Source: Lunatimonas sp. (GTDB lineage: Bacteria; Bacteroidota; Bacteroidia; Cytophagales; Cyclobacteriaceae). From it: a stretch of 57,942 bases of DNA. The position numbers and the translations under genes were made by a program. Positions 1-57,942 of this stretch are shown here, piece by piece. The notes below the pieces were generated by a model that did no database searches, was not told the DNA's origin, and worked only from the letters and a program-made list of their open reading frames with translations. How positions within the stretch are numbered: the first letter of the stretch is position 1; each line of letters starts with the position of its first letter. The DNA lies in contig NZ_JAFIEU010000027.1 of NCBI RefSeq assembly GCF_020832325.1, positions 1 through 57,942 on the forward strand, given 5' to 3'.

Positions 1-1
1 G

Positions 2-127
2 CAACCCTATATAAACGAATATACCTACCGGTTCAACCGACAAAAGATGAAGGAAGGGATATTTGAGAATTTAATCGTCAGGATGCTGGGAAAGCCTCCA
101 TACCCCTATAAAGAGTTTATTTATTAG
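2..127 (+). CDS. IS1595-like transposase, C-terminal end (cut by window edge)
   Basis: An open frame enters from the left edge and stops with TAG at 125-127, giving 41 residues. It contains YINEYTYRFNR followed by GIFENLIVRM and ends in an aromatic-rich tail. The pattern NE(F/Y)xxRFNRR followed by a short helix is the usual end of the DDE domain of IS1595/ISXO2-type transposases. Only the tail is visible, so it cannot be said whether the element is intact to the left. I found no clear terminal inverted repeat just downstream. The family call rests on this short motif. Confidence 0.5.
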   Translation, partial: QPYINEYTYRFNRQKMKEGIFENLIVRMLGKPPYPYKEFIY

Positions 128-166
128 ATGCCTAATTCAATAATCTTAAATTAACATTCGAAAGAG

Positions 167-445
167 ATGAAAACGAAAGTAAACAAAATCGCAAAAACTA
201 TTGCCGTGGGGATATTCTTTATGGCGTTACTATTTAATGTGAAATTGAGCTTGCAGGATCCATTTATCAAGATAGACAATGCGGGTTTTGCTCAGACTAG
301 CTCCAGTGGAGGAGGCGACGGAGTTAAATGTTATAGTATTTTACAGGGGTCTCAAGGGCAATCTGTAGCATGCTCACCATGCATACTTAAGGATGGTATT
401 CCCCCTTGGTATCACTTTGGAGATAGATGTAATCCCAATCCTTAA
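167..445 (+). CDS. Small secreted NVEALA-like peptide
   Basis: This encodes 92 residues. It has a basic start, a hydrophobic segment at about residues 10-24 and a likely cleavage site after NAGFA (residue 42). The FNVKLSL..DPF stretch followed by NAGFAQ resembles the leader of NVEALA-domain peptides of Bacteroidota. The mature part is about 50 residues, glycine/serine-rich at first and with four cysteines (55, 69, 72, 88), so disulfides outside the cytoplasm are possible. NVEALA peptides are commonly encoded next to 6-bladed propeller lipoproteins, as here (gene starting at 540). The function of the family is not known. The family call is moderate; export is more certain. Confidence 0.6.
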   Translation: MKTKVNKIAKTIAVGIFFMALLFNVKLSLQDPFIKIDNAGFAQTSSSGGGDGVKCYSILQGSQGQSVACSPCILKDGIPPWYHFGDRCNPNP

Positions 446-539
446 ACAATGAATCAAATCCCCTGTGTTACCTCTATTGACTTGGGGGATTTTCAACACT
501 ATGCCCAGAATAACCAAACCTCAAATACACCTATTAGAT

Positions 540-1604
540 ATGAACGTTATTAATAAGGGAATAATATTACTTTTATTGCTATTCGCTAGCTGTCAAAACG
601 AATACAGTCCGGTATTTATGGGCGAAAATCCTACTTATGTCAAATTTAAAAAATCCTATGAACTAACAGGAGAAATAACATCAATAGAAAATTTAGGTAC
701 AGAGATTTTTATATTAGACACATTTCTTATTTTTTCCAATCCTGGTCTTGATACACTTTACCATGCATACTCCTCTATTGATCTGAATTGGCTAGGAAGT
801 TTTATTAAAAAAGGTGAGGGTCCCAATGAGCTAGAATCCCCTCTGAGGCCTCTTTCAGGGGAGAGAAAAGGAAATGATTTTTTTATTTCCTTTTACAATA
901 GAGCAAGACTTGGTATTTTCCATTTCAACCTTACAAAATCTTTGATTCAGGGTGCTGATATATTCCAAGATACAATTTCATTAGGGAATTATACGGATGT
1001 ATACCGAGCGTATCAACTGAATCAAGATGAGATTTTTGTTGATAATTTGGATTTTATCAACCTAAACCAACAGTATTCAATCTATCGATTAGTTGACCAG
1101 AAAATTACTAAAGTTAACAATGCTGTGTGTTCAGGTCTCCAGGATCAAAGTGATATTTTCTTAATGGCTGCTTGTACAATTTTCAACCCTAAACAACAAA
1201 AATATGCAGGAGGAATGATGTTCTTAGACCAAATAAATATTTATGACATATACAATCCAGAAAACTCCAAGGCCATAACAGTCAACTCAAAAATCACGTC
1301 TTTGATAGAAGCTTCCCGAATGATAATGCCTTTTAAAAAAGAGTATTATGTTGATTTGAGAGATTCTGGGGAATTTTTGTTTGGGTTGTATGCCAACCAA
1401 ACGAGGCAAGAATGGGCAACTGGCGATCGTCCAGGTGAAATTCACGTAATTAATTGGGATGGACAACCAATCTGTAAACTTTCTACAAAAGAAAAACTGG
1501 TTAATTTTGATATTGATCGAATTCACAATTTACTCTATGCAATCACTGAAAATGATGAGATATATAAGTATGACCTGGGAAAAATTCCAGAATTGGGAAG
1601 GTGA
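540..1604 (+). CDS. 6-bladed beta-propeller lipoprotein (TolB-like)
   Basis: This encodes 354 residues when started at the ATG before NVINKG. That start gives a short lipoprotein signal (hydrophobic run then FASC, Cys18), whereas a longer in-frame start at 465 would put 25 unlikely residues before it. The body has repeated beta-strand blocks typical of Bacteroidota 6-bladed propeller proteins, for example FIKKGEGPNELESP (GxGPxE motif of the first blade) and a closing blade with INWDGQP. It is probably an outer-membrane or periplasmic lipoprotein with an unknown ligand. It follows the NVEALA-like peptide gene by about 95 bases, a common pairing. A truncated relative follows directly at 1612. 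Confidence 0.7.
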   Translation: MNVINKGIILLLLLFASCQNEYSPVFMGENPTYVKFKKSYELTGEITSIENLGTEIFILDTFLIFSNPGLDTLYHAYSSIDLNWLGSFIKKGEGPNELESPLRPLSGERKGNDFFISFYNRARLGIFHFNLTKSLIQGADIFQDTISLGNYTDVYRAYQLNQDEIFVDNLDFINLNQQYSIYRLVDQKITKVNNAVCSGLQDQSDIFLMAACTIFNPKQQKYAGGMMFLDQINIYDIYNPENSKAITVNSKITSLIEASRMIMPFKKEYYVDLRDSGEFLFGLYANQTRQEWATGDRPGEIHVINWDGQPICKLSTKEKLVNFDIDRIHNLLYAITENDEIYKYDLGKIPELGR

Positions 1605-1611
1605 ACCATGA

Positions 1612-1836
1612 ATTTCTGATAAATTTATTTATCTGCTTTATGTTGAAGATAAAACAGAAAGAAAGAATACTTCAAGTACTGTTTTAATATTAGATCTTGA
1701 AGGCAATCCAGTAAGAAAGGTACTATTGGACAGGGAAATTTTCCGGTTGGCGGTATACGAAGACCGGTATATATATGGAATAATTCAAGATGAAGGCAGA
1801 TCAGATTTTTCGCTAGTTAAATTCCCTATTGAATAG
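1612..1836 (+). pseudogene. C-terminal stump of a second 6-bladed propeller gene
   Basis: A 74-codon frame with no start codon at its head runs from just after a TGA (1609-1611) to TAG at 1834-1836. It reads DKFIYLLYVEDK, then ILDLEGNPVRKVLLDREIFRL, then YIYGIIQDE. This lines up with the end of the preceding gene (INWDGQP...FDID...LLYAITENDE). It is therefore a second copy of the closing blade in another frame, not the missing end of the upstream gene. The likely history is a tandem propeller gene that lost everything but its last 75 codons. Confidence 0.6.
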
Positions 1837-1902
1837 AAGCCCTTTGGTCGAGTGGTGGTTGCAGCGTTTTTTAAAAACCCCCGACTAAGTTTGGGTTTCA
1901 CT

Positions 1903-1936
1903 ACACCCTACTAATTCTAATATTTTTAGTGGGTGT
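1903..1936. repeat. Imperfect inverted repeat
   Basis: ACACCC-T-ACTAA pairs with TTAGT-GGGTGT across an 11-base A+T loop, with one bulged T. No U-run follows on either strand, so it is not a typical terminator. It could be an end of a decayed mobile element. Confidence 0.35.
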
Positions 1937-2501
1937 AAACCGTTTCATTCCAATTGCAATGGTCTAATAAAGCGTTTATTAATGAATAGATACCGTGCAT
2001 TTTGCGAACTTTCTGACTGAGATTTGAAGAAGGCTCCAATAAAATCACTCGCCCATTTATAGACTGCTATATTCATTTGTAATTTACGTACGGATATACT
2101 ATCCCCACCTATGGGCCAAGCTTGAAAAGTTTGGAAAATGCAACTAAATATAGTTGCTTTGAATTTATGTCCCTGAAGGAAAAACTTCTCGCAAGGTTTT
2201 TGGAAATGCCGTTCGACTTTCATTAGGACGAGATGGTGAAACTGCTTGGATACGTTGGTTTTGAGGAAGTAAAGAATCTACCTGATTGTTTTCTGAAGGA
2301 ATGGGCATCGGCGCCGAAAGGAGATTTAGGGTATCTACAGCGCGTCCACAGGTTAAGCGGCGTTCGTCATCCCTATCCGGCAAAAAGCCACGCTGGCTAG
2401 GTGCCTTAGCCTTCACCAATCAGTTTGAAAAACAGGCTGTTCATGCCTTTCGCGCTTCCCCCGCCGCCTCACGGCTGTTCCCACCTTATTTATGGATCGA
2501 A

Positions 2502-2528
2502 TGAGGCTGCCCTATTCGGACAGCCTCA
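2502..2528. repeat. Perfect 8-bp inverted repeat
   Basis: TGAGGCTG and CAGCCTCA flank an 11-base spacer. The stem resembles Bacteroidota terminators but has no T-run on either side. It may be a weak or decayed terminator inside the gene-free stretch. Confidence 0.35.
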
Positions 2529-2746
2529 GCAGGGGCATCCTTTGGGTCGGTGTTGCGGACGGAGTTCCTTCGGTCCATGGGTTTCGGTTTTACCGCATAA
2601 TTTCCATTTTAGTTATTTTGAGCTGTCTGGTTTTTCAGATAAGTGCATTCTATTGGGGGAATTGGTTGCTGTTCGGTTTGATATTTCAATAATATGTGCA
2701 AATTTTGACCTTTGAACCGACTTTCACTTCGTAACAGCCAAACTAC

Positions 2747-4153
2747 ATGAACCAATACATCGATCTCATTAAGCAAACCTTTGATTTCCCTACTAAAGAA
2801 TTTAGCGTAGAAAACGATCAGTTGAAATTTAATGGGGTGGATCTGATGGAGATTATTCAGCAATATGGCACACCGTTGAAGTTGACTTACCTCCCTAAGA
2901 TTTCCGAAAACATCCAAAACGCCAAGACCTACTTCAACAACGCCATTCAGGCGCACGATTACAAGGGGTCTTATACTTACTGTTACTGCACCAAGTCTTC
3001 CCATTTTAGCTTTGTCGTACACGAAGCGCTGAAGAATGACATACACATTGAAACCAGTTCCACCTTTGACATACCCTTGGTCCGAAGCCTGTATGAGGAG
3101 GGGAAAATCACCAAGCAGACCTATATTGTCTGCAACGGGTTCAAGAGAGATCTGTACAAGCAGTATATTGCCGAACTTCTCAACGATGGCTTTGTCAATT
3201 GCGTACCGGTTTTGGACAACCTGTCCGAAATTGACTACTACCTTGAGCATGTAAACGTTCCCTTCCAAGTGGGCATTCGGATCGCTGCCGATGAGGAACC
3301 CAAGTTTGGCTTTTATACCTCCCGGTTGGGCGTAAGGTACAACGACATCCTGCGCCTCTACGAGGAAAAGATCAAGGATAACCCGAAGGTATCGCTTAAG
3401 CTGTTGCATTTTTTCATCAATTCCGGCATACGTGACACCGCCTATTATTGGTCCGAACTCACGCGCTTTATCCAGAAATACGTGGAGTTGAAAAAGATCG
3501 CTCCGGAATTGGACACCATGGATGTGGGCGGCGGTTGGCCCATCAAGACCAACGTCTTTTTCGATTACGATTACCAGTACATGGCAGACCAAATCGTCAA
3601 GAACATCAAATGGATGTGTGCGAAAAACAACACGGTAGAGCCCCATATTTTTACGGAATTTGGCAGCTATACCGTCGGAGAAAGCGGTGCGGTGCTTTAC
3701 AGTGTACTGGCGGAAAAACTCCAAAATGACAAGGAACTCTGGTACATGATCGACGGATCCTTCATCACGCAGCTACCGGACAGCTGGGGGCTCAACCAGA
3801 AATACATCATGCTGGCCGTCAACAATTGGAACGAGGAATACCACAATATCAACCTGGGTGGTCTGACCTGTGACAGCATGGACTACTACAACTCCGAAGC
3901 CCATCAATTCAATATTTACCTTCCCAAGGTGGAAGAAGGGAAGAAGCAATACATTGGGTTTTTTCATACAGGGGCCTATCAGGAGTCCTTGGGCGGATAC
4001 GGGGGCATTCAGCATTGTTTGATTCCTGCTCCCAAGCACGTCATAATCGACCGGGATACGGATGGAAGCGTGAAGCACTGGCTTTTTGCACCCGAACAAA
4101 GCCATGAAAGCATGATGAAGACCTTGGGGTATACCAGTTCTTCCCAAAAATAA
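2747..4153 (+). CDS. speA: Arginine decarboxylase (fold III PLP enzyme)
   Basis: This encodes 468 residues. It is predicted to convert arginine to agmatine, the first step of polyamine synthesis, in the cytoplasm. The alanine-racemase-like barrel carries the PLP lysine in CYCTKSSHF (K83), then HIETSSTFD, FFINSGIRD, the glycine-rich phosphate site DVGGGWP and the GESGAV segment. The C-terminal beta domain has the CDSMDYY motif (the active-site CDS of this fold). It is shorter than the E. coli biosynthetic enzyme (about 658 residues) but matches the compact form common in Bacteroidota. It stands alone and ends in a strong terminator. A 371-residue antisense frame over it is a coding shadow. Confidence 0.85.
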   Translation: MNQYIDLIKQTFDFPTKEFSVENDQLKFNGVDLMEIIQQYGTPLKLTYLPKISENIQNAKTYFNNAIQAHDYKGSYTYCYCTKSSHFSFVVHEALKNDIHIETSSTFDIPLVRSLYEEGKITKQTYIVCNGFKRDLYKQYIAELLNDGFVNCVPVLDNLSEIDYYLEHVNVPFQVGIRIAADEEPKFGFYTSRLGVRYNDILRLYEEKIKDNPKVSLKLLHFFINSGIRDTAYYWSELTRFIQKYVELKKIAPELDTMDVGGGWPIKTNVFFDYDYQYMADQIVKNIKWMCAKNNTVEPHIFTEFGSYTVGESGAVLYSVLAEKLQNDKELWYMIDGSFITQLPDSWGLNQKYIMLAVNNWNEEYHNINLGGLTCDSMDYYNSEAHQFNIYLPKVEEGKKQYIGFFHTGAYQESLGGYGGIQHCLIPAPKHVIIDRDTDGSVKHWLFAPEQSHESMMKTLGYTSSSQK

Positions 4154-4165
4154 CCTTTAGGAGAA

Positions 4166-4208
4166 GCCGTGTTGCCCATTATCTGTGTGCAGCACGGCGT
4201 TTTTTGTT
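4166..4208 (+). terminator. Rho-independent terminator after speA
   Basis: GCCGTGTTGC pairs with GCAGCACGGC (one G-U pair) and is followed by GTTTTTTGTT, 12 bases after the stop codon of the arginine decarboxylase. Confidence 0.8.
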
Positions 4209-4414
4209 CGGATTTGGGTGTTTTTTGTGAAAGATTATGTGTGCCCGACTTGTTATCCCTCAGATGTCATCAATCACTTAAGGCTTTCTAAGAAATATTT
4301 TTGAAATTAGAACTAGGAAAGATATCTTTGGTTTTTAGTCTATTTTAGATTTCCAAGATAGTTGCATGGGGCTCTACTAACTGGGAAAATCCATCGTCCC
4401 CACATTTGTTTTAT

Positions 4415-5524
4415 ATGAGAGTACTTTTGGTGAACAATTATTCAATGGAGCGGGCCTATGATCTTTGGAAGAATGGGATCAGCGGAAGTCACCATGTGTG
4501 GGGCAAAATTGAAATTGAAAAAAAGGGAGAGATTGAGGTGATCGTTTTTCCACATGTAAAATATAGATGGATTAACAAAATTGGGGCAGTATTTGGGGTA
4601 ACACATTTGGATCAGCAGGTTAGAATTCTATTTCAACTGAAATCATTTGATATACTTTATGCTCCCTATTCGAAGGCAAATTTGAAATTTCTTCTTTTAT
4701 TAAAAGTTTTGGGGTGGTTTCGAAAGCCAATAGTAGTTACGATACATCAGCCATTCTTGCTCAAGAGATCTACTGCAATTTCAAGATACATTTCCAAGCT
4801 TGTACTGGCTCAATATGAAGCGGCTGTTTTTCTTAGCGAGCCATTGATGCAAAGGACCATTGAGTTTTTAGGACTTGAAGAGGAACAGTTTAAAGAAAAG
4901 TTTTCCACAGCTCAATGGGGACCGGATATATCTTATTACGACAAATATTGTGTGACTAGGATTCCTTTTGAATCCTGTGAGTACTTTATAAGCGCGGGCC
5001 ACACCGATCGTGATTTTGAGACTTTAATTGAAGCGTTTAGAGGGCTGCCTTTTAAGTTGAAAATTTTTTGTACACCAACATCTATTCCAAAGACAACGGA
5101 TATTCCATCAAATGTAGAGGTTGACTGGGCGGTAACATTCTCTAAGGACTTAATACCATTTTACCAGAAGTCTATCGCAATTTTGATACCGCTCAAGTTT
5201 CCCGATTACAAGGAGGGTTGTCAAGGGATGACCAGTATACAAGATGTGTTAACATTTGGAAAGCCCTCGATAATCACGCGAAATCGCTGTTTGAATATCA
5301 GTGTGGAAGGTGAGGGACTTGGTTATGAAGTTAGCATGTATGATGTGGCCGGTTGGAGAGAGAAGCTTGAGGTTTTAGCAACACAAAAGCAAAAGTGGGA
5401 GTATTTCAGTGAGAACGCTGATAGGGTTTTTAGGTCCAAGGTTAATTCCCAGCTCTTTGGCGACCATATGGGACAAGTGTTTAAAAAAGTGTATGAAAAA
5501 TATGTAACAAATAAAATACTATGA
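4415..5524 (+). CDS. Glycosyltransferase, GT4-like
   Basis: This encodes 369 residues from the ATG before RVLLVNNYS. An alternative in-frame ATG lies three codons upstream at 4406. The opening beta-strand and loop, the mid-protein segment [11 protein letters not shown], the C-domain start [19 protein letters not shown] and the acidic/glycine segment [19 protein letters not shown] fit a GT-B (GT4-type) transferase. It has no membrane anchor. Its stop overlaps the rfbF start (ATGA), so it is translationally coupled to CDP-sugar synthesis and probably adds a sugar to a surface polysaccharide. Donor and acceptor are unknown. Sequence identity to well-known GT4 enzymes looks low. Confidence 0.6.
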
Positions 5525-6303
5525 AGGCAGTAATTCTTGCGGGAGGGTTTGGTACGCGAATAAGTGAAGAAAGTGCGGTAAGGCCAAAGCCTATGGTACA
5601 CATAGGTTCCCAGCCTATATTATGGCATATAATGAAGATTTATTCGCATCATGGAATTAACGAGTTCGTAATTTGTTGTGGTTATAAAGGCCAATCAATT
5701 AAAGAGTATTTTTTAAACTTCTCTCAATTGAATTCAGATTTCACGATAGATTTGGTAAACAATGACGTTGTGGTACACAAACCTCAGCCAGAGCCGTGGA
5801 AAATAACACTTGTTGATACCGGACAGGACACTATGACCGGTGGTCGGCTAAAGCGTGTTCAGGAATATATTGGTAATGAAAGCTTTTGTATGACATACGG
5901 TGACGGTGTATCTGACGTTGATGTGAGAGCTTGTATTGATTTTCATAGACGAGAAAAATGTCCTGCAACACTTACAGCCGTACAGCAGCCTGGTCGGTTT
6001 GGAGCGTTTATTCTTGGTGGAGAAAGAAACCGGGTTGGAAACTTTCGGGAGAAGCCACAGGGGGACGGTAATGAGTTGGCGATGATTAATGGAGGTTTTT
6101 TTGTACTCGAGCCAGAGGTTTTTGATCTAATTGACGACGATAGTACGATTTGGGAACGAGGGCCGATGGAGCATTTGGCGGCAAACGATCTTCTGGCTGC
6201 GTATGTCCATATGGGATTTTGGCAGGCAATGGACTCACTTCGGGATAAGAATTATTTGGAGGAGCTTTGGGCAAGCGGAAACGCACCCTGGAAGGTTTGG
6301 TAA
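5521..6303 (+). CDS. rfbF: Glucose-1-phosphate cytidylyltransferase
   Basis: This encodes 260 residues. It transfers CMP from CTP to glucose-1-phosphate to give CDP-glucose, the entry to CDP-dideoxy and branched sugars of O-antigens. The N-terminus [18 protein letters not shown] with [18 protein letters not shown] is the nucleotidyltransferase signature. The segments [19 protein letters not shown] and WEREGPMEHL-like [10 protein letters not shown] are typical of RfbF. It overlaps the upstream glycosyltransferase by 4 bases. The usual partner, CDP-glucose 4,6-dehydratase (rfbG), is not in this window. Confidence 0.92.
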
Positions 6304-6332
6304 TTTGATTTTGACATTTAATTGAAGACAGT

Positions 6333-7382
6333 ATGAGAGTTTTGATCACGGGAAACATGGGGTATATAGGTCCGGTATTGGTCCGGCATTTAAGAAATGT
6401 ATTTCCTCAGATTGAGATTATTGGATACGATATTGGATATTTTGCAGACTGTCTTACGGGCACAGGTTATTTTCCTGAGGTATTGGTAGATAGGCAGGTT
6501 TTTGGTGATGTAAGGAAGTTTCCCGCACAGTTGTTGGATGGAGTAGATACGGTAATCAATTTGGCGGCTATTTCAAATGATCCTATGGGGAAGAAATTCG
6601 AGGAAGTAACCATGGACGTTAACTACCGCGCATGTGTGGAAATAGCTACAATGGCAAAAAGTGCTGGTGTTCGTTCGTTTGTTTTTGCTTCGAGTTGTAG
6701 CATGTATGGGGCGGCAGATGATTACCCAAAAACTGAAGAGAGTGCCTTCAGTCCACTAACTGCCTATGCTAAGTCGAAGGTATATGCAGAACGAGATCTT
6801 AGGCAATTGGCGGATTCATCTTTTGTTATTACCTCATTGAGATTTTCTACCGCCTGCGGATTTAGTCAAAGGTTGAGGTTGGATTTGGTATTAAATGATT
6901 TTGTAGCTGGTGCGGTTGCAGACCAAAAGCTCGAGATTTTGAGCGATGGGACACCTTGGAGAGCAATGGTGCATGTAAAAGATATGTCAAGAGCAATTGA
7001 ATGGGCCACTGTAAGAGAGACCTCCTGTGGTGGAGATTTTCTTGCGGTAAATATTGGGTCCAATTCATGGAATTTTCAAATTAAAACAATGGCGGAGGCC
7101 GTAACAGAAATAATCCCTGGAGTCTCTTTGAGTCTAAATAAGAACGCACCCGCCGATAAACGATCCTATAAAGTAAATTTTGATTTATTTTCGAGATTAG
7201 CGCCAAATCATCAACCTATATATGATCTACCGATGACCGTCAGAGAATTGGAGGCAGGCCTTCGTACTATGAAGTTCTCTGATAGAAATTTCAGAAACTC
7301 CGATTTGATTCGACTAAGGGTGCTAAATCGACTTCAGGAGGAATCTTTACTCAATGATTCCTTGGCTTGGCAGATCATATAG
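6333..7382 (+). CDS. NAD-dependent sugar-nucleotide epimerase/dehydratase (extended SDR)
   Basis: This encodes 349 residues. The Rossmann motif is GNMGYIG at residues 7-13, the active-site serine is in ASSCSMYG, and the YxxxK pair is in YAKSK. It is an extended SDR acting on a nucleotide sugar, most simply the CDP-sugar made by RfbF, 29 bases upstream. The C-terminus (RELEAGLRTMKFS) is like SDRs next to RfbF in O-antigen clusters. Whether it is a 4,6-dehydratase, an epimerase or a reductase cannot be read from sequence. It lacks the obvious features of RfbG that would make it the missing dehydratase. A weak terminator follows. Confidence 0.75.
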   Translation: MRVLITGNMGYIGPVLVRHLRNVFPQIEIIGYDIGYFADCLTGTGYFPEVLVDRQVFGDVRKFPAQLLDGVDTVINLAAISNDPMGKKFEEVTMDVNYRACVEIATMAKSAGVRSFVFASSCSMYGAADDYPKTEESAFSPLTAYAKSKVYAERDLRQLADSSFVITSLRFSTACGFSQRLRLDLVLNDFVAGAVADQKLEILSDGTPWRAMVHVKDMSRAIEWATVRETSCGGDFLAVNIGSNSWNFQIKTMAEAVTEIIPGVSLSLNKNAPADKRSYKVNFDLFSRLAPNHQPIYDLPMTVRELEAGLRTMKFSDRNFRNSDLIRLRVLNRLQEESLLNDSLAWQII

Positions 7383-7387
7383 TCGAT

Positions 7388-7410
7388 AGGTTTTTTTAGA
7401 ACCTTTTTCT
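7388..7410. terminator. Weak terminator between convergent genes
   Basis: A 5-bp stem AGGTT/AACCT is followed by TTTTTC on the plus strand, between the convergent SDR gene and SAF-oxidoreductase gene. The stem is short, so the call is tentative. Confidence 0.3.
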
Positions 7411-7432
7411 CGGTGGTTTTAGACAGTTCGGT

Positions 7433-8728
7433 TTACCGAGAGTGAAAGTGTGCAACTTGCTCTTCTCTAAGCTTGTCTACTGTTCTTCCTGGTGGCAAAA
7501 TTACATCGTCGTACGTTAGCACTTGATCTTTTGCCACATCTCGTTTTAAGATGCATCCTTCTGCCAACCCCAATGGCAGTAGGTTTTCTTTAAGCGAAAT
7601 GTCTGTGTTTTCGCACAATCCATACGTCATATAATGTCCAATTCCATCTATAACAGACCCTTTCGTTAAATCAATTTTTGCTGCTGCTACCACATCAACG
7701 AGGTGTTCTTCCGGAGCAATCGCTGCGTCATTGAAAAGAACAGCTCTCGCCACGGTGATAGGGACTTCGAAATGACATAGGTGATATGGATTGTAAAAAC
7801 AATAAAGAGGGCCTTCACCAACCTTATAAAGGTTTAGATAGTGTTTTTGTGTCGGGTTTTCCATTGTACCAACTACAAAAACTCCAGGCCCAGGACTAGC
7901 ACCTACAATATAATCTACAATTCCAGGCCCTTCCAATAGATCCTCGATTGGATATTCATCGAGACATTCTCTAACATGCTTGCCCATTTCCACGGTAGGC
8001 CCATGCATTCCACGTTTAGCCACACGCATACCGGTAGCATTTGCTGTGATAGCTTGTTCAAACGAGATTTTACTTCCATCAGCAAAAGAGGTTACCATTG
8101 CAGGGTTTTGTTTCCATTTCTTCGCAAATCCCTCTTGGGTAGTTGGGTTTCTATAGGGATCATGGAGTCCCTTGATATTCCCACACATGACAGGTTTAAG
8201 TCCAATTTGCTTTACAAAGCGAAATAAATTAAGTGTTACACCCGGTTGGTCACCGTCTGCATTTGTAAAGACGACGCCTTGGCGATCTGCATATACCTTT
8301 AAGATAGGTCCTACAGTGCCGTCAGTTTCAGCATTCATCATGACGATATGCTTGCTGTTTTTTATGGCACTCATCGCTATTTGGCTGCCTAATTCTACAG
8401 CCCCAGTCACCTCAATAATCACATCCAACCCATCGGCTTCGCAAAGCAAAAACGGATTATCCGTTATTGCTTTATTACCAAACCGAATAGATTGATTAAG
8501 GGATTGAAGTGTATCTACATTTACAATGTTTTTGGCATTGGCAAGTTCGAATACCTCTTTAGCCTTCGAAAGCGTTCTGTTGGAAATCGCCGCCAATTCC
8601 ATCCCTGCGGTAAATAACTCTATTTGAACAGCAATCCCTTGGGCCATAAAACCTGCACCAATCATGCCTACTCGTATTGGGTTACCATCTTTCTCCCGCT
8701 GGGCTAATGCTTTGTCTACAATTATCAT
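7433..8728 (-). CDS. NAD(P)-dependent oxidoreductase, homoserine dehydrogenase-like with C-terminal SAF domain
   Basis: This encodes 431 residues. The N-terminus has the Rossmann loop IRVGMIGAGFMAQG (residues 18-31). The middle carries SNRT, VIIEVTGAVELG and HIVMMNAETDGTVGP, typical of the homoserine-dehydrogenase-like oxidoreductases. The end, about residues 350-431 (LGLAEGCILKRDVAKDQVLTYDDV), is a SAF domain. Relatives act on sugar acids and related polyols, and some lie in polysaccharide clusters. It sits 12 bases downstream of the RfbC-type gene on the same strand, so a role in making a CDP-linked unusual sugar is plausible. It is not the threonine-pathway enzyme: the SAF tail and the context argue against that. 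The substrate is unknown. Confidence 0.72.
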   Translation of the reverse strand: MIIVDKALAQREKDGNPIRVGMIGAGFMAQGIAVQIELFTAGMELAAISNRTLSKAKEVFELANAKNIVNVDTLQSLNQSIRFGNKAITDNPFLLCEADGLDVIIEVTGAVELGSQIAMSAIKNSKHIVMMNAETDGTVGPILKVYADRQGVVFTNADGDQPGVTLNLFRFVKQIGLKPVMCGNIKGLHDPYRNPTTQEGFAKKWKQNPAMVTSFADGSKISFEQAITANATGMRVAKRGMHGPTVEMGKHVRECLDEYPIEDLLEGPGIVDYIVGASPGPGVFVVGTMENPTQKHYLNLYKVGEGPLYCFYNPYHLCHFEVPITVARAVLFNDAAIAPEEHLVDVVAAAKIDLTKGSVIDGIGHYMTYGLCENTDISLKENLLPLGLAEGCILKRDVAKDQVLTYDDVILPPGRTVDKLREEQVAHFHSR

Positions 8729-8740
8729 AATTAATTCGGG

Positions 8741-9271
8741 TTACAGCTCAAAATAAGCATGGGAAAGGTCTTTTTCTGAAATTACAGAAATAGGAATGGG
8801 TAATTGTATCCCAAATTGAGGATCGTCCCACTTGATTCCTCTTTCTGATGTGGGAGAGTAAAACTCAGAAACCAAGTAACTTACCAATGTATCATCCTCT
8901 AGTGTAATAAAACCGTGAGCGAAACCTTTCGGTACATAAAGCATCGTGCCGTTTATCGCACTTAGCTCGGTTCCGTACCATTTTTTAAAGGTCGGAGACT
9001 CGGTTCGCAGGTCAATAATTATGTCAAAGATGGACCCTTGAATACACTGCACAAGTTTTGTCTCTTGATGGGGTGCAACCTGATAGTGGAAACCACGGAA
9101 TGTGCCCGATTTTTTGGAAAATGAAAGGTTTCCCTGAGCAACGTTAGCAGTCAATCCATGTTCTTGGAATTCGCGTTGGCAAAAGGTTCGTGTAAAAAAT
9201 CCGCGCTCATCTCCTATTTTATTGTATTTAATTTGGTAGGCTCCTTTAAGGATGGTTTCTTCAAAATGCAT
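8741..9271 (-). CDS. rfbC: dTDP-4-dehydrorhamnose 3,5-epimerase family protein
   Basis: This encodes 176 residues, the normal length for the RfbC/RmlC cupin. It has DERGFFTRTF, QGNLSFSKKSGTFRGFHYQ (with the catalytic histidine in RGFHYQ), LRTESPTFKKW and LYVPKGFAHGFITLEDD. The enzyme epimerises C3 and/or C5 of a 4-keto-6-deoxy nucleotide sugar. Since the island contains rfbF and no rfbA/B/D, the substrate here may be a CDP- rather than a dTDP-sugar. It is the first gene of a minus-strand pair with the SAF oxidoreductase, divergent from the SDR gene at 9753. Confidence 0.85.
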   Translation of the reverse strand: MHFEETILKGAYQIKYNKIGDERGFFTRTFCQREFQEHGLTANVAQGNLSFSKKSGTFRGFHYQVAPHQETKLVQCIQGSIFDIIIDLRTESPTFKKWYGTELSAINGTMLYVPKGFAHGFITLEDDTLVSYLVSEFYSPTSERGIKWDDPQFGIQLPIPISVISEKDLSHAYFEL

Positions 9272-9752
9272 GTGTAATTAGTTTGATTTAATAATGTAAA
9301 AATTTTATCCTAAACCAAAAACGCGTAAGCGTGGGTTTTTGATATGGTGCAAAGCTTTCTCAGCTTCTTTTTGGTTTCGTGCTGAATATTACAAACCTTT
9401 TGGCGAACCTCAAATAGGTTTTTGTCAAATTTTTTCTCAGACAACTTTTTTGAAGGGTATGGTAGCAAAGCCTATATACCTTTTGACAGCTTAACTTTTT
9501 TACGTGGTGTTTACGGGGTAGGCAGCAAAAAATTGCTGTTCCAACTAAATATCAGCATCATAAAAAAAAACATAGCATAGGAATTCAAAATCTTCTTATT
9601 AAATTTAGCCTCGTTACATTTACGTGGAATAGTACCATATTACTAGAGCCTAACTACAAAGAATTAGAAATTTTTGGAAGTAAATGAATTCTCAAGGTTG
9701 ACTTTACCGTCAGAACAAGGTTTTTGGATGAATCATAAGATGATGTTGGTAT
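9272..9752. other. Divergent intergenic region of the polysaccharide island
   Basis: About 480 A+T-rich bases lie between the two divergent polysaccharide gene blocks. It should hold promoters for both, but I see no box pair close to the Bacteroidota TTTG-N19-TAnnTTTG consensus. No coding frame is credible. A small palindromic core, ACGCGTAAGCGT, lies at about 9321-9332. Confidence 0.4.
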
Positions 9753-11156
9753 ATGAGGGATGATATATTTAGTTTGATTTGGGAGGCTTCGGCAGAATCC
9801 GATACGCAGAGCGGATATGAGGAGTTGGTCACATTGACGCAGAAACTGGTAAATACGTACGAAAGCCAAGGAAGGATAGTAGAAGACCCTTTATTGCCCT
9901 CTAGAAACCGGATTCTAAGTTTGCCTTTGGATGAAGTGGGTGATATTGTTCGTGGAAAGATATGCTTGGTAACCGGAGGATTAGGTTGTGTGGGATCAAA
10001 GTTGGTTCGAGAGCTATTGGTATTTCAACCTAAGCGTATTGTCATATGTGATATACGCAGTGAGAATGATAGTTTTTTTCCGATCCCAAAAGATGATCGG
10101 ATTCAGCTTGAGACTTGTTCGATTCTAGACCAAGAGGGTTTGATGGAGGTTTTTGATAGGTATAGCCCTCAGCTTGTATTTCATACGGCAGCACAGAGAA
10201 ATCCAGGACTTGCAGAAAAGAAGATTTCAAACACATTGGACCTCAATATAAAAGGAACTTGGAACCTATTGAATGTATGTGAAACGTCTGTAAGTGTAGA
10301 AAGAGTTGTATTTTCTTCTACAGGAAAAGCAAGTCGATATTATACTGAGGAGGTTTATTCTGCTTCCAAAAAGGTTTGTGAAATGTTAATGGACTATTTT
10401 TCAAGAAGAAATCCGGAAAAATTGTTTGCGATGGTAAGATTTACCCATATAGTGGACAATAGTCTAATGAATGATGAATTACGACGCTGCGCATACGAGT
10501 CCGATAGAATTAATATTCATTCTCCCGGTAAGTTTGTTACCGCCCAAAATGTTGAAGAAGCTGCTTTTCTGATGTTGAATGGCTTGGTATATTCAGAAAG
10601 TGGACAGTGTAACTTTCTGCTTGTGAAAAACCTAGAGTGGCCTGTAGAAAGTCTTGAGGTCGCTCTCTATCATATTAAGATGTCCGGTAGAAGGATTCCG
10701 ATCGTTTTTGTAGGTAATCCGCTAGGCTATGGTGAGAAATTTTTCAGGGGGCAGTTGGATTGGAGCCAATCCCTTGAATTGAACCTTTTGATTAATGTTT
10801 ATGAAAATAGGGTTAGAAAAATAAATTCTTCCAAGGATATCATTATCAGTACATTGATCCCCTACGATGAATCGGAGTTAATAGACTTTGTCAATCGATT
10901 GGATCCACAGCTTTGTGAAGTGGAAGCAAAGAATTTGTTGATCGCCAGTATGAGAAAGATATTTGCATATTCTCTTTCCAAAGTAGATCCAGGCATTACG
11001 TACGAAATTCTGAAATGGGGAATATCACCGAAATTCTTAGCGGCTGATAACATTAAAGTGTCCGATTTTGGCGTTATGGTACCTTTGATGATCGAGTCAT
11101 TGAATGGTACTGAACGGATAGACGAACTAATGATGCATTTGGAAGGTGAAAATTAA
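9753..11156 (+). CDS. CapD/FlaA1-like nucleotide-sugar SDR with extra N- and C-terminal regions
   Basis: This encodes 467 residues. About 65 residues without membrane helices precede a Rossmann domain opening VRGKICLVTGGLGCVGSKL (glycine motif at 74-81). VFHTAAQRNPGLAE and VVFSSTGKAS follow, then VYSASKKVCEML with a Tyr202/Lys206 YxxxK pair. The arrangement VRGK..LVTGG..xxGS and HTAAQ matches CapD/FlaA1/PseB-like polysaccharide dehydratases and epimerases. Unlike full CapD it has no N-terminal transmembrane region. After about residue 340 a further domain of about 125 residues is not recognised. It is followed after 43 bases by the JAMM gene and probably shares its transcript. The reaction is unknown. 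Confidence 0.7.
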   Translation: MRDDIFSLIWEASAESDTQSGYEELVTLTQKLVNTYESQGRIVEDPLLPSRNRILSLPLDEVGDIVRGKICLVTGGLGCVGSKLVRELLVFQPKRIVICDIRSENDSFFPIPKDDRIQLETCSILDQEGLMEVFDRYSPQLVFHTAAQRNPGLAEKKISNTLDLNIKGTWNLLNVCETSVSVERVVFSSTGKASRYYTEEVYSASKKVCEMLMDYFSRRNPEKLFAMVRFTHIVDNSLMNDELRRCAYESDRINIHSPGKFVTAQNVEEAAFLMLNGLVYSESGQCNFLLVKNLEWPVESLEVALYHIKMSGRRIPIVFVGNPLGYGEKFFRGQLDWSQSLELNLLINVYENRVRKINSSKDIIISTLIPYDESELIDFVNRLDPQLCEVEAKNLLIASMRKIFAYSLSKVDPGITYEILKWGISPKFLAADNIKVSDFGVMVPLMIESLNGTERIDELMMHLEGEN

Positions 11157-11199
11157 TTATTGAAAATTGCCTACATCGTTTTGTAGCTGGTAAATACAT

Positions 11200-11619
11200 A
11201 TGTTGAAAATTTCTACTGGGCTTATGAATCGCCTTATCGGCCATACAGAGAATGTAGCAGAGGAATTATGTGGATTATTGCTGGGTAGACTGTTGGATGA
11301 AGAGACAGGAGAAGTAAGCGATTTCGTACGTGTTTCAAACAGTGAAACGAAAGATAGACAACATTTCTATCTTATTAGCACCGATGACTATTTGAGGGCG
11401 GAGAGAATCGCGTTAGAATCGAATTTGGAGATATTAGGCGTTTATCATACTCACCTAAATTATCCCCCTATTCCATCTGAAACAGATAAAAGGTTTGCTT
11501 TTCCCGGCTTTTTTTATCTTATTTTGTCCATGATTGATTACAAATACCTACATGCTAGGTGTTGGAGAATGACGGAAATGGCAGTGTTTATGGAAGAAGA
11601 AATTAGATTTTATAGTTAA
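11200..11619 (+). CDS. JAMM/MPN+ metallopeptidase
   Basis: This encodes 139 residues, a single JAB/MPN domain. The zinc-site residues are visible: Glu22 before CGLLLGR, His83 and His85 in VYHTHLNYPPIPSETD, Ser93, and Asp96. The spacing equals the canonical HxH-x7-S-xx-D motif, so an active peptidase is expected. In bacteria such enzymes cleave after the diglycine of ubiquitin-like sulfur carriers (Mec+/CysO in actinobacteria). Here the gene ends 6 bases before the start of a fused carrier-E1-rhodanese protein with an internal diglycine, which is the obvious substrate. The product is cytoplasmic, with no signal peptide. Confidence 0.85.
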   Translation: MLKISTGLMNRLIGHTENVAEELCGLLLGRLLDEETGEVSDFVRVSNSETKDRQHFYLISTDDYLRAERIALESNLEILGVYHTHLNYPPIPSETDKRFAFPGFFYLILSMIDYKYLHARCWRMTEMAVFMEEEIRFYS

Positions 11620-11625
11620 ATAATT

Positions 11626-13056
11626 ATGGCAAAAGTTATTATACCGACTCCGCTTAGAAAATTTACAGGCAATGCATCCGAGGTGCAAGTTGAGGGTGGC
11701 ACAATCAAGGAAATAGTAGAAAATTTGGTGCTGCAATACCCTGGGGTGAAGAATTATCTCAGTACTTCCGAGGGCAAAATTCCGTCTTTTATAAACATAT
11801 TTATAGACGAGGATGACATAAGAAGCCTGAATGGAGAGAATTCAGTTGTAGACAGAAAGGCTGTTATCAGTATTGTTCCAGCTATTGCCGGAGGTTCATT
11901 GGACGATGAACTTCGGTTTTCCAAAGAGGAGCTTGCAAGATACAATAGGCATATTATTATCCCAGAATTTGGCATGGAGGGGCAAATATGTCTCAAGAAG
12001 GCTAAAGTTTTAGTTATAGGTTCTGGGGGCTTGGGCAGCCCGCTGTTACTTTATCTGGCTGCCGCGGGTGTAGGTAACATTGGGATTATTGATTTCGATA
12101 CCGTTGATGACAGTAATTTACACCGGCAGGTGCTTTTTGGTGTATCTGAGGTGGGTAAGCCCAAAGTAGAGGCTGCAAAAGAAAGGTTGGAAGCAATCAA
12201 CCCCTACATCAATATAGAGGTGTTTAATGAGCAATTTTGTTCCAAGAATGCATTGGAGTTGGTTAGTAGATATGATGTCGTGGCAGACGGAACGGACAAT
12301 TTTCCTACTCGTTATCTAGTCAACGATGCTTGTGTACTTGCGGGAAAAACAAATGTGTATGCTTCAATTTTTCAGTTTGAGGGGCAGGTCACCGTATTTA
12401 ACTATCGGGATAAGAATGGTGTTCTAGGTCCGAACTATAGAGACCTATATGATTCCCCCCCGCCTCCGGGATTGGTTCCCAATTGTGCCGAAGGTGGAGT
12501 TCTTGGTGTGTTACCAGGAATAATTGGTAGTCTACAGGCTTTGGAAGTTATCAAAGTGATTACGGGAGTTGGAGAACCGCTAAGTGGTAAATTGTTTACT
12601 TTCGATGCGTTGTCATTTACATCTAGATTATTTAAAATCACAAGAAAAGACACCAATCCGTTAAATGGAAAGACACCGACCCAATTTAAACTGATCGATT
12701 ATGAACAATTTTGTGGAGTAAGTGCAGTTGAAAGAAAGGTGAAGGAGATTGACGTTGAGCAATTTATAGAGTGGAGGGCTTCAGGTGAGGATTTTCAATT
12801 AATTGACGTAAGGGAAATAGAGGAATTTGAGGACGTAAATATGGGTGGGGAGTTGATTCCATTGCAAACCATTCTTGATAATACCAATAGAATTTCACGG
12901 GAAAAAAAGGTGGTAATTCACTGTAAAATGGGAGGTAGAAGTGCAAAGGCAATTCGAGAACTTGAGGATAAATTTTCGTACACAAACCTCTATAATCTCA
13001 AGGGTGGAATCATTGAATTCCTGCAATATGAAGAAGATCATTTGGGAGTGGATTGA
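11626..13056 (+). CDS. Three-domain sulfur-transfer protein: MoaD/ThiS-like + E1-like (MoeB/ThiF) + rhodanese
   Basis: This encodes 476 residues. Residues 1-90 are a MoaD-type beta-grasp carrier ending in VPAIAGG, so the diglycine (89-90) is internal. Residues about 97-350 are an E1-like adenylyltransferase: nucleotide loop GSGGLGSP (132-139), IIDFDTVDDSNLHRQ (154-168), DGTDN (221-225) and the catalytic-type cysteine in NCAEGGVLG (C287, equivalent to the MOCS3/Uba4 active cysteine). Residues about 370-470 are a rhodanese domain with IHCKMGGRS (C433). The two CxxC pairs that bind zinc in MoeB/MOCS3 are absent (GPNYRDLY, NPLNGK). The gene follows the JAMM gene by 6 bases. Likely role: make a carrier thiocarboxylate after JAMM processing. 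The sulfur acceptor is unknown. Confidence 0.85.
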   Translation: MAKVIIPTPLRKFTGNASEVQVEGGTIKEIVENLVLQYPGVKNYLSTSEGKIPSFINIFIDEDDIRSLNGENSVVDRKAVISIVPAIAGGSLDDELRFSKEELARYNRHIIIPEFGMEGQICLKKAKVLVIGSGGLGSPLLLYLAAAGVGNIGIIDFDTVDDSNLHRQVLFGVSEVGKPKVEAAKERLEAINPYINIEVFNEQFCSKNALELVSRYDVVADGTDNFPTRYLVNDACVLAGKTNVYASIFQFEGQVTVFNYRDKNGVLGPNYRDLYDSPPPPGLVPNCAEGGVLGVLPGIIGSLQALEVIKVITGVGEPLSGKLFTFDALSFTSRLFKITRKDTNPLNGKTPTQFKLIDYEQFCGVSAVERKVKEIDVEQFIEWRASGEDFQLIDVREIEEFEDVNMGGELIPLQTILDNTNRISREKKVVIHCKMGGRSAKAIRELEDKFSYTNLYNLKGGIIEFLQYEEDHLGVD

Positions 13057-13512
13057 TGGAGCGAATTGGCTAAACACTGAAATAATTAGGATTGTTTTTT
13101 GTATTTGGAAGTTTATTGAACCGATTAGAACAGGTAGATACGGTACATCGATGTTGCTTACGAGATTTCTTTTAATTCAAGCCAGGTGTATATGTTGCAT
13201 GATGGAAAGTTGGCGATTGTTAGACTTTCGGTTCAAATTGGTTGCAAACCAAAAATGAGGTTTTGATGAAAGTTCGGCCTTCGGTAATACCCGAGGAAAT
13301 TCACGTTATGTTTTATAACTCGGTGAATTGATCGGAGGCCCCTCATATTCGATGGTACGCTTTATGCTTAGGTGCTAGCTTGACATCGGAGCTATACTTT
13401 TCATTGATATACACTGACTTTTTGCGGACGATATGTGGTTTTCCATCGATGAAAATCCCCCTCAGAAATTGCTTTCTAAGGGGGATTGAGTAAAACATTC
13501 CCGTTTTGCGGG
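13057..13512. other. Intergenic region at the end of the polysaccharide island
   Basis: About 455 bases lie between the convergent three-domain protein and the propeller protein. A chance frame at 12941-13258 overlaps the end of the rhodanese domain and has no motif. No intact gene is seen. The only clear element is the minus-strand terminator at 13454-13487. Confidence 0.45.
13454..13487 (-). terminator. Terminator of the propeller/helical protein gene
   Basis: AATCCCCCTCAGAAA pairs with TTTCTAAGGGGGATT across TTGC with one mismatch. On the minus strand it is followed by TTTTC, about 25 bases after the stop codon of the minus-strand gene. Confidence 0.7.
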
Positions 13513-15804
13513 TTAAAAGTTTGGTCTTTTAGGTCCGACATAGGGTTTTGCCCCTTGTTCTGTCATCCAAGATGCATCGACACGGATGAGGTCAGTTTCT
13601 GTAGCCTCTGGCGCTTGTATAAAGCCATAATACCTGCCCATCCAATAGTCCCTGAGGAAGCCGACAGGTTCCATGATTCGCTTGCCGTTTACCCCTCCAT
13701 CGAGTACGATAGCCCTTCTAGCACCTCGCATGACACTTTTTTCCCGAGGCGAAATGGCCTTGAGACCACCCTCATAGGAGGTGTAGCCTGGCGCGACAAA
13801 GAGGTCGTCTCGATGGGAGTTTTGGTAGTTGTGTTCGATGCAATCCAGGGTCCACTCTCTCAGATGCTGTACAGCTTCATCCAATTCCGCATCGTTTCCG
13901 GTAAAGGCGGCATAGCTGAAATTGAACCAGGGAATTTGCTCCATACGCTTGATCTCGTAGGTTCGCTCCAGGCTACGGAGATAGACGGACCTACGTGCCG
14001 GATCCTTTTCGTAGCGTAGTAAGGTATTGTAGGCTTCAAAGGCCAAGTTGTCATCCCATGGGGCAATTTCTGAGGGGGGAAATGTTTTTTTCTGCCGAAT
14101 GGTATTTTGGGCATATCCCCAGTCTATGAGTTGTTGGTAGCCTTGTTTAAATCTTTCTTCCCCGGTGAGTGCGTACGTGGCGTAGGAAAAGGCCAATGCT
14201 TCCAATCCGTTTACGCCACGGTCTTCCCAGCCATAGGGGCGAAGAAGGTATTCGGGATTCCATCTACCCCAACGGGTAGGTTGTCCGTCGTAGTCGATCA
14301 GCACCCAGCCGTTGTCCATGATATATCCTGCAATCCGGCGCATGTGTTCTTTGGCCAGTTCCTTTTCGCGGGCATCCGCAGCCAGGTCGTGAAACAGTGA
14401 TACCGAATAAAAGTGCGCGATGATTTCATCGCTAGAGGCATCCCCTTTCCAATACCAAAGACTGTCTGCAGTAGCGTTCCATTTGGCGGGTAATCCACCG
14501 GAACCTCTCTTGCCCATTCTGCCCTTGTCTCCCTGCCTGGACCAAATGGATCGAGCTATCAGGCCATCGATGGGGGTGATACGCTCCAGCCACAGCATGG
14601 CCTCGAAAGCCTCAGAGGCCTCTTTTCTCGCCGTTTCATCGCCTGTGACCGCATATTTGTAGCTCATACCGGTAAGGTAAGATGCAGTGTGAGACCCGTC
14701 GTTGTCGCTGATTTCCCGTACCCATTCTCCCTCGTAGTCGTAGAGGGTATGAATAAATCCTAGTCGCTTATGACCCCAGTGATCCAGCCATTTCTCGTAG
14801 TGGTCAGCTTTTTTCAGCAGCGTGTAGGGTTCGTACGAAATCACCCCAAGCCCTTTATCTGTGGCGATATAGACGGCATGGTCACCGACCGCGATCCCAT
14901 TGACTTGATTATCTGGAAGCCAATGATCTGCTCCAAAGTAATGCCAGTCCTTTCCTACCATGCGTATTGCACCTCGTGGAGTCCCGATCCATACATCCCC
15001 CGCAAAGCCCCGAACAAGCTGTTGGGTGTTTTCAACGGGTAGCCCGTCTGCTCCTTTGATACCACTCATGGAGGCACCCCGCAGGACGCCCAATCCGCGG
15101 TCGGTGCTAATCAACAAGCGACTTCCCACAGACAGCATTTCTTGGGTATTGTTGGAGGGTAGGTTTCCCCAGTCAATCAAGTGTTCGTTTACGATGGCTC
15201 CGGCGAGTTGGACCAACTTGCCGGGTCGCAAGATGTGGAGGGTGCCTGCATAGCTTTCTATCGCTGTAATAGGGCCAAGCTTCACCGGATCCGCAAGGAG
15301 TTGCGTACCATCTTCCATCACCATGGTAATATCACTGGACAGGTACCCGCCTTCTGGCATGATATTTACTAACTTGTCGTTTTCAAGAACAAATATGTCG
15401 TCTTTGGTGGCAGCGTGCGGTTTGGACAGGTGCATGCACACGTCAACGATGGGTTTGTTGTCTAGTTTTCGCCAGCTACTACCTTCTAATCTGTAAAGCC
15501 CTCCTGGCCCAAAAGCAACTAGCTGATCTCCTAAAGTTTTTAGTTTGGCCAGCCCGCTTGGTGATTGAGGGATGGGCTCAAATATTTTGTCGGTCAGTTG
15601 GCAGATACGATTATCGATCAACGCAAATATCTTGTTTTCGTGGATCGCGACTTGCTGCACTGGTCGTGTGGTAGGTATAACTGTAGATTTTTCTTGGAGG
15701 TAAACCTTGTCTTCCACTGCCCGCCAAAGCTTTGTTTCTTGGGCATTTGAGGCGTTGCTGTATAGCGCGAACACAAGGAAAAACAATTTCCATTTTTTTG
15801 ACAT
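13513..15804 (-). CDS. Secreted beta-propeller plus alpha-helical barrel protein
   Basis: This encodes 763 residues. A signal peptide (about 1-21, cleaved after SNA) leads to an exported protein. Residues about 22-330 hold repeats such as LLISTDRGLGVLRG, DVWIGTPRGAIRM and VYIATDKGLGVIS, the WxGTxxGL-like pattern of two-component-regulator propellers. Residues about 335-760 are helix-rich with many conserved aromatics (GWEDRGVNGLEALAFSYATYALTGEE, APWDDNLAFEAYN), resembling an alpha/alpha-toroid as in glycoside hydrolases and polysaccharide lyases. There is no kinase domain, so this is not a hybrid two-component sensor. A periplasmic or surface carbohydrate-related function is inferred. No specific family is recognised. 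Confidence 0.6.
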   Translation of the reverse strand: MSKKWKLFFLVFALYSNASNAQETKLWRAVEDKVYLQEKSTVIPTTRPVQQVAIHENKIFALIDNRICQLTDKIFEPIPQSPSGLAKLKTLGDQLVAFGPGGLYRLEGSSWRKLDNKPIVDVCMHLSKPHAATKDDIFVLENDKLVNIMPEGGYLSSDITMVMEDGTQLLADPVKLGPITAIESYAGTLHILRPGKLVQLAGAIVNEHLIDWGNLPSNNTQEMLSVGSRLLISTDRGLGVLRGASMSGIKGADGLPVENTQQLVRGFAGDVWIGTPRGAIRMVGKDWHYFGADHWLPDNQVNGIAVGDHAVYIATDKGLGVISYEPYTLLKKADHYEKWLDHWGHKRLGFIHTLYDYEGEWVREISDNDGSHTASYLTGMSYKYAVTGDETARKEASEAFEAMLWLERITPIDGLIARSIWSRQGDKGRMGKRGSGGLPAKWNATADSLWYWKGDASSDEIIAHFYSVSLFHDLAADAREKELAKEHMRRIAGYIMDNGWVLIDYDGQPTRWGRWNPEYLLRPYGWEDRGVNGLEALAFSYATYALTGEERFKQGYQQLIDWGYAQNTIRQKKTFPPSEIAPWDDNLAFEAYNTLLRYEKDPARRSVYLRSLERTYEIKRMEQIPWFNFSYAAFTGNDAELDEAVQHLREWTLDCIEHNYQNSHRDDLFVAPGYTSYEGGLKAISPREKSVMRGARRAIVLDGGVNGKRIMEPVGFLRDYWMGRYYGFIQAPEATETDLIRVDASWMTEQGAKPYVGPKRPNF

Positions 15805-15949
15805 GAGCGAATAGTTAATTGGTGATTGAAACTGAATTTACTGGATATACTCGCAAAAAAGCCAAAACTACCCCTCTTTGGGAGAAATTCGTAATCTTGC
15901 GACACTTTTGCTGAGAGCAAGAGATATTTGCCGGTAATTATTTGCCAAC

Positions 15950-17092
15950 ATGATCGTGGTTGATCAATTTTTGGTTAATTTTAGCATTTACCCAACTAGC
16001 GTAGGAGAAATGGTTACCAAGGGAGAAGGAATGACGTTAGAATTCGATTTGGATATTTTTTTTCAGCAATCACCGGATTTGTTATGCATAGCCGGTTTTG
16101 ATGGGTATTTTCGGAAGCTAAATCCCTCGTGGACCCGGTTGATGGGGTATTCAGAGCATGAACTTCTTGAAAATCCAATTGATTCCTTTGTTTTTCAGGA
16201 AGATAGTGTTGCAACCGTATTGAGCAGAGATCACGTCCGCTATGGTAAGCCTCTCGTCAATTTCGAAAATCGATACCTCACAAAAACGGGAAGGGTTGTT
16301 TGGTTGTCTTGGACTTCTTTTCCTGTCCCAGAGAAAAGGTTGATCTATGCCATTGCCAAGGACATATCTTTAAAGAAACAGCAGGAAACCGATCGGAATA
16401 TCATCATCGAGAAACTTGGAAATGTAATTGAGGAAATGAAGCAGGCGAATTACACTGCTTCCCATGACCTCCGTTCTCCGGTGAACAATATGCTTTCGAT
16501 ATTTGAACTTTTGGATCAATCAAAAGTCCGTGATGAGGAAACGGAAGAATTTTTGGAGATGATGCGGTTGAGTACAACCAAATTAAAAGAAACGCTTGAC
16601 CATTATCTCACCGCTTTTGGACAGGGCGATAGGCTTAAAGTACAAGAGGAAACGGTGTATTTGCCGCAAATCGTTGAAGAAGTAGTCATGTCTGTTGAGT
16701 CCTTGATCAGTTCCTCCGGTGCCGCGATAGCCATGGATTTCTCTGCATGGGAAGCTGTTTCATTTAATAGGCTCTTCATGTACAGTATCTTGCTGAACTT
16801 GCTGACAAACGCCGTTAAGTACAGAAAGGTGGATGAGGATCTTCGGATATCCATTTCCACGAGGCTCCAGGAGGGGAAAAAGGAGCTGGTTATCCGGGAC
16901 AATGGGATTGGATTTGATATGGAAGTGATACAGGGCAGGCTATTTGGCTTTCGTCAAAAATTTTCAGATCATCCTGACAGTAATGGCATTGGCTTATACC
17001 TTGTGTATAATCATGTCACCGCTCTTGGCGGTAAGATCAGGCTAAATAGCCGCCTGGACGAGGGCGCTGAATTTATCATCACCTTTCGATAA
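15950..17092 (+). CDS. PAS-domain histidine kinase, soluble
   Basis: This encodes 380 residues. A PAS domain spans about residues 33-140 (QQSPDLLCIAGFDGYFRKLNPSWTRLMGYSEHELL). A HisKA helix pair has the phospho-accepting His172 in SHDLRSPVNN. An HATPase domain follows with N-box LLNLLTNAVKY (282-291), DNGIGFD (317-323) and NGIGLYL. It has no transmembrane segment, so a cytoplasmic signal is sensed. No response regulator is adjacent. Starts at 15950, 16010 and 16031 are all in frame, and the last two still leave the PAS domain whole, so the N-terminus is uncertain. TAATCTTG at 15892-15899 is one base from the -7 consensus. Confidence 0.85.
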   Translation: MIVVDQFLVNFSIYPTSVGEMVTKGEGMTLEFDLDIFFQQSPDLLCIAGFDGYFRKLNPSWTRLMGYSEHELLENPIDSFVFQEDSVATVLSRDHVRYGKPLVNFENRYLTKTGRVVWLSWTSFPVPEKRLIYAIAKDISLKKQQETDRNIIIEKLGNVIEEMKQANYTASHDLRSPVNNMLSIFELLDQSKVRDEETEEFLEMMRLSTTKLKETLDHYLTAFGQGDRLKVQEETVYLPQIVEEVVMSVESLISSSGAAIAMDFSAWEAVSFNRLFMYSILLNLLTNAVKYRKVDEDLRISISTRLQEGKKELVIRDNGIGFDMEVIQGRLFGFRQKFSDHPDSNGIGLYLVYNHVTALGGKIRLNSRLDEGAEFIITFR

Positions 17093-17157
17093 ATTAGATT
17101 TTCCCTCAATAATGCCTTATTTTTGTAGGGTTTTGCTTCAAACCCCGAATAGAGACA

Positions 17158-18360
17158 ATGACTGCTCCTTATCCACCAAATGAACTTGAACGACTCCTTG
17201 ATCTAAGCAGTTATGGGTTGGATTATGCTGAATTGGAGGACCACTTTAAGGATCTAACCGAATTGGCTGCCAAAATCGCTGAAACAGAATTTTCTCTGAT
17301 CAACATCATTGATGCGTACACACAGTGGAGCGTCGCCGCGACTGGCATAGAAACGGGTCAGGTATCCAGAGAACAGACGATCTGTCAGTTTACCATTGTC
17401 GATGACAAGCCTTTTGAGGTTAGAAATATCTTGGAAGACACTCAATTCAAAGATCAAGGCTTCGCCATAGACCAAAAAGAGTTGAAGTACTATTGGGGAA
17501 TCCCACTTAGGACAGAAGAGGGAAATAACTTGGGAGCCCTGTGTGTGCTGGACACCGAGCCAAAAAGACTTGATGAAACCAAAGTAGCGATGTTGCAAAT
17601 CATCGCCAATGAAGTGGTCAAACGTTTGGGTATGATGAGGACGTTGCATCATATGGAGGAGGAGATGAGCAAAGCGAAAGAGGCATCAAAGAAAGTAGCA
17701 CATGATATCCGCGGACCATTGGGAGGCATATTGGGTTTATCGCAGTTGATAAAAGACAAGGGTGAAAATGGTAATTTACCCGAAACCTTGCAGGCGGTGG
17801 AATATATATTTAATAGTAGTCAAGCCCTGTTGGATTTGACCGATCAAATACTTATCGAGGCATTAAGTCCGAGTAAGGCCTTTCGGGAATTGAGTGAGGA
17901 CGAATATACCCTCTCAGTGTTTCAGAAAAAATTGCAAAGCCTATACGGCGTGCAGGCAAGTCAAAAGGAAGTCAACCTAGAAGTAAGGGTAGAGGGAGCG
18001 CACAGCGATATACCCTTTGCGAAGGGTAAGCTGCTACAAATTGCGGGAAACCTGCTATCCAACGCGATTAAGTTCACCCCCAAAGGAAAAGACGTTCAAG
18101 TCACCCTTTCGTTGGAACTGAATGACATGTCAAAGAAGATAACCCTACAGGTAAAGGACAACGGAATTGGGATGTCTCCAGATAAAATCGTAGAAATTCT
18201 TAACGGGCAAGTGGAATCGACCAAGGGAACTGAAGGTGAACGTGGATTTGGTTTTGGATTACCCGTGGTCAGGAAACTTGTGGCAGATCTAGGTGGAAAG
18301 ATGACAATCGATTCGGTTGAACATGAATTCACCGTATTCAGTGTTTGGCTACCTTGTTAG
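17158..18360 (+). CDS. GAF-domain histidine kinase, soluble
   Basis: This encodes 400 residues. A GAF domain (about 30-155) includes FSLINIIDAYTQWSVAATG, REQTICQFTI and YYWGIPLRTEEGNNLGALCVLD, the common arrangement of GAF sensors before kinases. Then come HisKA with AHDIRGPLGGILGL (His182) and HATPase with NLLSNAIKFTP (298-307), DNGIGMS (334-340) and GFGFGLPV. It has no membrane helices. It lies 65 bases after the PAS kinase on the same strand; a TATTTTTG box at 17118-17125 could give it a separate promoter. No response regulator is encoded nearby, so the partner must be elsewhere. Confidence 0.85.
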   Translation: MTAPYPPNELERLLDLSSYGLDYAELEDHFKDLTELAAKIAETEFSLINIIDAYTQWSVAATGIETGQVSREQTICQFTIVDDKPFEVRNILEDTQFKDQGFAIDQKELKYYWGIPLRTEEGNNLGALCVLDTEPKRLDETKVAMLQIIANEVVKRLGMMRTLHHMEEEMSKAKEASKKVAHDIRGPLGGILGLSQLIKDKGENGNLPETLQAVEYIFNSSQALLDLTDQILIEALSPSKAFRELSEDEYTLSVFQKKLQSLYGVQASQKEVNLEVRVEGAHSDIPFAKGKLLQIAGNLLSNAIKFTPKGKDVQVTLSLELNDMSKKITLQVKDNGIGMSPDKIVEILNGQVESTKGTEGERGFGFGLPVVRKLVADLGGKMTIDSVEHEFTVFSVWLPC

Positions 18361-18439
18361 CAGGGAGCAGTTCCTTTACGATTTATGGAAGTAGGATTTT
18401 TGTCAACCATCAAAACGAATCAACCATCAAAATTTTATC

Positions 18440-19438
18440 ATGATGAAGACTAGTATTACACTGCCACATTCCGATATCGAAATTTCCCGTATTATCTTCG
18501 GTTGTTGGGCAATCGTGGGGGGATTCAATTGGGGCCCCCAGGAGGAAAGGGATTCGTATGCTGCACTAAGGGCAGCATACGATAGTGGAGTTAATTGCTT
18601 TGACACAGCCGAGGCATACGGTGGAGGACATTCGGAAAACCTGCTGGCCAAAGCGCTAAAGGGAGAAAGGCACCGGATTGTCATAGCTTCCAAGGTTGGT
18701 CCCCAGGATTTTGCCGGTGGAGATGTCATCAAGGCATGTGAACGTGGCCTTAGAAATCTTCAGACGGACTACATAGATCTCTACCAGTTGCATTGGCCAA
18801 ATCCGGAAATTCCTTTAGAAGAGACATTGGGTGCGCTTCAGCAACTGAAGGATGCTGGAAAAATACGTGCATACGGAGTTTCAAATTTTGGAAAAAAGAG
18901 TTTAGATGAATGCAGGCAATCGGGGTTTTCTATCAGCAGCAATCAAATGGCATATAACCTACTATTCCGAGCCATTGAATATGAAGTTTTACCTCTTTCT
19001 ATCGAAGACGGTGTACCCGTGCTTTGTTATTCCCCCATTATGCAAGGCCTCCTGACGGGGAAGTTTTCTAATTGGACAGAGGTACCCGACGACCGGGCGA
19101 GAACCCGGCATTTTACCAAAGATCGGCCTTTGTCTAGACACCAGGAAGAAGGTCGCGAGGAATTGACTTTTCAGACAATCTCGCTGATCAAGCGGATTTC
19201 CGATGAACAAGGACTGGACATGAGTGCCTTAAGTTTAGCTTGGTTGTTGAATCAGCAAGGCGTTGGTGGCGTGATCGTGGGGGGTAGAAATGCGGATCAA
19301 GCACGAAGGAACGTCCGTGCGTACGACATACCGAGTGACCCTGCCCTTTTTGAGGAATTGACCAGCATAACCACTCCCCTCAAGGAACATTTGGGAGCGA
19401 ATGCCGACCTTTGGCAGACAGATTCTCGTGTGATTTAA
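18440..19438 (+). CDS. Aldo/keto reductase
   Basis: This encodes 332 residues; the start is one of two adjacent ATGs. The (beta/alpha)8 NADPH-dependent reductase signature is present: FDTAEAYGGGHSENLLAKAL (catalytic Asp and Tyr), VIASKVG (Lys) and DLYQLHWPNPEIPLEET (His). GVSNFGKKSLDE, NQMAYNLLFRAIE and the nucleotide-binding end GVIVGGRNADQARRN follow. This is the YajO/YdjG-like general AKR group. The carbonyl substrate is unknown. It stands downstream of two kinases but is not evidently coupled to them. Confidence 0.85.
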   Translation: MMKTSITLPHSDIEISRIIFGCWAIVGGFNWGPQEERDSYAALRAAYDSGVNCFDTAEAYGGGHSENLLAKALKGERHRIVIASKVGPQDFAGGDVIKACERGLRNLQTDYIDLYQLHWPNPEIPLEETLGALQQLKDAGKIRAYGVSNFGKKSLDECRQSGFSISSNQMAYNLLFRAIEYEVLPLSIEDGVPVLCYSPIMQGLLTGKFSNWTEVPDDRARTRHFTKDRPLSRHQEEGREELTFQTISLIKRISDEQGLDMSALSLAWLLNQQGVGGVIVGGRNADQARRNVRAYDIPSDPALFEELTSITTPLKEHLGANADLWQTDSRVI

Positions 19439-19637
19439 TTTTTTTTTTTTTTCGCTGATTTGTAGCGTTTTGCAGCTGGTTTCCGTCTCGGGGATAAATA
19501 GGGCTGAAGTGCAGGTAGGTTGGGAGATCGAGCATTAGCGACTAACTCTTCATCGGGGTGGTTGGGCTACACGCAAGAAACCACCTCAATTTCATTCGGG
19601 TTACAAGTAATTTTCCGTGACGAACAAGCGTATACCT

Positions 19638-20039
19638 ATGAATAGATGGTGGATATTATGTTTACTATTGGCAGGATGTCAGGTAGGGGAGACGCCTTTT
19701 CAGTCGAATCCGGAAGGGCTAGAGGGAACATGGAAGTTGGTAGCCGCTGCTTCCAGTAGCGGTGGCATGCCTGTAGAATCTAGGGTTCACGATGGTCTGC
19801 AAATTTCATTTCTATCCAACCGTACCTTTGTGATGCAACCGGCCGAGGATTGTGGAAGTGGTTTTTTCTATTATGAGGAAGGAGAGCTTATCATGGATGT
19901 ATTTTGCAGTGGAAGCGAAGAGACGACTCAAACCTTGACCTACCAAGTGGATTTTATCGGTGACCGGATGAGATGGATTCCACTCGAACCCCGCTGCATC
20001 GAGGGATGTTGGTATGATTACAAAAAATTAAAAGACTGA
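19638..20039 (+). CDS. Small lipocalin-like lipoprotein
   Basis: This encodes 133 residues from the ATG before NRWWILCLLLAGC. That start gives a clean lipoprotein signal with Cys14; an upstream GTG at 19617 would add seven residues. The mature part begins LEGTWKLVAAASSSGG and continues as short beta strands, the form of Bacteroidota lipocalin-like domain lipoproteins. Five cysteines lie in the mature part besides the lipid cysteine, so disulfides are possible. The function is unknown. It is convergent with pckA and shares a bidirectional terminator. Confidence 0.6.
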   Translation: MNRWWILCLLLAGCQVGETPFQSNPEGLEGTWKLVAAASSSGGMPVESRVHDGLQISFLSNRTFVMQPAEDCGSGFFYYEEGELIMDVFCSGSEETTQTLTYQVDFIGDRMRWIPLEPRCIEGCWYDYKKLKD

Positions 20040-20078
20040 GCTGAAGGTACCCTATGGAACCCTCAGCCCAGTTTTTTT
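20035..20078. terminator. Bidirectional terminator between lipoprotein gene and pckA
   Basis: ACTGAGCTGAAGGT (20035-20048) faces ACCCTCAGCCCAGT (20059-20072). The two imperfect positions are G-U pairs in the minus-strand RNA but A-C mismatches in the plus strand, so the hairpin is stronger for pckA. T-runs flank both sides (GTTTTTTTC on plus; CTTTTAATTTTTTG on minus). Confidence 0.7.
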
Positions 20079-20081
20079 CGA

Positions 20082-21662
20082 TTAGATTTTTGGACCTGCT
20101 GCCCGGATTTCGGGACTAACTTTGGATTCAAACTTTGTGAAATTGTCAACAAATAATTGAACCAACTTGTCCTTTATTTTTCTGAATTTAGCCTTGTCTG
20201 CCCAGGTGTTTTCTGGAATAAGGATTTCAGAGGGCACTCCCGGACAGATGCTGGGAATAGCGAGACCGAAGTTTTCTTCTTCATGCGTTGCAACACCGTC
20301 AAAATCCCCGTGGTGGATAGCATCCAAGATAGCCCGGGTGTATTTGAGTTTTATTCGGGATCCAGTGCCGTAATCTCCTCCTATCCATCCGGTATTTACC
20401 AGCCATGCTTGGGTTTGATGTTCTTTCATTTTTTTAGCCAAAAGCTTGGCATATTCATTGGGATGCCACATCATAAAGGCGGCCCCAAAGCAGGCGCTGA
20501 AGGTTGCTGAAGGTTCTTGTACCCCCATTTCTGTACCGGCAACTTTTGCGGTATATCCGGAAATAAAATGATAGCTGGCCTGTTCGGGAGTAAGTTTTGC
20601 AACGGGCGGAAGCACCCCAAAAGCGTCACAGGTCAAAAAGATGATGTGTTTGGGATGCCCTGCAATGCAGGGTATCTGGGTGTTTTCGATAAATCCAATA
20701 GGATACGAGGCACGCGTATTTTGGGTAATGGTGGTATCGGTGTAATCCACCACCCGGGTTTGCGGGTCAAATACCACATTTTCCAGTACGGTGCCATACC
20801 TAATAGCTCGGAAGATATCGGGTTCGTGTTCTTCGCTTAGGTCAATGGCTTTGGCGTAGCAGCCACCTTCGATGTTGAAAATGCCATCACCTGTCCAGCA
20901 ATGTTCGTCGTCGCCTATGAGTTTTCGCTTGGGGTCGGCGCTCAATGTGGTCTTTCCTGTCCCAGAGAGACCAAACAGTACGGTTACGTCACCTGTTTCA
21001 CCGACATTGGCAGAACAGTGCATGGGTAGTACGTTTTCCAATGGCATGAGGTAGTTCATAATGGAAAAAATACCCTTCTTCATTTCTCCCGCATACTCGG
21101 TACCCAGTATGACCATTTCTTTTCGCTCTAAGCTAAGGCCAATGCTGGTTTTTGACGTCATGGTAGTGGTGAAGGAGTTGGCTGGAAAACTACCACCGTT
21201 AAAGACGATATAGTCAGGTTCACCAAAAGAAGCTAACTCTTCTGGGATAGGCATGATCAGCATATTTTCCATGAAAAGCGCGTGGTAGGCCCGCGTACAG
21301 ATGATCCGGATTTTAAGGCGGTATTTTGGGTCCCATCCGGCAAAGGCATCCACCACGTAGAGATTATTTCGAGTGTTGAAATAATCGATTGCTCTTTCGC
21401 GGTTCACCATAAAGGTATGTTCGTCCATCTCAAAGTTTACCGCTCCCCAGTCAATATTCATTTCCGATTTTTTGTGGCGGACAATTCGCTTATCTTTTGG
21501 ACTTCTGCCGGTTCGTTTTCCGGAATAGCACATCAAAGCACCGCTGCTGGAAATCGCTGAACCCTGTTCCAATCGTATGGCCGACTCGTAGAGAACCGAA
21601 CGTTCTCCATTTCGGAGAATATTTTCTACTTCAATACCATATTGTTTTAGATTAAAATCCAT
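20082..21662 (-). CDS. pckA: Phosphoenolpyruvate carboxykinase (ATP)
   Basis: This encodes 526 residues, full length for the ATP-type enzyme. It converts oxaloacetate and ATP to phosphoenolpyruvate and CO2 at the entry to gluconeogenesis. Visible motifs: RTGRSPKDK near the start, VFNGGSFPAN, MHCSANVGETGDVTVLFGLS with the kinase loop GLSGTGKTTLS, the metal site LIGDDEHCWT, FNIEGGCYAK, and NTRASYPI(G). The protein is cytoplasmic. Its leader, to about 21800, contains three mutually complementary segments, described separately. A TACTTTCA box about 35 bases upstream of the start is only a weak match to the promoter consensus. Confidence 0.96.
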   Translation of the reverse strand: MDFNLKQYGIEVENILRNGERSVLYESAIRLEQGSAISSSGALMCYSGKRTGRSPKDKRIVRHKKSEMNIDWGAVNFEMDEHTFMVNRERAIDYFNTRNNLYVVDAFAGWDPKYRLKIRIICTRAYHALFMENMLIMPIPEELASFGEPDYIVFNGGSFPANSFTTTMTSKTSIGLSLERKEMVILGTEYAGEMKKGIFSIMNYLMPLENVLPMHCSANVGETGDVTVLFGLSGTGKTTLSADPKRKLIGDDEHCWTGDGIFNIEGGCYAKAIDLSEEHEPDIFRAIRYGTVLENVVFDPQTRVVDYTDTTITQNTRASYPIGFIENTQIPCIAGHPKHIIFLTCDAFGVLPPVAKLTPEQASYHFISGYTAKVAGTEMGVQEPSATFSACFGAAFMMWHPNEYAKLLAKKMKEHQTQAWLVNTGWIGGDYGTGSRIKLKYTRAILDAIHHGDFDGVATHEEENFGLAIPSICPGVPSEILIPENTWADKAKFRKIKDKLVQLFVDNFTKFESKVSPEIRAAGPKI

Positions 21663-21747
21663 AGCTATTTTTAACGTGTGATGAATATTTCATGAAAGTA
21701 TCGAAATTTTAAAGAAAAGTCTAGTCGAAGCCGCATTATTACGTGGA

Positions 21748-21797
21748 TAGGAGGGATAAAATTAAAGTCCCTCCTATGCTTGTTTGCTAGGAGGGAC
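21748..21797 (-). terminator. Three complementary segments; terminator after sqr and possible pckA leader switch
   Basis: TAGGAGGGA (21748-21756), GTCCCTCCTA (21767-21776) and TAGGAGGGAC (21788-21797) alternate in orientation. On the minus strand the last two form a perfect 10-bp hairpin with an 11-base loop followed by TTTAATTTTAT, a good terminator about 36 bases after the sqr stop. The first segment can pair with the middle one instead, so two exclusive hairpins exist upstream of pckA. Confidence 0.6.
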
Positions 21798-21832
21798 CTG
21801 TAATTAAGTGGAAAAATGGAAAAAAGACTGTG

Positions 21833-23095
21833 TTACATTTTGCCGCGTAACATTTGGTTCCAGTAGAGATAAGGCAAGCCGTATTTTTTCAGTATCCACA
21901 TCGCATATTGCTCTTTGCTGGTATCCATCAGCTTAGAGAGGAAGGGGTCACTGTCTCTGACGTTGTCGTATTTAAATTCTGCTAGTACCATTTTTCCATA
22001 TCCAGTCACAAGCGGACAGGAAGAATAGCCTTCATATCTCTTGGATGAAAGGGCATTGCGCTTGATCATGGCCAGCAGGTTTTCCGCAACCACAGGTGCT
22101 TGCTTTCGTATCGCTGCACCTGTTTTGGCAGTGGGGAGGGCGGCCACATCGCCTAGCGCAAAGATGTTGGGGAAGTCGTGGTGTTGAAGTGTGTTGATAT
22201 TTACATTTACCCAACCCTTGGAAGGACCGCTTTGGTGAGCCAAGGGTGATTTTGATATAAAATCAGGCGCTTTTTGAGGAGGTGCCAAATGAAGCATGTC
22301 GTAGGGAATGATTATTTCAGTATCCCCGATTACCTCCTCCTGAATCCTGCTATCTTCTGTTCCCACGCAGCTATTGATACCGGTCTTGTTGAAGACAAAG
22401 TGAATAACTTTTTTGGCAGGATCTATTTTTACTGGAGTGTAGTAGGGTTTAAATATGATGTCACGCTCCTGAATGATTCGGTTGAGGGTATTGGCAAAAT
22501 CCTTTACCCCAAAAATAACGGTTCCCGGAGTGGCAAACACCACGTTTGTTTTTTCTCGTAAGCCGTTTTTCCTAAAGTAATCCTCGGCCAGGTACATGAT
22601 TTTCTGTGGGGCACCTCCGCATTTGATGGGTGTGGCCGGTTGGGTAAAAACAGCATTTCCACCTTTGAAATTCTTTAAAACTTCAAAAGTGTATTCTGGG
22701 TCGGTATAATTGGAACATACTCCGTCTTTGCCAAGGCTTTCCCTGAGTCCCGGTATTCCGTCTAGGTCCATGACAAGTCCAGGAGCTACTACCAAGTAGT
22801 CGTAGGAAAAGGCTCCGGAACGTCGGGTGCCCACCTGACGGCTTTCCGGGTCAATCGATTCCGCATAGTCCTGAATCCAATCTACTCCCTTCGGAATGTA
22901 ATCGGCTTCCCTACGGACGGTGTCTTTCATCTCGTAGGTTCCGGCTCCCACCAAGGTCCAGGCAGGCTGATAGTAATGTTCTTCGGAGGGCTCTATGAGG
23001 CCTATCGAAAGGTTTTTGTCGGCCCTTTTTAGCCTGGCAGCTACCATGATGCCGGCTGTTCCGCCCCCTACGATCAGTATTTGGTAATGCTTCAT
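21833..23095 (-). CDS. sqr: Sulfide:quinone oxidoreductase, type II-like
   Basis: This encodes 420 residues. The FAD-binding loop is LIVGGGTAGIMVA (residues 7-19), and ALGDVAALPTAKTGAAIRKQAP is the second FAD motif. Two cysteines sit exactly where the redox pair of human-type SQOR is found: IKCGGAPQK (C159) and SCPLVTGYGKMVLAEF (C360). No third cysteine typical of type I is seen, though C127 lies in a nearby loop. The enzyme oxidises sulfide to sulfane sulfur and passes electrons to quinone at the membrane surface. This makes type II SQR more likely than an NADH dehydrogenase. A minus-strand TATATTTG box at 23198-23205 gives a leader of about 95 bases. Confidence 0.85.
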   Translation of the reverse strand: MKHYQILIVGGGTAGIMVAARLKRADKNLSIGLIEPSEEHYYQPAWTLVGAGTYEMKDTVRREADYIPKGVDWIQDYAESIDPESRQVGTRRSGAFSYDYLVVAPGLVMDLDGIPGLRESLGKDGVCSNYTDPEYTFEVLKNFKGGNAVFTQPATPIKCGGAPQKIMYLAEDYFRKNGLREKTNVVFATPGTVIFGVKDFANTLNRIIQERDIIFKPYYTPVKIDPAKKVIHFVFNKTGINSCVGTEDSRIQEEVIGDTEIIIPYDMLHLAPPQKAPDFISKSPLAHQSGPSKGWVNVNINTLQHHDFPNIFALGDVAALPTAKTGAAIRKQAPVVAENLLAMIKRNALSSKRYEGYSSCPLVTGYGKMVLAEFKYDNVRDSDPFLSKLMDTSKEQYAMWILKKYGLPYLYWNQMLRGKM

Positions 23096-23197
23096 ACGGT
23101 TATTTTTTGGTTTTGGATGTAGCTATTTGTTTGTCTGAAGGCTTGTGCAGAACACTTGTCATTCATTCTTTTTTTGATGTTTTGGCTTCAGTTGAGT

Positions 23198-23205
23198 CAA
23201 ATATA
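23198..23205 (-). promoter_or_regulatory. Candidate -7 box of the sqr promoter
   Basis: The minus strand reads TATATTTG, an exact TAnnTTTG box of the Bacteroidota housekeeping sigma factor. No good TTTG -33 box lies 19 bases upstream. Confidence 0.35.
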
Positions 23206-23342
23206 TCTTTTCTTTCAGATAGGCCATGTAATTTTTGTCACATTAGATAAAATGACTGTTCAGCATGTTTTTGAGATAAAAATGCCCTTAAAAGATAAAT
23301 TTTTCTAATTTCGTTCTCGGCTAAAAGGCTGCAATTAGAAAA

Positions 23343-24719
23343 ATGAAGGAAAAGAAAAACATCGGATGGTTGGCCGAGCGGATCAGCACCTTGCTGCTTT
23401 TTATCAAAGAGCGGTTTGATCTGCACGAGGGCAAGGAGGATGAACTCGAAACCATTGACTACATCAAGAAAAACGTAGAGTTTAAAGGGGCCAACCTATG
23501 GATTCTGATATTTGCCATTTTTGTGGCTTCGGTTGGGTTAAACGTAAATTCTACCGCCGTAATTATCGGAGCGATGTTAATTTCTCCCCTGATGGGCCCA
23601 ATTATGGGGATTGGCATGGCGGCCGGCATCAACGATTTTGAATTGCTCCAAAAGTCCCTCAAGAATTTGGGTATCGCCATCATTATCAGTATTCTTACGT
23701 CTACGATTTATTTTTCATTTACCCCTTTGGATGATGCCCAGTCGGAGTTGTTAGCCAGGACTGAACCAACGATTTGGGATGTATTGATTGCCCTTTTTGG
23801 GGGGCTGGCTGGTATTGTGGCGGGATCCAGAAAGGAGAAAAGTAATGCTATTCCCGGTGTCGCCATCGCCACCGCACTGATGCCGCCGCTGTGTACGGCT
23901 GGATACGGATTGGCTACTGGCAATCTCTATTATTTCCTCGGAGCATTCTATCTCTTTTTTATCAATTCGGTATTTATCAGTTTATCTACCTATTTGATTG
24001 TGCGGTTTATGGGTTTTCCCAAAAAGGAGTTTTTGGACGAAAAGAGAGAAAAGACGGTAAGGAACTATATCACCATTTTCACTATATTGACTATAGTTCC
24101 CAGCGTTTATTTGGCCTACAATATTGTAAAGCGTACCATTTGGGAAAAAGCGGCCAACTCGTTCGTGTCTGCCGAATTTGACTTTCCAAGAACTCAAATT
24201 ATCAATGCAGAGTTTACGTACAGTCCCGATAGTAGCGTCATTGAGATAGCACTGGTAGGGGAGCGAATTGATGGGCCTACGCTAGAAGCCTTGCAGCGGA
24301 GGACTGAAACTTCCAATCTAAAGAATACCTACCTTCATATCAAACAAAGTGGAGACTCAGGGGCTGATATGAACGTCCTAAGATCGGATATTTTAAAGGA
24401 CCTATACGAAAGGAATGAAATTCTTTTGCAGAACAAAGATCAGCAAATCCGTTTTTTGGAGGGAGAGATTACCAAATACACCGAAACCTCCAATATGACG
24501 ATGGATCTGGCAAACGAAGCAAAAGTCAATCATCAGAACTTGTGGGCTTTTGCTGTGAACCGATCGGTGATTGCCAATTTAGATAGCGACCGATTGGACA
24601 CCGTCTTGATAGCCTATGCGACCTTTACCGTGAAGCCAGAAATGCAGGAGCGCAAGAAACTCCTAGACTGGTTGAAAATCAGAACCAAAGCAGATTCAGT
24701 ATCTTTGGTGATGGATTAA
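23343..24719 (+). CDS. DUF389 (TIGR00341-type) multi-pass membrane protein
   Basis: This encodes 458 residues. After about 50 cytoplasmic residues there are six or seven membrane segments to about residue 265, including the conserved NVNSTAVIIGAMLISPLMGPIMGIG and IPGVAIATALMPPLCTAGYGL, hallmarks of DUF389. The C-terminal 190 residues are soluble, with a coiled-coil-like stretch (LYERNEILLQNKDQQIRFLEGEITKY). The family has no established function. The gene is divergent from sqr, and both could respond to shared control in the 250-base gap, but no operator is visible. Confidence 0.8.
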   Translation: MKEKKNIGWLAERISTLLLFIKERFDLHEGKEDELETIDYIKKNVEFKGANLWILIFAIFVASVGLNVNSTAVIIGAMLISPLMGPIMGIGMAAGINDFELLQKSLKNLGIAIIISILTSTIYFSFTPLDDAQSELLARTEPTIWDVLIALFGGLAGIVAGSRKEKSNAIPGVAIATALMPPLCTAGYGLATGNLYYFLGAFYLFFINSVFISLSTYLIVRFMGFPKKEFLDEKREKTVRNYITIFTILTIVPSVYLAYNIVKRTIWEKAANSFVSAEFDFPRTQIINAEFTYSPDSSVIEIALVGERIDGPTLEALQRRTETSNLKNTYLHIKQSGDSGADMNVLRSDILKDLYERNEILLQNKDQQIRFLEGEITKYTETSNMTMDLANEAKVNHQNLWAFAVNRSVIANLDSDRLDTVLIAYATFTVKPEMQERKKLLDWLKIRTKADSVSLVMD

Positions 24720-24766
24720 ATGAAGTGTTAGGCGACCGGGCTAGTTTACATTGAAACTAAACAGGG

Positions 24767-25546
24767 ATGACTGGACCAATTAACGATTTAAGTAACGTGC
24801 CATCTGCAGAGAGCCGAAATGGTGTCCCTTGCCTGATGTGGTGCTACTGGTCGGAGGGCCCACTGAGCGAGGTGCGGAAGCTAAGCTTAGAGTATTTGGT
24901 CAAGCATGTAGGTGTGCCGGTTTTTTTGGTAACGAAGGAGAGTTTTTATCATTTAGAAAAAGCAGGGTCTCCGATACATCCAGCTTTCAGGTACCTGAGT
25001 GCGGTACATCAATCAGACTATGTACGTTCCTATTTGTGGCATCACTATGGCGGTGCTTGGCATGATGTCAAGGCTACCGAGGTTAATTTCTTGCCTACTT
25101 GGGAGGAGTTTTTAGACCCCTCCGTCTACTTGGTTGGTCGCCCAGAGGCAAAAGGCGGGGCGGCAAAAATCGCTGATCCCGAAGGCAGGTGGATGCCTAA
25201 GCTTTGGAAAGATTTGGTTTCGGTAATCGCTTGGATTGGGCGACCTCATACGTCTTTTTCGTTTGAAATGATGGAAAATTTAAATCATTACCTGGATCAA
25301 CAATTGGAAGCGCTCGCAAATGCACCGGCACTACACCCTAGAGAGAAAAAGATAGAGACAAAAAACTTCTTGATTAAAGAGCTGAAGCAAAAATATTACC
25401 GGCTTTCAGGCAGGAGCCCGGGGTATCCCTTGCCTTGGACGCTGTTTGGTAATATTTTTCATCCATTGAACTACAAATACAAGGAGCATGTCAGTATCAA
25501 GCTGCCGCAAGATCAAAGAAAAAATGCCGGGATTTATCACCGGTAG
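24767..25546 (+). CDS. Glycosyltransferase family 32-like / capsular polysaccharide synthesis protein
   Basis: This encodes 259 residues. The N-terminal LMWCYWSEGPLSEVRKLSLEYL and the signature SDYVRSYLWHHYGGAWHDVKATE match the Caps_synth/Gly_transf_sug families, in which the GGxxxDxD motif binds the nucleotide sugar and metal. Here the usual DxD reads HDVKAT, so only the first Asp is kept. There is no signal peptide and the protein is probably cytoplasmic. It stands alone after the DUF389 gene (47-base gap), outside the main polysaccharide island. Donor and acceptor are unknown. Confidence 0.65.
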   Translation: MTGPINDLSNVPSAESRNGVPCLMWCYWSEGPLSEVRKLSLEYLVKHVGVPVFLVTKESFYHLEKAGSPIHPAFRYLSAVHQSDYVRSYLWHHYGGAWHDVKATEVNFLPTWEEFLDPSVYLVGRPEAKGGAAKIADPEGRWMPKLWKDLVSVIAWIGRPHTSFSFEMMENLNHYLDQQLEALANAPALHPREKKIETKNFLIKELKQKYYRLSGRSPGYPLPWTLFGNIFHPLNYKYKEHVSIKLPQDQRKNAGIYHR

Positions 25547-25662
25547 ATGTTAGGAAGTTACCGCCTGGTTTACAGCCTTTACATGAGATAGCGATTTTGG
25601 CAGCAGCAACTAGTGGTCAAAATTAATATCCAAAACCCAATCCCGAAGTCAATAATTTTGAC

Positions 25663-25670
25663 TAATTTTG
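25663..25670 (+). promoter_or_regulatory. Candidate -7 box of the pyrG promoter
   Basis: TAATTTTG matches TAnnTTTG and lies 42 bases before the pyrG ATG. A second copy of the same octamer is at 25653-25660. No clear -33 box is seen. Confidence 0.4.
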
Positions 25671-25688
25671 CATCCCATAAGAATATAA

Positions 25689-27332
<1,644 letters not shown>

Positions 27333-27397
27333 GTTTCAAGAGAATCACGCTCCAAAAATCCGCTATCCTAGCGGGAGGCTGGAAAAAATAAAATGTT

Positions 27398-29173
27398 ATG
27401 GATAAAAATCAAGCGACAGGTCTTCTACTTTTCGCAGGAGTACTGTTAATATACTCCCTCTTTTTTGCAAGCGGACCGGAGTCATTGCCACAGGAAGAAG
27501 CGGTGGAACAGATCGTTCAGAACACTCCTGATGTACAACCGCAGCGCGGGGTACCCGAAGTTGAAGGAGATAGCCTTTCACAGGTCAAACTTCAGCAGCA
27601 GTTTGGGGTATTTGCTTCGGCAGCGCAAGGGGAAGAGCGAATTGTGGTGTTAGAAAACGAAGATATCGTGGTCACTTTTTCCTCCAAAGGTGGAGAGATT
27701 CAGCGGGTTCAATTAAAAGAGTTTAAAACATGGGAAATGGAGCCCCTATACCTGATCGAGGAAGGGTTCACTTCGTTTTCATACCAACTCCCCGGTAAGA
27801 ATGGCCCTGTGGATCTCAATGACCTGTATTTCTCCGTTGAAGAAGGTGCTGGCAGTGTAGTATTTATTGCCCGTACAGGCGCAGGAAGTGTTAGACGTAC
27901 CTACACCCTGGGGGCCTCGGGATTTGAGCTTCAGCACAATATACAAGTGCAAAACCTTGCGGGAGAGTTAACCGGTCAGTCCATTCAACTGGAGTGGGAT
28001 GCCCGCCTTAAGAGACTGGAGGAAGACCTGGAGGAATCCAGGCGGAAGACCTACATGAATTACTATACCTCAGATGGCAGCTATGATTACCTTACTACCG
28101 GAAATTCAGAGGATGAAGCGCAGGTGTCGAAGCCCTTACATTGGGTAGCATTTAAGCAGCGATTTTTTACCGCTGGAGTAATTGCCGATGAATCATTTGC
28201 CGGTGGCACTCTCACCCAATCAACCGATGAGACAGATACAAATTTGGAAAAAAGCATGTCGGCTTCCCTGTCGCTGCCACTGCAAGGTGGAGCGGCCAGC
28301 CTTCGGTATTACTTTGGTCCAAACAACTACAATATTTTGCGTAAGGTGGCTCCGGATTTTGACAAGAATGTCGATATGGGGTACTTCTTCGTAAGCTGGG
28401 TCAATAAATATATCATCGTAAACCTTTTCCATTTCCTGGAAAAGTACTTTGCCAACTACGGTGTCATTATCATTTTGATTGTTTTTATTATCAAGCTGTT
28501 CTTGCTGCCGCTGACCTATAAATCTTACATAGGTATGGCTAAGATGCGCGTTATCAAGCCGGAGATTGATGAGCTAAAGGAAAAGTATGGGGAGGATCCT
28601 GCCAAAATGCAGCAGGAGCAAATGAAGTTATTTGGACAACTAGGGGTGAGCCCTATTTCCGGATGCTTGCCCATGGTGCTTCAAATGCCCTTTTTGTTGG
28701 CGATGTTCTTCTTTTTTCCTAATTCCATTGAATTGAGGCAAGAGTCGTTCTTGTGGGCGCATGACCTTTCGACCTACGATACCTTCATCAAGCTACCATT
28801 CACCATACCTTTTTATGGAGCACACGTCAGTTTGTTTACGTTGTTGATGACGATATCCCAAATTGCCTACACCCATTTCAATAATCAGTTGACCACAGCC
28901 CAAGGGCCTATGAAGAACATAGGTTACATTATGCCGGTGGTGTTTATGTTTGTGCTGAACTCGTTTCCGGCGGCATTGAGTTTTTATTATTTCGTTTCCA
29001 ACATGGTTACTTTCGGACAACAAGCGCTGATCAAGCAGTTTGTAGACGATGACAAGATTCGTGAAAAAGTGGAGGAGACCAAACTCAAAAATGCCAACAA
29101 GAAAAAGTCAAAGTTTCAGTTGAAGTTGGAAGAGGCTATGAAGAACGCCGATGCAAAGAAAAAGAAGAAATAA
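27398..29173 (+). CDS. yidC: Membrane protein insertase YidC
   Basis: This encodes 591 residues. It inserts and folds inner-membrane proteins with or without SecYEG. An N-terminal membrane helix (about 6-24) is followed by a large periplasmic beta-sandwich (to about 345). The conserved five-helix core then includes YFANYGVIIILIVFIIKLFLLPLTYKSY, LFGQLGVSPISGCLPMVLQMPFLLAMF and FPAALSFYYFVSNM. The tail is strongly lysine-rich, as is usual for ribosome contact. It probably shares the pyrG transcript and ends in a clear terminator. Confidence 0.96.
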   Translation: MDKNQATGLLLFAGVLLIYSLFFASGPESLPQEEAVEQIVQNTPDVQPQRGVPEVEGDSLSQVKLQQQFGVFASAAQGEERIVVLENEDIVVTFSSKGGEIQRVQLKEFKTWEMEPLYLIEEGFTSFSYQLPGKNGPVDLNDLYFSVEEGAGSVVFIARTGAGSVRRTYTLGASGFELQHNIQVQNLAGELTGQSIQLEWDARLKRLEEDLEESRRKTYMNYYTSDGSYDYLTTGNSEDEAQVSKPLHWVAFKQRFFTAGVIADESFAGGTLTQSTDETDTNLEKSMSASLSLPLQGGAASLRYYFGPNNYNILRKVAPDFDKNVDMGYFFVSWVNKYIIVNLFHFLEKYFANYGVIIILIVFIIKLFLLPLTYKSYIGMAKMRVIKPEIDELKEKYGEDPAKMQQEQMKLFGQLGVSPISGCLPMVLQMPFLLAMFFFFPNSIELRQESFLWAHDLSTYDTFIKLPFTIPFYGAHVSLFTLLMTISQIAYTHFNNQLTTAQGPMKNIGYIMPVVFMFVLNSFPAALSFYYFVSNMVTFGQQALIKQFVDDDKIREKVEETKLKNANKKKSKFQLKLEEAMKNADAKKKKK

Positions 29174-29181
29174 TCAGGAAG

Positions 29182-29220
29182 AAAGAGGCTGTTTCGAAGG
29201 GAGAGACAGCCTCTTTTTTG
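29182..29220 (+). terminator. Terminator after yidC
   Basis: AAAGAGGCTGT and ACAGCCTCTTT form an 11-bp stem around a 13-base loop, with the right arm running into TTTTTTG. Confidence 0.85.
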
Positions 29221-29343
29221 TTACTGGCTGAAGGGTTTTGAAATGGTAGTTCTCGAGAGAATATGCCCTTTTCGTGGAAGTGCAATGGCGGTTTCCACAC
29301 CCTCGTGTGGAAAACTATATTTACGTGGTTTAGAATTAAATGA

Positions 29344-29351
29344 TATATTTG
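29344..29351 (+). promoter_or_regulatory. Candidate -7 box upstream of the UPF0173 hydrolase and par operon
   Basis: TATATTTG is an exact TAnnTTTG match 32 bases before the ATG at 29383. A TTTA sequence about 20 bases upstream is a one-mismatch -33 box. Confidence 0.4.
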
Positions 29352-29382
29352 TAAATATTTGAAAACGTAAAAACCAGGCAGC

Positions 29383-30075
29383 ATGATTGAAGTTACCTTT
29401 TATGGTCATTCAGCGTTTTTGATTACTATTGACGGTAAGAAGGTTCTATTTGACCCATTCATAACCCCCAATGACGGGGCTAAATCCATAGATATATCGA
29501 AAATTTCACCAGATTATATCTTGGTTTCCCATGGGCATGCAGACCACGTGGCTGATGTAGAGGAGATCGCCAAGCAGAGTGGGGCCATGTTAGTGTCCAA
29601 TTTTGAGATTGTCAGTTGGTTTCAGAAAAAGGGAATTGAAAATGTACATCCAATGAATCATGGGGGTTCGAAGGTATTCGATTTTGGAAAAGTCAAATAT
29701 GTGAACGCTATTCATAGTAGTACCCTTCCCGACGACAGTCCAGGTGGAAATCCAGGAGGTTTTGTAGTCGAAACCAAACACGGGTCCTTTTATTATGCGG
29801 GAGATACCGCATTGACCTACGACATGAAATTAATCGGAGAGGAATTTTCGATAGATTTTGCACTATTGCCGATAGGGGATAACTTCACCATGGGAATCGA
29901 AGACGCCCTAAAGGCGGCAGATTTTGTCGGAACAGATAGAGTCATCGGTATGCATTATGACACCTTTCCCTATATACTGTTGGACAAGGAACAAGCACAG
30001 CGGAAAGCATTGGAAGCCCATAAAGAACTTATTTTGCTAGAAATCGGAGAAAAAATTATCCTTGGAAATAATTAA
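29383..30075 (+). CDS. UPF0173 metal-dependent hydrolase (metallo-beta-lactamase fold)
   Basis: This encodes 230 residues. It has FYGHSAFLI at the start, the metal motif VSHGHADHV (HxHxDH), HPMNHGG, YYAGDTALTYDM (metal-bridging Asp) and VIGMHYDTFP. These are the landmarks of the UPF0173 MBL-fold family (YtkL/TM1162-like). Physiological substrates are not established. Its stop codon is immediately followed by the parA ATG with no spacer, so it is the first gene of the parA-parB run. Confidence 0.85.
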   Translation: MIEVTFYGHSAFLITIDGKKVLFDPFITPNDGAKSIDISKISPDYILVSHGHADHVADVEEIAKQSGAMLVSNFEIVSWFQKKGIENVHPMNHGGSKVFDFGKVKYVNAIHSSTLPDDSPGGNPGGFVVETKHGSFYYAGDTALTYDMKLIGEEFSIDFALLPIGDNFTMGIEDALKAADFVGTDRVIGMHYDTFPYILLDKEQAQRKALEAHKELILLEIGEKIILGNN

Positions 30076-30855
30076 ATGGGAAAAGTAATTGCAATTGCCA
30101 ACCAAAAAGGTGGTGTGGGTAAGACCACCACTGCCATGAACCTCGCGGCCAGTCTTGCTGTTTTGGAATACAAATCCCTTGTAATCGATGCAGATCCCCA
30201 AGCGAACACTACGTCAGGCTTAGGTTTTGATCCTTCCGGAATCACCGATAGTATATACGAGTGTATGGTTGATGAAAGTGATATCAAGGATATCATTACT
30301 CAGACCGAAATAGAGAATCTGTACCTCGTACCCTCCCATATTAATTTAGTGGGTGCTGAGGTCGAAATGGTGAATCTGGAAAACCGCGAAGAAAAAATGC
30401 GGGAAGTGATCGCTGAAATAAAGGATGATTTCGACTTTATTATCATCGACTGTTCGCCGTCACTTGGACTAATTACGATCAACGCACTCACGGCTGCTGA
30501 TTCGGTAATTATTCCGGTGCAATGTGAGTATTTCGCACTTGAAGGCTTGGGTAAGTTGTTGAACACCATAAAGATTATTCAAACCCGTTTGAATCAAAAC
30601 TTGGAAATTGAAGGAATCCTACTGACCATGTACGATGTGCGATTGAGGCTTTCAAACCAAGTGGTGGAAGAGGTGCGGATGCACTTCAAGAATATGACCT
30701 TTGAAACGATCATTCCGAGAAACATTAAATTGAGCGAATCCCCTAGTTTTGGATTGCCCGTTGTTGCGTTCGATGCTACGGGTAAGGGGGCTGTGGCTTA
30801 TCTGAACCTTGCCAATGAAATTGCTACCAAGAATGGCATGGCTAAGGTTAACTAA
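30076..30855 (+). CDS. parA: Chromosome partitioning ATPase ParA (Soj)
   Basis: This encodes 259 residues. The deviant Walker A motif is QKGGVGKTTTAMNLAASL (residues 10-27). IDADPQANTTSGLG, FIIIDCSPSLGLITINAL (Walker B) and VIIPVQCEYFALEGLGKL follow. It is a cytoplasmic ATPase that works with ParB to segregate chromosome origins. It starts directly after the hydrolase stop and is followed by parB after 9 bases. I found no convincing parS palindrome in the window. Confidence 0.95.
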   Translation: MGKVIAIANQKGGVGKTTTAMNLAASLAVLEYKSLVIDADPQANTTSGLGFDPSGITDSIYECMVDESDIKDIITQTEIENLYLVPSHINLVGAEVEMVNLENREEKMREVIAEIKDDFDFIIIDCSPSLGLITINALTAADSVIIPVQCEYFALEGLGKLLNTIKIIQTRLNQNLEIEGILLTMYDVRLRLSNQVVEEVRMHFKNMTFETIIPRNIKLSESPSFGLPVVAFDATGKGAVAYLNLANEIATKNGMAKVN

Positions 30856-30864
30856 TCATAGATT

Positions 30865-31782
30865 ATGGCAGAAAACAAACCCGTAAAGAAAAGAAATGCG
30901 TTGGGCAGGGGGTTGGGCGCCCTTCTCAAGGATACACCACAAACCACCAAATTGGAGACGGAGGGAAAGGTGAATCCTGTAGCGGGTATTTTTGAAATTC
31001 CTCTTGGGGAGATACAAGTCAATCCCTATCAACCAAGGGTCCATTTTGATAAAACAGCATTAGAGGAACTATCCGAATCCATTAAAGTTCAGGGTATCAT
31101 TCAGCCCATAACGGTACGACGTTTGGGAGAAAAGGAATACCAGTTAATTTCCGGAGAAAGAAGGTATCAGGCTTCCAAACTTGCCGGCCTGGAAAAGGTG
31201 CCCGCTTATGTAAGAACAGCCAATGATCAGCAGATGCTGGAAATGGCGCTCATCGAAAATATACAACGGGAAAATCTAAATGCATTGGAGATAGCCCATT
31301 CCTATCAGCGTCTTCTTACCGAGTGTGATCTCAAGCAGGAGCAGTTAGGCGATCGTGTGGGGAAAAACCGTACCACGGTGAACAACTATCTTAGATTGCT
31401 AAAACTACCCCCCGATATTCAGGCTGGGATACGGGATCAACGAATCAGTATGGGCCATGCGCGTGCACTCATTAATATCGAAGATATTGATAAGCAACTG
31501 GCCATTTTCCACAGGATCCTTTCGGACGAACTGAGTGTAAGAAAGGTAGAAGCGCTCGTCAAGGAGCTGAATAGTCCCAAAGACGTTAAGGAAAGGGAGG
31601 ACAAGCCTTCAATCGATCCGACGAAAAAGTATGAGATTACCAAGATCCAGCAAAAGTTGGCCTCGCATTTTGGCACGAAGGTAGCGCTAAAGACGGATGA
31701 AAAAGATAAGGGCGAAATTAAGATCCCTTTCCACTCTGCAGATGATCTAAACCGGATATTGGAAATTCTTGATTTAATCTAA
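30865..31782 (+). CDS. parB: Chromosome partitioning protein ParB (Spo0J)
   Basis: This encodes 305 residues. The basic start KKRNALGRGLGALL (ParA-interacting/N-terminal motif) leads into the CTPase/ParB domain with IQVNPYQPRVHFD, LISGERRYQASKLAGLEKVPAYVR (the GERRxxA box) and ALIENIQRENLNALEIA. An HTH follows (QEQLGDRVGKNRTTVNNYLRLLKLP), then a C-terminal dimerisation region. It binds parS sites and slides as a clamp. It is in one operon with parA, DUF5683, dapB and lepB, an order common in Bacteroidota. Confidence 0.95.
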   Translation: MAENKPVKKRNALGRGLGALLKDTPQTTKLETEGKVNPVAGIFEIPLGEIQVNPYQPRVHFDKTALEELSESIKVQGIIQPITVRRLGEKEYQLISGERRYQASKLAGLEKVPAYVRTANDQQMLEMALIENIQRENLNALEIAHSYQRLLTECDLKQEQLGDRVGKNRTTVNNYLRLLKLPPDIQAGIRDQRISMGHARALINIEDIDKQLAIFHRILSDELSVRKVEALVKELNSPKDVKEREDKPSIDPTKKYEITKIQQKLASHFGTKVALKTDEKDKGEIKIPFHSADDLNRILEILDLI

Positions 31783-31804
31783 TCAGCCAACCGCAACGAG
31801 GTTT

Positions 31805-32437
31805 ATGGGCAGTATTGAGGTAGATTTAGGAAGAATCATAGGGTCCTTCCTCCTGCTTTTGAGTGTTTGCCTTTGGGCTTCTAAAGACCTGTATGCGCAA
31901 GATGCTGATCTGGATAGTTTGGTTTTCGACACGGTAGAGCCTGAAATTCAAAAAGATGATCTGTCCGACGAGGCGCGTATACCAGGCTATAAAGACCCTA
32001 AAAAGGCTACCTTTTATGCCTTGCTCTTTCCCGGCGGCGGTCAGATTTACAACGAAAAAGTATGGAAGGTTCCCCTCATCTACGGAGGGATTTTGACTTC
32101 CATTTACTTTTTTGAGTTTAATAATCGAAGGTACAAAAACTTTGTCAGGGCGCTAGAGATCGTAAGAGATCCTAACTCACCACCAGAGCTGAATCCGTTC
32201 CCCAACTTAAATCAGGATGGGATTATTCGGAATGTAAACTACTGGCGAAGGAACAGGGATTCCATGTACCTAGTGTTTGGTGGTATTTACGCATTAGGGT
32301 TCGTGGATGCATTTGTGGATGCCCACTTGTCCGGATTTGACATCAGTGATGACCTGACACTAAAAATTGAGCCGTCGTTGGAGCCGCTATTGGCGAGTCA
32401 GTCGGCTGTTGGAGTATCGTTTAAAATTAAGTTTTGA
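31805..32437 (+). CDS. DUF5683 membrane protein
   Basis: This encodes 210 residues. A signal peptide or anchor runs to about residue 32 (LLLSVCLWASKDLYAQ). The conserved DUF5683 part begins DPKKATFYALLFPGGGQIYNEKVWKVPLIYGGI, followed by membrane helices near residues 95-110 and 155-175. The family is found almost only in Bacteroidota between parB and dapB, as here, and has no assigned function. Position in the operon suggests an envelope role linked to growth, but that is inference. dapB starts 4 bases after its stop. Confidence 0.75.
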   Translation: MGSIEVDLGRIIGSFLLLLSVCLWASKDLYAQDADLDSLVFDTVEPEIQKDDLSDEARIPGYKDPKKATFYALLFPGGGQIYNEKVWKVPLIYGGILTSIYFFEFNNRRYKNFVRALEIVRDPNSPPELNPFPNLNQDGIIRNVNYWRRNRDSMYLVFGGIYALGFVDAFVDAHLSGFDISDDLTLKIEPSLEPLLASQSAVGVSFKIKF

Positions 32438-32441
32438 TTGT

Positions 32442-33164
32442 ATGAATATTTTGATCCTGGGATACGGAAAGATGGGCAAGATCATAGGCGAAATCGCCGA
32501 AGAACGCGGCCACCGTATAGTTGCAAAAATAAATATCGAAAATATCGCTGATTTAGACCGATTGGATCCGGCTTCCGTTGATGTCGCCATTGAGTTTAGT
32601 CAGCCTGAATCGGCCTATGCCAATATCCTGTGGTGTGTAGATAGGGCGATCCCTGTGCTAAGTGGTACCACCGGCTGGCTGGATAAGAAACCCGCAGTGG
32701 AGGCAAGGTGCAAGGAAATGGATGGAACCTTCTTTTATGCTTCAAACTACAGTGTGGGGGTAAATATTTTCTTTCGCGTCAACCGTTTTTTAAGTAATTT
32801 GATGAAAGGGCAGCAAGACTACCACGTTTCAATGGTAGAGATTCATCATACCGAAAAGAAAGATGCCCCTAGTGGAACCGCCATTTCGCTCGCTGAAGGT
32901 GTGCTCGAACATATTACAAGGCTTTCTGGGTGGAGACTGGTAGATGATCAGACACAGTCAACAGACTATCTGCCCATTGCTGCCAAGCGGATAGATCCCG
33001 CACCAGGCACGCATATTGTTACGTATTCGTCCGAGATAGACGATATCGAAATCAAACATACCGCCCACAGCAGGAGAGGTTTTGCGCAGGGGGCTGTATT
33101 GGTTGCCGAATGGATTAAAGACAAAAAAGGAATATTATCTATGGAGGATTTCCTGAACCTCTAA
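32442..33164 (+). CDS. dapB: 4-hydroxy-tetrahydrodipicolinate reductase
   Basis: This encodes 240 residues from the ATG before NILILGYGKMGK; a longer frame from 32367 would overlap DUF5683 and add 25 unlikely residues. It reduces 4-hydroxy-tetrahydrodipicolinate with NAD(P)H in the lysine/diaminopimelate pathway, feeding peptidoglycan. Motifs: GYGKMGK (dinucleotide loop), VAIEFSQPESA, VLSGTTGW, ASNYSVGVNIFFRVN, and VEIHHTEKKDAPSGTA (catalytic His and the DAPSGT substrate loop). Its length is typical of the Bacteroidota form. Confidence 0.93.
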   Translation: MNILILGYGKMGKIIGEIAEERGHRIVAKINIENIADLDRLDPASVDVAIEFSQPESAYANILWCVDRAIPVLSGTTGWLDKKPAVEARCKEMDGTFFYASNYSVGVNIFFRVNRFLSNLMKGQQDYHVSMVEIHHTEKKDAPSGTAISLAEGVLEHITRLSGWRLVDDQTQSTDYLPIAAKRIDPAPGTHIVTYSSEIDDIEIKHTAHSRRGFAQGAVLVAEWIKDKKGILSMEDFLNL

Positions 33165-33177
33165 GCAAAGAAAAAAG

Positions 33178-34254
33178 ATGAGTACAACACCAAAAAAGAA
33201 GTCAGCTTTTAGAGAATGGGCAGATGCCCTACTCTTTGCGGTTATCGCCGCCAGTTTAATCAGGTGGTTGCTGCTGGAACCTTTTACCATTCCGACCGCT
33301 TCCATGGAGAAGTCGCTGCTTGTAGGGGATTTTTTGTTTGTAAGCAAAATGCATTATGGTACACGAATCCCAAGAACGATTTTGCAGGTTCCTCTGACTC
33401 ATCAGAAGGTATGGGGTACCGATATTCCGTCCTATTCGGATGCGGTTCAGTTGCCGTACTTTAGACTGCCTGGTTTTACTTCGATCAAGCGAAACGATGT
33501 GGTGGTGTTCAATTATCCGGAAGAACACGAGTATCCCACAGACCTGAAGACCAACTACATCAAGCGTGCAGTTGCGGTGCCTGGAGACGTTTTGGAGATC
33601 AAAGACACTCAGATTTACATTAACGGACAGCCAAGCGAAAACCCGGAGGAGATGCAATACTCCTACGATGTGCTCACTAACCGAACGCTAAATATGGAAT
33701 TTTTTGATCAGTTTGGGATTAATCCGGACAGTTTTTATCCGTTTTCGGACAACTCCGGATATTTGGTATTTGCAACAGCCTCAATGGTTGAAAAATTAAG
33801 CACTTCTCCTGTGGTTACTTCCGTTAAGAAGCGTACCAGTAGGTCAGGTCAGGGAGATGGCAACATTTTCCCGGATGGGGCTTATTTTGGATGGAACAAA
33901 GATCATTACGGTCCTTTGGAAGTCCCTGCGAAAGGCTGGACGATTGCCTTGGACGAGGATAACGTAAGGAAGTATGCGTATACCATCGAAAAATACGAGG
34001 GGCACAAAAACATCTCCATCGATGCAAACCAAGTTTACATTGATGGACAAAAGGTAGATTCGTATACCTTTAAGCAGGATTATTACTTCATGATGGGGGA
34101 CAACCGGCACGATTCCCTTGATTCGCGTTTTTGGGGCTTCGTACCGGAGGATCACGTCGTCGGTAAAGCCTGGTTCTTATGGCTATCTTTGGAAAAGCAT
34201 AAAAATTTCCTCAACAAAATCCGCTGGAACAGATTTTTCAAATCTATTCACTGA
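33178..34254 (+). CDS. lepB: Signal peptidase I
   Basis: This encodes 358 residues. A membrane helix spans about residues 15-33. The catalytic serine is in PTASMEKSLLVGDFLFVSK (Ser42) and the general-base lysine in NYIKRAVAVPGD (Lys129). GDNRHDSLDSRFWGFVPEDHVVGKA is the closing signature. The long middle insertion (about 150-290) is usual in Bacteroidota LepB. The enzyme removes signal peptides on the outer face of the inner membrane. It is the last gene of the parA-parB-DUF5683-dapB-lepB run and ends near a strong terminator. Confidence 0.95.
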   Translation: MSTTPKKKSAFREWADALLFAVIAASLIRWLLLEPFTIPTASMEKSLLVGDFLFVSKMHYGTRIPRTILQVPLTHQKVWGTDIPSYSDAVQLPYFRLPGFTSIKRNDVVVFNYPEEHEYPTDLKTNYIKRAVAVPGDVLEIKDTQIYINGQPSENPEEMQYSYDVLTNRTLNMEFFDQFGINPDSFYPFSDNSGYLVFATASMVEKLSTSPVVTSVKKRTSRSGQGDGNIFPDGAYFGWNKDHYGPLEVPAKGWTIALDEDNVRKYAYTIEKYEGHKNISIDANQVYIDGQKVDSYTFKQDYYFMMGDNRHDSLDSRFWGFVPEDHVVGKAWFLWLSLEKHKNFLNKIRWNRFFKSIH

Positions 34255-34308
34255 TGAAATCGAGCATGACGCGACCGTCACACACTGGGATGACTGTCAG
34301 CCATGCAA

Positions 34309-34328
34309 CCTGCCTGCCGGTAGGCAGG
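34309..34328. repeat. REP-like palindrome
   Basis: CCTGCCTGCCGGTAGGCAGG is a near-perfect 20-base palindrome (one G-T pair). Closely related GC-rich palindromes occur as dispersed intergenic repeats in many Bacteroidota genomes. Only one copy is visible in this window, in the gap between lepB and ung. Confidence 0.5.
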
Positions 34329-34381
34329 GATTCCATCTGACCGTTAAAGAACAAATTATAAACAGATGAAATGCTTATAAG

Positions 34382-34421
34382 ACAAGCGCTCCCTTCGCTG
34401 ATGAAGGGAGCGCTTGTTTTA
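34382..34421. terminator. Strong terminator between convergent lepB and ung
   Basis: ACAAGCGCTCCCTTC and GAAGGGAGCGCTTGT form a perfect 15-bp stem with a 6-base loop and a TTT tail on the plus strand. It sits where lepB and ung converge and can serve both. Confidence 0.85.
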
Positions 34422-35081
34422 CCAGATTATTTCCTTTTTTCCGGACCGTTTCAGGAATTCGTTTGCTTGACTGAAGTGGCGGCAACCCAAAAATCCCCGG
34501 TGTGCGGAAAGCGGACTGGGATGGGGGGCTAGGAGTTTAAGGTGTTTATCAGAAGATATGAAAGCTCCCTTCTTCTGAGCGTAAGCTCCCCAAAGCATGA
34601 ATACAAGGTCTGTTTTCTGCGATGCCAGCAATTGGATAACAGCGTCTGTGAACGTTTCCCAGCCTTGGTTTTGATGACTACCGGCCTTGTTGGCCTCTAC
34701 TGTCAGCGTGGCGTTAAGGAGTAAAACCCCCTGATTGGCCCAGCGTTCCAAATTTCCATTAGCTGGAATGGGGATTTCCAAATCCGCTTTTAATTCTTTG
34801 AAGATATTGAGCAAAGAAGGAGGGAACGGCACACCGTCCTGTACGGAGAAAGATAGTCCATGCGCTTGATTTGGGCCGTGATAGGGGTCTTGGCCCAATA
34901 TTACTACTTTGACCTGGTCAAATGGGCATTTCCAAAATGCATTGAATATTTCAGCGCCCTTTGGGTATACGGTTTTGGTTTTGTATTCCACTTTGACAAA
35001 TTCGGTAAGTTGCCGAAAATACGGCTTACTGAATTCATCGATAAGTACCTTCTTCCAGCTGTTTTCTATTTTGACATCCAT
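34419..35081 (-). CDS. ung: Uracil-DNA glycosylase
   Basis: This encodes 220 residues, the usual length. It removes uracil from DNA and starts base-excision repair. Motif A is ILGQDPYHGPNQAHGLSFSV with the catalytic Asp65. NQGVLLLNATLTV is the uracil-binding stretch with the conserved Asn. Motif B is LLAPHPSPLSAHRGF with the catalytic His and the DNA-intercalating Leu loop. It is divergent from apaG with a 70-base gap. Confidence 0.96.
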   Translation of the reverse strand: MDVKIENSWKKVLIDEFSKPYFRQLTEFVKVEYKTKTVYPKGAEIFNAFWKCPFDQVKVVILGQDPYHGPNQAHGLSFSVQDGVPFPPSLLNIFKELKADLEIPIPANGNLERWANQGVLLLNATLTVEANKAGSHQNQGWETFTDAVIQLLASQKTDLVFMLWGAYAQKKGAFISSDKHLKLLAPHPSPLSAHRGFLGCRHFSQANEFLKRSGKKEIIW

Positions 35082-35151
35082 TCGAATAATTCTGATTGAT
35101 AATTTAAATTTAATCGGCTAATTTCGAATAAGTTTTTTTAGATACAAAAAA

Positions 35152-35538
35152 ATGGTAACTGCGATCACAGAAGGTATTAAGGTCTCCGTACAAGTGAACT
35201 ATCAGGCGGACTATTCCAGTCCGCACCAACACCACTTTGTATTTGTATACAAGGTTTTGATAGAAAATAATAGTAGCAGCACCGTACAGTTGTTGAGCAG
35301 AAGGTGGGAAATCTTCGATGCCGGTGAGTCTAGAAAGATCGTTGAGGGCGAAGGGGTGGTTGGTCAACAGCCCGTAATGGAAAGTGGGAAATTCCATCAG
35401 TATGTCTCCGGATGTAACCTACGCTCTGGACTCGGAAAGATGAAGGGCAGCTATTTCATGGAACGGATACAAGACGGTAAGATCATTGAGGTTACCATTC
35501 CCGAATTTCAACTCATTGCGGACATTTTCGATAATTGA
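35152..35538 (+). CDS. apaG: ApaG domain protein
   Basis: This encodes 128 residues, a single ApaG beta-sandwich. It has ITEGIKVSVQVNYQ, FVYKVLIENNSSSTVQLLSRRWEI (the conserved N..s..vqLlsRhW core), VVGQQPVMESGKFHQYVSG and MKGSYFM. The ApaG family is linked to diadenosine tetraphosphate and metal phenotypes in enterobacteria, but its molecular role is unclear. The gene overlaps the probable start of the methyltransferase downstream. Confidence 0.9.
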   Translation: MVTAITEGIKVSVQVNYQADYSSPHQHHFVFVYKVLIENNSSSTVQLLSRRWEIFDAGESRKIVEGEGVVGQQPVMESGKFHQYVSGCNLRSGLGKMKGSYFMERIQDGKIIEVTIPEFQLIADIFDN

Positions 35539-36331
35539 CCGGATCTTGGCCCTCTGGTTCATCGGCCTGAGCTATATTAGGTATTTTTTGATCCGAATAG
35601 ATCATTACAGCATACAAAGCCCCGAGGCCTATCGCATTTACCAATTTTTACGGGAACATCGCCGCACGAATTCTCAAGGAATCCCTGTCATAGAGGAAGT
35701 AAGAAGAAAGCATCTTGGCGACAACCATTTTCTTGAGATCGTTGATTATGGCGCAGGCTCCAAGCGAATGGTTTCCAACTCCCGCAGGGTAGGTCAGGTA
35801 GCGCGTGTTTCATCCAGCCGATTGTCCTACAACCTGCTGTATCAGGGTTTATGTTCCCTTACACCGGCAAATACCGTTATTGAGCTTGGCACCTGTTTAG
35901 GTATCACTACAGCGTATTTGGCACAGGTCACCTCGGGTCGGGTTTTCAGCTTTGAGGCATCGGATGCTCTTCTGCAGATTGCCAGGCGCACAGTGGCAGC
36001 CTATCCAAATGTTACACTAGTGCCAGGCAATGCAGATTTCACTTTGCCAGAGGCGCTGGGTTCTTTTTCCTCCGTAGATTTCTGTTTATTGGATGCAAAT
36101 CACACCTATGACGCTACTGTCCGATACGCCGAGGCGGTGTGGCCCTTATTGCACGAGCAGTCTGTGCTGGTGATTGGTGATATACATTGGTCAAAGGAAA
36201 TGAATAAGGCGTGGAATGAGATTCGACGGTTGCCCGGAGTGACTTTGACCATGGATTTTTTTGAATGCGGTGTTTTGTTTTTCAGCAAAGGACTGAGCGG
36301 TGAAAATCTCGTGTTGTACTATCCCGGCTAA
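35486..36331 (+). CDS. Class I SAM-dependent methyltransferase
   Basis: Up to 281 residues. The Rossmann motif I is VIELGTCLGITTAYLA (about residues 130-146), motif II is VFSFEASDALLQIARR, and FCLLDANHTYDATVRYAEAVWPLL resembles the acidic metal/substrate loop of the Methyltransf_24/O-methyltransferase group. VLVIGDIHWSKEMNKAW follows. The open frame begins at a TTG that overlaps apaG by 53 bases; no ATG occurs before the conserved part, so the exact start is uncertain and a later non-ATG codon is possible. The substrate is unknown. Confidence 0.7.
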   Translation: MRLPFPNFNSLRTFSIIDRILALWFIGLSYIRYFLIRIDHYSIQSPEAYRIYQFLREHRRTNSQGIPVIEEVRRKHLGDNHFLEIVDYGAGSKRMVSNSRRVGQVARVSSSRLSYNLLYQGLCSLTPANTVIELGTCLGITTAYLAQVTSGRVFSFEASDALLQIARRTVAAYPNVTLVPGNADFTLPEALGSFSSVDFCLLDANHTYDATVRYAEAVWPLLHEQSVLVIGDIHWSKEMNKAWNEIRRLPGVTLTMDFFECGVLFFSKGLSGENLVLYYPG

Positions 36332-36386
36332 CAAATCGAAGAACAGCCTATGTCCTTTAGCCAGTAATTGAAAAAGCCCTGGCTAA

Positions 36387-36419
36387 TTGTGATATATTGC
36401 AGTGTATTTTCTAATTTTG
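36387..36419 (+). promoter_or_regulatory. Candidate promoter of the Wzi-like pair
   Basis: TTG at 36387-36389 and TAATTTTG at 36412-36419 are separated by 22 bases, within the range for Bacteroidota promoters. The leader to the chosen ATG at 36539 would be about 115 bases. Confidence 0.4.
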
Positions 36420-36538
36420 ACAAACCGTGTGACCGACTGAATTATTCTCAAAAAGGTTCGTATATCCTCTTTGGCAGGAAAATTGGTCTTTATTTGAATC
36501 CGTCAGCATGGTTAGTAACATCAAATTTGACAAAAAGT

Positions 36539-38212
36539 ATGGGGATAGTTTTACCTATTAAATGGGGAGCATTAGGCACACCGAAAGCTCTTTTCTTTTT
36601 ATTTTTTGGGATTATCACAGGTTTTTCCAGTTTTGGCCAAACGATCCCTGCGGGCTACCCGTTACTTGACGATTATTTGAGAAGGCTACAGTTAAATGGG
36701 GAGATTGATTCGGTTCCATCCTTAATGATCAGACCACTTAGCCCTAGAAATATAGCCGGCTTGAACCATTCTTATGATTTGATGGATTTTGGTAACGGAG
36801 AAAATACCACTGAAACCGGAAAGCGGCTGGCATATTTAGGAGATAAGGGCAGGTTGGAGTTGTTGCCGTTTATGAATTATACTGAATGGAACTCCCGATT
36901 TCCCTACCCACAGACTGGCCCCATGATTCCTAACCGCGGTTTACAGACGTTTTCCAGCATCGGAGTGTATGGGGAGTTGGGGCTATTGAGCATTCAGCTC
37001 CAGCCCGAGGTGATTTGGGCCCAAAATAAGTATTACGATCCGGGAATTCTCAAAAGCACCCAAACTGAGTTCCTTGAGCGTTTTGGGGATACGTCTTATG
37101 GTCGCGTACTTCCCGGCCAAAGCAATGTAATGCTAAATATTGGGGCTTTCTCAGCGGGGGTTTCGACGGAGAACCTCTGGTGGGGGCCTGGACAGTTCAA
37201 CGCGCTGATTTTTTCAAACAATGCTTTTGGTTTTGAGCATGTAACGCTGAAGACTCGAAGGCCGGCCAAAACGTTTTTGGGAGCCTTTGAAGGACAGATA
37301 ATCTCAGGGTATTTGAAAGGAGCTGAGTTTGAAAACTTCATTAGCACCCGATTAAGGTATAGAGACGAAAGAAGGTACCTAAATGGGATGATACTTACCT
37401 ACCAACCAAAGTGGATATCCGGATTGTCAGTTGGGTTGGCGAGGACCTTTCAGCAGTATGAGTCATATAGGGGAACAGGTTTCAACGAGTATTTTCCGAT
37501 TTTCGCACCTTTCCAAAAGGCCGCAGCTGGGTTTGATATTGATTTGGACGGGCGGGATCAACAGGCCACTGTGTTTGTCAGATGGGTGATTCCAGAAGCC
37601 AAGTCCGAGGTTTACTTTGAATACGGGCGCCGAGACCATGAAGCTACATGGAGAGGCATGTGGTTGAACCCAGAACATGCTCGGGCGTACCTCATTGGTT
37701 TTTCCAAGCTATTTGATTTGGTAGAGAATTCACAAATTCAGGTTCGTTTTGAAATGTTTCAACAACAGGAGTCAATCAATATTTTGGCTCGATACGATGG
37801 TTTTACGGGTGGAGCAAATTGGGGTGGACATTCCCGCGCGGCCAACGGCTTTACGCACAGGGGGCAAATGCTGGCAACCGGTTTGGGTCCTTCAAGTAAT
37901 TTGCAAACGTTGGAAACAGCATGGGTGCAGCGAATTAACCGGATAGGCGTTCGTCTGGATCGGCTGAACCGCCATCAGGATATTTTCGTCAAACGTTTCA
38001 ACGATGATACCGACGAGCAGCGGTGGGTAGACTTGGCACTGTCTCCATTTGGAGAATGGCGCTTTCAGGATTTCCTGGTGGGAGTGAAGCTGAATTTCAT
38101 AAGATCACTAAACTATCAATGGGGGGTGGAACCTGGAGATGGATTGATTAACCCCGGAGGAAGAGACGTTTTTAACTTTCAGGGAAACGTTTCATTTATT
38201 TATCCTTTTTAA
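36539..38212 (+). CDS. Capsule assembly Wzi family protein (copy 1)
   Basis: This encodes 557 residues from the ATG before GIVLPIKWG. That start gives a signal peptide ending SSFG/Q, while a frame from a TTG at 36368 would add 57 residues that overlap a candidate promoter. The mature protein begins AGYPLLDDYLRRLQLNGE, then GPMIPNRGLQTFSSIGVYGELG, VSTENLWWGPGQFNALIFSNNAFGF and LGAFEGQIISG, all typical of Bacteroidota Wzi-like outer-membrane barrels. Wzi of Enterobacteriaceae anchors capsule. A paralogue follows after 30 bases. Probable role: surface attachment of polysaccharide. Confidence 0.8.
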   Translation: MGIVLPIKWGALGTPKALFFLFFGIITGFSSFGQTIPAGYPLLDDYLRRLQLNGEIDSVPSLMIRPLSPRNIAGLNHSYDLMDFGNGENTTETGKRLAYLGDKGRLELLPFMNYTEWNSRFPYPQTGPMIPNRGLQTFSSIGVYGELGLLSIQLQPEVIWAQNKYYDPGILKSTQTEFLERFGDTSYGRVLPGQSNVMLNIGAFSAGVSTENLWWGPGQFNALIFSNNAFGFEHVTLKTRRPAKTFLGAFEGQIISGYLKGAEFENFISTRLRYRDERRYLNGMILTYQPKWISGLSVGLARTFQQYESYRGTGFNEYFPIFAPFQKAAAGFDIDLDGRDQQATVFVRWVIPEAKSEVYFEYGRRDHEATWRGMWLNPEHARAYLIGFSKLFDLVENSQIQVRFEMFQQQESINILARYDGFTGGANWGGHSRAANGFTHRGQMLATGLGPSSNLQTLETAWVQRINRIGVRLDRLNRHQDIFVKRFNDDTDEQRWVDLALSPFGEWRFQDFLVGVKLNFIRSLNYQWGVEPGDGLINPGGRDVFNFQGNVSFIYPF

Positions 38213-38242
38213 CCCAAGTGAATCTAACCTATAGCCTCAACG

Positions 38243-39982
38243 ATGCAAAATAGTAATATAAAGCCGAAAGGAAAAAAGGAAATAAAGCAGCTGATATCTC
38301 TGCACGTATTGCGGTGTGCCTTTACATGCTGCTTATTGATAGTTGCTGCTTTTCAATCGTTTGCCCAGTCTTTGCCCTTGGCCACGCCGATTGTGGATGA
38401 GTACCTCCGCAGACAACAGATGCAGGGACATTTTCCTGAGGGTATTTCCTTTATGGTAAAACCCATTCCTTTAAATACCGTTGCGGGTTCCGAAACCCTG
38501 CACCTCGATGAGCAGATAGGTAAACTTTTTGCTCAGAAGGAGTCGATAGATGAACTCACGGTTACAAAACTCCCCCTTCAGACACATTATCAGTTAAACT
38601 CCGCCTATCCATTTGGACAAAACAACGGAGCGATGATTCCAAATAGGGGAAGCCAATTTTTGATTACCGGGGGGCTTTTGGCACGTTATGGCAACTTTAG
38701 CCTTCAGTTGCAGCCAGAAATTCACTTTGCTCAAAATAAGGAGTTTAGAGGAATGCCTAGTACACACAGCACCAACTGGAGGGACTATTATGAATTTTTG
38801 AACCGAATCGATCGGCCGGAGCGCTTTGGTGAAAATAGTCACAGCACCATGCTCTTGGGGAACAGTAGTATTCGGTATACATTGCCCAATGGTATTTCTG
38901 TTGGTATTTCCAACGAATATTTATGGTGGGGCCCTGGCTATAGAAACTCGATTATGCTGAGTAATAACGCGCCTGGATTTATGCATTTTACGGCAAATAC
39001 GGCCAAACCGATTGAAACTGCGCTCGGAAGTTTCGAGGGTCAGTTGATTGCGGGAAGACTTCAAAATTCTGGTTTTCTTCCACCAAATCACGAAATGGTG
39101 GTCAGTAGAACTCCGCTGTATGACCCGAAACGGGACGAAGACTCGAGGTATTTGGCAGGATTGGTAGTTTCTTTTCAGCCCAAGATAGTCCCAGGATTGT
39201 TTTTAGGGTATAGTAGTACTTCCCAGGTATATACCAATGAATTGAACGAACTGGGAGATTATCTTCCCATTTTTAATGGGCGAAAGCGATTTTCCGATAT
39301 AGATGATCCCGTGATTGCGAGACGACAACAACAAAGTGCTGGTTTTTTACGCTGGCTTTCTACCGAAGGACTATTTGAGATTTATGGTGAGTATGGCACC
39401 AATGGAAACAGCAAAACCACCCGGGAAGCGATGGTCAACCCAGATCTATACAGGGCATTCACACTCGGTTTTAACAAGCTGATTCGGTTAAGAAAAGAGG
39501 ATGAGTTTATCCAGTTGAACTTTGAGCAAACCCAAACAGGACAGACCGTTAGAAAAGCAATCCGTGAGAGTAGGACTTGGTATACGCACGATCACGTCCG
39601 TCATGGTTATACACACAGAGGCCAAACGCTCGGCTTTGGACACGGGTCAGGGAGCAATTCCTTGTTTTTAGAGGTTAGTTGGGTGAGGCAAATGGATAAA
39701 ATAGGTGTGCAGTTTGAGCGTATAGTGAATAATAACGATGCCTTTTACCTGCATTTTGAGCACATCAATGGATGGGATCGCTATTGGGTAGATTTGGTGC
39801 CCTCGTTTGTACTAGACCGAAAGGTAGGCAGCCTTCTTATTTCGTCCAGATTACAGTACGTAAACACACTAAACTATTATTGGGTGCTAGAGAGGGACCC
39901 AAACGCCACGCTGTACAGGCTACAAAAGGGAGATGATCGAAAAAATATCGTTGCCCATATACGAGTCGCGTATTTGTTTTGA
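38243..39982 (+). CDS. Capsule assembly Wzi family protein (copy 2)
   Basis: This encodes 579 residues. The signal peptide has an unusually long basic start (residues 1-20) before the hydrophobic core, with cleavage near QSFA/Q. It shares landmarks with copy 1: TPIVDEYLRRQQMQGHFPEG, GAMIPNRGSQFLITGGLLARYG, ISNEYLWWGPGYRNSIMLSNNAPGF, LGSFEGQLIAG, and a closing WVRQMDKIGVQFER. The two are clear paralogues but diverged along most of their length, so the duplication is not recent. It ends in a terminator overlapping the stop codon of the convergent CotH gene. Confidence 0.8.
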   Translation: MQNSNIKPKGKKEIKQLISLHVLRCAFTCCLLIVAAFQSFAQSLPLATPIVDEYLRRQQMQGHFPEGISFMVKPIPLNTVAGSETLHLDEQIGKLFAQKESIDELTVTKLPLQTHYQLNSAYPFGQNNGAMIPNRGSQFLITGGLLARYGNFSLQLQPEIHFAQNKEFRGMPSTHSTNWRDYYEFLNRIDRPERFGENSHSTMLLGNSSIRYTLPNGISVGISNEYLWWGPGYRNSIMLSNNAPGFMHFTANTAKPIETALGSFEGQLIAGRLQNSGFLPPNHEMVVSRTPLYDPKRDEDSRYLAGLVVSFQPKIVPGLFLGYSSTSQVYTNELNELGDYLPIFNGRKRFSDIDDPVIARRQQQSAGFLRWLSTEGLFEIYGEYGTNGNSKTTREAMVNPDLYRAFTLGFNKLIRLRKEDEFIQLNFEQTQTGQTVRKAIRESRTWYTHDHVRHGYTHRGQTLGFGHGSGSNSLFLEVSWVRQMDKIGVQFERIVNNNDAFYLHFEHINGWDRYWVDLVPSFVLDRKVGSLLISSRLQYVNTLNYYWVLERDPNATLYRLQKGDDRKNIVAHIRVAYLF

Positions 39983-40003
39983 AAGGCATATATTCTCTCA
40001 CGC

Positions 40004-40030
40004 GAGAGGCCCCTCTCTTATTTTTTTATT
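40004..40030 (+). terminator. Terminator after the Wzi-like pair
   Basis: GAGAG (40004-40008) and CTCTC (40013-40017) with loop GCCC precede TTATTTTTTTATT. A preceding CTCTC at 39995-39999 can pair with the same GAGAG and would compete. The T-run covers the stop codon (40018-40020) of the convergent CotH gene. Confidence 0.6.
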
Positions 40031-43000
40031 AGTTTATGTGATTCAAGCTGGTTTTTACCCATCATATGGATCAAATAAAGTCCCGGAGGGAATGCATCCA
40101 ATTGCAGCGTTATCTGATCTGTTACGAATTCCGTACTTTTCCAAACTTCCGCACCGGTAGCATCTAGAATTTGTATCTGGTTTAGGTCTCTTAGTTTGGC
40201 TGCTGAAAGTTGGATGTGCAATACGCCTGTTGTAGGATTCGGATATATGTTGTCTGCAAATGGATAACGGGTTTCGCTGGGAATTAGAGGTATTCCGGTG
40301 ATTAGATCTGAACCCAGAAGTGGAAAGGCTCGCAACGCTACGTTGTTGAAACGAACATTGCCGGAGGTATTTTCGGTGTTTTCGAAGAAATCGATTCGTA
40401 GCTGAAGAGAGGCATTGTGCGTTGTGCCCGGTCCGGACTCAAAACTAACCTCAATCAGTGAATACTCGGTTGACAATTCAAATTCGGTTTGACTCAATGC
40501 TTCCTGCCTCCAATCTTCGGATTCGTCAGAACGGTAGGAAAGTACGATTTTTCCCGGTCCGTTTGCCGTGCGTGATACCGCAGCTGAAAATATTGGCTCT
40601 TTATGTCCGGTCGTAGGCAGGTCTAGAATCAGGTACCCTTTTGCACCGGCAATTTCCAAGGGATTCCGGACACGGATACCCCGCATGGTAGATTCTTCTA
40701 GTCCCAGCTCGTCCAACAGGTCTTTTTGGATGTTCAGTTGGGTAGGGTCATTGACCCGGTCCATAATTCCCGGGATGAGCGATGATTCCGCATTTTCTGG
40801 AGCGGGTATATAGCGTATAGCGCCTGGTAATTCGGTGGCTGAATAGGTAGCAGAGATTTCCGATAGTGGAGTGTCGTTTTCTATGCTGGTGTCAAAGTGC
40901 CAATAGTGAACAGTCGTCAACCGTTCTTCAGGGTCTTTGGAGAAAAATGCCTGTACGTGTGTGTCTTTTTCCACTGTGAGCACCAATGAATGCTCATTTA
41001 ACTGCTGCCCATCCACCTGCCAATAGTCAAAGAGAAATCCTTTTGTGGGCTGGGCGGTAAGCGTTATTGGAACTCCTTGAAAATAGACACCTTTCCATGG
41101 ATAGGCTTCTGCCCTCACGCCTGGGGTTGTGGGATGGATAGGGGTTTGGTTTAGTTGGATAAATCCTGCAAGAGGGTCATTAACGTTCAATGTCAGTTCT
41201 GTCTCTTGGTTGATTTGAAAATGTTCGCGAAGATGCCCTCGTACGGCAGTTTGCCTTTCTTTGACAAACCGTTCCATATGGGCCACGTTGTCCCTCCAAA
41301 CGGAAAGTGAACTGGGCTGTCGCCATCTTTTTATGTGCTCTTCCATTTCGGGGGCAATTTTATCCCGGAGGTCTGCTAAGAGGGCCGTAGTTCTGTCTGG
41401 ATGCAGTGCGGTGTTCAGTTGGTCTAGAAACCGTACCAGAAAGCGCTCCTTGTATTCCGGGTGCTCCAAGAGTTTTCTGAATACGAAATTTGGCCACTCC
41501 TGTCCTCCTTGGCCTGTCCTGGCGGTTACCCACTTTACGGTATTATGGTCAGCATTGTTGACATGACCTAGTCCAAAATCTGTGTCATACAAAATCCAAC
41601 GGAACCTGCCATCCCTACCCTTCGGGAGGCCTGGCGCATACGTTACACGTTCCCGCCAAAAATCAATGTTGTTATGCGGCCAATCGGTATTTGCCACATA
41701 GATTTGGGTAATCATATAGTCGATATGGCTATCCAGATCTATGTAGGTGTCTATTTCCTCAAGGCTTGAAGCATCATTGGGGTTTAGCTGCGCAAGTCTT
41801 GCCAATACGAAGTCATATTTCTTCGCATCGCCTTCCTGAACTGTATTTCTTCGGGTTAGCAGATCGACATTGTCCGGGTCTACACCAAATAGGTTTTGCA
41901 GATAGTATTTGTCCTGCCGTTCCCGAATATTGTGAATGCCCCAATATTCTCCATTTACAAAAAGGATGGAAGGCTCGTACGCTTGGTAGTCTACATCGAG
42001 ATGACGGACCAACTGCTGGGCATATGCATCACGAAAATAGGTGTCTCCATAATCATTGCCTGAGCCTCTAAGGATAAACCTTCTGGCATCAACGTACGAC
42101 CTTTCATTGAAAAGCGGGTAGTTCAGGCTGCTATTGCCATAGGAAGATCTTAGGTATATCCGTAATGCCTTTAGCGGAAAATGCCTGGTAACGCCTCCAT
42201 GTATCCGAATGCCGACATCTTCCTGAAATCCAATTTGCCCATTTTTACCAAAGTAGGTAATATTTGCCGGTCGCTCCCACTCATCACCGCGTTGGAAGTA
42301 GTTTCCGGTGTAATGGGGAGAAGGATTACTTGCATCGTAAGTGTTTCCGGGTACAAAGAGTCCTGTTTCGTTAGAAAACAGGTTTTCTTCGTCTGTCACC
42401 AGCGAAAGTACAGGGAGGGAATAGTGGTTGTTGCCTCTTGGAAAAACGAAGTAGGTGAAGGTCTGTTCCACCGGTTCGTGACCGGTTTTAACAGCCAAGG
42501 TCCGAACCACGGTACCTTTATTTACCTTACCGTCCGGCGACCTATATCCACGTTCGCCTCCATGATTCGTCGTCCGTATCATCGAAAAGTAATTGTTTGC
42601 AGACGACCGGTCCGAGAGTGTTCGACTGCCTTGCCATTGTGGACTTGATGGAGTAGGTTTGGATCCATCCAAGGTGTAGTGTATTTTGGTCCCGCTATCT
42701 GCGGCTGTAAAGTCAACAGTCACCTCGCCGGTATAAAATCCCGGGGGAGTAGTAGCACTGATGGGCGGAGTGACCCCCTGCGTGATGGCACCTCCTGCGT
42801 TGGGAGATCCGGGGGTTGCAGCTGAAAAGAAGGCAAATTCGTTCGATCCATCCGTTTTTCTTCCGTACGAGATATCTGTAGGGATTGCAATGGCTTCTAT
42901 TTGATCGATTACTTCACCTTGGGGGTTGGAGAGGATCAGCGGTTCTCCCGACGCGGAGATGCTGAAATTTGTGTGTATTTCCGACCCTGTCTGTGTGTCT

Positions 43001-43314
43001 TTGCCAGATGCCCAGACGATCAAGAGGCTTTTAGCCGGGACAGATATCGAAGGGAAAATCCACTTTTCAGGATTGGAGAGATTGTCTGAGAGTCTGAATC
43101 CTTGCAGATTTACAGGAGTATCGTGTTGGTTATAGATCTCGATCCAATCGCTATAATCCCCGTCTCTATCTGCCACGGTAGTGGCGTTCGAAGACATGAT
43201 CTCGTTTATGAAAAGCTGTTGGGTAAATCCTTTTGCCCTGGGTAACAGCGTTAGACTGACAATCAATAATACATAAAAAACCCAACTTCTCATTTCACTT
43301 CTCACTTGAGCCAT
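40018..43314 (-). CDS. CotH kinase family protein with lamin-tail domain and T9SS sorting tail
   Basis: This encodes 1098 residues. A signal peptide (to about 31) precedes a lamin-tail domain (about 33-170: INEIMSSNATTVADRDGDYSDWIEIYN). A chitobiase C-terminal/FN3-like domain follows (about 185-285: TKIHYTLDGSKPTPSSP), then the CotH kinase domain (about 330-640: VGIRIHGGVTRHFPLKALRIYLR, YIDLDSHIDYMITQIYVANTDW, FRWILYDTDFGLG with the metal aspartates). The end is a type IX secretion sorting domain (DNIYPNPTTGVLHIQLS...PPGLYLIHM). CotH proteins are atypical secreted kinases. It is the last gene of the HlyD/VTC/DUF4956 operon, 6 bases after DUF4956. The substrate is unknown. Confidence 0.85.
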   Translation of the reverse strand: MAQVRSEMRSWVFYVLLIVSLTLLPRAKGFTQQLFINEIMSSNATTVADRDGDYSDWIEIYNQHDTPVNLQGFRLSDNLSNPEKWIFPSISVPAKSLLIVWASGKDTQTGSEIHTNFSISASGEPLILSNPQGEVIDQIEAIAIPTDISYGRKTDGSNEFAFFSAATPGSPNAGGAITQGVTPPISATTPPGFYTGEVTVDFTAADSGTKIHYTLDGSKPTPSSPQWQGSRTLSDRSSANNYFSMIRTTNHGGERGYRSPDGKVNKGTVVRTLAVKTGHEPVEQTFTYFVFPRGNNHYSLPVLSLVTDEENLFSNETGLFVPGNTYDASNPSPHYTGNYFQRGDEWERPANITYFGKNGQIGFQEDVGIRIHGGVTRHFPLKALRIYLRSSYGNSSLNYPLFNERSYVDARRFILRGSGNDYGDTYFRDAYAQQLVRHLDVDYQAYEPSILFVNGEYWGIHNIRERQDKYYLQNLFGVDPDNVDLLTRRNTVQEGDAKKYDFVLARLAQLNPNDASSLEEIDTYIDLDSHIDYMITQIYVANTDWPHNNIDFWRERVTYAPGLPKGRDGRFRWILYDTDFGLGHVNNADHNTVKWVTARTGQGGQEWPNFVFRKLLEHPEYKERFLVRFLDQLNTALHPDRTTALLADLRDKIAPEMEEHIKRWRQPSSLSVWRDNVAHMERFVKERQTAVRGHLREHFQINQETELTLNVNDPLAGFIQLNQTPIHPTTPGVRAEAYPWKGVYFQGVPITLTAQPTKGFLFDYWQVDGQQLNEHSLVLTVEKDTHVQAFFSKDPEERLTTVHYWHFDTSIENDTPLSEISATYSATELPGAIRYIPAPENAESSLIPGIMDRVNDPTQLNIQKDLLDELGLEESTMRGIRVRNPLEIAGAKGYLILDLPTTGHKEPIFSAAVSRTANGPGKIVLSYRSDESEDWRQEALSQTEFELSTEYSLIEVSFESGPGTTHNASLQLRIDFFENTENTSGNVRFNNVALRAFPLLGSDLITGIPLIPSETRYPFADNIYPNPTTGVLHIQLSAAKLRDLNQIQILDATGAEVWKSTEFVTDQITLQLDAFPPGLYLIHMMGKNQLESHKLIKK

Positions 43315-43320
43315 TATAGG

Positions 43321-43995
43321 TTAATTTTCATCAAAGAATAGGTTTACGTTTGAAACGCCCCCTAGAGCTTTTAAATCCGAGACCATCGCTGGACCCAGTT
43401 CTTCGGATTTTAAACGGATATAAAAAGAGGCCTCGATGGCACTACCTACATCTTCCTCGACCGCTTTCAGATTGACTAGTTTATTTTTTGAGCAGTATTT
43501 CTTCAAAGTTGTTTGAAAAGGATTTTCTCCAATTACCTCGTCAAGATAGAGAATTTGCAGCAAAAATTCACGTTTGGGTGGACTGGCATAGTTTAGTTTG
43601 CTTGTAATGAAAATCGCGGCACCGATCAAAACGGTACTTGCTAGGGTCACTGCGTAGAGTCCAACTCCTGCCGACAATCCAATTCCTAATGCGAAAAAGA
43701 TAAACATGATATCTTGACTTTCTTTCACAGCTGTTCTGAACCGAATAATCGACATCGCTCCCACCAGTCCAAATGCCCGTGCTACGTTGTTTCCGATGAC
43801 CATGATCACCAGGGCAGTGATCATAGTCAGCATAATGATTGAGTTGGTGAAACTGGACGAATAGCTAACTCCGCGGTAGGTGATTCGGTAAAGAATCGCA
43901 ATGGCTATCCCACAAACAAACGCAATGAGGATGTTGGCAATTGCTTCCCGTACGGTTAACGAAAAAGTAAATAGTTGCTGAAAATTTTCTTCCAT
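43321..43995 (-). CDS. DUF4956 membrane protein
   Basis: This encodes 224 residues. Four membrane segments are visible (about 17-36, 50-68, 95-112, 114-131), with the conserved loop IIRFRTAVKESQDIMFIFFALGIGLSAGVG between them, the signature of DUF4956. The C-terminal 95 residues are soluble. Members often sit with VTC-domain polyphosphate polymerase and CotH genes, as here, and their function is not established. It lies 13 bases after the VTC gene and 6 before CotH, so the set is surely one transcript. Confidence 0.8.
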   Translation of the reverse strand: MEENFQQLFTFSLTVREAIANILIAFVCGIAIAILYRITYRGVSYSSSFTNSIIMLTMITALVIMVIGNNVARAFGLVGAMSIIRFRTAVKESQDIMFIFFALGIGLSAGVGLYAVTLASTVLIGAAIFITSKLNYASPPKREFLLQILYLDEVIGENPFQTTLKKYCSKNKLVNLKAVEEDVGSAIEASFYIRLKSEELGPAMVSDLKALGGVSNVNLFFDEN

Positions 43996-44008
43996 TGTTC
44001 AGTTTTTT

Positions 44009-44731
44009 CTAAAAGAATAGGGAGTGTTCTACGCTGTTGGTATATTTAGATAGTGCTTCAGGTTTTAGCCGAAATTCCCCGACGATTGACTTGGCCCAGC
44101 TGGGCATCTCCGGTTCAAAATATTTGACCTCCAAGATAAAACTTTCTTTCCAAACCTGCCGCAATCCTTTGTTCGAAAACAAGCTACTGAGTTTGTCGGT
44201 TTTTTTCTGACGTATTCGTTTGTCAAACGTTACCCTGACTCCTGGGTTAAATCGCCCTTGGTAGGCCTCTCGATCGTATACAATCAGGTTCTTAGGAGCA
44301 AGGTTATACCTTTTTATGTTGAATAAAAAGCGGGACAGGTTGTCATCTACTGTTTTGGATTGAGAAGCTAGACGGTTCAATCTTGAATGGAGTACTATTT
44401 CCTCTAATTCTTGATAGGGAATGAATACACGATTTTTATGAATTCGATCTGTGAGTTTGCGTTTGATTTCCAATACTACTTTTGTTTCGGGCGTGACCGT
44501 TCCATATCCTCTAACCCTCATCTTCTTTCGTTCACTCAGCCCCTCTATTTTTTCGTAAAATGATTTTGAATCTTTTGAATCGAAGTAAATACTCCTTACC
44601 GTGTATTCAGGTATACCACCTTTCATTTGAGTAAATCCATCCGGTTCTAGAAACGGCATAAATCTACGTCTTAGCCCCTCCAAGTCACCGTTGCGCACCA
44701 GATACTTTTTTTCGTAGCGGTAACGAATCAT
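44009..44731 (-). CDS. VTC-domain polyphosphate polymerase
   Basis: This encodes 240 residues. It has the tunnel-fold landmarks of VTC domains: an N-terminal RYEKKYLV, SIYFDSKD, KKMRVRGYG (paired arginines), VVLEIKRKL, YDREAYQGRFNPGVRVTFD and FILEVKYFEPEMPSW. These basic and acidic residues bind ATP, polyphosphate and metal in yeast VTC4. The protein has no membrane helix, so the catalytic domain is cytoplasmic and may partner DUF4956. Its start overlaps the stop of the HlyD-like gene by 4 bases. Actual polyphosphate synthesis is inferred from the family. Confidence 0.8.
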   Translation of the reverse strand: MIRYRYEKKYLVRNGDLEGLRRRFMPFLEPDGFTQMKGGIPEYTVRSIYFDSKDSKSFYEKIEGLSERKKMRVRGYGTVTPETKVVLEIKRKLTDRIHKNRVFIPYQELEEIVLHSRLNRLASQSKTVDDNLSRFLFNIKRYNLAPKNLIVYDREAYQGRFNPGVRVTFDKRIRQKKTDKLSSLFSNKGLRQVWKESFILEVKYFEPEMPSWAKSIVGEFRLKPEALSKYTNSVEHSLFF

Positions 44732-45816
44732 CGGGAAATAGTTTTGTTTATAATCCGATGAACATATTCTTTGAGCGAAATCTCTTCACCCAATATTTTG
44801 ACTTCGACCAACTCCCCCAACGTTTCCAATGAGATGTTCTCATCGACTTCCGCAGTTGCGAATACCACCTGTTTGTTATTCGATTGTTGAACTAAATTAT
44901 TTATCGAAGTGATTTTACCGGTCAAATAGGTCTTTTCTGACAGGCTATAGAATGAAATTTCGTTACCGAGTTTTATAAACTTTTTTTCGAAAACCTCAAT
45001 GGGTATTACGACAGCTAAGCGGGAAGTGTCCCATACTGTTAGTTGCATGCGGTCTGGTAGCAGGTCAATGTTTTTCTTTAGGATACCGTCAATCGGAGAA
45101 ATCACCGTGAAGTAGCTTAACCTTTCACTGATCTTTTCCAACTGGTTTGTAGTTTGAATAATCTTGGACCGGATCAACAACTCCTGTTCAGGTTTGTCCC
45201 CTGTGATGGCAGACGTGTACTCAGCGGATCTTATTTGCAATTCAGCTTCCTTTAACTTAAGCGTATTTTCAAATATTTCGTGTTCCCGCTTACTAATGAC
45301 CGAATCTTCATAGAGTACCTGATTACGTTGAAAAAGCAACGTTTCTGTCTTCAGATCTTGCTCTGCTAATTTCAGTTTTTCCCAACTTACCTCAATATCT
45401 TCTGGTTTTTGCCCTGTTGTATAAAAAAGCAATTCGGCTTGAAGAACTTCTAATTCATCCTGTAATTGCCGATACCTTCTTTGCTCTTCGTTGGAGTTAA
45501 TATATCCAAGCGTATCTCCTTGTCTGATCCACGGATTTTCTTCCGCGTTGTGTAGAAGGCGAAATTCTACCACGTCGCCACGAGAAAACTCGGTAACATT
45601 GAATCTATCGGTGATGCCCTTGAAATTGTCCTTGAGTAACGTTATGAAATTTCCGTCTGCAAAGCGTTGGAGTTCCCATGCTTTACCAGGCAACACCATG
45701 CCACGTGAGTGTATAGTGTACACTGTGCTTATATTAACCGTGGCATAATACATGCCGCTAAGCACGATTAATGATCCTATAATCAGTAGAATGAACCTTA
45801 TATTACTTTTTTTCAC
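44728..45816 (-). CDS. HlyD-like periplasmic adaptor / membrane-fusion protein
   Basis: This encodes 362 residues. One membrane anchor at about residues 8-27 is followed by a split lipoyl/barrel-sandwich domain (NPWIRQGDTLGYI ... FTVISPIDGILKKNIDL) around a coiled coil of about 130 residues. A beta-barrel end follows. This is the plan of HlyD/RND adaptor proteins, but no transporter or outer-membrane channel gene is next to it. Instead it leads the VTC/DUF4956/CotH operon, so it may connect that system to the envelope. The promoter lies in the 533-base gap upstream, but no consensus box was found on this strand. Confidence 0.72.
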   Translation of the reverse strand: MKKSNIRFILLIIGSLIVLSGMYYATVNISTVYTIHSRGMVLPGKAWELQRFADGNFITLLKDNFKGITDRFNVTEFSRGDVVEFRLLHNAEENPWIRQGDTLGYINSNEEQRRYRQLQDELEVLQAELLFYTTGQKPEDIEVSWEKLKLAEQDLKTETLLFQRNQVLYEDSVISKREHEIFENTLKLKEAELQIRSAEYTSAITGDKPEQELLIRSKIIQTTNQLEKISERLSYFTVISPIDGILKKNIDLLPDRMQLTVWDTSRLAVVIPIEVFEKKFIKLGNEISFYSLSEKTYLTGKITSINNLVQQSNNKQVVFATAEVDENISLETLGELVEVKILGEEISLKEYVHRIINKTISR

Positions 45817-46349
45817 AATTCGACTCAGTATCCATTTATTGCCAGTAAAAATTTTGATTTACCCGGAAACCTCTAGGCATACCGATTATGGTTCCGTATT
45901 TTTGAAAATTCTATGATCATTTGGTGACCCCTCAGATTACAAATTTAATCTAAAAGATAAGATGTGATTAAAAATTTAACAAAAACATAATATTTTAATA
46001 ACAAATAGATTGACCTACAGGATGTTGGACGTTTGCAACTAATTGATGTCAAACTTGAAATAACAATTTAGATGACAGTTTAACAAAAGAATCGCTAAAA
46101 CGCAATCCTTTTTTTGTAGTAATTCGCATAAAAAATATTACGAAACGGAAAAATAGTGAAAAAGCCTTTTGAAATCTGTTGGTAGTTCATCCAGATTGTG
46201 GTTGTAATTTTGGAAATGTGTTTAATTTGGTTTAATAATTGCTAAGGTATCGAATTTAAAGTGAATCTTTAAAGACCCCGTTTCGTTTGGAATATCAAAA
46301 GCGGACCGTGAATAGGTTTTAAATAGTTACCAAATTACCTTATTTAATA
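45817..46349. other. A+T-rich divergent intergenic region
   Basis: About 530 bases lie between the HlyD-like gene (minus) and the coiled-coil gene (plus), with no credible coding frame. It is strongly A+T-rich with several A and T runs. It should carry both promoters; only a tentative plus-strand one (46286-46320) is visible. Confidence 0.5.
46286..46320 (+). promoter_or_regulatory. Weak promoter candidate for the coiled-coil gene
   Basis: TTTG at 46286-46289 and TAGGTTTT at 46313-46320 (one mismatch to TAnnTTTG) with 23 bases between them, 30 bases before the ATG. Confidence 0.3.
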
Positions 46350-47264
46350 ATGGAAGAATCCGGAAAAAAATCTTCAAGCCAAGAGAAGGGAAAGAATATT
46401 TTGATCATTGTTTTGGTCATCTTGGTTGTGTTGAGTGGCATTAGGCTTTTTGCAGATCATAAGGAAAAGCAGCAAAAAACAGAAGAAATTCTTTTGTTGT
46501 CCGAAGAAAATACTGATCTCAACCTGCGCCTTGACTCAATCACTTTTCAACTTGACCTAAGAATTCAGGAGATTCAGCGTTTGGGGGGAGACATTGATTC
46601 CCTCTTGGTAATTAAAGATCAACTGCTGAAGGCAAGGAGTGATGATAAGAACAGGACCATTGAAGATATTGATCGCCTAAATCGGGAGATTGATCGGTAC
46701 AGGAGGGTATTGGTTGCCAAGGATAACGACATAGCTGAGCTGAAGCGGGTGAATGAGCAACTGTTTTCAGAGAACAAGGACCTTAAGTCGGCTAATGCCG
46801 AGATAGAAGACGAAGTAGTCAAACTGAACATCAAAACCCAAGAGTTGGAGGACAAAGTTACCGTAGCAGGAAGACTGCGGGCTGAAAATATCGTCATAGC
46901 GGCTGTTAACGCACGAGGGCGTGAACGTGAAGGTGAATTCAGAAACCGGCAGTTGGAAAAATTGAAGATCACCTTTACGCTAGCTGAAAATGAACTAGCC
47001 CCTTTGGGCACCAAAGATATCTATCTTCAAATTCTGTCTCCAAACAGTCAGGTGATTTTTGATGTAGCCAAGGGCTCTGGCACCTTTAGCATTGATGGGA
47101 GAGAGGAGTTCTTTACAGCTCGGCAGGATATCCTGTTTGATAACAGTAAACAGCGACTGACCTATTTTTACGAAAAAGGATCCGACTATGCAAAAGGAAG
47201 GCATCAGATTCGGTTGTTTGCTGACGGTGTAGAAATTGGCTTCCAAAGCTTTGAAGTCAAATAA
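46350..47264 (+). CDS. Single-pass membrane protein with long coiled coil
   Basis: This encodes 304 residues. A lysine-rich start precedes one membrane helix (about 18-34). A heptad-rich coiled coil follows from about 38 to 175 (EENTDLNLRLDSITFQLDLRIQEIQRL; NEQLFSENKDLKSANAEIEDEVVKLNIKTQELED). The C-terminal 125 residues are mostly beta strands. The topology suggests the coil and beta domain lie outside the inner membrane. It is upstream of rpsF on the same strand, but rpsF has its own strong promoter. No family with known function is recognised. Confidence 0.6.
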   Translation: MEESGKKSSSQEKGKNILIIVLVILVVLSGIRLFADHKEKQQKTEEILLLSEENTDLNLRLDSITFQLDLRIQEIQRLGGDIDSLLVIKDQLLKARSDDKNRTIEDIDRLNREIDRYRRVLVAKDNDIAELKRVNEQLFSENKDLKSANAEIEDEVVKLNIKTQELEDKVTVAGRLRAENIVIAAVNARGREREGEFRNRQLEKLKITFTLAENELAPLGTKDIYLQILSPNSQVIFDVAKGSGTFSIDGREEFFTARQDILFDNSKQRLTYFYEKGSDYAKGRHQIRLFADGVEIGFQSFEVK

Positions 47265-47277
47265 TACCTAATCTATG

Positions 47278-47308
47278 TTGGTATTTTGGTCAGATTCAGT
47301 TAATTTTG
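47278..47308 (+). promoter_or_regulatory. Promoter of the rpsF-rpsR-rplI operon
   Basis: TTGG (47278-47281), 19 bases, then TAATTTTG (47301-47308) gives a full match to the Bacteroidota TTG-N19-TAnnTTTG promoter. The leader to the rpsF ATG is about 33 bases. This is the clearest promoter in the window. Confidence 0.65.
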
Positions 47309-47346
47309 CCGACTGATTTAAATATCACACATTTAAAAAAACAAAA

Positions 47347-47718
47347 ATGTTCCAAAAAAATTACGAGACGGTATTCATACTTACTCCCGTTTTGTCTGAT
47401 GTTCAGATGAAGGATACCGTAGACAAGTTTGTAAACTTGTTAAAAGATGAGGGAGCAGACATTATCAATGTGGAAAATTGGGGGCTGAAAAAAATGGCCT
47501 ACCCCATCCAAAAGAAGAGTACTGGGTTCTACGTTTTGGTAGAGTTTAAGGCAGATCCTACTTTGATCAAGAAATTGGAGATCGAGTATCGCAGGGATGA
47601 GAAAATCTTACGTTTCCTTACTACGGTATTGGATAAGCACGCCATCGCTTACGCGGAAAGAAGAAGAAAAGGAGAGTTTAACAAAAAAGCCGAAGCTAAG
47701 GAGGAAGCTGCCAAATGA
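47347..47718 (+). CDS. rpsF: 30S ribosomal protein S6
   Basis: This encodes 123 residues. It begins [24 protein letters not shown] and contains [27 protein letters not shown] and [23 protein letters not shown], the S6 ferredoxin-like fold that pairs with S18 in the 30S platform. The C-terminal tail is lysine/glutamate/alanine-rich. The TGA stop overlaps the rpsR ATG by 4 bases, fitting equal production of the S6:S18 pair. Confidence 0.96.
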
Positions 47719-47966
47719 CACTTAGAAACGAACCCATAAACAGAGAGCAGGTTAAGAAGAAATACTGCCGATTTAAGAAGCTTGGTATCAAGTACATCGA
47801 TTACAAAGATCCCAACTTTTTGTTGAAATTTGTAAACGAGCAAGGAAAGATCCTTCCTAGAAGACTTACAGGGAATTCAGCCAAATATCAGCGAAAGGTA
47901 GCAAATGCGATTAAAAAGGCCAGGTTGTTGGCGCTTTTACCTTACGTTACTGACGGATTGAAGTAG
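47715..47966 (+). CDS. rpsR: 30S ribosomal protein S18
   Basis: This encodes 83 residues. [49 protein letters not shown] is the S18 signature, followed by [14 protein letters not shown]. It binds S6 in the small subunit platform. It keeps a single cysteine (KYCRF). It overlaps rpsF by 4 bases and is followed by rplI after 36 bases. Confidence 0.96.
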
Positions 47967-48002
47967 TATCCGGAGTTCCATTCCTATCAAATTTGACAAA
48001 AG

Positions 48003-48446
48003 ATGAACGTAATATTAAAAACAGATATAAAAGGGCTAGGGTACAAAAATGACTTGGTAGACGTAAAGCCAGGTTATGGTCGTAATTACCTGATTCCCCA
48101 AGGTTTTGCCGTATTGGCGACACCTTCTAACAAGCGAATTCTCGAAGAGAACATCAAGCAAGCTGCGCACAAGGCAGAAAAAATCAAAACGGAAGCAGAA
48201 AATCTTGCCACTAAAATTGAGCAGACTGTGCTTGAAATCAAAGCGAAAATCGGTGAGTCCGGTAAGATCTTTGGTAAAGTTACTACGCTTCAAATCTCTG
48301 ATGCCCTAGCAGAAAAAGGGATAGACGTAGATCGGAAAAAGATTGCAATCAGCCAAAGCGTGTCTACCGCAGGTGAGTTTGAAGCTGAAATCGATCTTCA
48401 CCGTGAGGTAAAAACTTCCGTTAAGTTCAACGTAGTAGCGGAATAA
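48003..48446 (+). CDS. rplI: 50S ribosomal protein L9
   Basis: This encodes 147 residues. The N-terminal 23S-binding domain reads VILKTDIKGLGYKNDLVDVKPGYGRNYLIPQGFAV. A long connecting helix rich in Lys/Glu/Ala follows, then the C-terminal domain (GKIFGKVTTLQISDALAEKGIDVDRKKI). Full-length L9. It closes the ribosomal operon, with a terminator directly after it. Confidence 0.96.
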   Translation: MNVILKTDIKGLGYKNDLVDVKPGYGRNYLIPQGFAVLATPSNKRILEENIKQAAHKAEKIKTEAENLATKIEQTVLEIKAKIGESGKIFGKVTTLQISDALAEKGIDVDRKKIAISQSVSTAGEFEAEIDLHREVKTSVKFNVVAE

Positions 48447-48468
48447 GCTAGTTACAGATACAAAGAAG

Positions 48469-48504
48469 AAGAGGGACATTGTAACATGTCCCTCTTTGTT
48501 TTTA
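48469..48504. terminator. Terminator between rplI and the convergent small gene
   Basis: AAGAGGGACAT and ATGTCCCTCTT form an 11-bp stem with a 6-base loop followed by TGTTTTTAT. The T-run reaches the stop codon of the minus-strand gene at 48502. Confidence 0.85.
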
Positions 48505-48741
48505 TAAGGCTTCCAAGCTTTCGATCAATTTCTTGTTTATTGATCTGGGCTTTTTTTCCTTTTCGATTTTTAGCAGATACAGTGCCTCCTTGCATTTCTC
48601 TACAAGTCCCGTAGGGACGCCGTCGAATTGATAACTACCCAAGCACCATTCCAAGTCCTTTACCAAGCCTTCATCCAAGTCTAAGCTTTTGATTTTATCC
48701 AAAGCCATTTCCGCTGTTTTTACCAAAATATCCTTTTTCAT
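48502..48741 (-). CDS. Small hypothetical helical protein
   Basis: This encodes 79 residues, acidic/lysine-rich and largely helical by composition, with no signal peptide or membrane segment. A central KDLEWCLGSYQFDGVPTGLVEKCKEALYLLK resembles short helical repeats but no family is recognised. Reasons to think it real: it is bounded by a terminator at its 3' end, has an ATG in an A+T-rich leader and shows no overlap with another gene. The function is unknown. Confidence 0.55.
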   Translation of the reverse strand: MKKDILVKTAEMALDKIKSLDLDEGLVKDLEWCLGSYQFDGVPTGLVEKCKEALYLLKIEKEKKPRSINKKLIESLEAL

Positions 48742-49034
48742 GTTTTAATGTTGTTAATGGTTGATGATTGTTTTTTGGCAATAATCTATAATATTTCTTA
48801 AAATCACAAATACATTGATTGGTAATTATTTAAATGATATAAAAAATACTTAATATATATCATTAATTTTTTATTTTAAACTGATTCTGAACGAAGCTAT
48901 TTGGTAGTCATTGATTAGTTTAACAAATAATATGTTGAATCTACGGTTAAATAAATTGGATTTGTATGGTGGTGATACCTTTTGATTTAGGGCGTTCCGG
49001 GTGTATTGAGTAGGTTTTTTCTATCTTTGCCCGT
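48742..49034. other. A+T-rich divergent intergenic region
   Basis: About 290 bases between the small minus-strand gene and the GSCFA gene, very A+T-rich in its first half. No gene is visible. It contains the plus-strand -7 box at 49022-49029. Confidence 0.5.
49022..49029 (+). promoter_or_regulatory. -7 box very close to the GSCFA start codon
   Basis: TATCTTTG fits TAnnTTTG exactly and ends 5 bases before the ATG at 49035. Transcription would begin at or within a base or two of the start codon, implying a leaderless mRNA. No clear -33 box is found. Confidence 0.45.
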
Positions 49035-50027
49035 ATGGATTTTCGTACGGCATTCCCTAGTCCTCACTACTCGCATAAGCTTTCCTATGAGAAAGCAGTC
49101 TTTTCGATGGGATCCTGTTTTGCTGGCTTGCTAGGGGATAGGCTTTCCGCTGGCAAGTTCAATGTACTTGCAAATCCGTTTGGTATTATTTACAATCCTC
49201 TTTCGTTGGTAAAACTTTTGTCAAGTTGTATGCTTGGAGAGGCGTTGGACAAGCAGGGTGTATTGACCTATCAGTCTCGGTATTTCCACTACAGGCTTCA
49301 TTCCTCCTTTCATGCGCCATCCGAGGAGCTGTTGCATGAGCAGTTTTCAGCGACGAGCCAGCAGGTAATGGATCATTTGACCAGATGTAGTCATGTTTTT
49401 CTTACCTGGGGCACAGCATATAGTTATGAGCATACGGAATGGAAGATTCCTGTTGCCAATTGCCACAAGCAGCCCACTGCGTTTTTTTCAAAACGGTTGT
49501 TACATACAAGTGAAATGGAAGAAGCCTTTAGGGGGTTCCAAGAGCTACTGTTGCGTATCAATCCGGATGTTCGAGTGGTGGTTACAGTGAGTCCCGTACG
49601 TCATATCAAGGACGGTATTCCGGAAAACCAGCTAAGTAAAAGTACCTTGCGGGTTTTGTGCCATCAGCTGGAGACTACGTATGGTTTTGTAGATTATTTT
49701 CCAAGTTATGAATGGATGATGGATGACCTCAGAGACTATCGGTTTTACAAAGCAGATATGATTCACCCGTCGGAGGTTGCCGAAGATTATATTTGGACTA
49801 AATTTTCGGATTCCTTCATGGAGCCTGCGGTTCGTAAGAAATATGAACGGGTGATTAAAATGCGGAGGTCTATGTCACATAGACCGTTTTATCCGGGAAG
49901 TAACGAACATCAACGGTTTTTGGCGAAATTGATCCAGGAAATGGAGGACCTTCAGCCGGAAATAGACTTTTCATCGGAGATTGCCGCTATCCAGTCAAAG
50001 ATGCTCGACTGCGGAGGGGATGCGTAA
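49035..50027 (+). CDS. GSCFA family protein
   Basis: This encodes 330 residues. FRTAFPSPHYSHKLSYEKAVFSMGSCFAGLLGDRL contains the GSCFA motif that names the family, which is related to SGNH/GDSL-type hydrolases. FLTWGTAYSYEH, VVTVSPVRHIKDGIPENQLSKS and FYKADMIHPSEVAEDYIW (a DxIH/HPS-like catalytic end) fit that fold. There is no signal peptide. Members are found in Bacteroidota and some proteobacteria, often near cell-envelope genes; substrates are not established. Confidence 0.85.
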   Translation: MDFRTAFPSPHYSHKLSYEKAVFSMGSCFAGLLGDRLSAGKFNVLANPFGIIYNPLSLVKLLSSCMLGEALDKQGVLTYQSRYFHYRLHSSFHAPSEELLHEQFSATSQQVMDHLTRCSHVFLTWGTAYSYEHTEWKIPVANCHKQPTAFFSKRLLHTSEMEEAFRGFQELLLRINPDVRVVVTVSPVRHIKDGIPENQLSKSTLRVLCHQLETTYGFVDYFPSYEWMMDDLRDYRFYKADMIHPSEVAEDYIWTKFSDSFMEPAVRKKYERVIKMRRSMSHRPFYPGSNEHQRFLAKLIQEMEDLQPEIDFSSEIAAIQSKMLDCGGDA

Positions 50028-50142
50028 TTATGCAATTTGTTTAGCGTGTTCATTACACAAGCAGGATGTGGCGGCGATATCCCTCAACGGGTAGAAGCAA
50101 GCGGTGGAATTGTTTGATTAATTAGAAAAAAAAGATATCGAG

Positions 50143-52656
50143 TTGATAGATTTGTTCGGAAATACCAGTGAAGTGCAGGCGGAAGTTTGGTATGCAGATG
50201 TCATCATTCCTGTACCCATTCCTAGGATGTTTACGTATCGGGTACCTCGAAACTTGGCGGGAGTACTCGGCATCGGGTTCAGGGTCATCGTTCCGTTTGG
50301 TTCCAAAAAGATTTTAACGGGAGTTGTTGGTAGGATTCACCAGAAGGCACCGACTGCATACGACGCCAAACAGATTTTGGATTTGTTAGACAACGAGGCT
50401 GTAGTAAATGCGCTGCAAATAAAGTTTTGGGATTGGATGGCCACCTATTATTGCTGTAACCTAGGTGAGGTGATGAATGCTGCCCTACCTAGCGGCTTGA
50501 AAATAAGCAGTGAGAGCCGTATACAGCTTCATCCGGATTTCGACTTGGCATCCCCTGGAATCGCTTTAGACAAACGCGAACTGGTGATTTTGGAGGCATT
50601 GGAGGAAAAAAAAGAACTCGACATGGAGGCATGCAGCACGCTATTAGGGGTTAAGTCTGTCCATCCCATTATTAAGAGTTTGGTAGCCAAGGATGCGATC
50701 TTGTTGTTCGAAAAGCTGAAGGAGAAATATACGCCTAAAAAGGAAAGCCGCGTTAGGTTGCATCCTACGTACGCTTCCGACAAAAAGGAGCTAGAAGCCC
50801 TCTTTTCTGAGCTCCAAGGGCAAACGAAACAGGAACAGGTCCTGTTAAAATATTTGCAGCATATCCCCGTTTACCAACAGCCGGAAATCAACCGAAAGGG
50901 GATGTTAAAGCGAGCGTTCAAGGAGTCAGGCTTGTCTACTAGCTCCCTTGCTACACTGGTGAAAAACGGTGTTTTCGAGGAGTTTCAGGTGGTTGTGAGT
51001 CGATTTGAGGAAGTGGTTCCGGTCGGAAAAGAGTTTACCTTAACCTCGACCCAAGAGCGTGCACAGGAGGATATTAAGAGACACTTTGAAGAAAAGCAAA
51101 CGGTACTCCTGCATGGAGTTACGGGCAGTGGCAAGACCGAGATTTATATCCGATTGATTTCTGAGGCCCTACAGAGTGGCTCGCAGGTTCTGCTGCTGTT
51201 GCCTGAGATAGCATTAACGACACACATGGTTAGTCGGTTATTGGGTGTGTTTGGTTCCAAGATGGGTGTGTATCATTCAAAATACTCTGATAATGAGCGG
51301 GTGGAAGTTTGGCAGGGAGTTTTGTCTGGTAGATACGACTTTGTAGTTGGCGTGCGTTCCTCGGTGTTTCTACCGTTCTCCAGTTTGGGGTTGATCATCG
51401 TGGACGAAGAACACGAAAGTTCGTACAAGCAGTATGACCCGGCACCTAGGTTTCAAGCAAGGGATTCGGCGATTATGCTGGCTTGGCTTCATCAGGCGAA
51501 GGTATTGCTGGGTAGCGCAACCCCGTCTTTTGAATCTTATCAAAATGCGCTAAGTGGAAAATACGGCCTGGTGCAAATGGATGAGCGGTTCGGTAAGGCC
51601 GGTCTGCCCCAATACTTACTGGCAAACATCAATCAGGATAAAAAGAAAAACCTATTGAAACTGGATATGACCCGGCTACTCCGGGAAAAGATTCAGGAAG
51701 CGTTAAACCGGCAGGAGCAAGTGTTGTTGTTCCAAAACCGGCGAGGTTACTCGCCATTTCTCTCCTGTGATGAATGCGGATGGACGCCTACTTGCGAGCG
51801 CTGTGATGTCAGTCTTACCTATCACCAGTATGCAGAGGAATTGAGGTGTCATTATTGTGGATTTAAGGACCAGCCTCCGCAGGTTTGTGGTGCATGTGGG
51901 AATCCGAAGATTTCTGCGGTGGGACTAGGTACCGAGCGGATTGAAGAGAATATTGCGTTGCTATTCCCTGAAGCCCGGGTAGCCCGTATGGACTTAGATA
52001 CCACCAGAAGCAAGCACGGCTATCAGCGTATTTTGGAGGATTTTGCCGCGCGGAATATCGATATATTGGTGGGCACCCAAATGATCTCCAAAGGACTGGA
52101 CTTTGACGGTGTTACTGTGGTTGGTGTACTAGATGCGGATAGAATGCTGTTTTTTCCTGATTTTCGATCAGGTGAGCGGGCCTTCCAGATGATTACCCAA
52201 GTAGCAGGTAGGGCTGGCAGGAGAGAAAAGACAGGTACGGTGATTTTGCAAACCAGAAAACCTGATCATCCGTTGTTCGATTTTGTACTAAGAGGAGACT
52301 ACGTAGGTTTTTTTCAGTTGGAAATGGCTGATCGGAAGCGGTTTTTTTATCCACCTTGGGTGAAAAATATCCGGATTACGGTTAAGCACAAGGATAACAA
52401 GGTTTCCGAAAAAGCGGCAAAATTCCTTGCGGGATTACTCAAAGAGATAACTGTAAAAAATATTGTTTTAGGACCGGAGAAAGGTTTGATTGGAAAAATA
52501 AAAAATCAGTATATCTTCGAAATTCTTGTTAAATTAGACCGGCATGGGACTGCTCAAACGGTATTCAAACGAATGCTAGAGGAAAAAATCCATGAGGTAT
52601 ACCAGGAAAGGGAATTTAGGTCTATACGAGTAATCGTTGATGTGGATCCAGCCTAA
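50143..52656 (+). CDS. priA: Primosomal protein N' (replication restart helicase)
   Basis: This encodes 837 residues. The DNA-binding N-terminus opens YADVIIPVPIPRMFTYRVP. The helicase has Walker A HGVTGSGKTEIYIRL, IIVDEEHESSYKQ and VLLGSATPSFES. The zinc module has the series CDECGWTPTCERC ... CHYCG ... CGACG (eight cysteines). Motifs V/VI (VGTQMISKGLDFDGV, TQVAGRAGRREKTG) follow. PriA reloads the replisome at stalled forks. The start is TTG: an in-frame stop (TAA, 50119-50121) lies eight codons upstream and there is no ATG before the conserved domain. Confidence 0.96.
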   Translation: MIDLFGNTSEVQAEVWYADVIIPVPIPRMFTYRVPRNLAGVLGIGFRVIVPFGSKKILTGVVGRIHQKAPTAYDAKQILDLLDNEAVVNALQIKFWDWMATYYCCNLGEVMNAALPSGLKISSESRIQLHPDFDLASPGIALDKRELVILEALEEKKELDMEACSTLLGVKSVHPIIKSLVAKDAILLFEKLKEKYTPKKESRVRLHPTYASDKKELEALFSELQGQTKQEQVLLKYLQHIPVYQQPEINRKGMLKRAFKESGLSTSSLATLVKNGVFEEFQVVVSRFEEVVPVGKEFTLTSTQERAQEDIKRHFEEKQTVLLHGVTGSGKTEIYIRLISEALQSGSQVLLLLPEIALTTHMVSRLLGVFGSKMGVYHSKYSDNERVEVWQGVLSGRYDFVVGVRSSVFLPFSSLGLIIVDEEHESSYKQYDPAPRFQARDSAIMLAWLHQAKVLLGSATPSFESYQNALSGKYGLVQMDERFGKAGLPQYLLANINQDKKKNLLKLDMTRLLREKIQEALNRQEQVLLFQNRRGYSPFLSCDECGWTPTCERCDVSLTYHQYAEELRCHYCGFKDQPPQVCGACGNPKISAVGLGTERIEENIALLFPEARVARMDLDTTRSKHGYQRILEDFAARNIDILVGTQMISKGLDFDGVTVVGVLDADRMLFFPDFRSGERAFQMITQVAGRAGRREKTGTVILQTRKPDHPLFDFVLRGDYVGFFQLEMADRKRFFYPPWVKNIRITVKHKDNKVSEKAAKFLAGLLKEITVKNIVLGPEKGLIGKIKNQYIFEILVKLDRHGTAQTVFKRMLEEKIHEVYQEREFRSIRVIVDVDPA

Positions 52657-52787
52657 AGTTGGGTGCACTCGGATAGTTTTAGATTTTTTCTAAAGCCAAA
52701 ATCGAGTATTTTGTTGAATAGGGTTTGGATCAAGAAGAGATATGCAGTTAGTCGGTATGTGAATGTATGAAAGTCAAAATCTAAACT

Positions 52788-53495
52788 ATGAATAACGTGT
52801 CTGTGGTACTCAAAATTGGATTGGTGTTTACTCTCTTTTGCTTTTCGATGAATAGTGCATCCGCACAACTTGAGAGAAAGAGTGGTTGGTCTGCTGGACC
52901 CATTTTATCGTCTAGCTTTTTTTCGACAATTGATGTGATCGGACAACGGGTAGAGCCTGTTCCTCAAGCAGGCCTGTTTGCTAGCTACGCCAAAAATCTG
53001 AACACATTTTTCGATTTGAAATATTCAGGTAGTCTTTTGGCCGGGTTTTCACCAAATAATGTGATAAATGTTAATGAAGGCAGGCAAAAGATCGCGGAGA
53101 TAAGTGGTCAGCGTTCTATTGCGTTTGATCTTACGCCAGTCTATTATACCAATCCTGACAGAGTAGGTTATTTACCTGCTAAATATTTGTTTTATGTAGG
53201 TTTAGGTGTCGGGTTTTCATTTCATTCGCTTTCTATGGGTATGCTGGAGAGCACCTCTTTTGGAGGGGGGGAGTATGGAAATGAGGTAATTGTAATCGAA
53301 GCTAGCGAATCCCGATTCAGTGTCCTAGGGGGACACGTGCCTGTAGTAGTTGGTACCAAGCAAAATAAGCGGGTTGGTAGAAATTTCGGTATTGAAGTGA
53401 GAAGTAACCTGTCTTTTTCCAGCCGAATGGATGACCCAGGGCAGAATACAAGGTTAGCTTCTTGGTTGGAGGGTCGATTTTTTGTCGACTTGTAG
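52788..53495 (+). CDS. Outer-membrane beta-barrel protein
   Basis: This encodes 235 residues. The signal peptide runs to about 26 (CFSMNSASA/Q). The mature part alternates hydrophobic and polar residues in strand-like blocks with glycine turns (LFASYAKNLNTFFDLKYSG, YLFYVGLGVGFSF, NFGIEVRSNLSFSS) and ends in an aromatic/hydrophobic strand, as in small barrels of the porin-T/OmpW-like kind. No specific ligand or partner is evident. It is 130 bases after priA and likely independent. Confidence 0.6.
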   Translation: MNNVSVVLKIGLVFTLFCFSMNSASAQLERKSGWSAGPILSSSFFSTIDVIGQRVEPVPQAGLFASYAKNLNTFFDLKYSGSLLAGFSPNNVINVNEGRQKIAEISGQRSIAFDLTPVYYTNPDRVGYLPAKYLFYVGLGVGFSFHSLSMGMLESTSFGGGEYGNEVIVIEASESRFSVLGGHVPVVVGTKQNKRVGRNFGIEVRSNLSFSSRMDDPGQNTRLASWLEGRFFVDL

Positions 53496-53558
53496 TGTTA
53501 ATTCCTCCCGTGGACTCATAATGGGAACCCGATGGCAAAACCTTGAACACCGAATCCT

Positions 53559-54659
53559 ATGAGAATGCTGTTTTTCCTCCTGATCTTGGTGCATGGTATG
53601 ATCCATGTGCTCGGTTTTGTTAAAGGCTTTGGGTTCAAAGAGGTAAAGGGACTGACGATGCCTATTACAAAGTCCAAAGGGCTGCTTTGGCTGTTGGCAG
53701 CCCTGTTGATCTTGGTATTTGCCTGGTTGTATGGGGCTAATGCCAAGTTTGCTTGGATTGTAGGATTCGTGGCTATGGGTTTGTCTCAAGTATTGGTATT
53801 TGTCTATTGGCGCGATGCGAAATTTGGAACTCTGCCGAATGTAGCCATTTTATTGGTATCCATCACAATGGCTGCGTCTTACTGGTTTCAGGCCCGAATC
53901 GCGCAGGAGACCCTTCAATTGACCAACCACCATCAACCTCTGGAAACCTCCTATGTCACCGAGGAAGCGATTGGCCATCTTCCTGAATCGGTGCAGCGTT
54001 GGCTTCGGCACTCCGGTATGTTGGGTAAGCCCTTTATCCATATAGGGAAAGTCACCCAGCGCGCAAATATGAAGTTAAAGCCGGAGCAGAACGCCTGGAT
54101 GAGCGCCCATGCAGTGCAGTTTACCACTGCGGACCCGCCTTCCTTTATATGGAGCGTGGACGTACGCATGAATAGCTTGTTGGGATTTCAGGGTCGGGAT
54201 AAGTTTGAGGATGGTAAGGGGGAGATACTGATCAAGGTCAATTCGCTGCTTACCGTGGTCAATGAGGCCGGAGAGAAGTTGGATGAAGGAACGCTACAAC
54301 GCTACTTGGGGGAAGTGGTTTGGTTTCCTTCCATGGCCTTGAGTCCCTACATCACCTGGGAAGCTCTGAGCGATTCTAGTGTCAGGGCAACTATGGAATA
54401 CAAAGGTACCCGGGGCAGCGGGGTTTTTCATTTCAGTCCAGAGGGTGATTTGGTGTTGTTTTCAGCCATGCGGTTCCGGGGCAATGAGTCCGATGCAGGC
54501 CGAAGGGAATGGATTCTTCAGGTGGAGGATCACAAGGTGTTTGAGGGGATTCGGGTGCCCTCCAAGATGACGGCCACCTGGGGGCTGGAGACTGGGGAAT
54601 GGACATGGCTGAAGCTGGAAATCGTAGATCTTACGTATAATCAGCCCTTTACCCCCTGA
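53559..54659 (+). CDS. DUF6544-like membrane protein
   Basis: This encodes 366 residues. Four membrane helices occupy about residues 1-110 (LFFLLILVHGMIHVLGFVKG, GLLWLLAALLILVFAWLYG, AWIVGFVAMGLSQVLVFVYW, VAILLVSITMAASYWF). A soluble domain of about 240 residues follows, beginning HLPESVQRWLRHSGMLGKP and containing RANMKLKPEQNAWM and VEVDVRMNS-like SVDVRMNSLLGFQGRDKF. This matches proteins annotated as DUF6544 in Bacteroidota. Function unknown. It is followed at 23 bases by a serine hydrolase and may be co-transcribed with it. Confidence 0.65.
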   Translation: MRMLFFLLILVHGMIHVLGFVKGFGFKEVKGLTMPITKSKGLLWLLAALLILVFAWLYGANAKFAWIVGFVAMGLSQVLVFVYWRDAKFGTLPNVAILLVSITMAASYWFQARIAQETLQLTNHHQPLETSYVTEEAIGHLPESVQRWLRHSGMLGKPFIHIGKVTQRANMKLKPEQNAWMSAHAVQFTTADPPSFIWSVDVRMNSLLGFQGRDKFEDGKGEILIKVNSLLTVVNEAGEKLDEGTLQRYLGEVVWFPSMALSPYITWEALSDSSVRATMEYKGTRGSGVFHFSPEGDLVLFSAMRFRGNESDAGRREWILQVEDHKVFEGIRVPSKMTATWGLETGEWTWLKLEIVDLTYNQPFTP

Positions 54660-54682
54660 TTTTTTTGGCTTATATTTAGGGT

Positions 54683-55744
54683 ATGAACGCAAAAAAACTT
54701 ACAATGAACCTTCAGCAATCGCTGCAGGACATGGTAGACCAAAAGCGGATTTTCAGTGTGGCCATGAAGGTTGAACGCGGCGACGGCAGTATTTTATGGT
54801 CCGGATCCGCAGGGGACATGCGGGTAGAAGATCCGTATTTTATTGCGTCTGTCACTAAGATGTACATCACTGTGATCATGATGAAACTTATCGAAGATGG
54901 AAAGGTCAGCCTGGATGATAAAATCAGCAGGCATTTACCCGATAGCTTCTGCGATGGCCTTCACATATTCAAAGGGGTGGATTATTCCCGCCAACTTACG
55001 ATTCGGCACCTTATCAGCAATACCTCGGGAATTCCCGATTACTTTTTTCACAAACAGGAAAACGGAAGGACAGCAGCCGATGAACTCTTGGAAGGTAAGG
55101 ACGAAGCATGGCCATTAGACAGGACCATCTCATTGGTTAAGAAGCTGGAATCGAATTTTATACCAGGAAAAAAGGCCGCCTATTCCGATTCCAACTACCA
55201 GCTATTGGGCAAAGTTATAGAGGAAGTGACCGGCCTACCTCTGAGCGAAGTGCTGAAAGCCTGTATTTTTGATCCCCTGAATCTGAAACACACCTATTTG
55301 TACGAGGATCCGAAGGATACTAGACCGGTTCCATTCTACTACGGGACCAAGAAATTGTGGCTGCCGACATATATGGCTTCAATTGGGCCGGAGGGTGGTA
55401 TCGTTTCCACCATTGAGGAGGTAATGGTGTTTGTAAAAGGCTTTTTTTCGGGCGTCTTTTTTCCAACGTCACGCATTGCATCCATGAAACAGTGGAAGAC
55501 GATATTCCCTCCTCCCGGGCTGTTTCTTTTTGGGGTAGGATTGGAGAAACTATGGATTCCATGGATATTTTCTCCAATTAAGTACCCTGGAGAGATCTTG
55601 GGATTTTGGGGGCAGACCGGCAGCTTTGCCTTTTACAATCCGAAAACGGACCTGTATTTCTGCGGGACCACCAACCAAATCGATGGAAGAGGCCATCGAA
55701 AAGCAACCAGCTTGATGGTAACGACTATCAAAAGCTTGCTATGA
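54683..55744 (+). CDS. Serine hydrolase, beta-lactamase class C fold
   Basis: This encodes 353 residues. The catalytic SxxK is Ser56-Val-Thr-Lys59 in FIASVTKMYIT, and the second motif is Tyr167 in AAYSDSNYQLLGKVIEEVTG. RHLISNTSGIPDYF and ISRHLPD are typical of this family. A third motif of HTG/KTG type may be GQTGSFAF near residue 310. There is no signal peptide, so it is unlikely to be a secreted beta-lactamase; cytoplasmic esterase or peptidase activity is more likely. The second ATG (before NLQQSL, 54704) is an alternative start. Confidence 0.8.
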   Translation: MNAKKLTMNLQQSLQDMVDQKRIFSVAMKVERGDGSILWSGSAGDMRVEDPYFIASVTKMYITVIMMKLIEDGKVSLDDKISRHLPDSFCDGLHIFKGVDYSRQLTIRHLISNTSGIPDYFFHKQENGRTAADELLEGKDEAWPLDRTISLVKKLESNFIPGKKAAYSDSNYQLLGKVIEEVTGLPLSEVLKACIFDPLNLKHTYLYEDPKDTRPVPFYYGTKKLWLPTYMASIGPEGGIVSTIEEVMVFVKGFFSGVFFPTSRIASMKQWKTIFPPPGLFLFGVGLEKLWIPWIFSPIKYPGEILGFWGQTGSFAFYNPKTDLYFCGTTNQIDGRGHRKATSLMVTTIKSLL

Positions 55745-55810
55745 TGGGTGGATTTGCCTACCATTCCGGATGAAACCAGAAGAATAGTTTACCAACGATT
55801 CTAAGCGCAA

Positions 55811-56719
55811 ATGGGGGAGGAGCTGCAAATACCGACCTACAGAGAGTTCAACGACTATTACAAAGCCGCCAATACGCCCATGCGGTCCATGAACGACGCA
55901 TTCCATGTCTTTCGCTTCAGAGACTTGGGTGATGATATCGTACAGGAAATGGGACCGTATAGCATCAGCTATTTCCAAATTGCCATTGGGAGTGAAATTA
56001 AAGCAAAGGTGGATGTCTTTGACCTGCGCGAAGAAACCGAAGCTTATACTATGGTGGTTTTTCTGCCCGGTCAAATCCTGTCTTGGAAAAAAACGGGCAA
56101 TTGGGACGGATATTTGGTGAATTTCAAGGAATCATTTTTGAACTTGGGACGCATAGGTCATCAGAAGGAAAGCTTTGCATTTCTTCATCACGTGAACCCG
56201 TTGATCCTGTCGCTCTCCAAAAAGGAGTACCGGCTGTTGAGGGGCGTTTTTAAGTTGATGCTTCGAGAAAGTCGTGCGTTTGGGGAGGAACAGACCATGG
56301 TGACACGCAACTTGCTACAGGTTTTGGTAGTCTATGTAAACCGAATTGTGTCCGATAGGGATCAATCCGGTATATTTGTGGTTTCTCCATACCAGCAGGT
56401 AGCAACCAGGTTTAAAAGTTTGGTTCTTGAGCACTACTTGAAGGAAAAATCGGTGACATGCTATGCCCGAATGCTGGGTATAAGCTCCGCTTACCTAGCG
56501 GATGCAGTAAAAAAGGTTTTTCAAACCACGCCTAAGTGTTTGATCAATGAGATGACCTATTTGTACGCGAAAACCCTGCTAAGCTCAACGGATATGGGCA
56601 TCAAGGAACTGGCTTGGACCTTAAACTTTGATGACTACAGTCATTTTGTAAAATTTTTCAAAAAAATGAGCGGATTGACCCCTGCTGCTTTCCGAAAGGG
56701 ACTGGAAAAGAAGGACTGA
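55811..56719 (+). CDS. AraC family transcriptional regulator
   Basis: This encodes 302 residues. The N-terminal 190 residues form a cupin-like sensor region (YSISYFQIAIGSEIKAKVD, LPGQILSWKK). The C-terminal AraC DNA-binding pair of HTHs covers about 205-300 (VTCYARMLGISSAYLADAVKKVFQTTPKCLIN; SSTDMGIKELAWTLNFDDYSHFVKFFKKMSGLTPAAFRKG). The DYSHFVKFFKK..G.TPAAFR motif is diagnostic. It lies 66 bases after the serine hydrolase and upstream of an alpha/beta hydrolase, either of which it might regulate. The inducer is unknown. Confidence 0.9.
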   Translation: MGEELQIPTYREFNDYYKAANTPMRSMNDAFHVFRFRDLGDDIVQEMGPYSISYFQIAIGSEIKAKVDVFDLREETEAYTMVVFLPGQILSWKKTGNWDGYLVNFKESFLNLGRIGHQKESFAFLHHVNPLILSLSKKEYRLLRGVFKLMLRESRAFGEEQTMVTRNLLQVLVVYVNRIVSDRDQSGIFVVSPYQQVATRFKSLVLEHYLKEKSVTCYARMLGISSAYLADAVKKVFQTTPKCLINEMTYLYAKTLLSSTDMGIKELAWTLNFDDYSHFVKFFKKMSGLTPAAFRKGLEKKD

Positions 56720-56868
56720 GAATTCCAATATAGCAATGGATCTGAGAATACGGTCATTCTAAACTGATTTTTGTACCAAATTTCCACTGGTTTTTTCCCT
56801 AAGAACGGGGTTTTTTTTGGTGAATTTTACGGTAAATCAACAAGTTATCTTACCAAAATTCCAATACA

Positions 56869-57942
56869 ATGAAAGTCCAGACAATACACAACACAGCCGC
56901 AAAAAACGATTCCCACCAGGTGTCCAAAGACAATAAACCCCTTGTCGGAAGAATGAGGTTTTATTACAAAAATCCGATCGTAGATGCCTACTTTTCCTAT
57001 CTCCTTGCATTTGGAGCAAGAGGAGGAGCCGATGTGGGCGAAGCCTTTGCTGCCGTCAGGAATGTTGGACAGTATGATACCCAAGCATGGGTACGTGAAC
57101 TCACCAAAATAGCAGATTTATTAGAAATTCAAGCGCAAAAAAGCCTTTCCCGTGGACATGCCATAACAGCCAGAGAAACTTTCTTACGTGTATACTACTT
57201 AAATAGGGCTGCTCTGTTGAATCTGAGTCCTGTGAAAGAAACCCAGCGCTATAATGAAATCAGAAAGCATTCTGTAGAAAATATCAGGAAAGCTGCGGCA
57301 TTATTTAACCCACCCATTGAAGCCATTGAAATTGAATTTGAAGGGAAGAAACTACCTGGTTATTTTATCAAACCAGATAACAGCAATGTCAAAAGGCCGA
57401 CGATATACAATGTAGGTGGAGGAGAATCCTTTTGTGAGGACATGTGTATGATATTTGGCATAGGTGACCAGGAACGTGGTTACAATATGATCACTGTGGA
57501 CCTTCCCGGAATGGGAAATACCGCGGCAGAGGGCATGAAAATGGAACCTGCCATGGAAAAACCTATAGGAAAAGTAATCGATTACCTGGAAAGCAGACCG
57601 GATGTGGATATGGAGAGGTTGGCGGTTTTTGGTCCCAGTTTGGGAGGTTACACAGTGGCCAGGGCAGCATCCAAAGACAAGCGTATCAAAGCCATGATCG
57701 CAAACAGCATCATTTTGAACCAGTATGACTATCTGGTGCAGGCAAAAGAGTTGAAGATTTTGGCCAAATACGAAAACTTCCCCTTGTTCAAAATGCTCAC
57801 CAGGCTGTTTGGGTCTTGGTTGGGCGGTTTGTTCAATGTGATGGATGTTTACAAATGGAGATGGAAAGTGAATACCATACAGGAATGGCTAGATGCCTGT
57901 AAGGAGTTTAAAGCAGACCCTTCCGCTATCCAATGCCCCAGC
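56869..57942 (+). CDS. Alpha/beta hydrolase, truncated by the window edge
   Basis: The visible part is 358 codons without a stop. The N-terminal about 160 residues are helical (VDAYFSYLLAFGARGGADVGE; SRGHAITARETFLRVYYLNRAALL), then an alpha/beta-hydrolase core: TIYNVGGGESFCEDM, NMITVDLPGMGNTAAEG, and the nucleophile elbow VFGPSLGGYTVARAA (serine in GxSxG). This helical N-domain plus hydrolase resembles the 2,6-dihydropseudooxynicotine hydrolase/FrsA-like group with C-C hydrolase or esterase activity. The substrate is unknown. It follows the AraC regulator by about 150 bases, with T-runs but only a weak stem between. Confidence 0.75.
   Translation, partial: MKVQTIHNTAAKNDSHQVSKDNKPLVGRMRFYYKNPIVDAYFSYLLAFGARGGADVGEAFAAVRNVGQYDTQAWVRELTKIADLLEIQAQKSLSRGHAITARETFLRVYYLNRAALLNLSPVKETQRYNEIRKHSVENIRKAAALFNPPIEAIEIEFEGKKLPGYFIKPDNSNVKRPTIYNVGGGESFCEDMCMIFGIGDQERGYNMITVDLPGMGNTAAEGMKMEPAMEKPIGKVIDYLESRPDVDMERLAVFGPSLGGYTVARAASKDKRIKAMIANSIILNQYDYLVQAKELKILAKYENFPLFKMLTRLFGSWLGGLFNVMDVYKWRWKVNTIQEWLDACKEFKADPSAIQCPS

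Follow-up and report, generated by a model that had tools for sequence, protein, structure and literature searches.

The window (the whole stretch of 57,942 nucleotides that we analysed, from a Lunatimonas sp.) encodes a JAMM metallopeptidase and, 6 bases further on, a protein in which a ThiS/MoaD-like sulfur carrier runs straight into an E1-like enzyme and a rhodanese (Table 1). The gene for an SDR protein precedes the JAMM gene on the same strand, with a gap of 43 bases, and sugar genes lie upstream of it.

Table 1. Features of the locus, with positions in the window.
Feature	Position	Strand	Evidence
CDP-sugar genes (glucose-1-phosphate cytidylyltransferase, SDR, DRL-type oxidoreductase, RmlC-type epimerase)	5521..9271		Several relatives have them close by; may or may not belong to the unit
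SDR protein (467 aa) that opens the unit; fold like that of the nucleotide-sugar enzymes PglF/CapD	9753..11156	+	Pfam Polysacc_synt_2; AlphaFold/Foldseek; PglF profile alignment
JAMM/MPN+ metallopeptidase (139 aa), likely to cut the pro-carrier	11200..11619	+	Pfam Prok-JAB; catalytic residues conserved in relatives
Carrier-E1-rhodanese fusion, 476 aa	11626..13056	+	ORF; Pfam; PDB sequence matches; alignment of relatives
ThiS/MoaD-like (CysO-like) carrier domain, residues 1-90, end PAIAGG	11626..11895	+	Pfam ThiS 4-90; separate carriers in split relatives
Gly89-Gly90|Ser91 junction, predicted cut	11890..11898	+	Gly-Gly kept, next residue and linker vary; pLDDT <50 at 87-91
E1 (ThiF/MoeB/MoeZ-like) adenylation domain with Cys287	11941..12657	+	Pfam ThiF 106-344
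Rhodanese domain with Cys433	12784..13020	+	Pfam rhodanese 387-465

The genes are as the original prediction described them. It had reported a complete JAMM motif, and Glu22, His83, His85, Ser93 and Asp96 are all present in the order E-x(n)-H-[S/T]-H-x7-S-x2-D (with H83-T-H85), which places the protein in the JAMM/MPN+ family. The match to Prok-JAB (E = 2.9e-14; 53.4 bits against a curated Pfam cut-off of 25) is the only one over the cut-off in the whole genome. Among 76 JAMM proteins from related loci, this one included, both histidines, the serine and the aspartate are always kept and the glutamate is kept in 75. (The sole exception, from locus L034, comes from an ORF that is truncated at its start.) The fusion also has the internal Gly89-Gly90, Cys287 and Cys433 that had been reported. 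The whole ThiS model (1-76 of 76) aligns to its residues 4-90 and ends at Gly90 (33.9 bits; cut-off 22.5), so the N-terminus has the form of a ThiS/MoaD carrier, a ThiS-family domain that ends in Gly-Gly. As encoded, this Gly-Gly is not a free C-terminus: 386 residues follow Gly90 in frame. Those residues have the features of the MoeZ/MOCS3/Uba4 type, namely a ThiF domain with its cysteine (4e-78, over the curated cut-off) and a C-terminal rhodanese domain with its active cysteine (also over its curated cut-off), and NCBIfam's MoeZ model scores 424.5, below its cut-off of 647. The fusion's sequence matches in PDB include MoeB and Uba4 and, for the first ~90 residues, small ThiS/MoaD-family chains, with the match ending at Gly90. 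Across 31 aligned fused proteins, Gly89, Gly90, Cys287, Cys433 and the whole of PAIAGG are invariant. With these 31 sequences as input, AlphaFold gave a model with a mean pLDDT of 84 and a pTM of 0.62; residues 87-91 are below 50, so the cut site is modelled as an open linker.

To place this protein among its relatives, we kept 80 of 300 loci found by a scan of genome contigs, which with the window makes 81 loci. The carrier is fused in 35 of these, is a separate ORF in 41, and is not recognised in 5. The order JAMM, carrier, E1-rhodanese recurs in tens of Bacteroidota genomes, so the arrangement is more than chance. All 35 fused proteins keep the Gly-Gly at the junction, with a linker of 11 to 45 residues behind it, and the next residue varies (Ser in 23, Ala in 4, Ile in 3, Val in 2, and Gly, Leu or Thr in 1 each). 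The separate carriers are mostly 90-96 amino acids long. Just 4 of the 41 end exactly at Gly-Gly, and one of these (L067) is probably damaged, with the first 36 residues of the carrier missing. The other 37 continue, by one residue in 7 cases, two in 22, three in 2 and four in 2 (33 of 41 have one to four), by six residues in 1, and by more in 3 doubtful cases (L052, which runs into N bases, L054 and L084). Taken together, the tails of the split proteins and the junctions of the fused ones show that the carrier ends at the same place in both forms. At least one residue after Gly-Gly is the rule in the 81-locus set, fused or not. Across 395 genomes from the phylum, 48 encode the carrier, and in 22 of these it lies in a stop-free frame of at least 478 residues; 13 of the 30 phylum loci that we read, including the window, are fused. 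We discount an artefact of assembly or frame, given the 35 fused loci and these 22 long frames. A scan of the 395 genomes with an exact Gly-Gly pattern gave 9 sites in 7 genomes (L183-L191), and a carrier, JAMM or E1 was seen at just one of them (L184).

These variants bear on two ideas about why the carrier is fused. The original prediction held that fusion makes the JAMM obligatory for start-up. But tails also occur on 37 of the 41 separate carriers, where start-up would require trimming too, so the idea is not supported. It had also proposed that the point of the fusion is to fix the carrier:E1 ratio at one. In a FastTree of 121 E1-rhodanese cores (46 fused, 64 split and 11 without a carrier, with 18 chosen family loci included and L021, L081, L052, L067, L084 and L085 left out), the fused or split state changes at least 12 times, counted without assigning a direction, and well-supported branches alone force 8 changes for the fused state. 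The window's clade has ten rows, 8 fused and 2 without a carrier, with a support of 98. The fused form is thus widespread and easily changed, which makes it unlikely that a fixed 1:1 ratio is essential or is the purpose of the fusion.

In the 81-locus set, a JAMM gene is adjacent at 34 of 35 fused loci, 37 of 37 tailed ones, 2 of 4 exact ones and 3 of 5 without a carrier. The one fused exception is Lunatimonas lonarensis, whose JAMM gene is on another contig, beside sugar genes and a second, free carrier (Gly-Gly plus two residues). A JAMM was thus found for all 35 fused proteins; fusions in genomes with no JAMM at all, which the original prediction had named as the observation that would speak against it, are absent from this set. 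The two exact carriers that have no adjacent JAMM are the probably damaged one and that of Chryseosolibacter (L079), which ends exactly at Gly-Gly and whose genome has no JAMM match at E = 0.01. This is the one intact carrier operon we saw whose genome shows no JAMM. Among the phylum genomes, 47 of the 48 with a carrier have a JAMM (E = 1e-6; a hand count from two listings), as do 86 of the 347 without; the 48th is a partial match. Of the 12 fused phylum loci, two (L218 and L219) have no JAMM within the fetched flank, although their genomes do contain one. In a set of 69 loci from the family, 36 have no carrier, JAMM is adjacent at 26 tailed and 5 fused loci, and the two loci without it are again the fused one of L. 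lonarensis and the exact one of Chryseosolibacter. The relatives and family sets share at least 6 genomes (L009, L010, L011, L030, L049 and L079), and L013 is identical in the tree to L193 of the phylum set; the sets were pooled only in the Fisher test labelled as such below.

It had been suggested that the presence of a JAMM might track with fused versus separate carriers. JAMM does accompany nearly every fused carrier, and equally the tailed ones, but exact carriers often keep it too: it is kept at 5 of 5 phylum loci that have an exact Gly-Gly and a cysteine synthase, and also at the exact loci L043 and L071. As a predictor of JAMM, a tail or fusion versus an exact end is weak (Fisher p = 0.006 for the 81 loci, 0.08 without the damaged locus, and 0.28 when pooled with the phylum loci). 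Retention at exact loci with a cysteine synthase is as expected if JAMM also frees cysteine, as Mec+ does. So the presence of a JAMM does not by itself prove maturation.

The original prediction called the locus a self-contained unit, and the neighbours do not support this, as there is usually a third gene. A cysteine synthase adjoins the module at 65 of the 81 loci and an SDR at 10; no locus has both, and 6 have neither. JAMM is adjacent too at 64 of the 65 cysteine-synthase loci. (For the one relative tested, the best NCBIfam model of this synthase is cysM, below its cut-off.) There is no cysteine synthase beside the window's unit, as there would be in a CysO/CysM/Mec+ operon, and the genome's best match to one relative's operon CysM has 36% identity. 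In the window's lineage a PglF-like SDR has replaced the usual cysteine synthase. A search for this SDR family in 196 genomes of the family gave 10 matches at a threshold of 1e-60, each with E <1e-200; all 10 are just upstream of a carrier-E1-rhodanese module, and it occurs nowhere else among the 196. JAMM lies between the SDR and the module in 8 of these, the exceptions being L. lonarensis and Chryseosolibacter. If the 35 genomes taken to bear the carrier (34 with a JAMM, plus G166) were a random subset, this co-occurrence would have a chance of 1e-8, uncorrected for kinship. Hosts of the SDR type include Lunatimonas, Cecembia, Chryseolinea and Chryseosolibacter, and Arcticibacter (Sphingobacteriaceae) is a further host among the 81 loci. 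The locus of Cyclobacterium sp. 1_MG-2023 (L053) has lost its SDR, JAMM and carrier, which leaves the E1-rhodanese, and no JAMM was seen in that genome.

The JAMM proteins differ between the two types of operon. At 65-75% identity of the E1-rhodanese, the mean identity of the JAMM is 35% within the SDR type (44 pairs from 11 loci) versus 52% within the cysteine-synthase type (869 pairs from 64 loci), although these pairs are not independent. At position 88 (numbering of the window's JAMM), all 64 cysteine-type proteins have His and none of the 11 SDR-type proteins does; the corresponding figures are 64 of 64 and 2 of 11 for Pro at position 20, and 63 of 64 and 1 of 11 for Cys at position 23. 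Both types retain the catalytic set. We infer that the SDR-type JAMM has lost a second, former task, probably the release of cysteine, and has kept cutting. Recycling of the Mec+ kind, as had been proposed for the window's JAMM, fits the operons with a cysteine synthase; the window's unit has no such gene beside it and its JAMM has lost residues that the cysteine type conserves, so there maturation is the more likely job.

What might the SDR do? Its AlphaFold model has a mean pLDDT of 84, and the top Foldseek hits are PglF (TM of 0.80-0.83 by target). The Asp of PglF's T-D-K motif is catalytic. In a profile alignment it falls on Gly191 of the SDR, within S189-T190-G191-K192, so the SDR has no Asp-Lys pair of the kind found in the 4,6-dehydratases PglF, FlaA1 and CapD. 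Gly191, Lys192, Tyr202 and Lys206 are invariant in all 10 SDRs. With this replacement, the SDR probably acts on a nucleotide sugar as an oxidoreductase or epimerase, and not as a dehydratase. (The title of a structure entry for PglF D396N/K397A partly backs the catalytic role of the Asp-Lys pair.) Sequence and fold searches of PDB place the SDR near PglF and name no substrate. Upstream, the glucose-1-phosphate cytidylyltransferase and the RmlC-type epimerase are both over NCBIfam cut-offs. By our reading, at least two of the four sugar genes are in the fetched region at 8 of 13 loci (the window, L010, L011, L043, L048, G121, G180 and the JAMM locus of L. lonarensis); they are not in the fetched region at L030, L034, L049, G100 or L079, where the contig begins 1.5 kb upstream of the SDR. 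We set aside molybdenum cofactor synthesis as a role. No gene for it was seen among the unit's neighbours. Another contig of the genome (C34) carries a ThiS-family gene over the cut-off together with another E1-rhodanese, among genes that we read as those of molybdenum cofactor synthesis, so the cofactor pathway is equipped separately.

Comparison of the loci gives the domains, the catalytic residues, the conservation of the cut site, the association with JAMM and the operon partners, and it supports well the original proposal that the carrier must be freed, with the JAMM as the likely protease. We think it likely that the fusion is an extreme pro-carrier, born with its own E1-rhodanese as a tail and matured by the JAMM next door. 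The fusion would be the precursor of a CysO/MoaD-type sulfur carrier, and a cut after Gly90 would separate the carrier, now ending in a free Gly-Gly, from a MoeZ/Uba4-like enzyme. The E1 would then adenylate the carrier's C-terminus, and a persulfide on Cys433 of the rhodanese would provide the sulfur for a thiocarboxylate. For most relatives its destination would be cysteine, made via the neighbouring synthase, and JAMM would, like Mec+, also free cysteine from the carrier. In the window's lineage, where the SDR takes the place of the synthase, JAMM would probably serve maturation only and the sulfur would go to another acceptor.

Other explanations account for some of these observations. A housekeeping protease or self-cutting might free the carrier, with JAMM releasing only products or conjugates; this would explain why JAMM is retained beside carriers encoded with an exact Gly-Gly end, and the available part of the MoaX paper names no protease for its cut, so a non-JAMM protease is conceivable (PMC4326299). 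Also, the Ser that follows Gly-Gly in 23 of 35 fused proteins would permit an acyl shift. But the other 12 have Ala, Ile, Val, Gly, Leu or Thr, so there is no fixed nucleophile, and we reject self-cutting by a conserved one. Furthermore, the window's JAMM has no cysteine synthase beside it and has lost residues conserved in the cysteine type, yet it has kept its catalytic set. We consider this explanation unlikely. It is also quite unlikely that the carrier is a ubiquitin-like modifier which JAMM strips from targets such as the SDR, with no sulfur transfer. The best NCBIfam matches would fit a modifier, being desampylase for the JAMM (52 bits; cut-off 130) and SAMP1 among carrier families (38.7; cut-off 60), both below cut-off, and HvJAMM1 with SAMP1 is described, in the part of the paper available, as regulating MPT synthase (PMC4443979). 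Sulfur transfer is favoured by the fusion of the E1 to a rhodanese with an intact Cys433 and by the cysteine synthase at most loci. (An Urm1-like dual use of the carrier is conceivable.)

It seems very unlikely that the fusion works uncut, with its E1 serving separate carriers from elsewhere in the genome. The window's genome does have a second ThiS-family protein, and L. lonarensis encodes both a fused carrier and, beside its JAMM, a free one. However, the second gene in the window's genome sits among the putative molybdenum-cofactor genes with an E1-rhodanese of its own, and the internal PAIAGG is invariant in 31 fused proteins. Finally, it is extremely improbable that free carrier or E1 comes from internal translation starts or termination: although the linker contains GTG or TTG in frame in 13 of 35 fused genes, including the window's by our reading, only 1 has an ATG and 21 have none of the three, and an internal start could yield the E1 by itself but could never free the end of the carrier.

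One idea about the SDR-coupled operon, which we regard as doubtful, is that the PglF-like SDR readies a keto intermediate of a nucleotide sugar, perhaps CDP-linked, that takes the sulfur of the carrier's thiocarboxylate and ends up as a sulfur-bearing surface sugar. JAMM would then be the dedicated maturation protease of an E1-fused carrier, and the operon would be a redirected cysteine relay in Cyclobacteriaceae and some of their kin.

Many Bacteroidota encode a sulfur carrier as the front of its own E1, beside a protease that is well suited to free it. Maturation of fused carriers by a JAMM is not a new idea: it was printed by Iyer and co-authors in 2006, as the suggestion that a JAB might cleave ThiS or MoaD off fused partners, in a paper whose available part lists operons of ThiS/MoaD, JAB and E1-rhodanese both with and without cysteine synthase (PMC1779556), and it has been shown elsewhere for MoaD-MoaE. 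We found no paper in the open-access literature on a carrier-E1-rhodanese precursor with a JAMM or on an SDR-coupled operon. What is new is the swap of partner from cysteine synthase to SDR, an operon type outside rows 4a-4e of the 2006 catalogue. Also, a single orthologous operon that comes in fused, tailed and exact Gly-Gly versions is a large natural experiment on JAMM in bacterial sulfur transfer, and it addresses whether JAMM serves maturation, product release, or both. The sulfur acceptor of the SDR-coupled operon is a testable question, and in cultured environmental bacteria.

The short tails of the split relatives, of one to four residues, resemble those of the pro-carriers QbsE and HcyS, from which the JAMM proteins QbsD and HcyD remove one or two residues after Gly-Gly before the carrier is used. 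The window's tail differs in being a 386-residue enzyme.

Other known systems share one part or another of this arrangement. Here we rely on the parts of the cited articles that were available. A ubiquitin-like domain precedes an E1 in one chain in proteins of the Campylobacter jejuni ThiF type and in Thaumarchaeota (PMC1779556, PMC2948915), but that domain is described as distinct from ThiS, or the C-terminal domain is another one, and those parts propose no processing by a JAMM. In archaea, JAMM-type proteases (CsRpn11 or CsJAMM) act on ubiquitin/SAMP precursors, and CsRpn11 trims its precursor precisely after Gly-Gly (PMC6043591); that is a ubiquitin-conjugation system in which the tail is nine residues and not an E1. 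A closer likeness is to the MoaD-MoaE fusions, in which a carrier with an internal Gly-Gly lies ahead of a partner enzyme: DRJAMM cuts DR2607 of Deinococcus radiodurans (PMC8832034), and MoaX of Mycobacterium tuberculosis is cut at Gly82|Ser83, a cut that is required (PMC4326299). In those fusions the partner is the acceptor enzyme MoaE, whereas here the carrier is joined to the enzyme that activates it and donates its sulfur, and the cut is predicted from sequence. Lastly, the operon resembles the CysO-CysM-Mec+-MoeZ pathway of Mycobacterium, in which Mec+ frees cysteine from the carrier (PMC3227635), and row 4c of the 2006 catalogue: a carrier ending in Gly-Gly, a MoeZ-like E1-rhodanese, a JAMM and a cysteine synthase. 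Unlike CysO, the carrier of these Bacteroidota is fused to its E1 or mostly has a tail, and in the window's lineage its neighbour is an SDR instead of a cysteine synthase.

Lunatimonas lonarensis has two ThiS/MoaD-like sulfur carriers, one free and one fused to E1-rhodanese, which are encoded on separate contigs and share 56% identity with one another.

Other related loci lack a recognized carrier. At L053, in Cyclobacterium sp. 1_MG-2023, the E1-rhodanese remains, its N-terminal stretch differs, and SDR (the PglF-like protein), JAMM (the Prok-JAB metallopeptidase), and the carrier are jointly absent. Three loci from Niastella/Longitalea (L056, L066, and L068) encode JAMM and E1-rhodanese; none of the three has a recognized carrier upstream of E1-rhodanese, and cysteine synthase, the usual partner in relatives, is a neighbor in none.

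We also saw JAMM apart from the carrier. In our sample of 395 genomes from the phylum, many genomes of family f18 (genera g138 and g143) encode a JAMM relative (about 72-101 bits), and no f18 genome is in the sample's carrier list. Perhaps these proteins belong to another JAMM system. Two loci from family f29 (L218 and L219) have fused carriers and no JAMM in the fetched flanks; each genome encodes two JAMM relatives, all on contigs other than the carrier's.

Immediately downstream of the window's unit is a 763-aa protein that had no matches in Pfam or NCBIfam at E 0.1. On the sugar side, a DRL-type oxidoreductase adjoins the CDP-sugar genes, an arrangement that recurs in several relatives. 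In genome G121, SDR is separated from the sugar genes by what we read as transposase genes, and these may account for the parting of the sugar block and the sulfur unit.

Locations of features in the window and in related loci
Feature	Location	Strand	Context
DRL-type oxidoreductase (PF21135)	window 7433-8728		
763-aa protein	window 13513-15804	minus	
Free carrier, GG (Gly-Gly) plus two residues, with JAMM	L168:4999-5703		L. lonarensis; inside sugar-gene cluster
Fused carrier	L009:8001-9413		L. lonarensis; with SDR
E1-rhodanese	L053:7704-9134		Cyclobacterium sp. 1_MG-2023
Putative transposases	L170:8569-11122		G121
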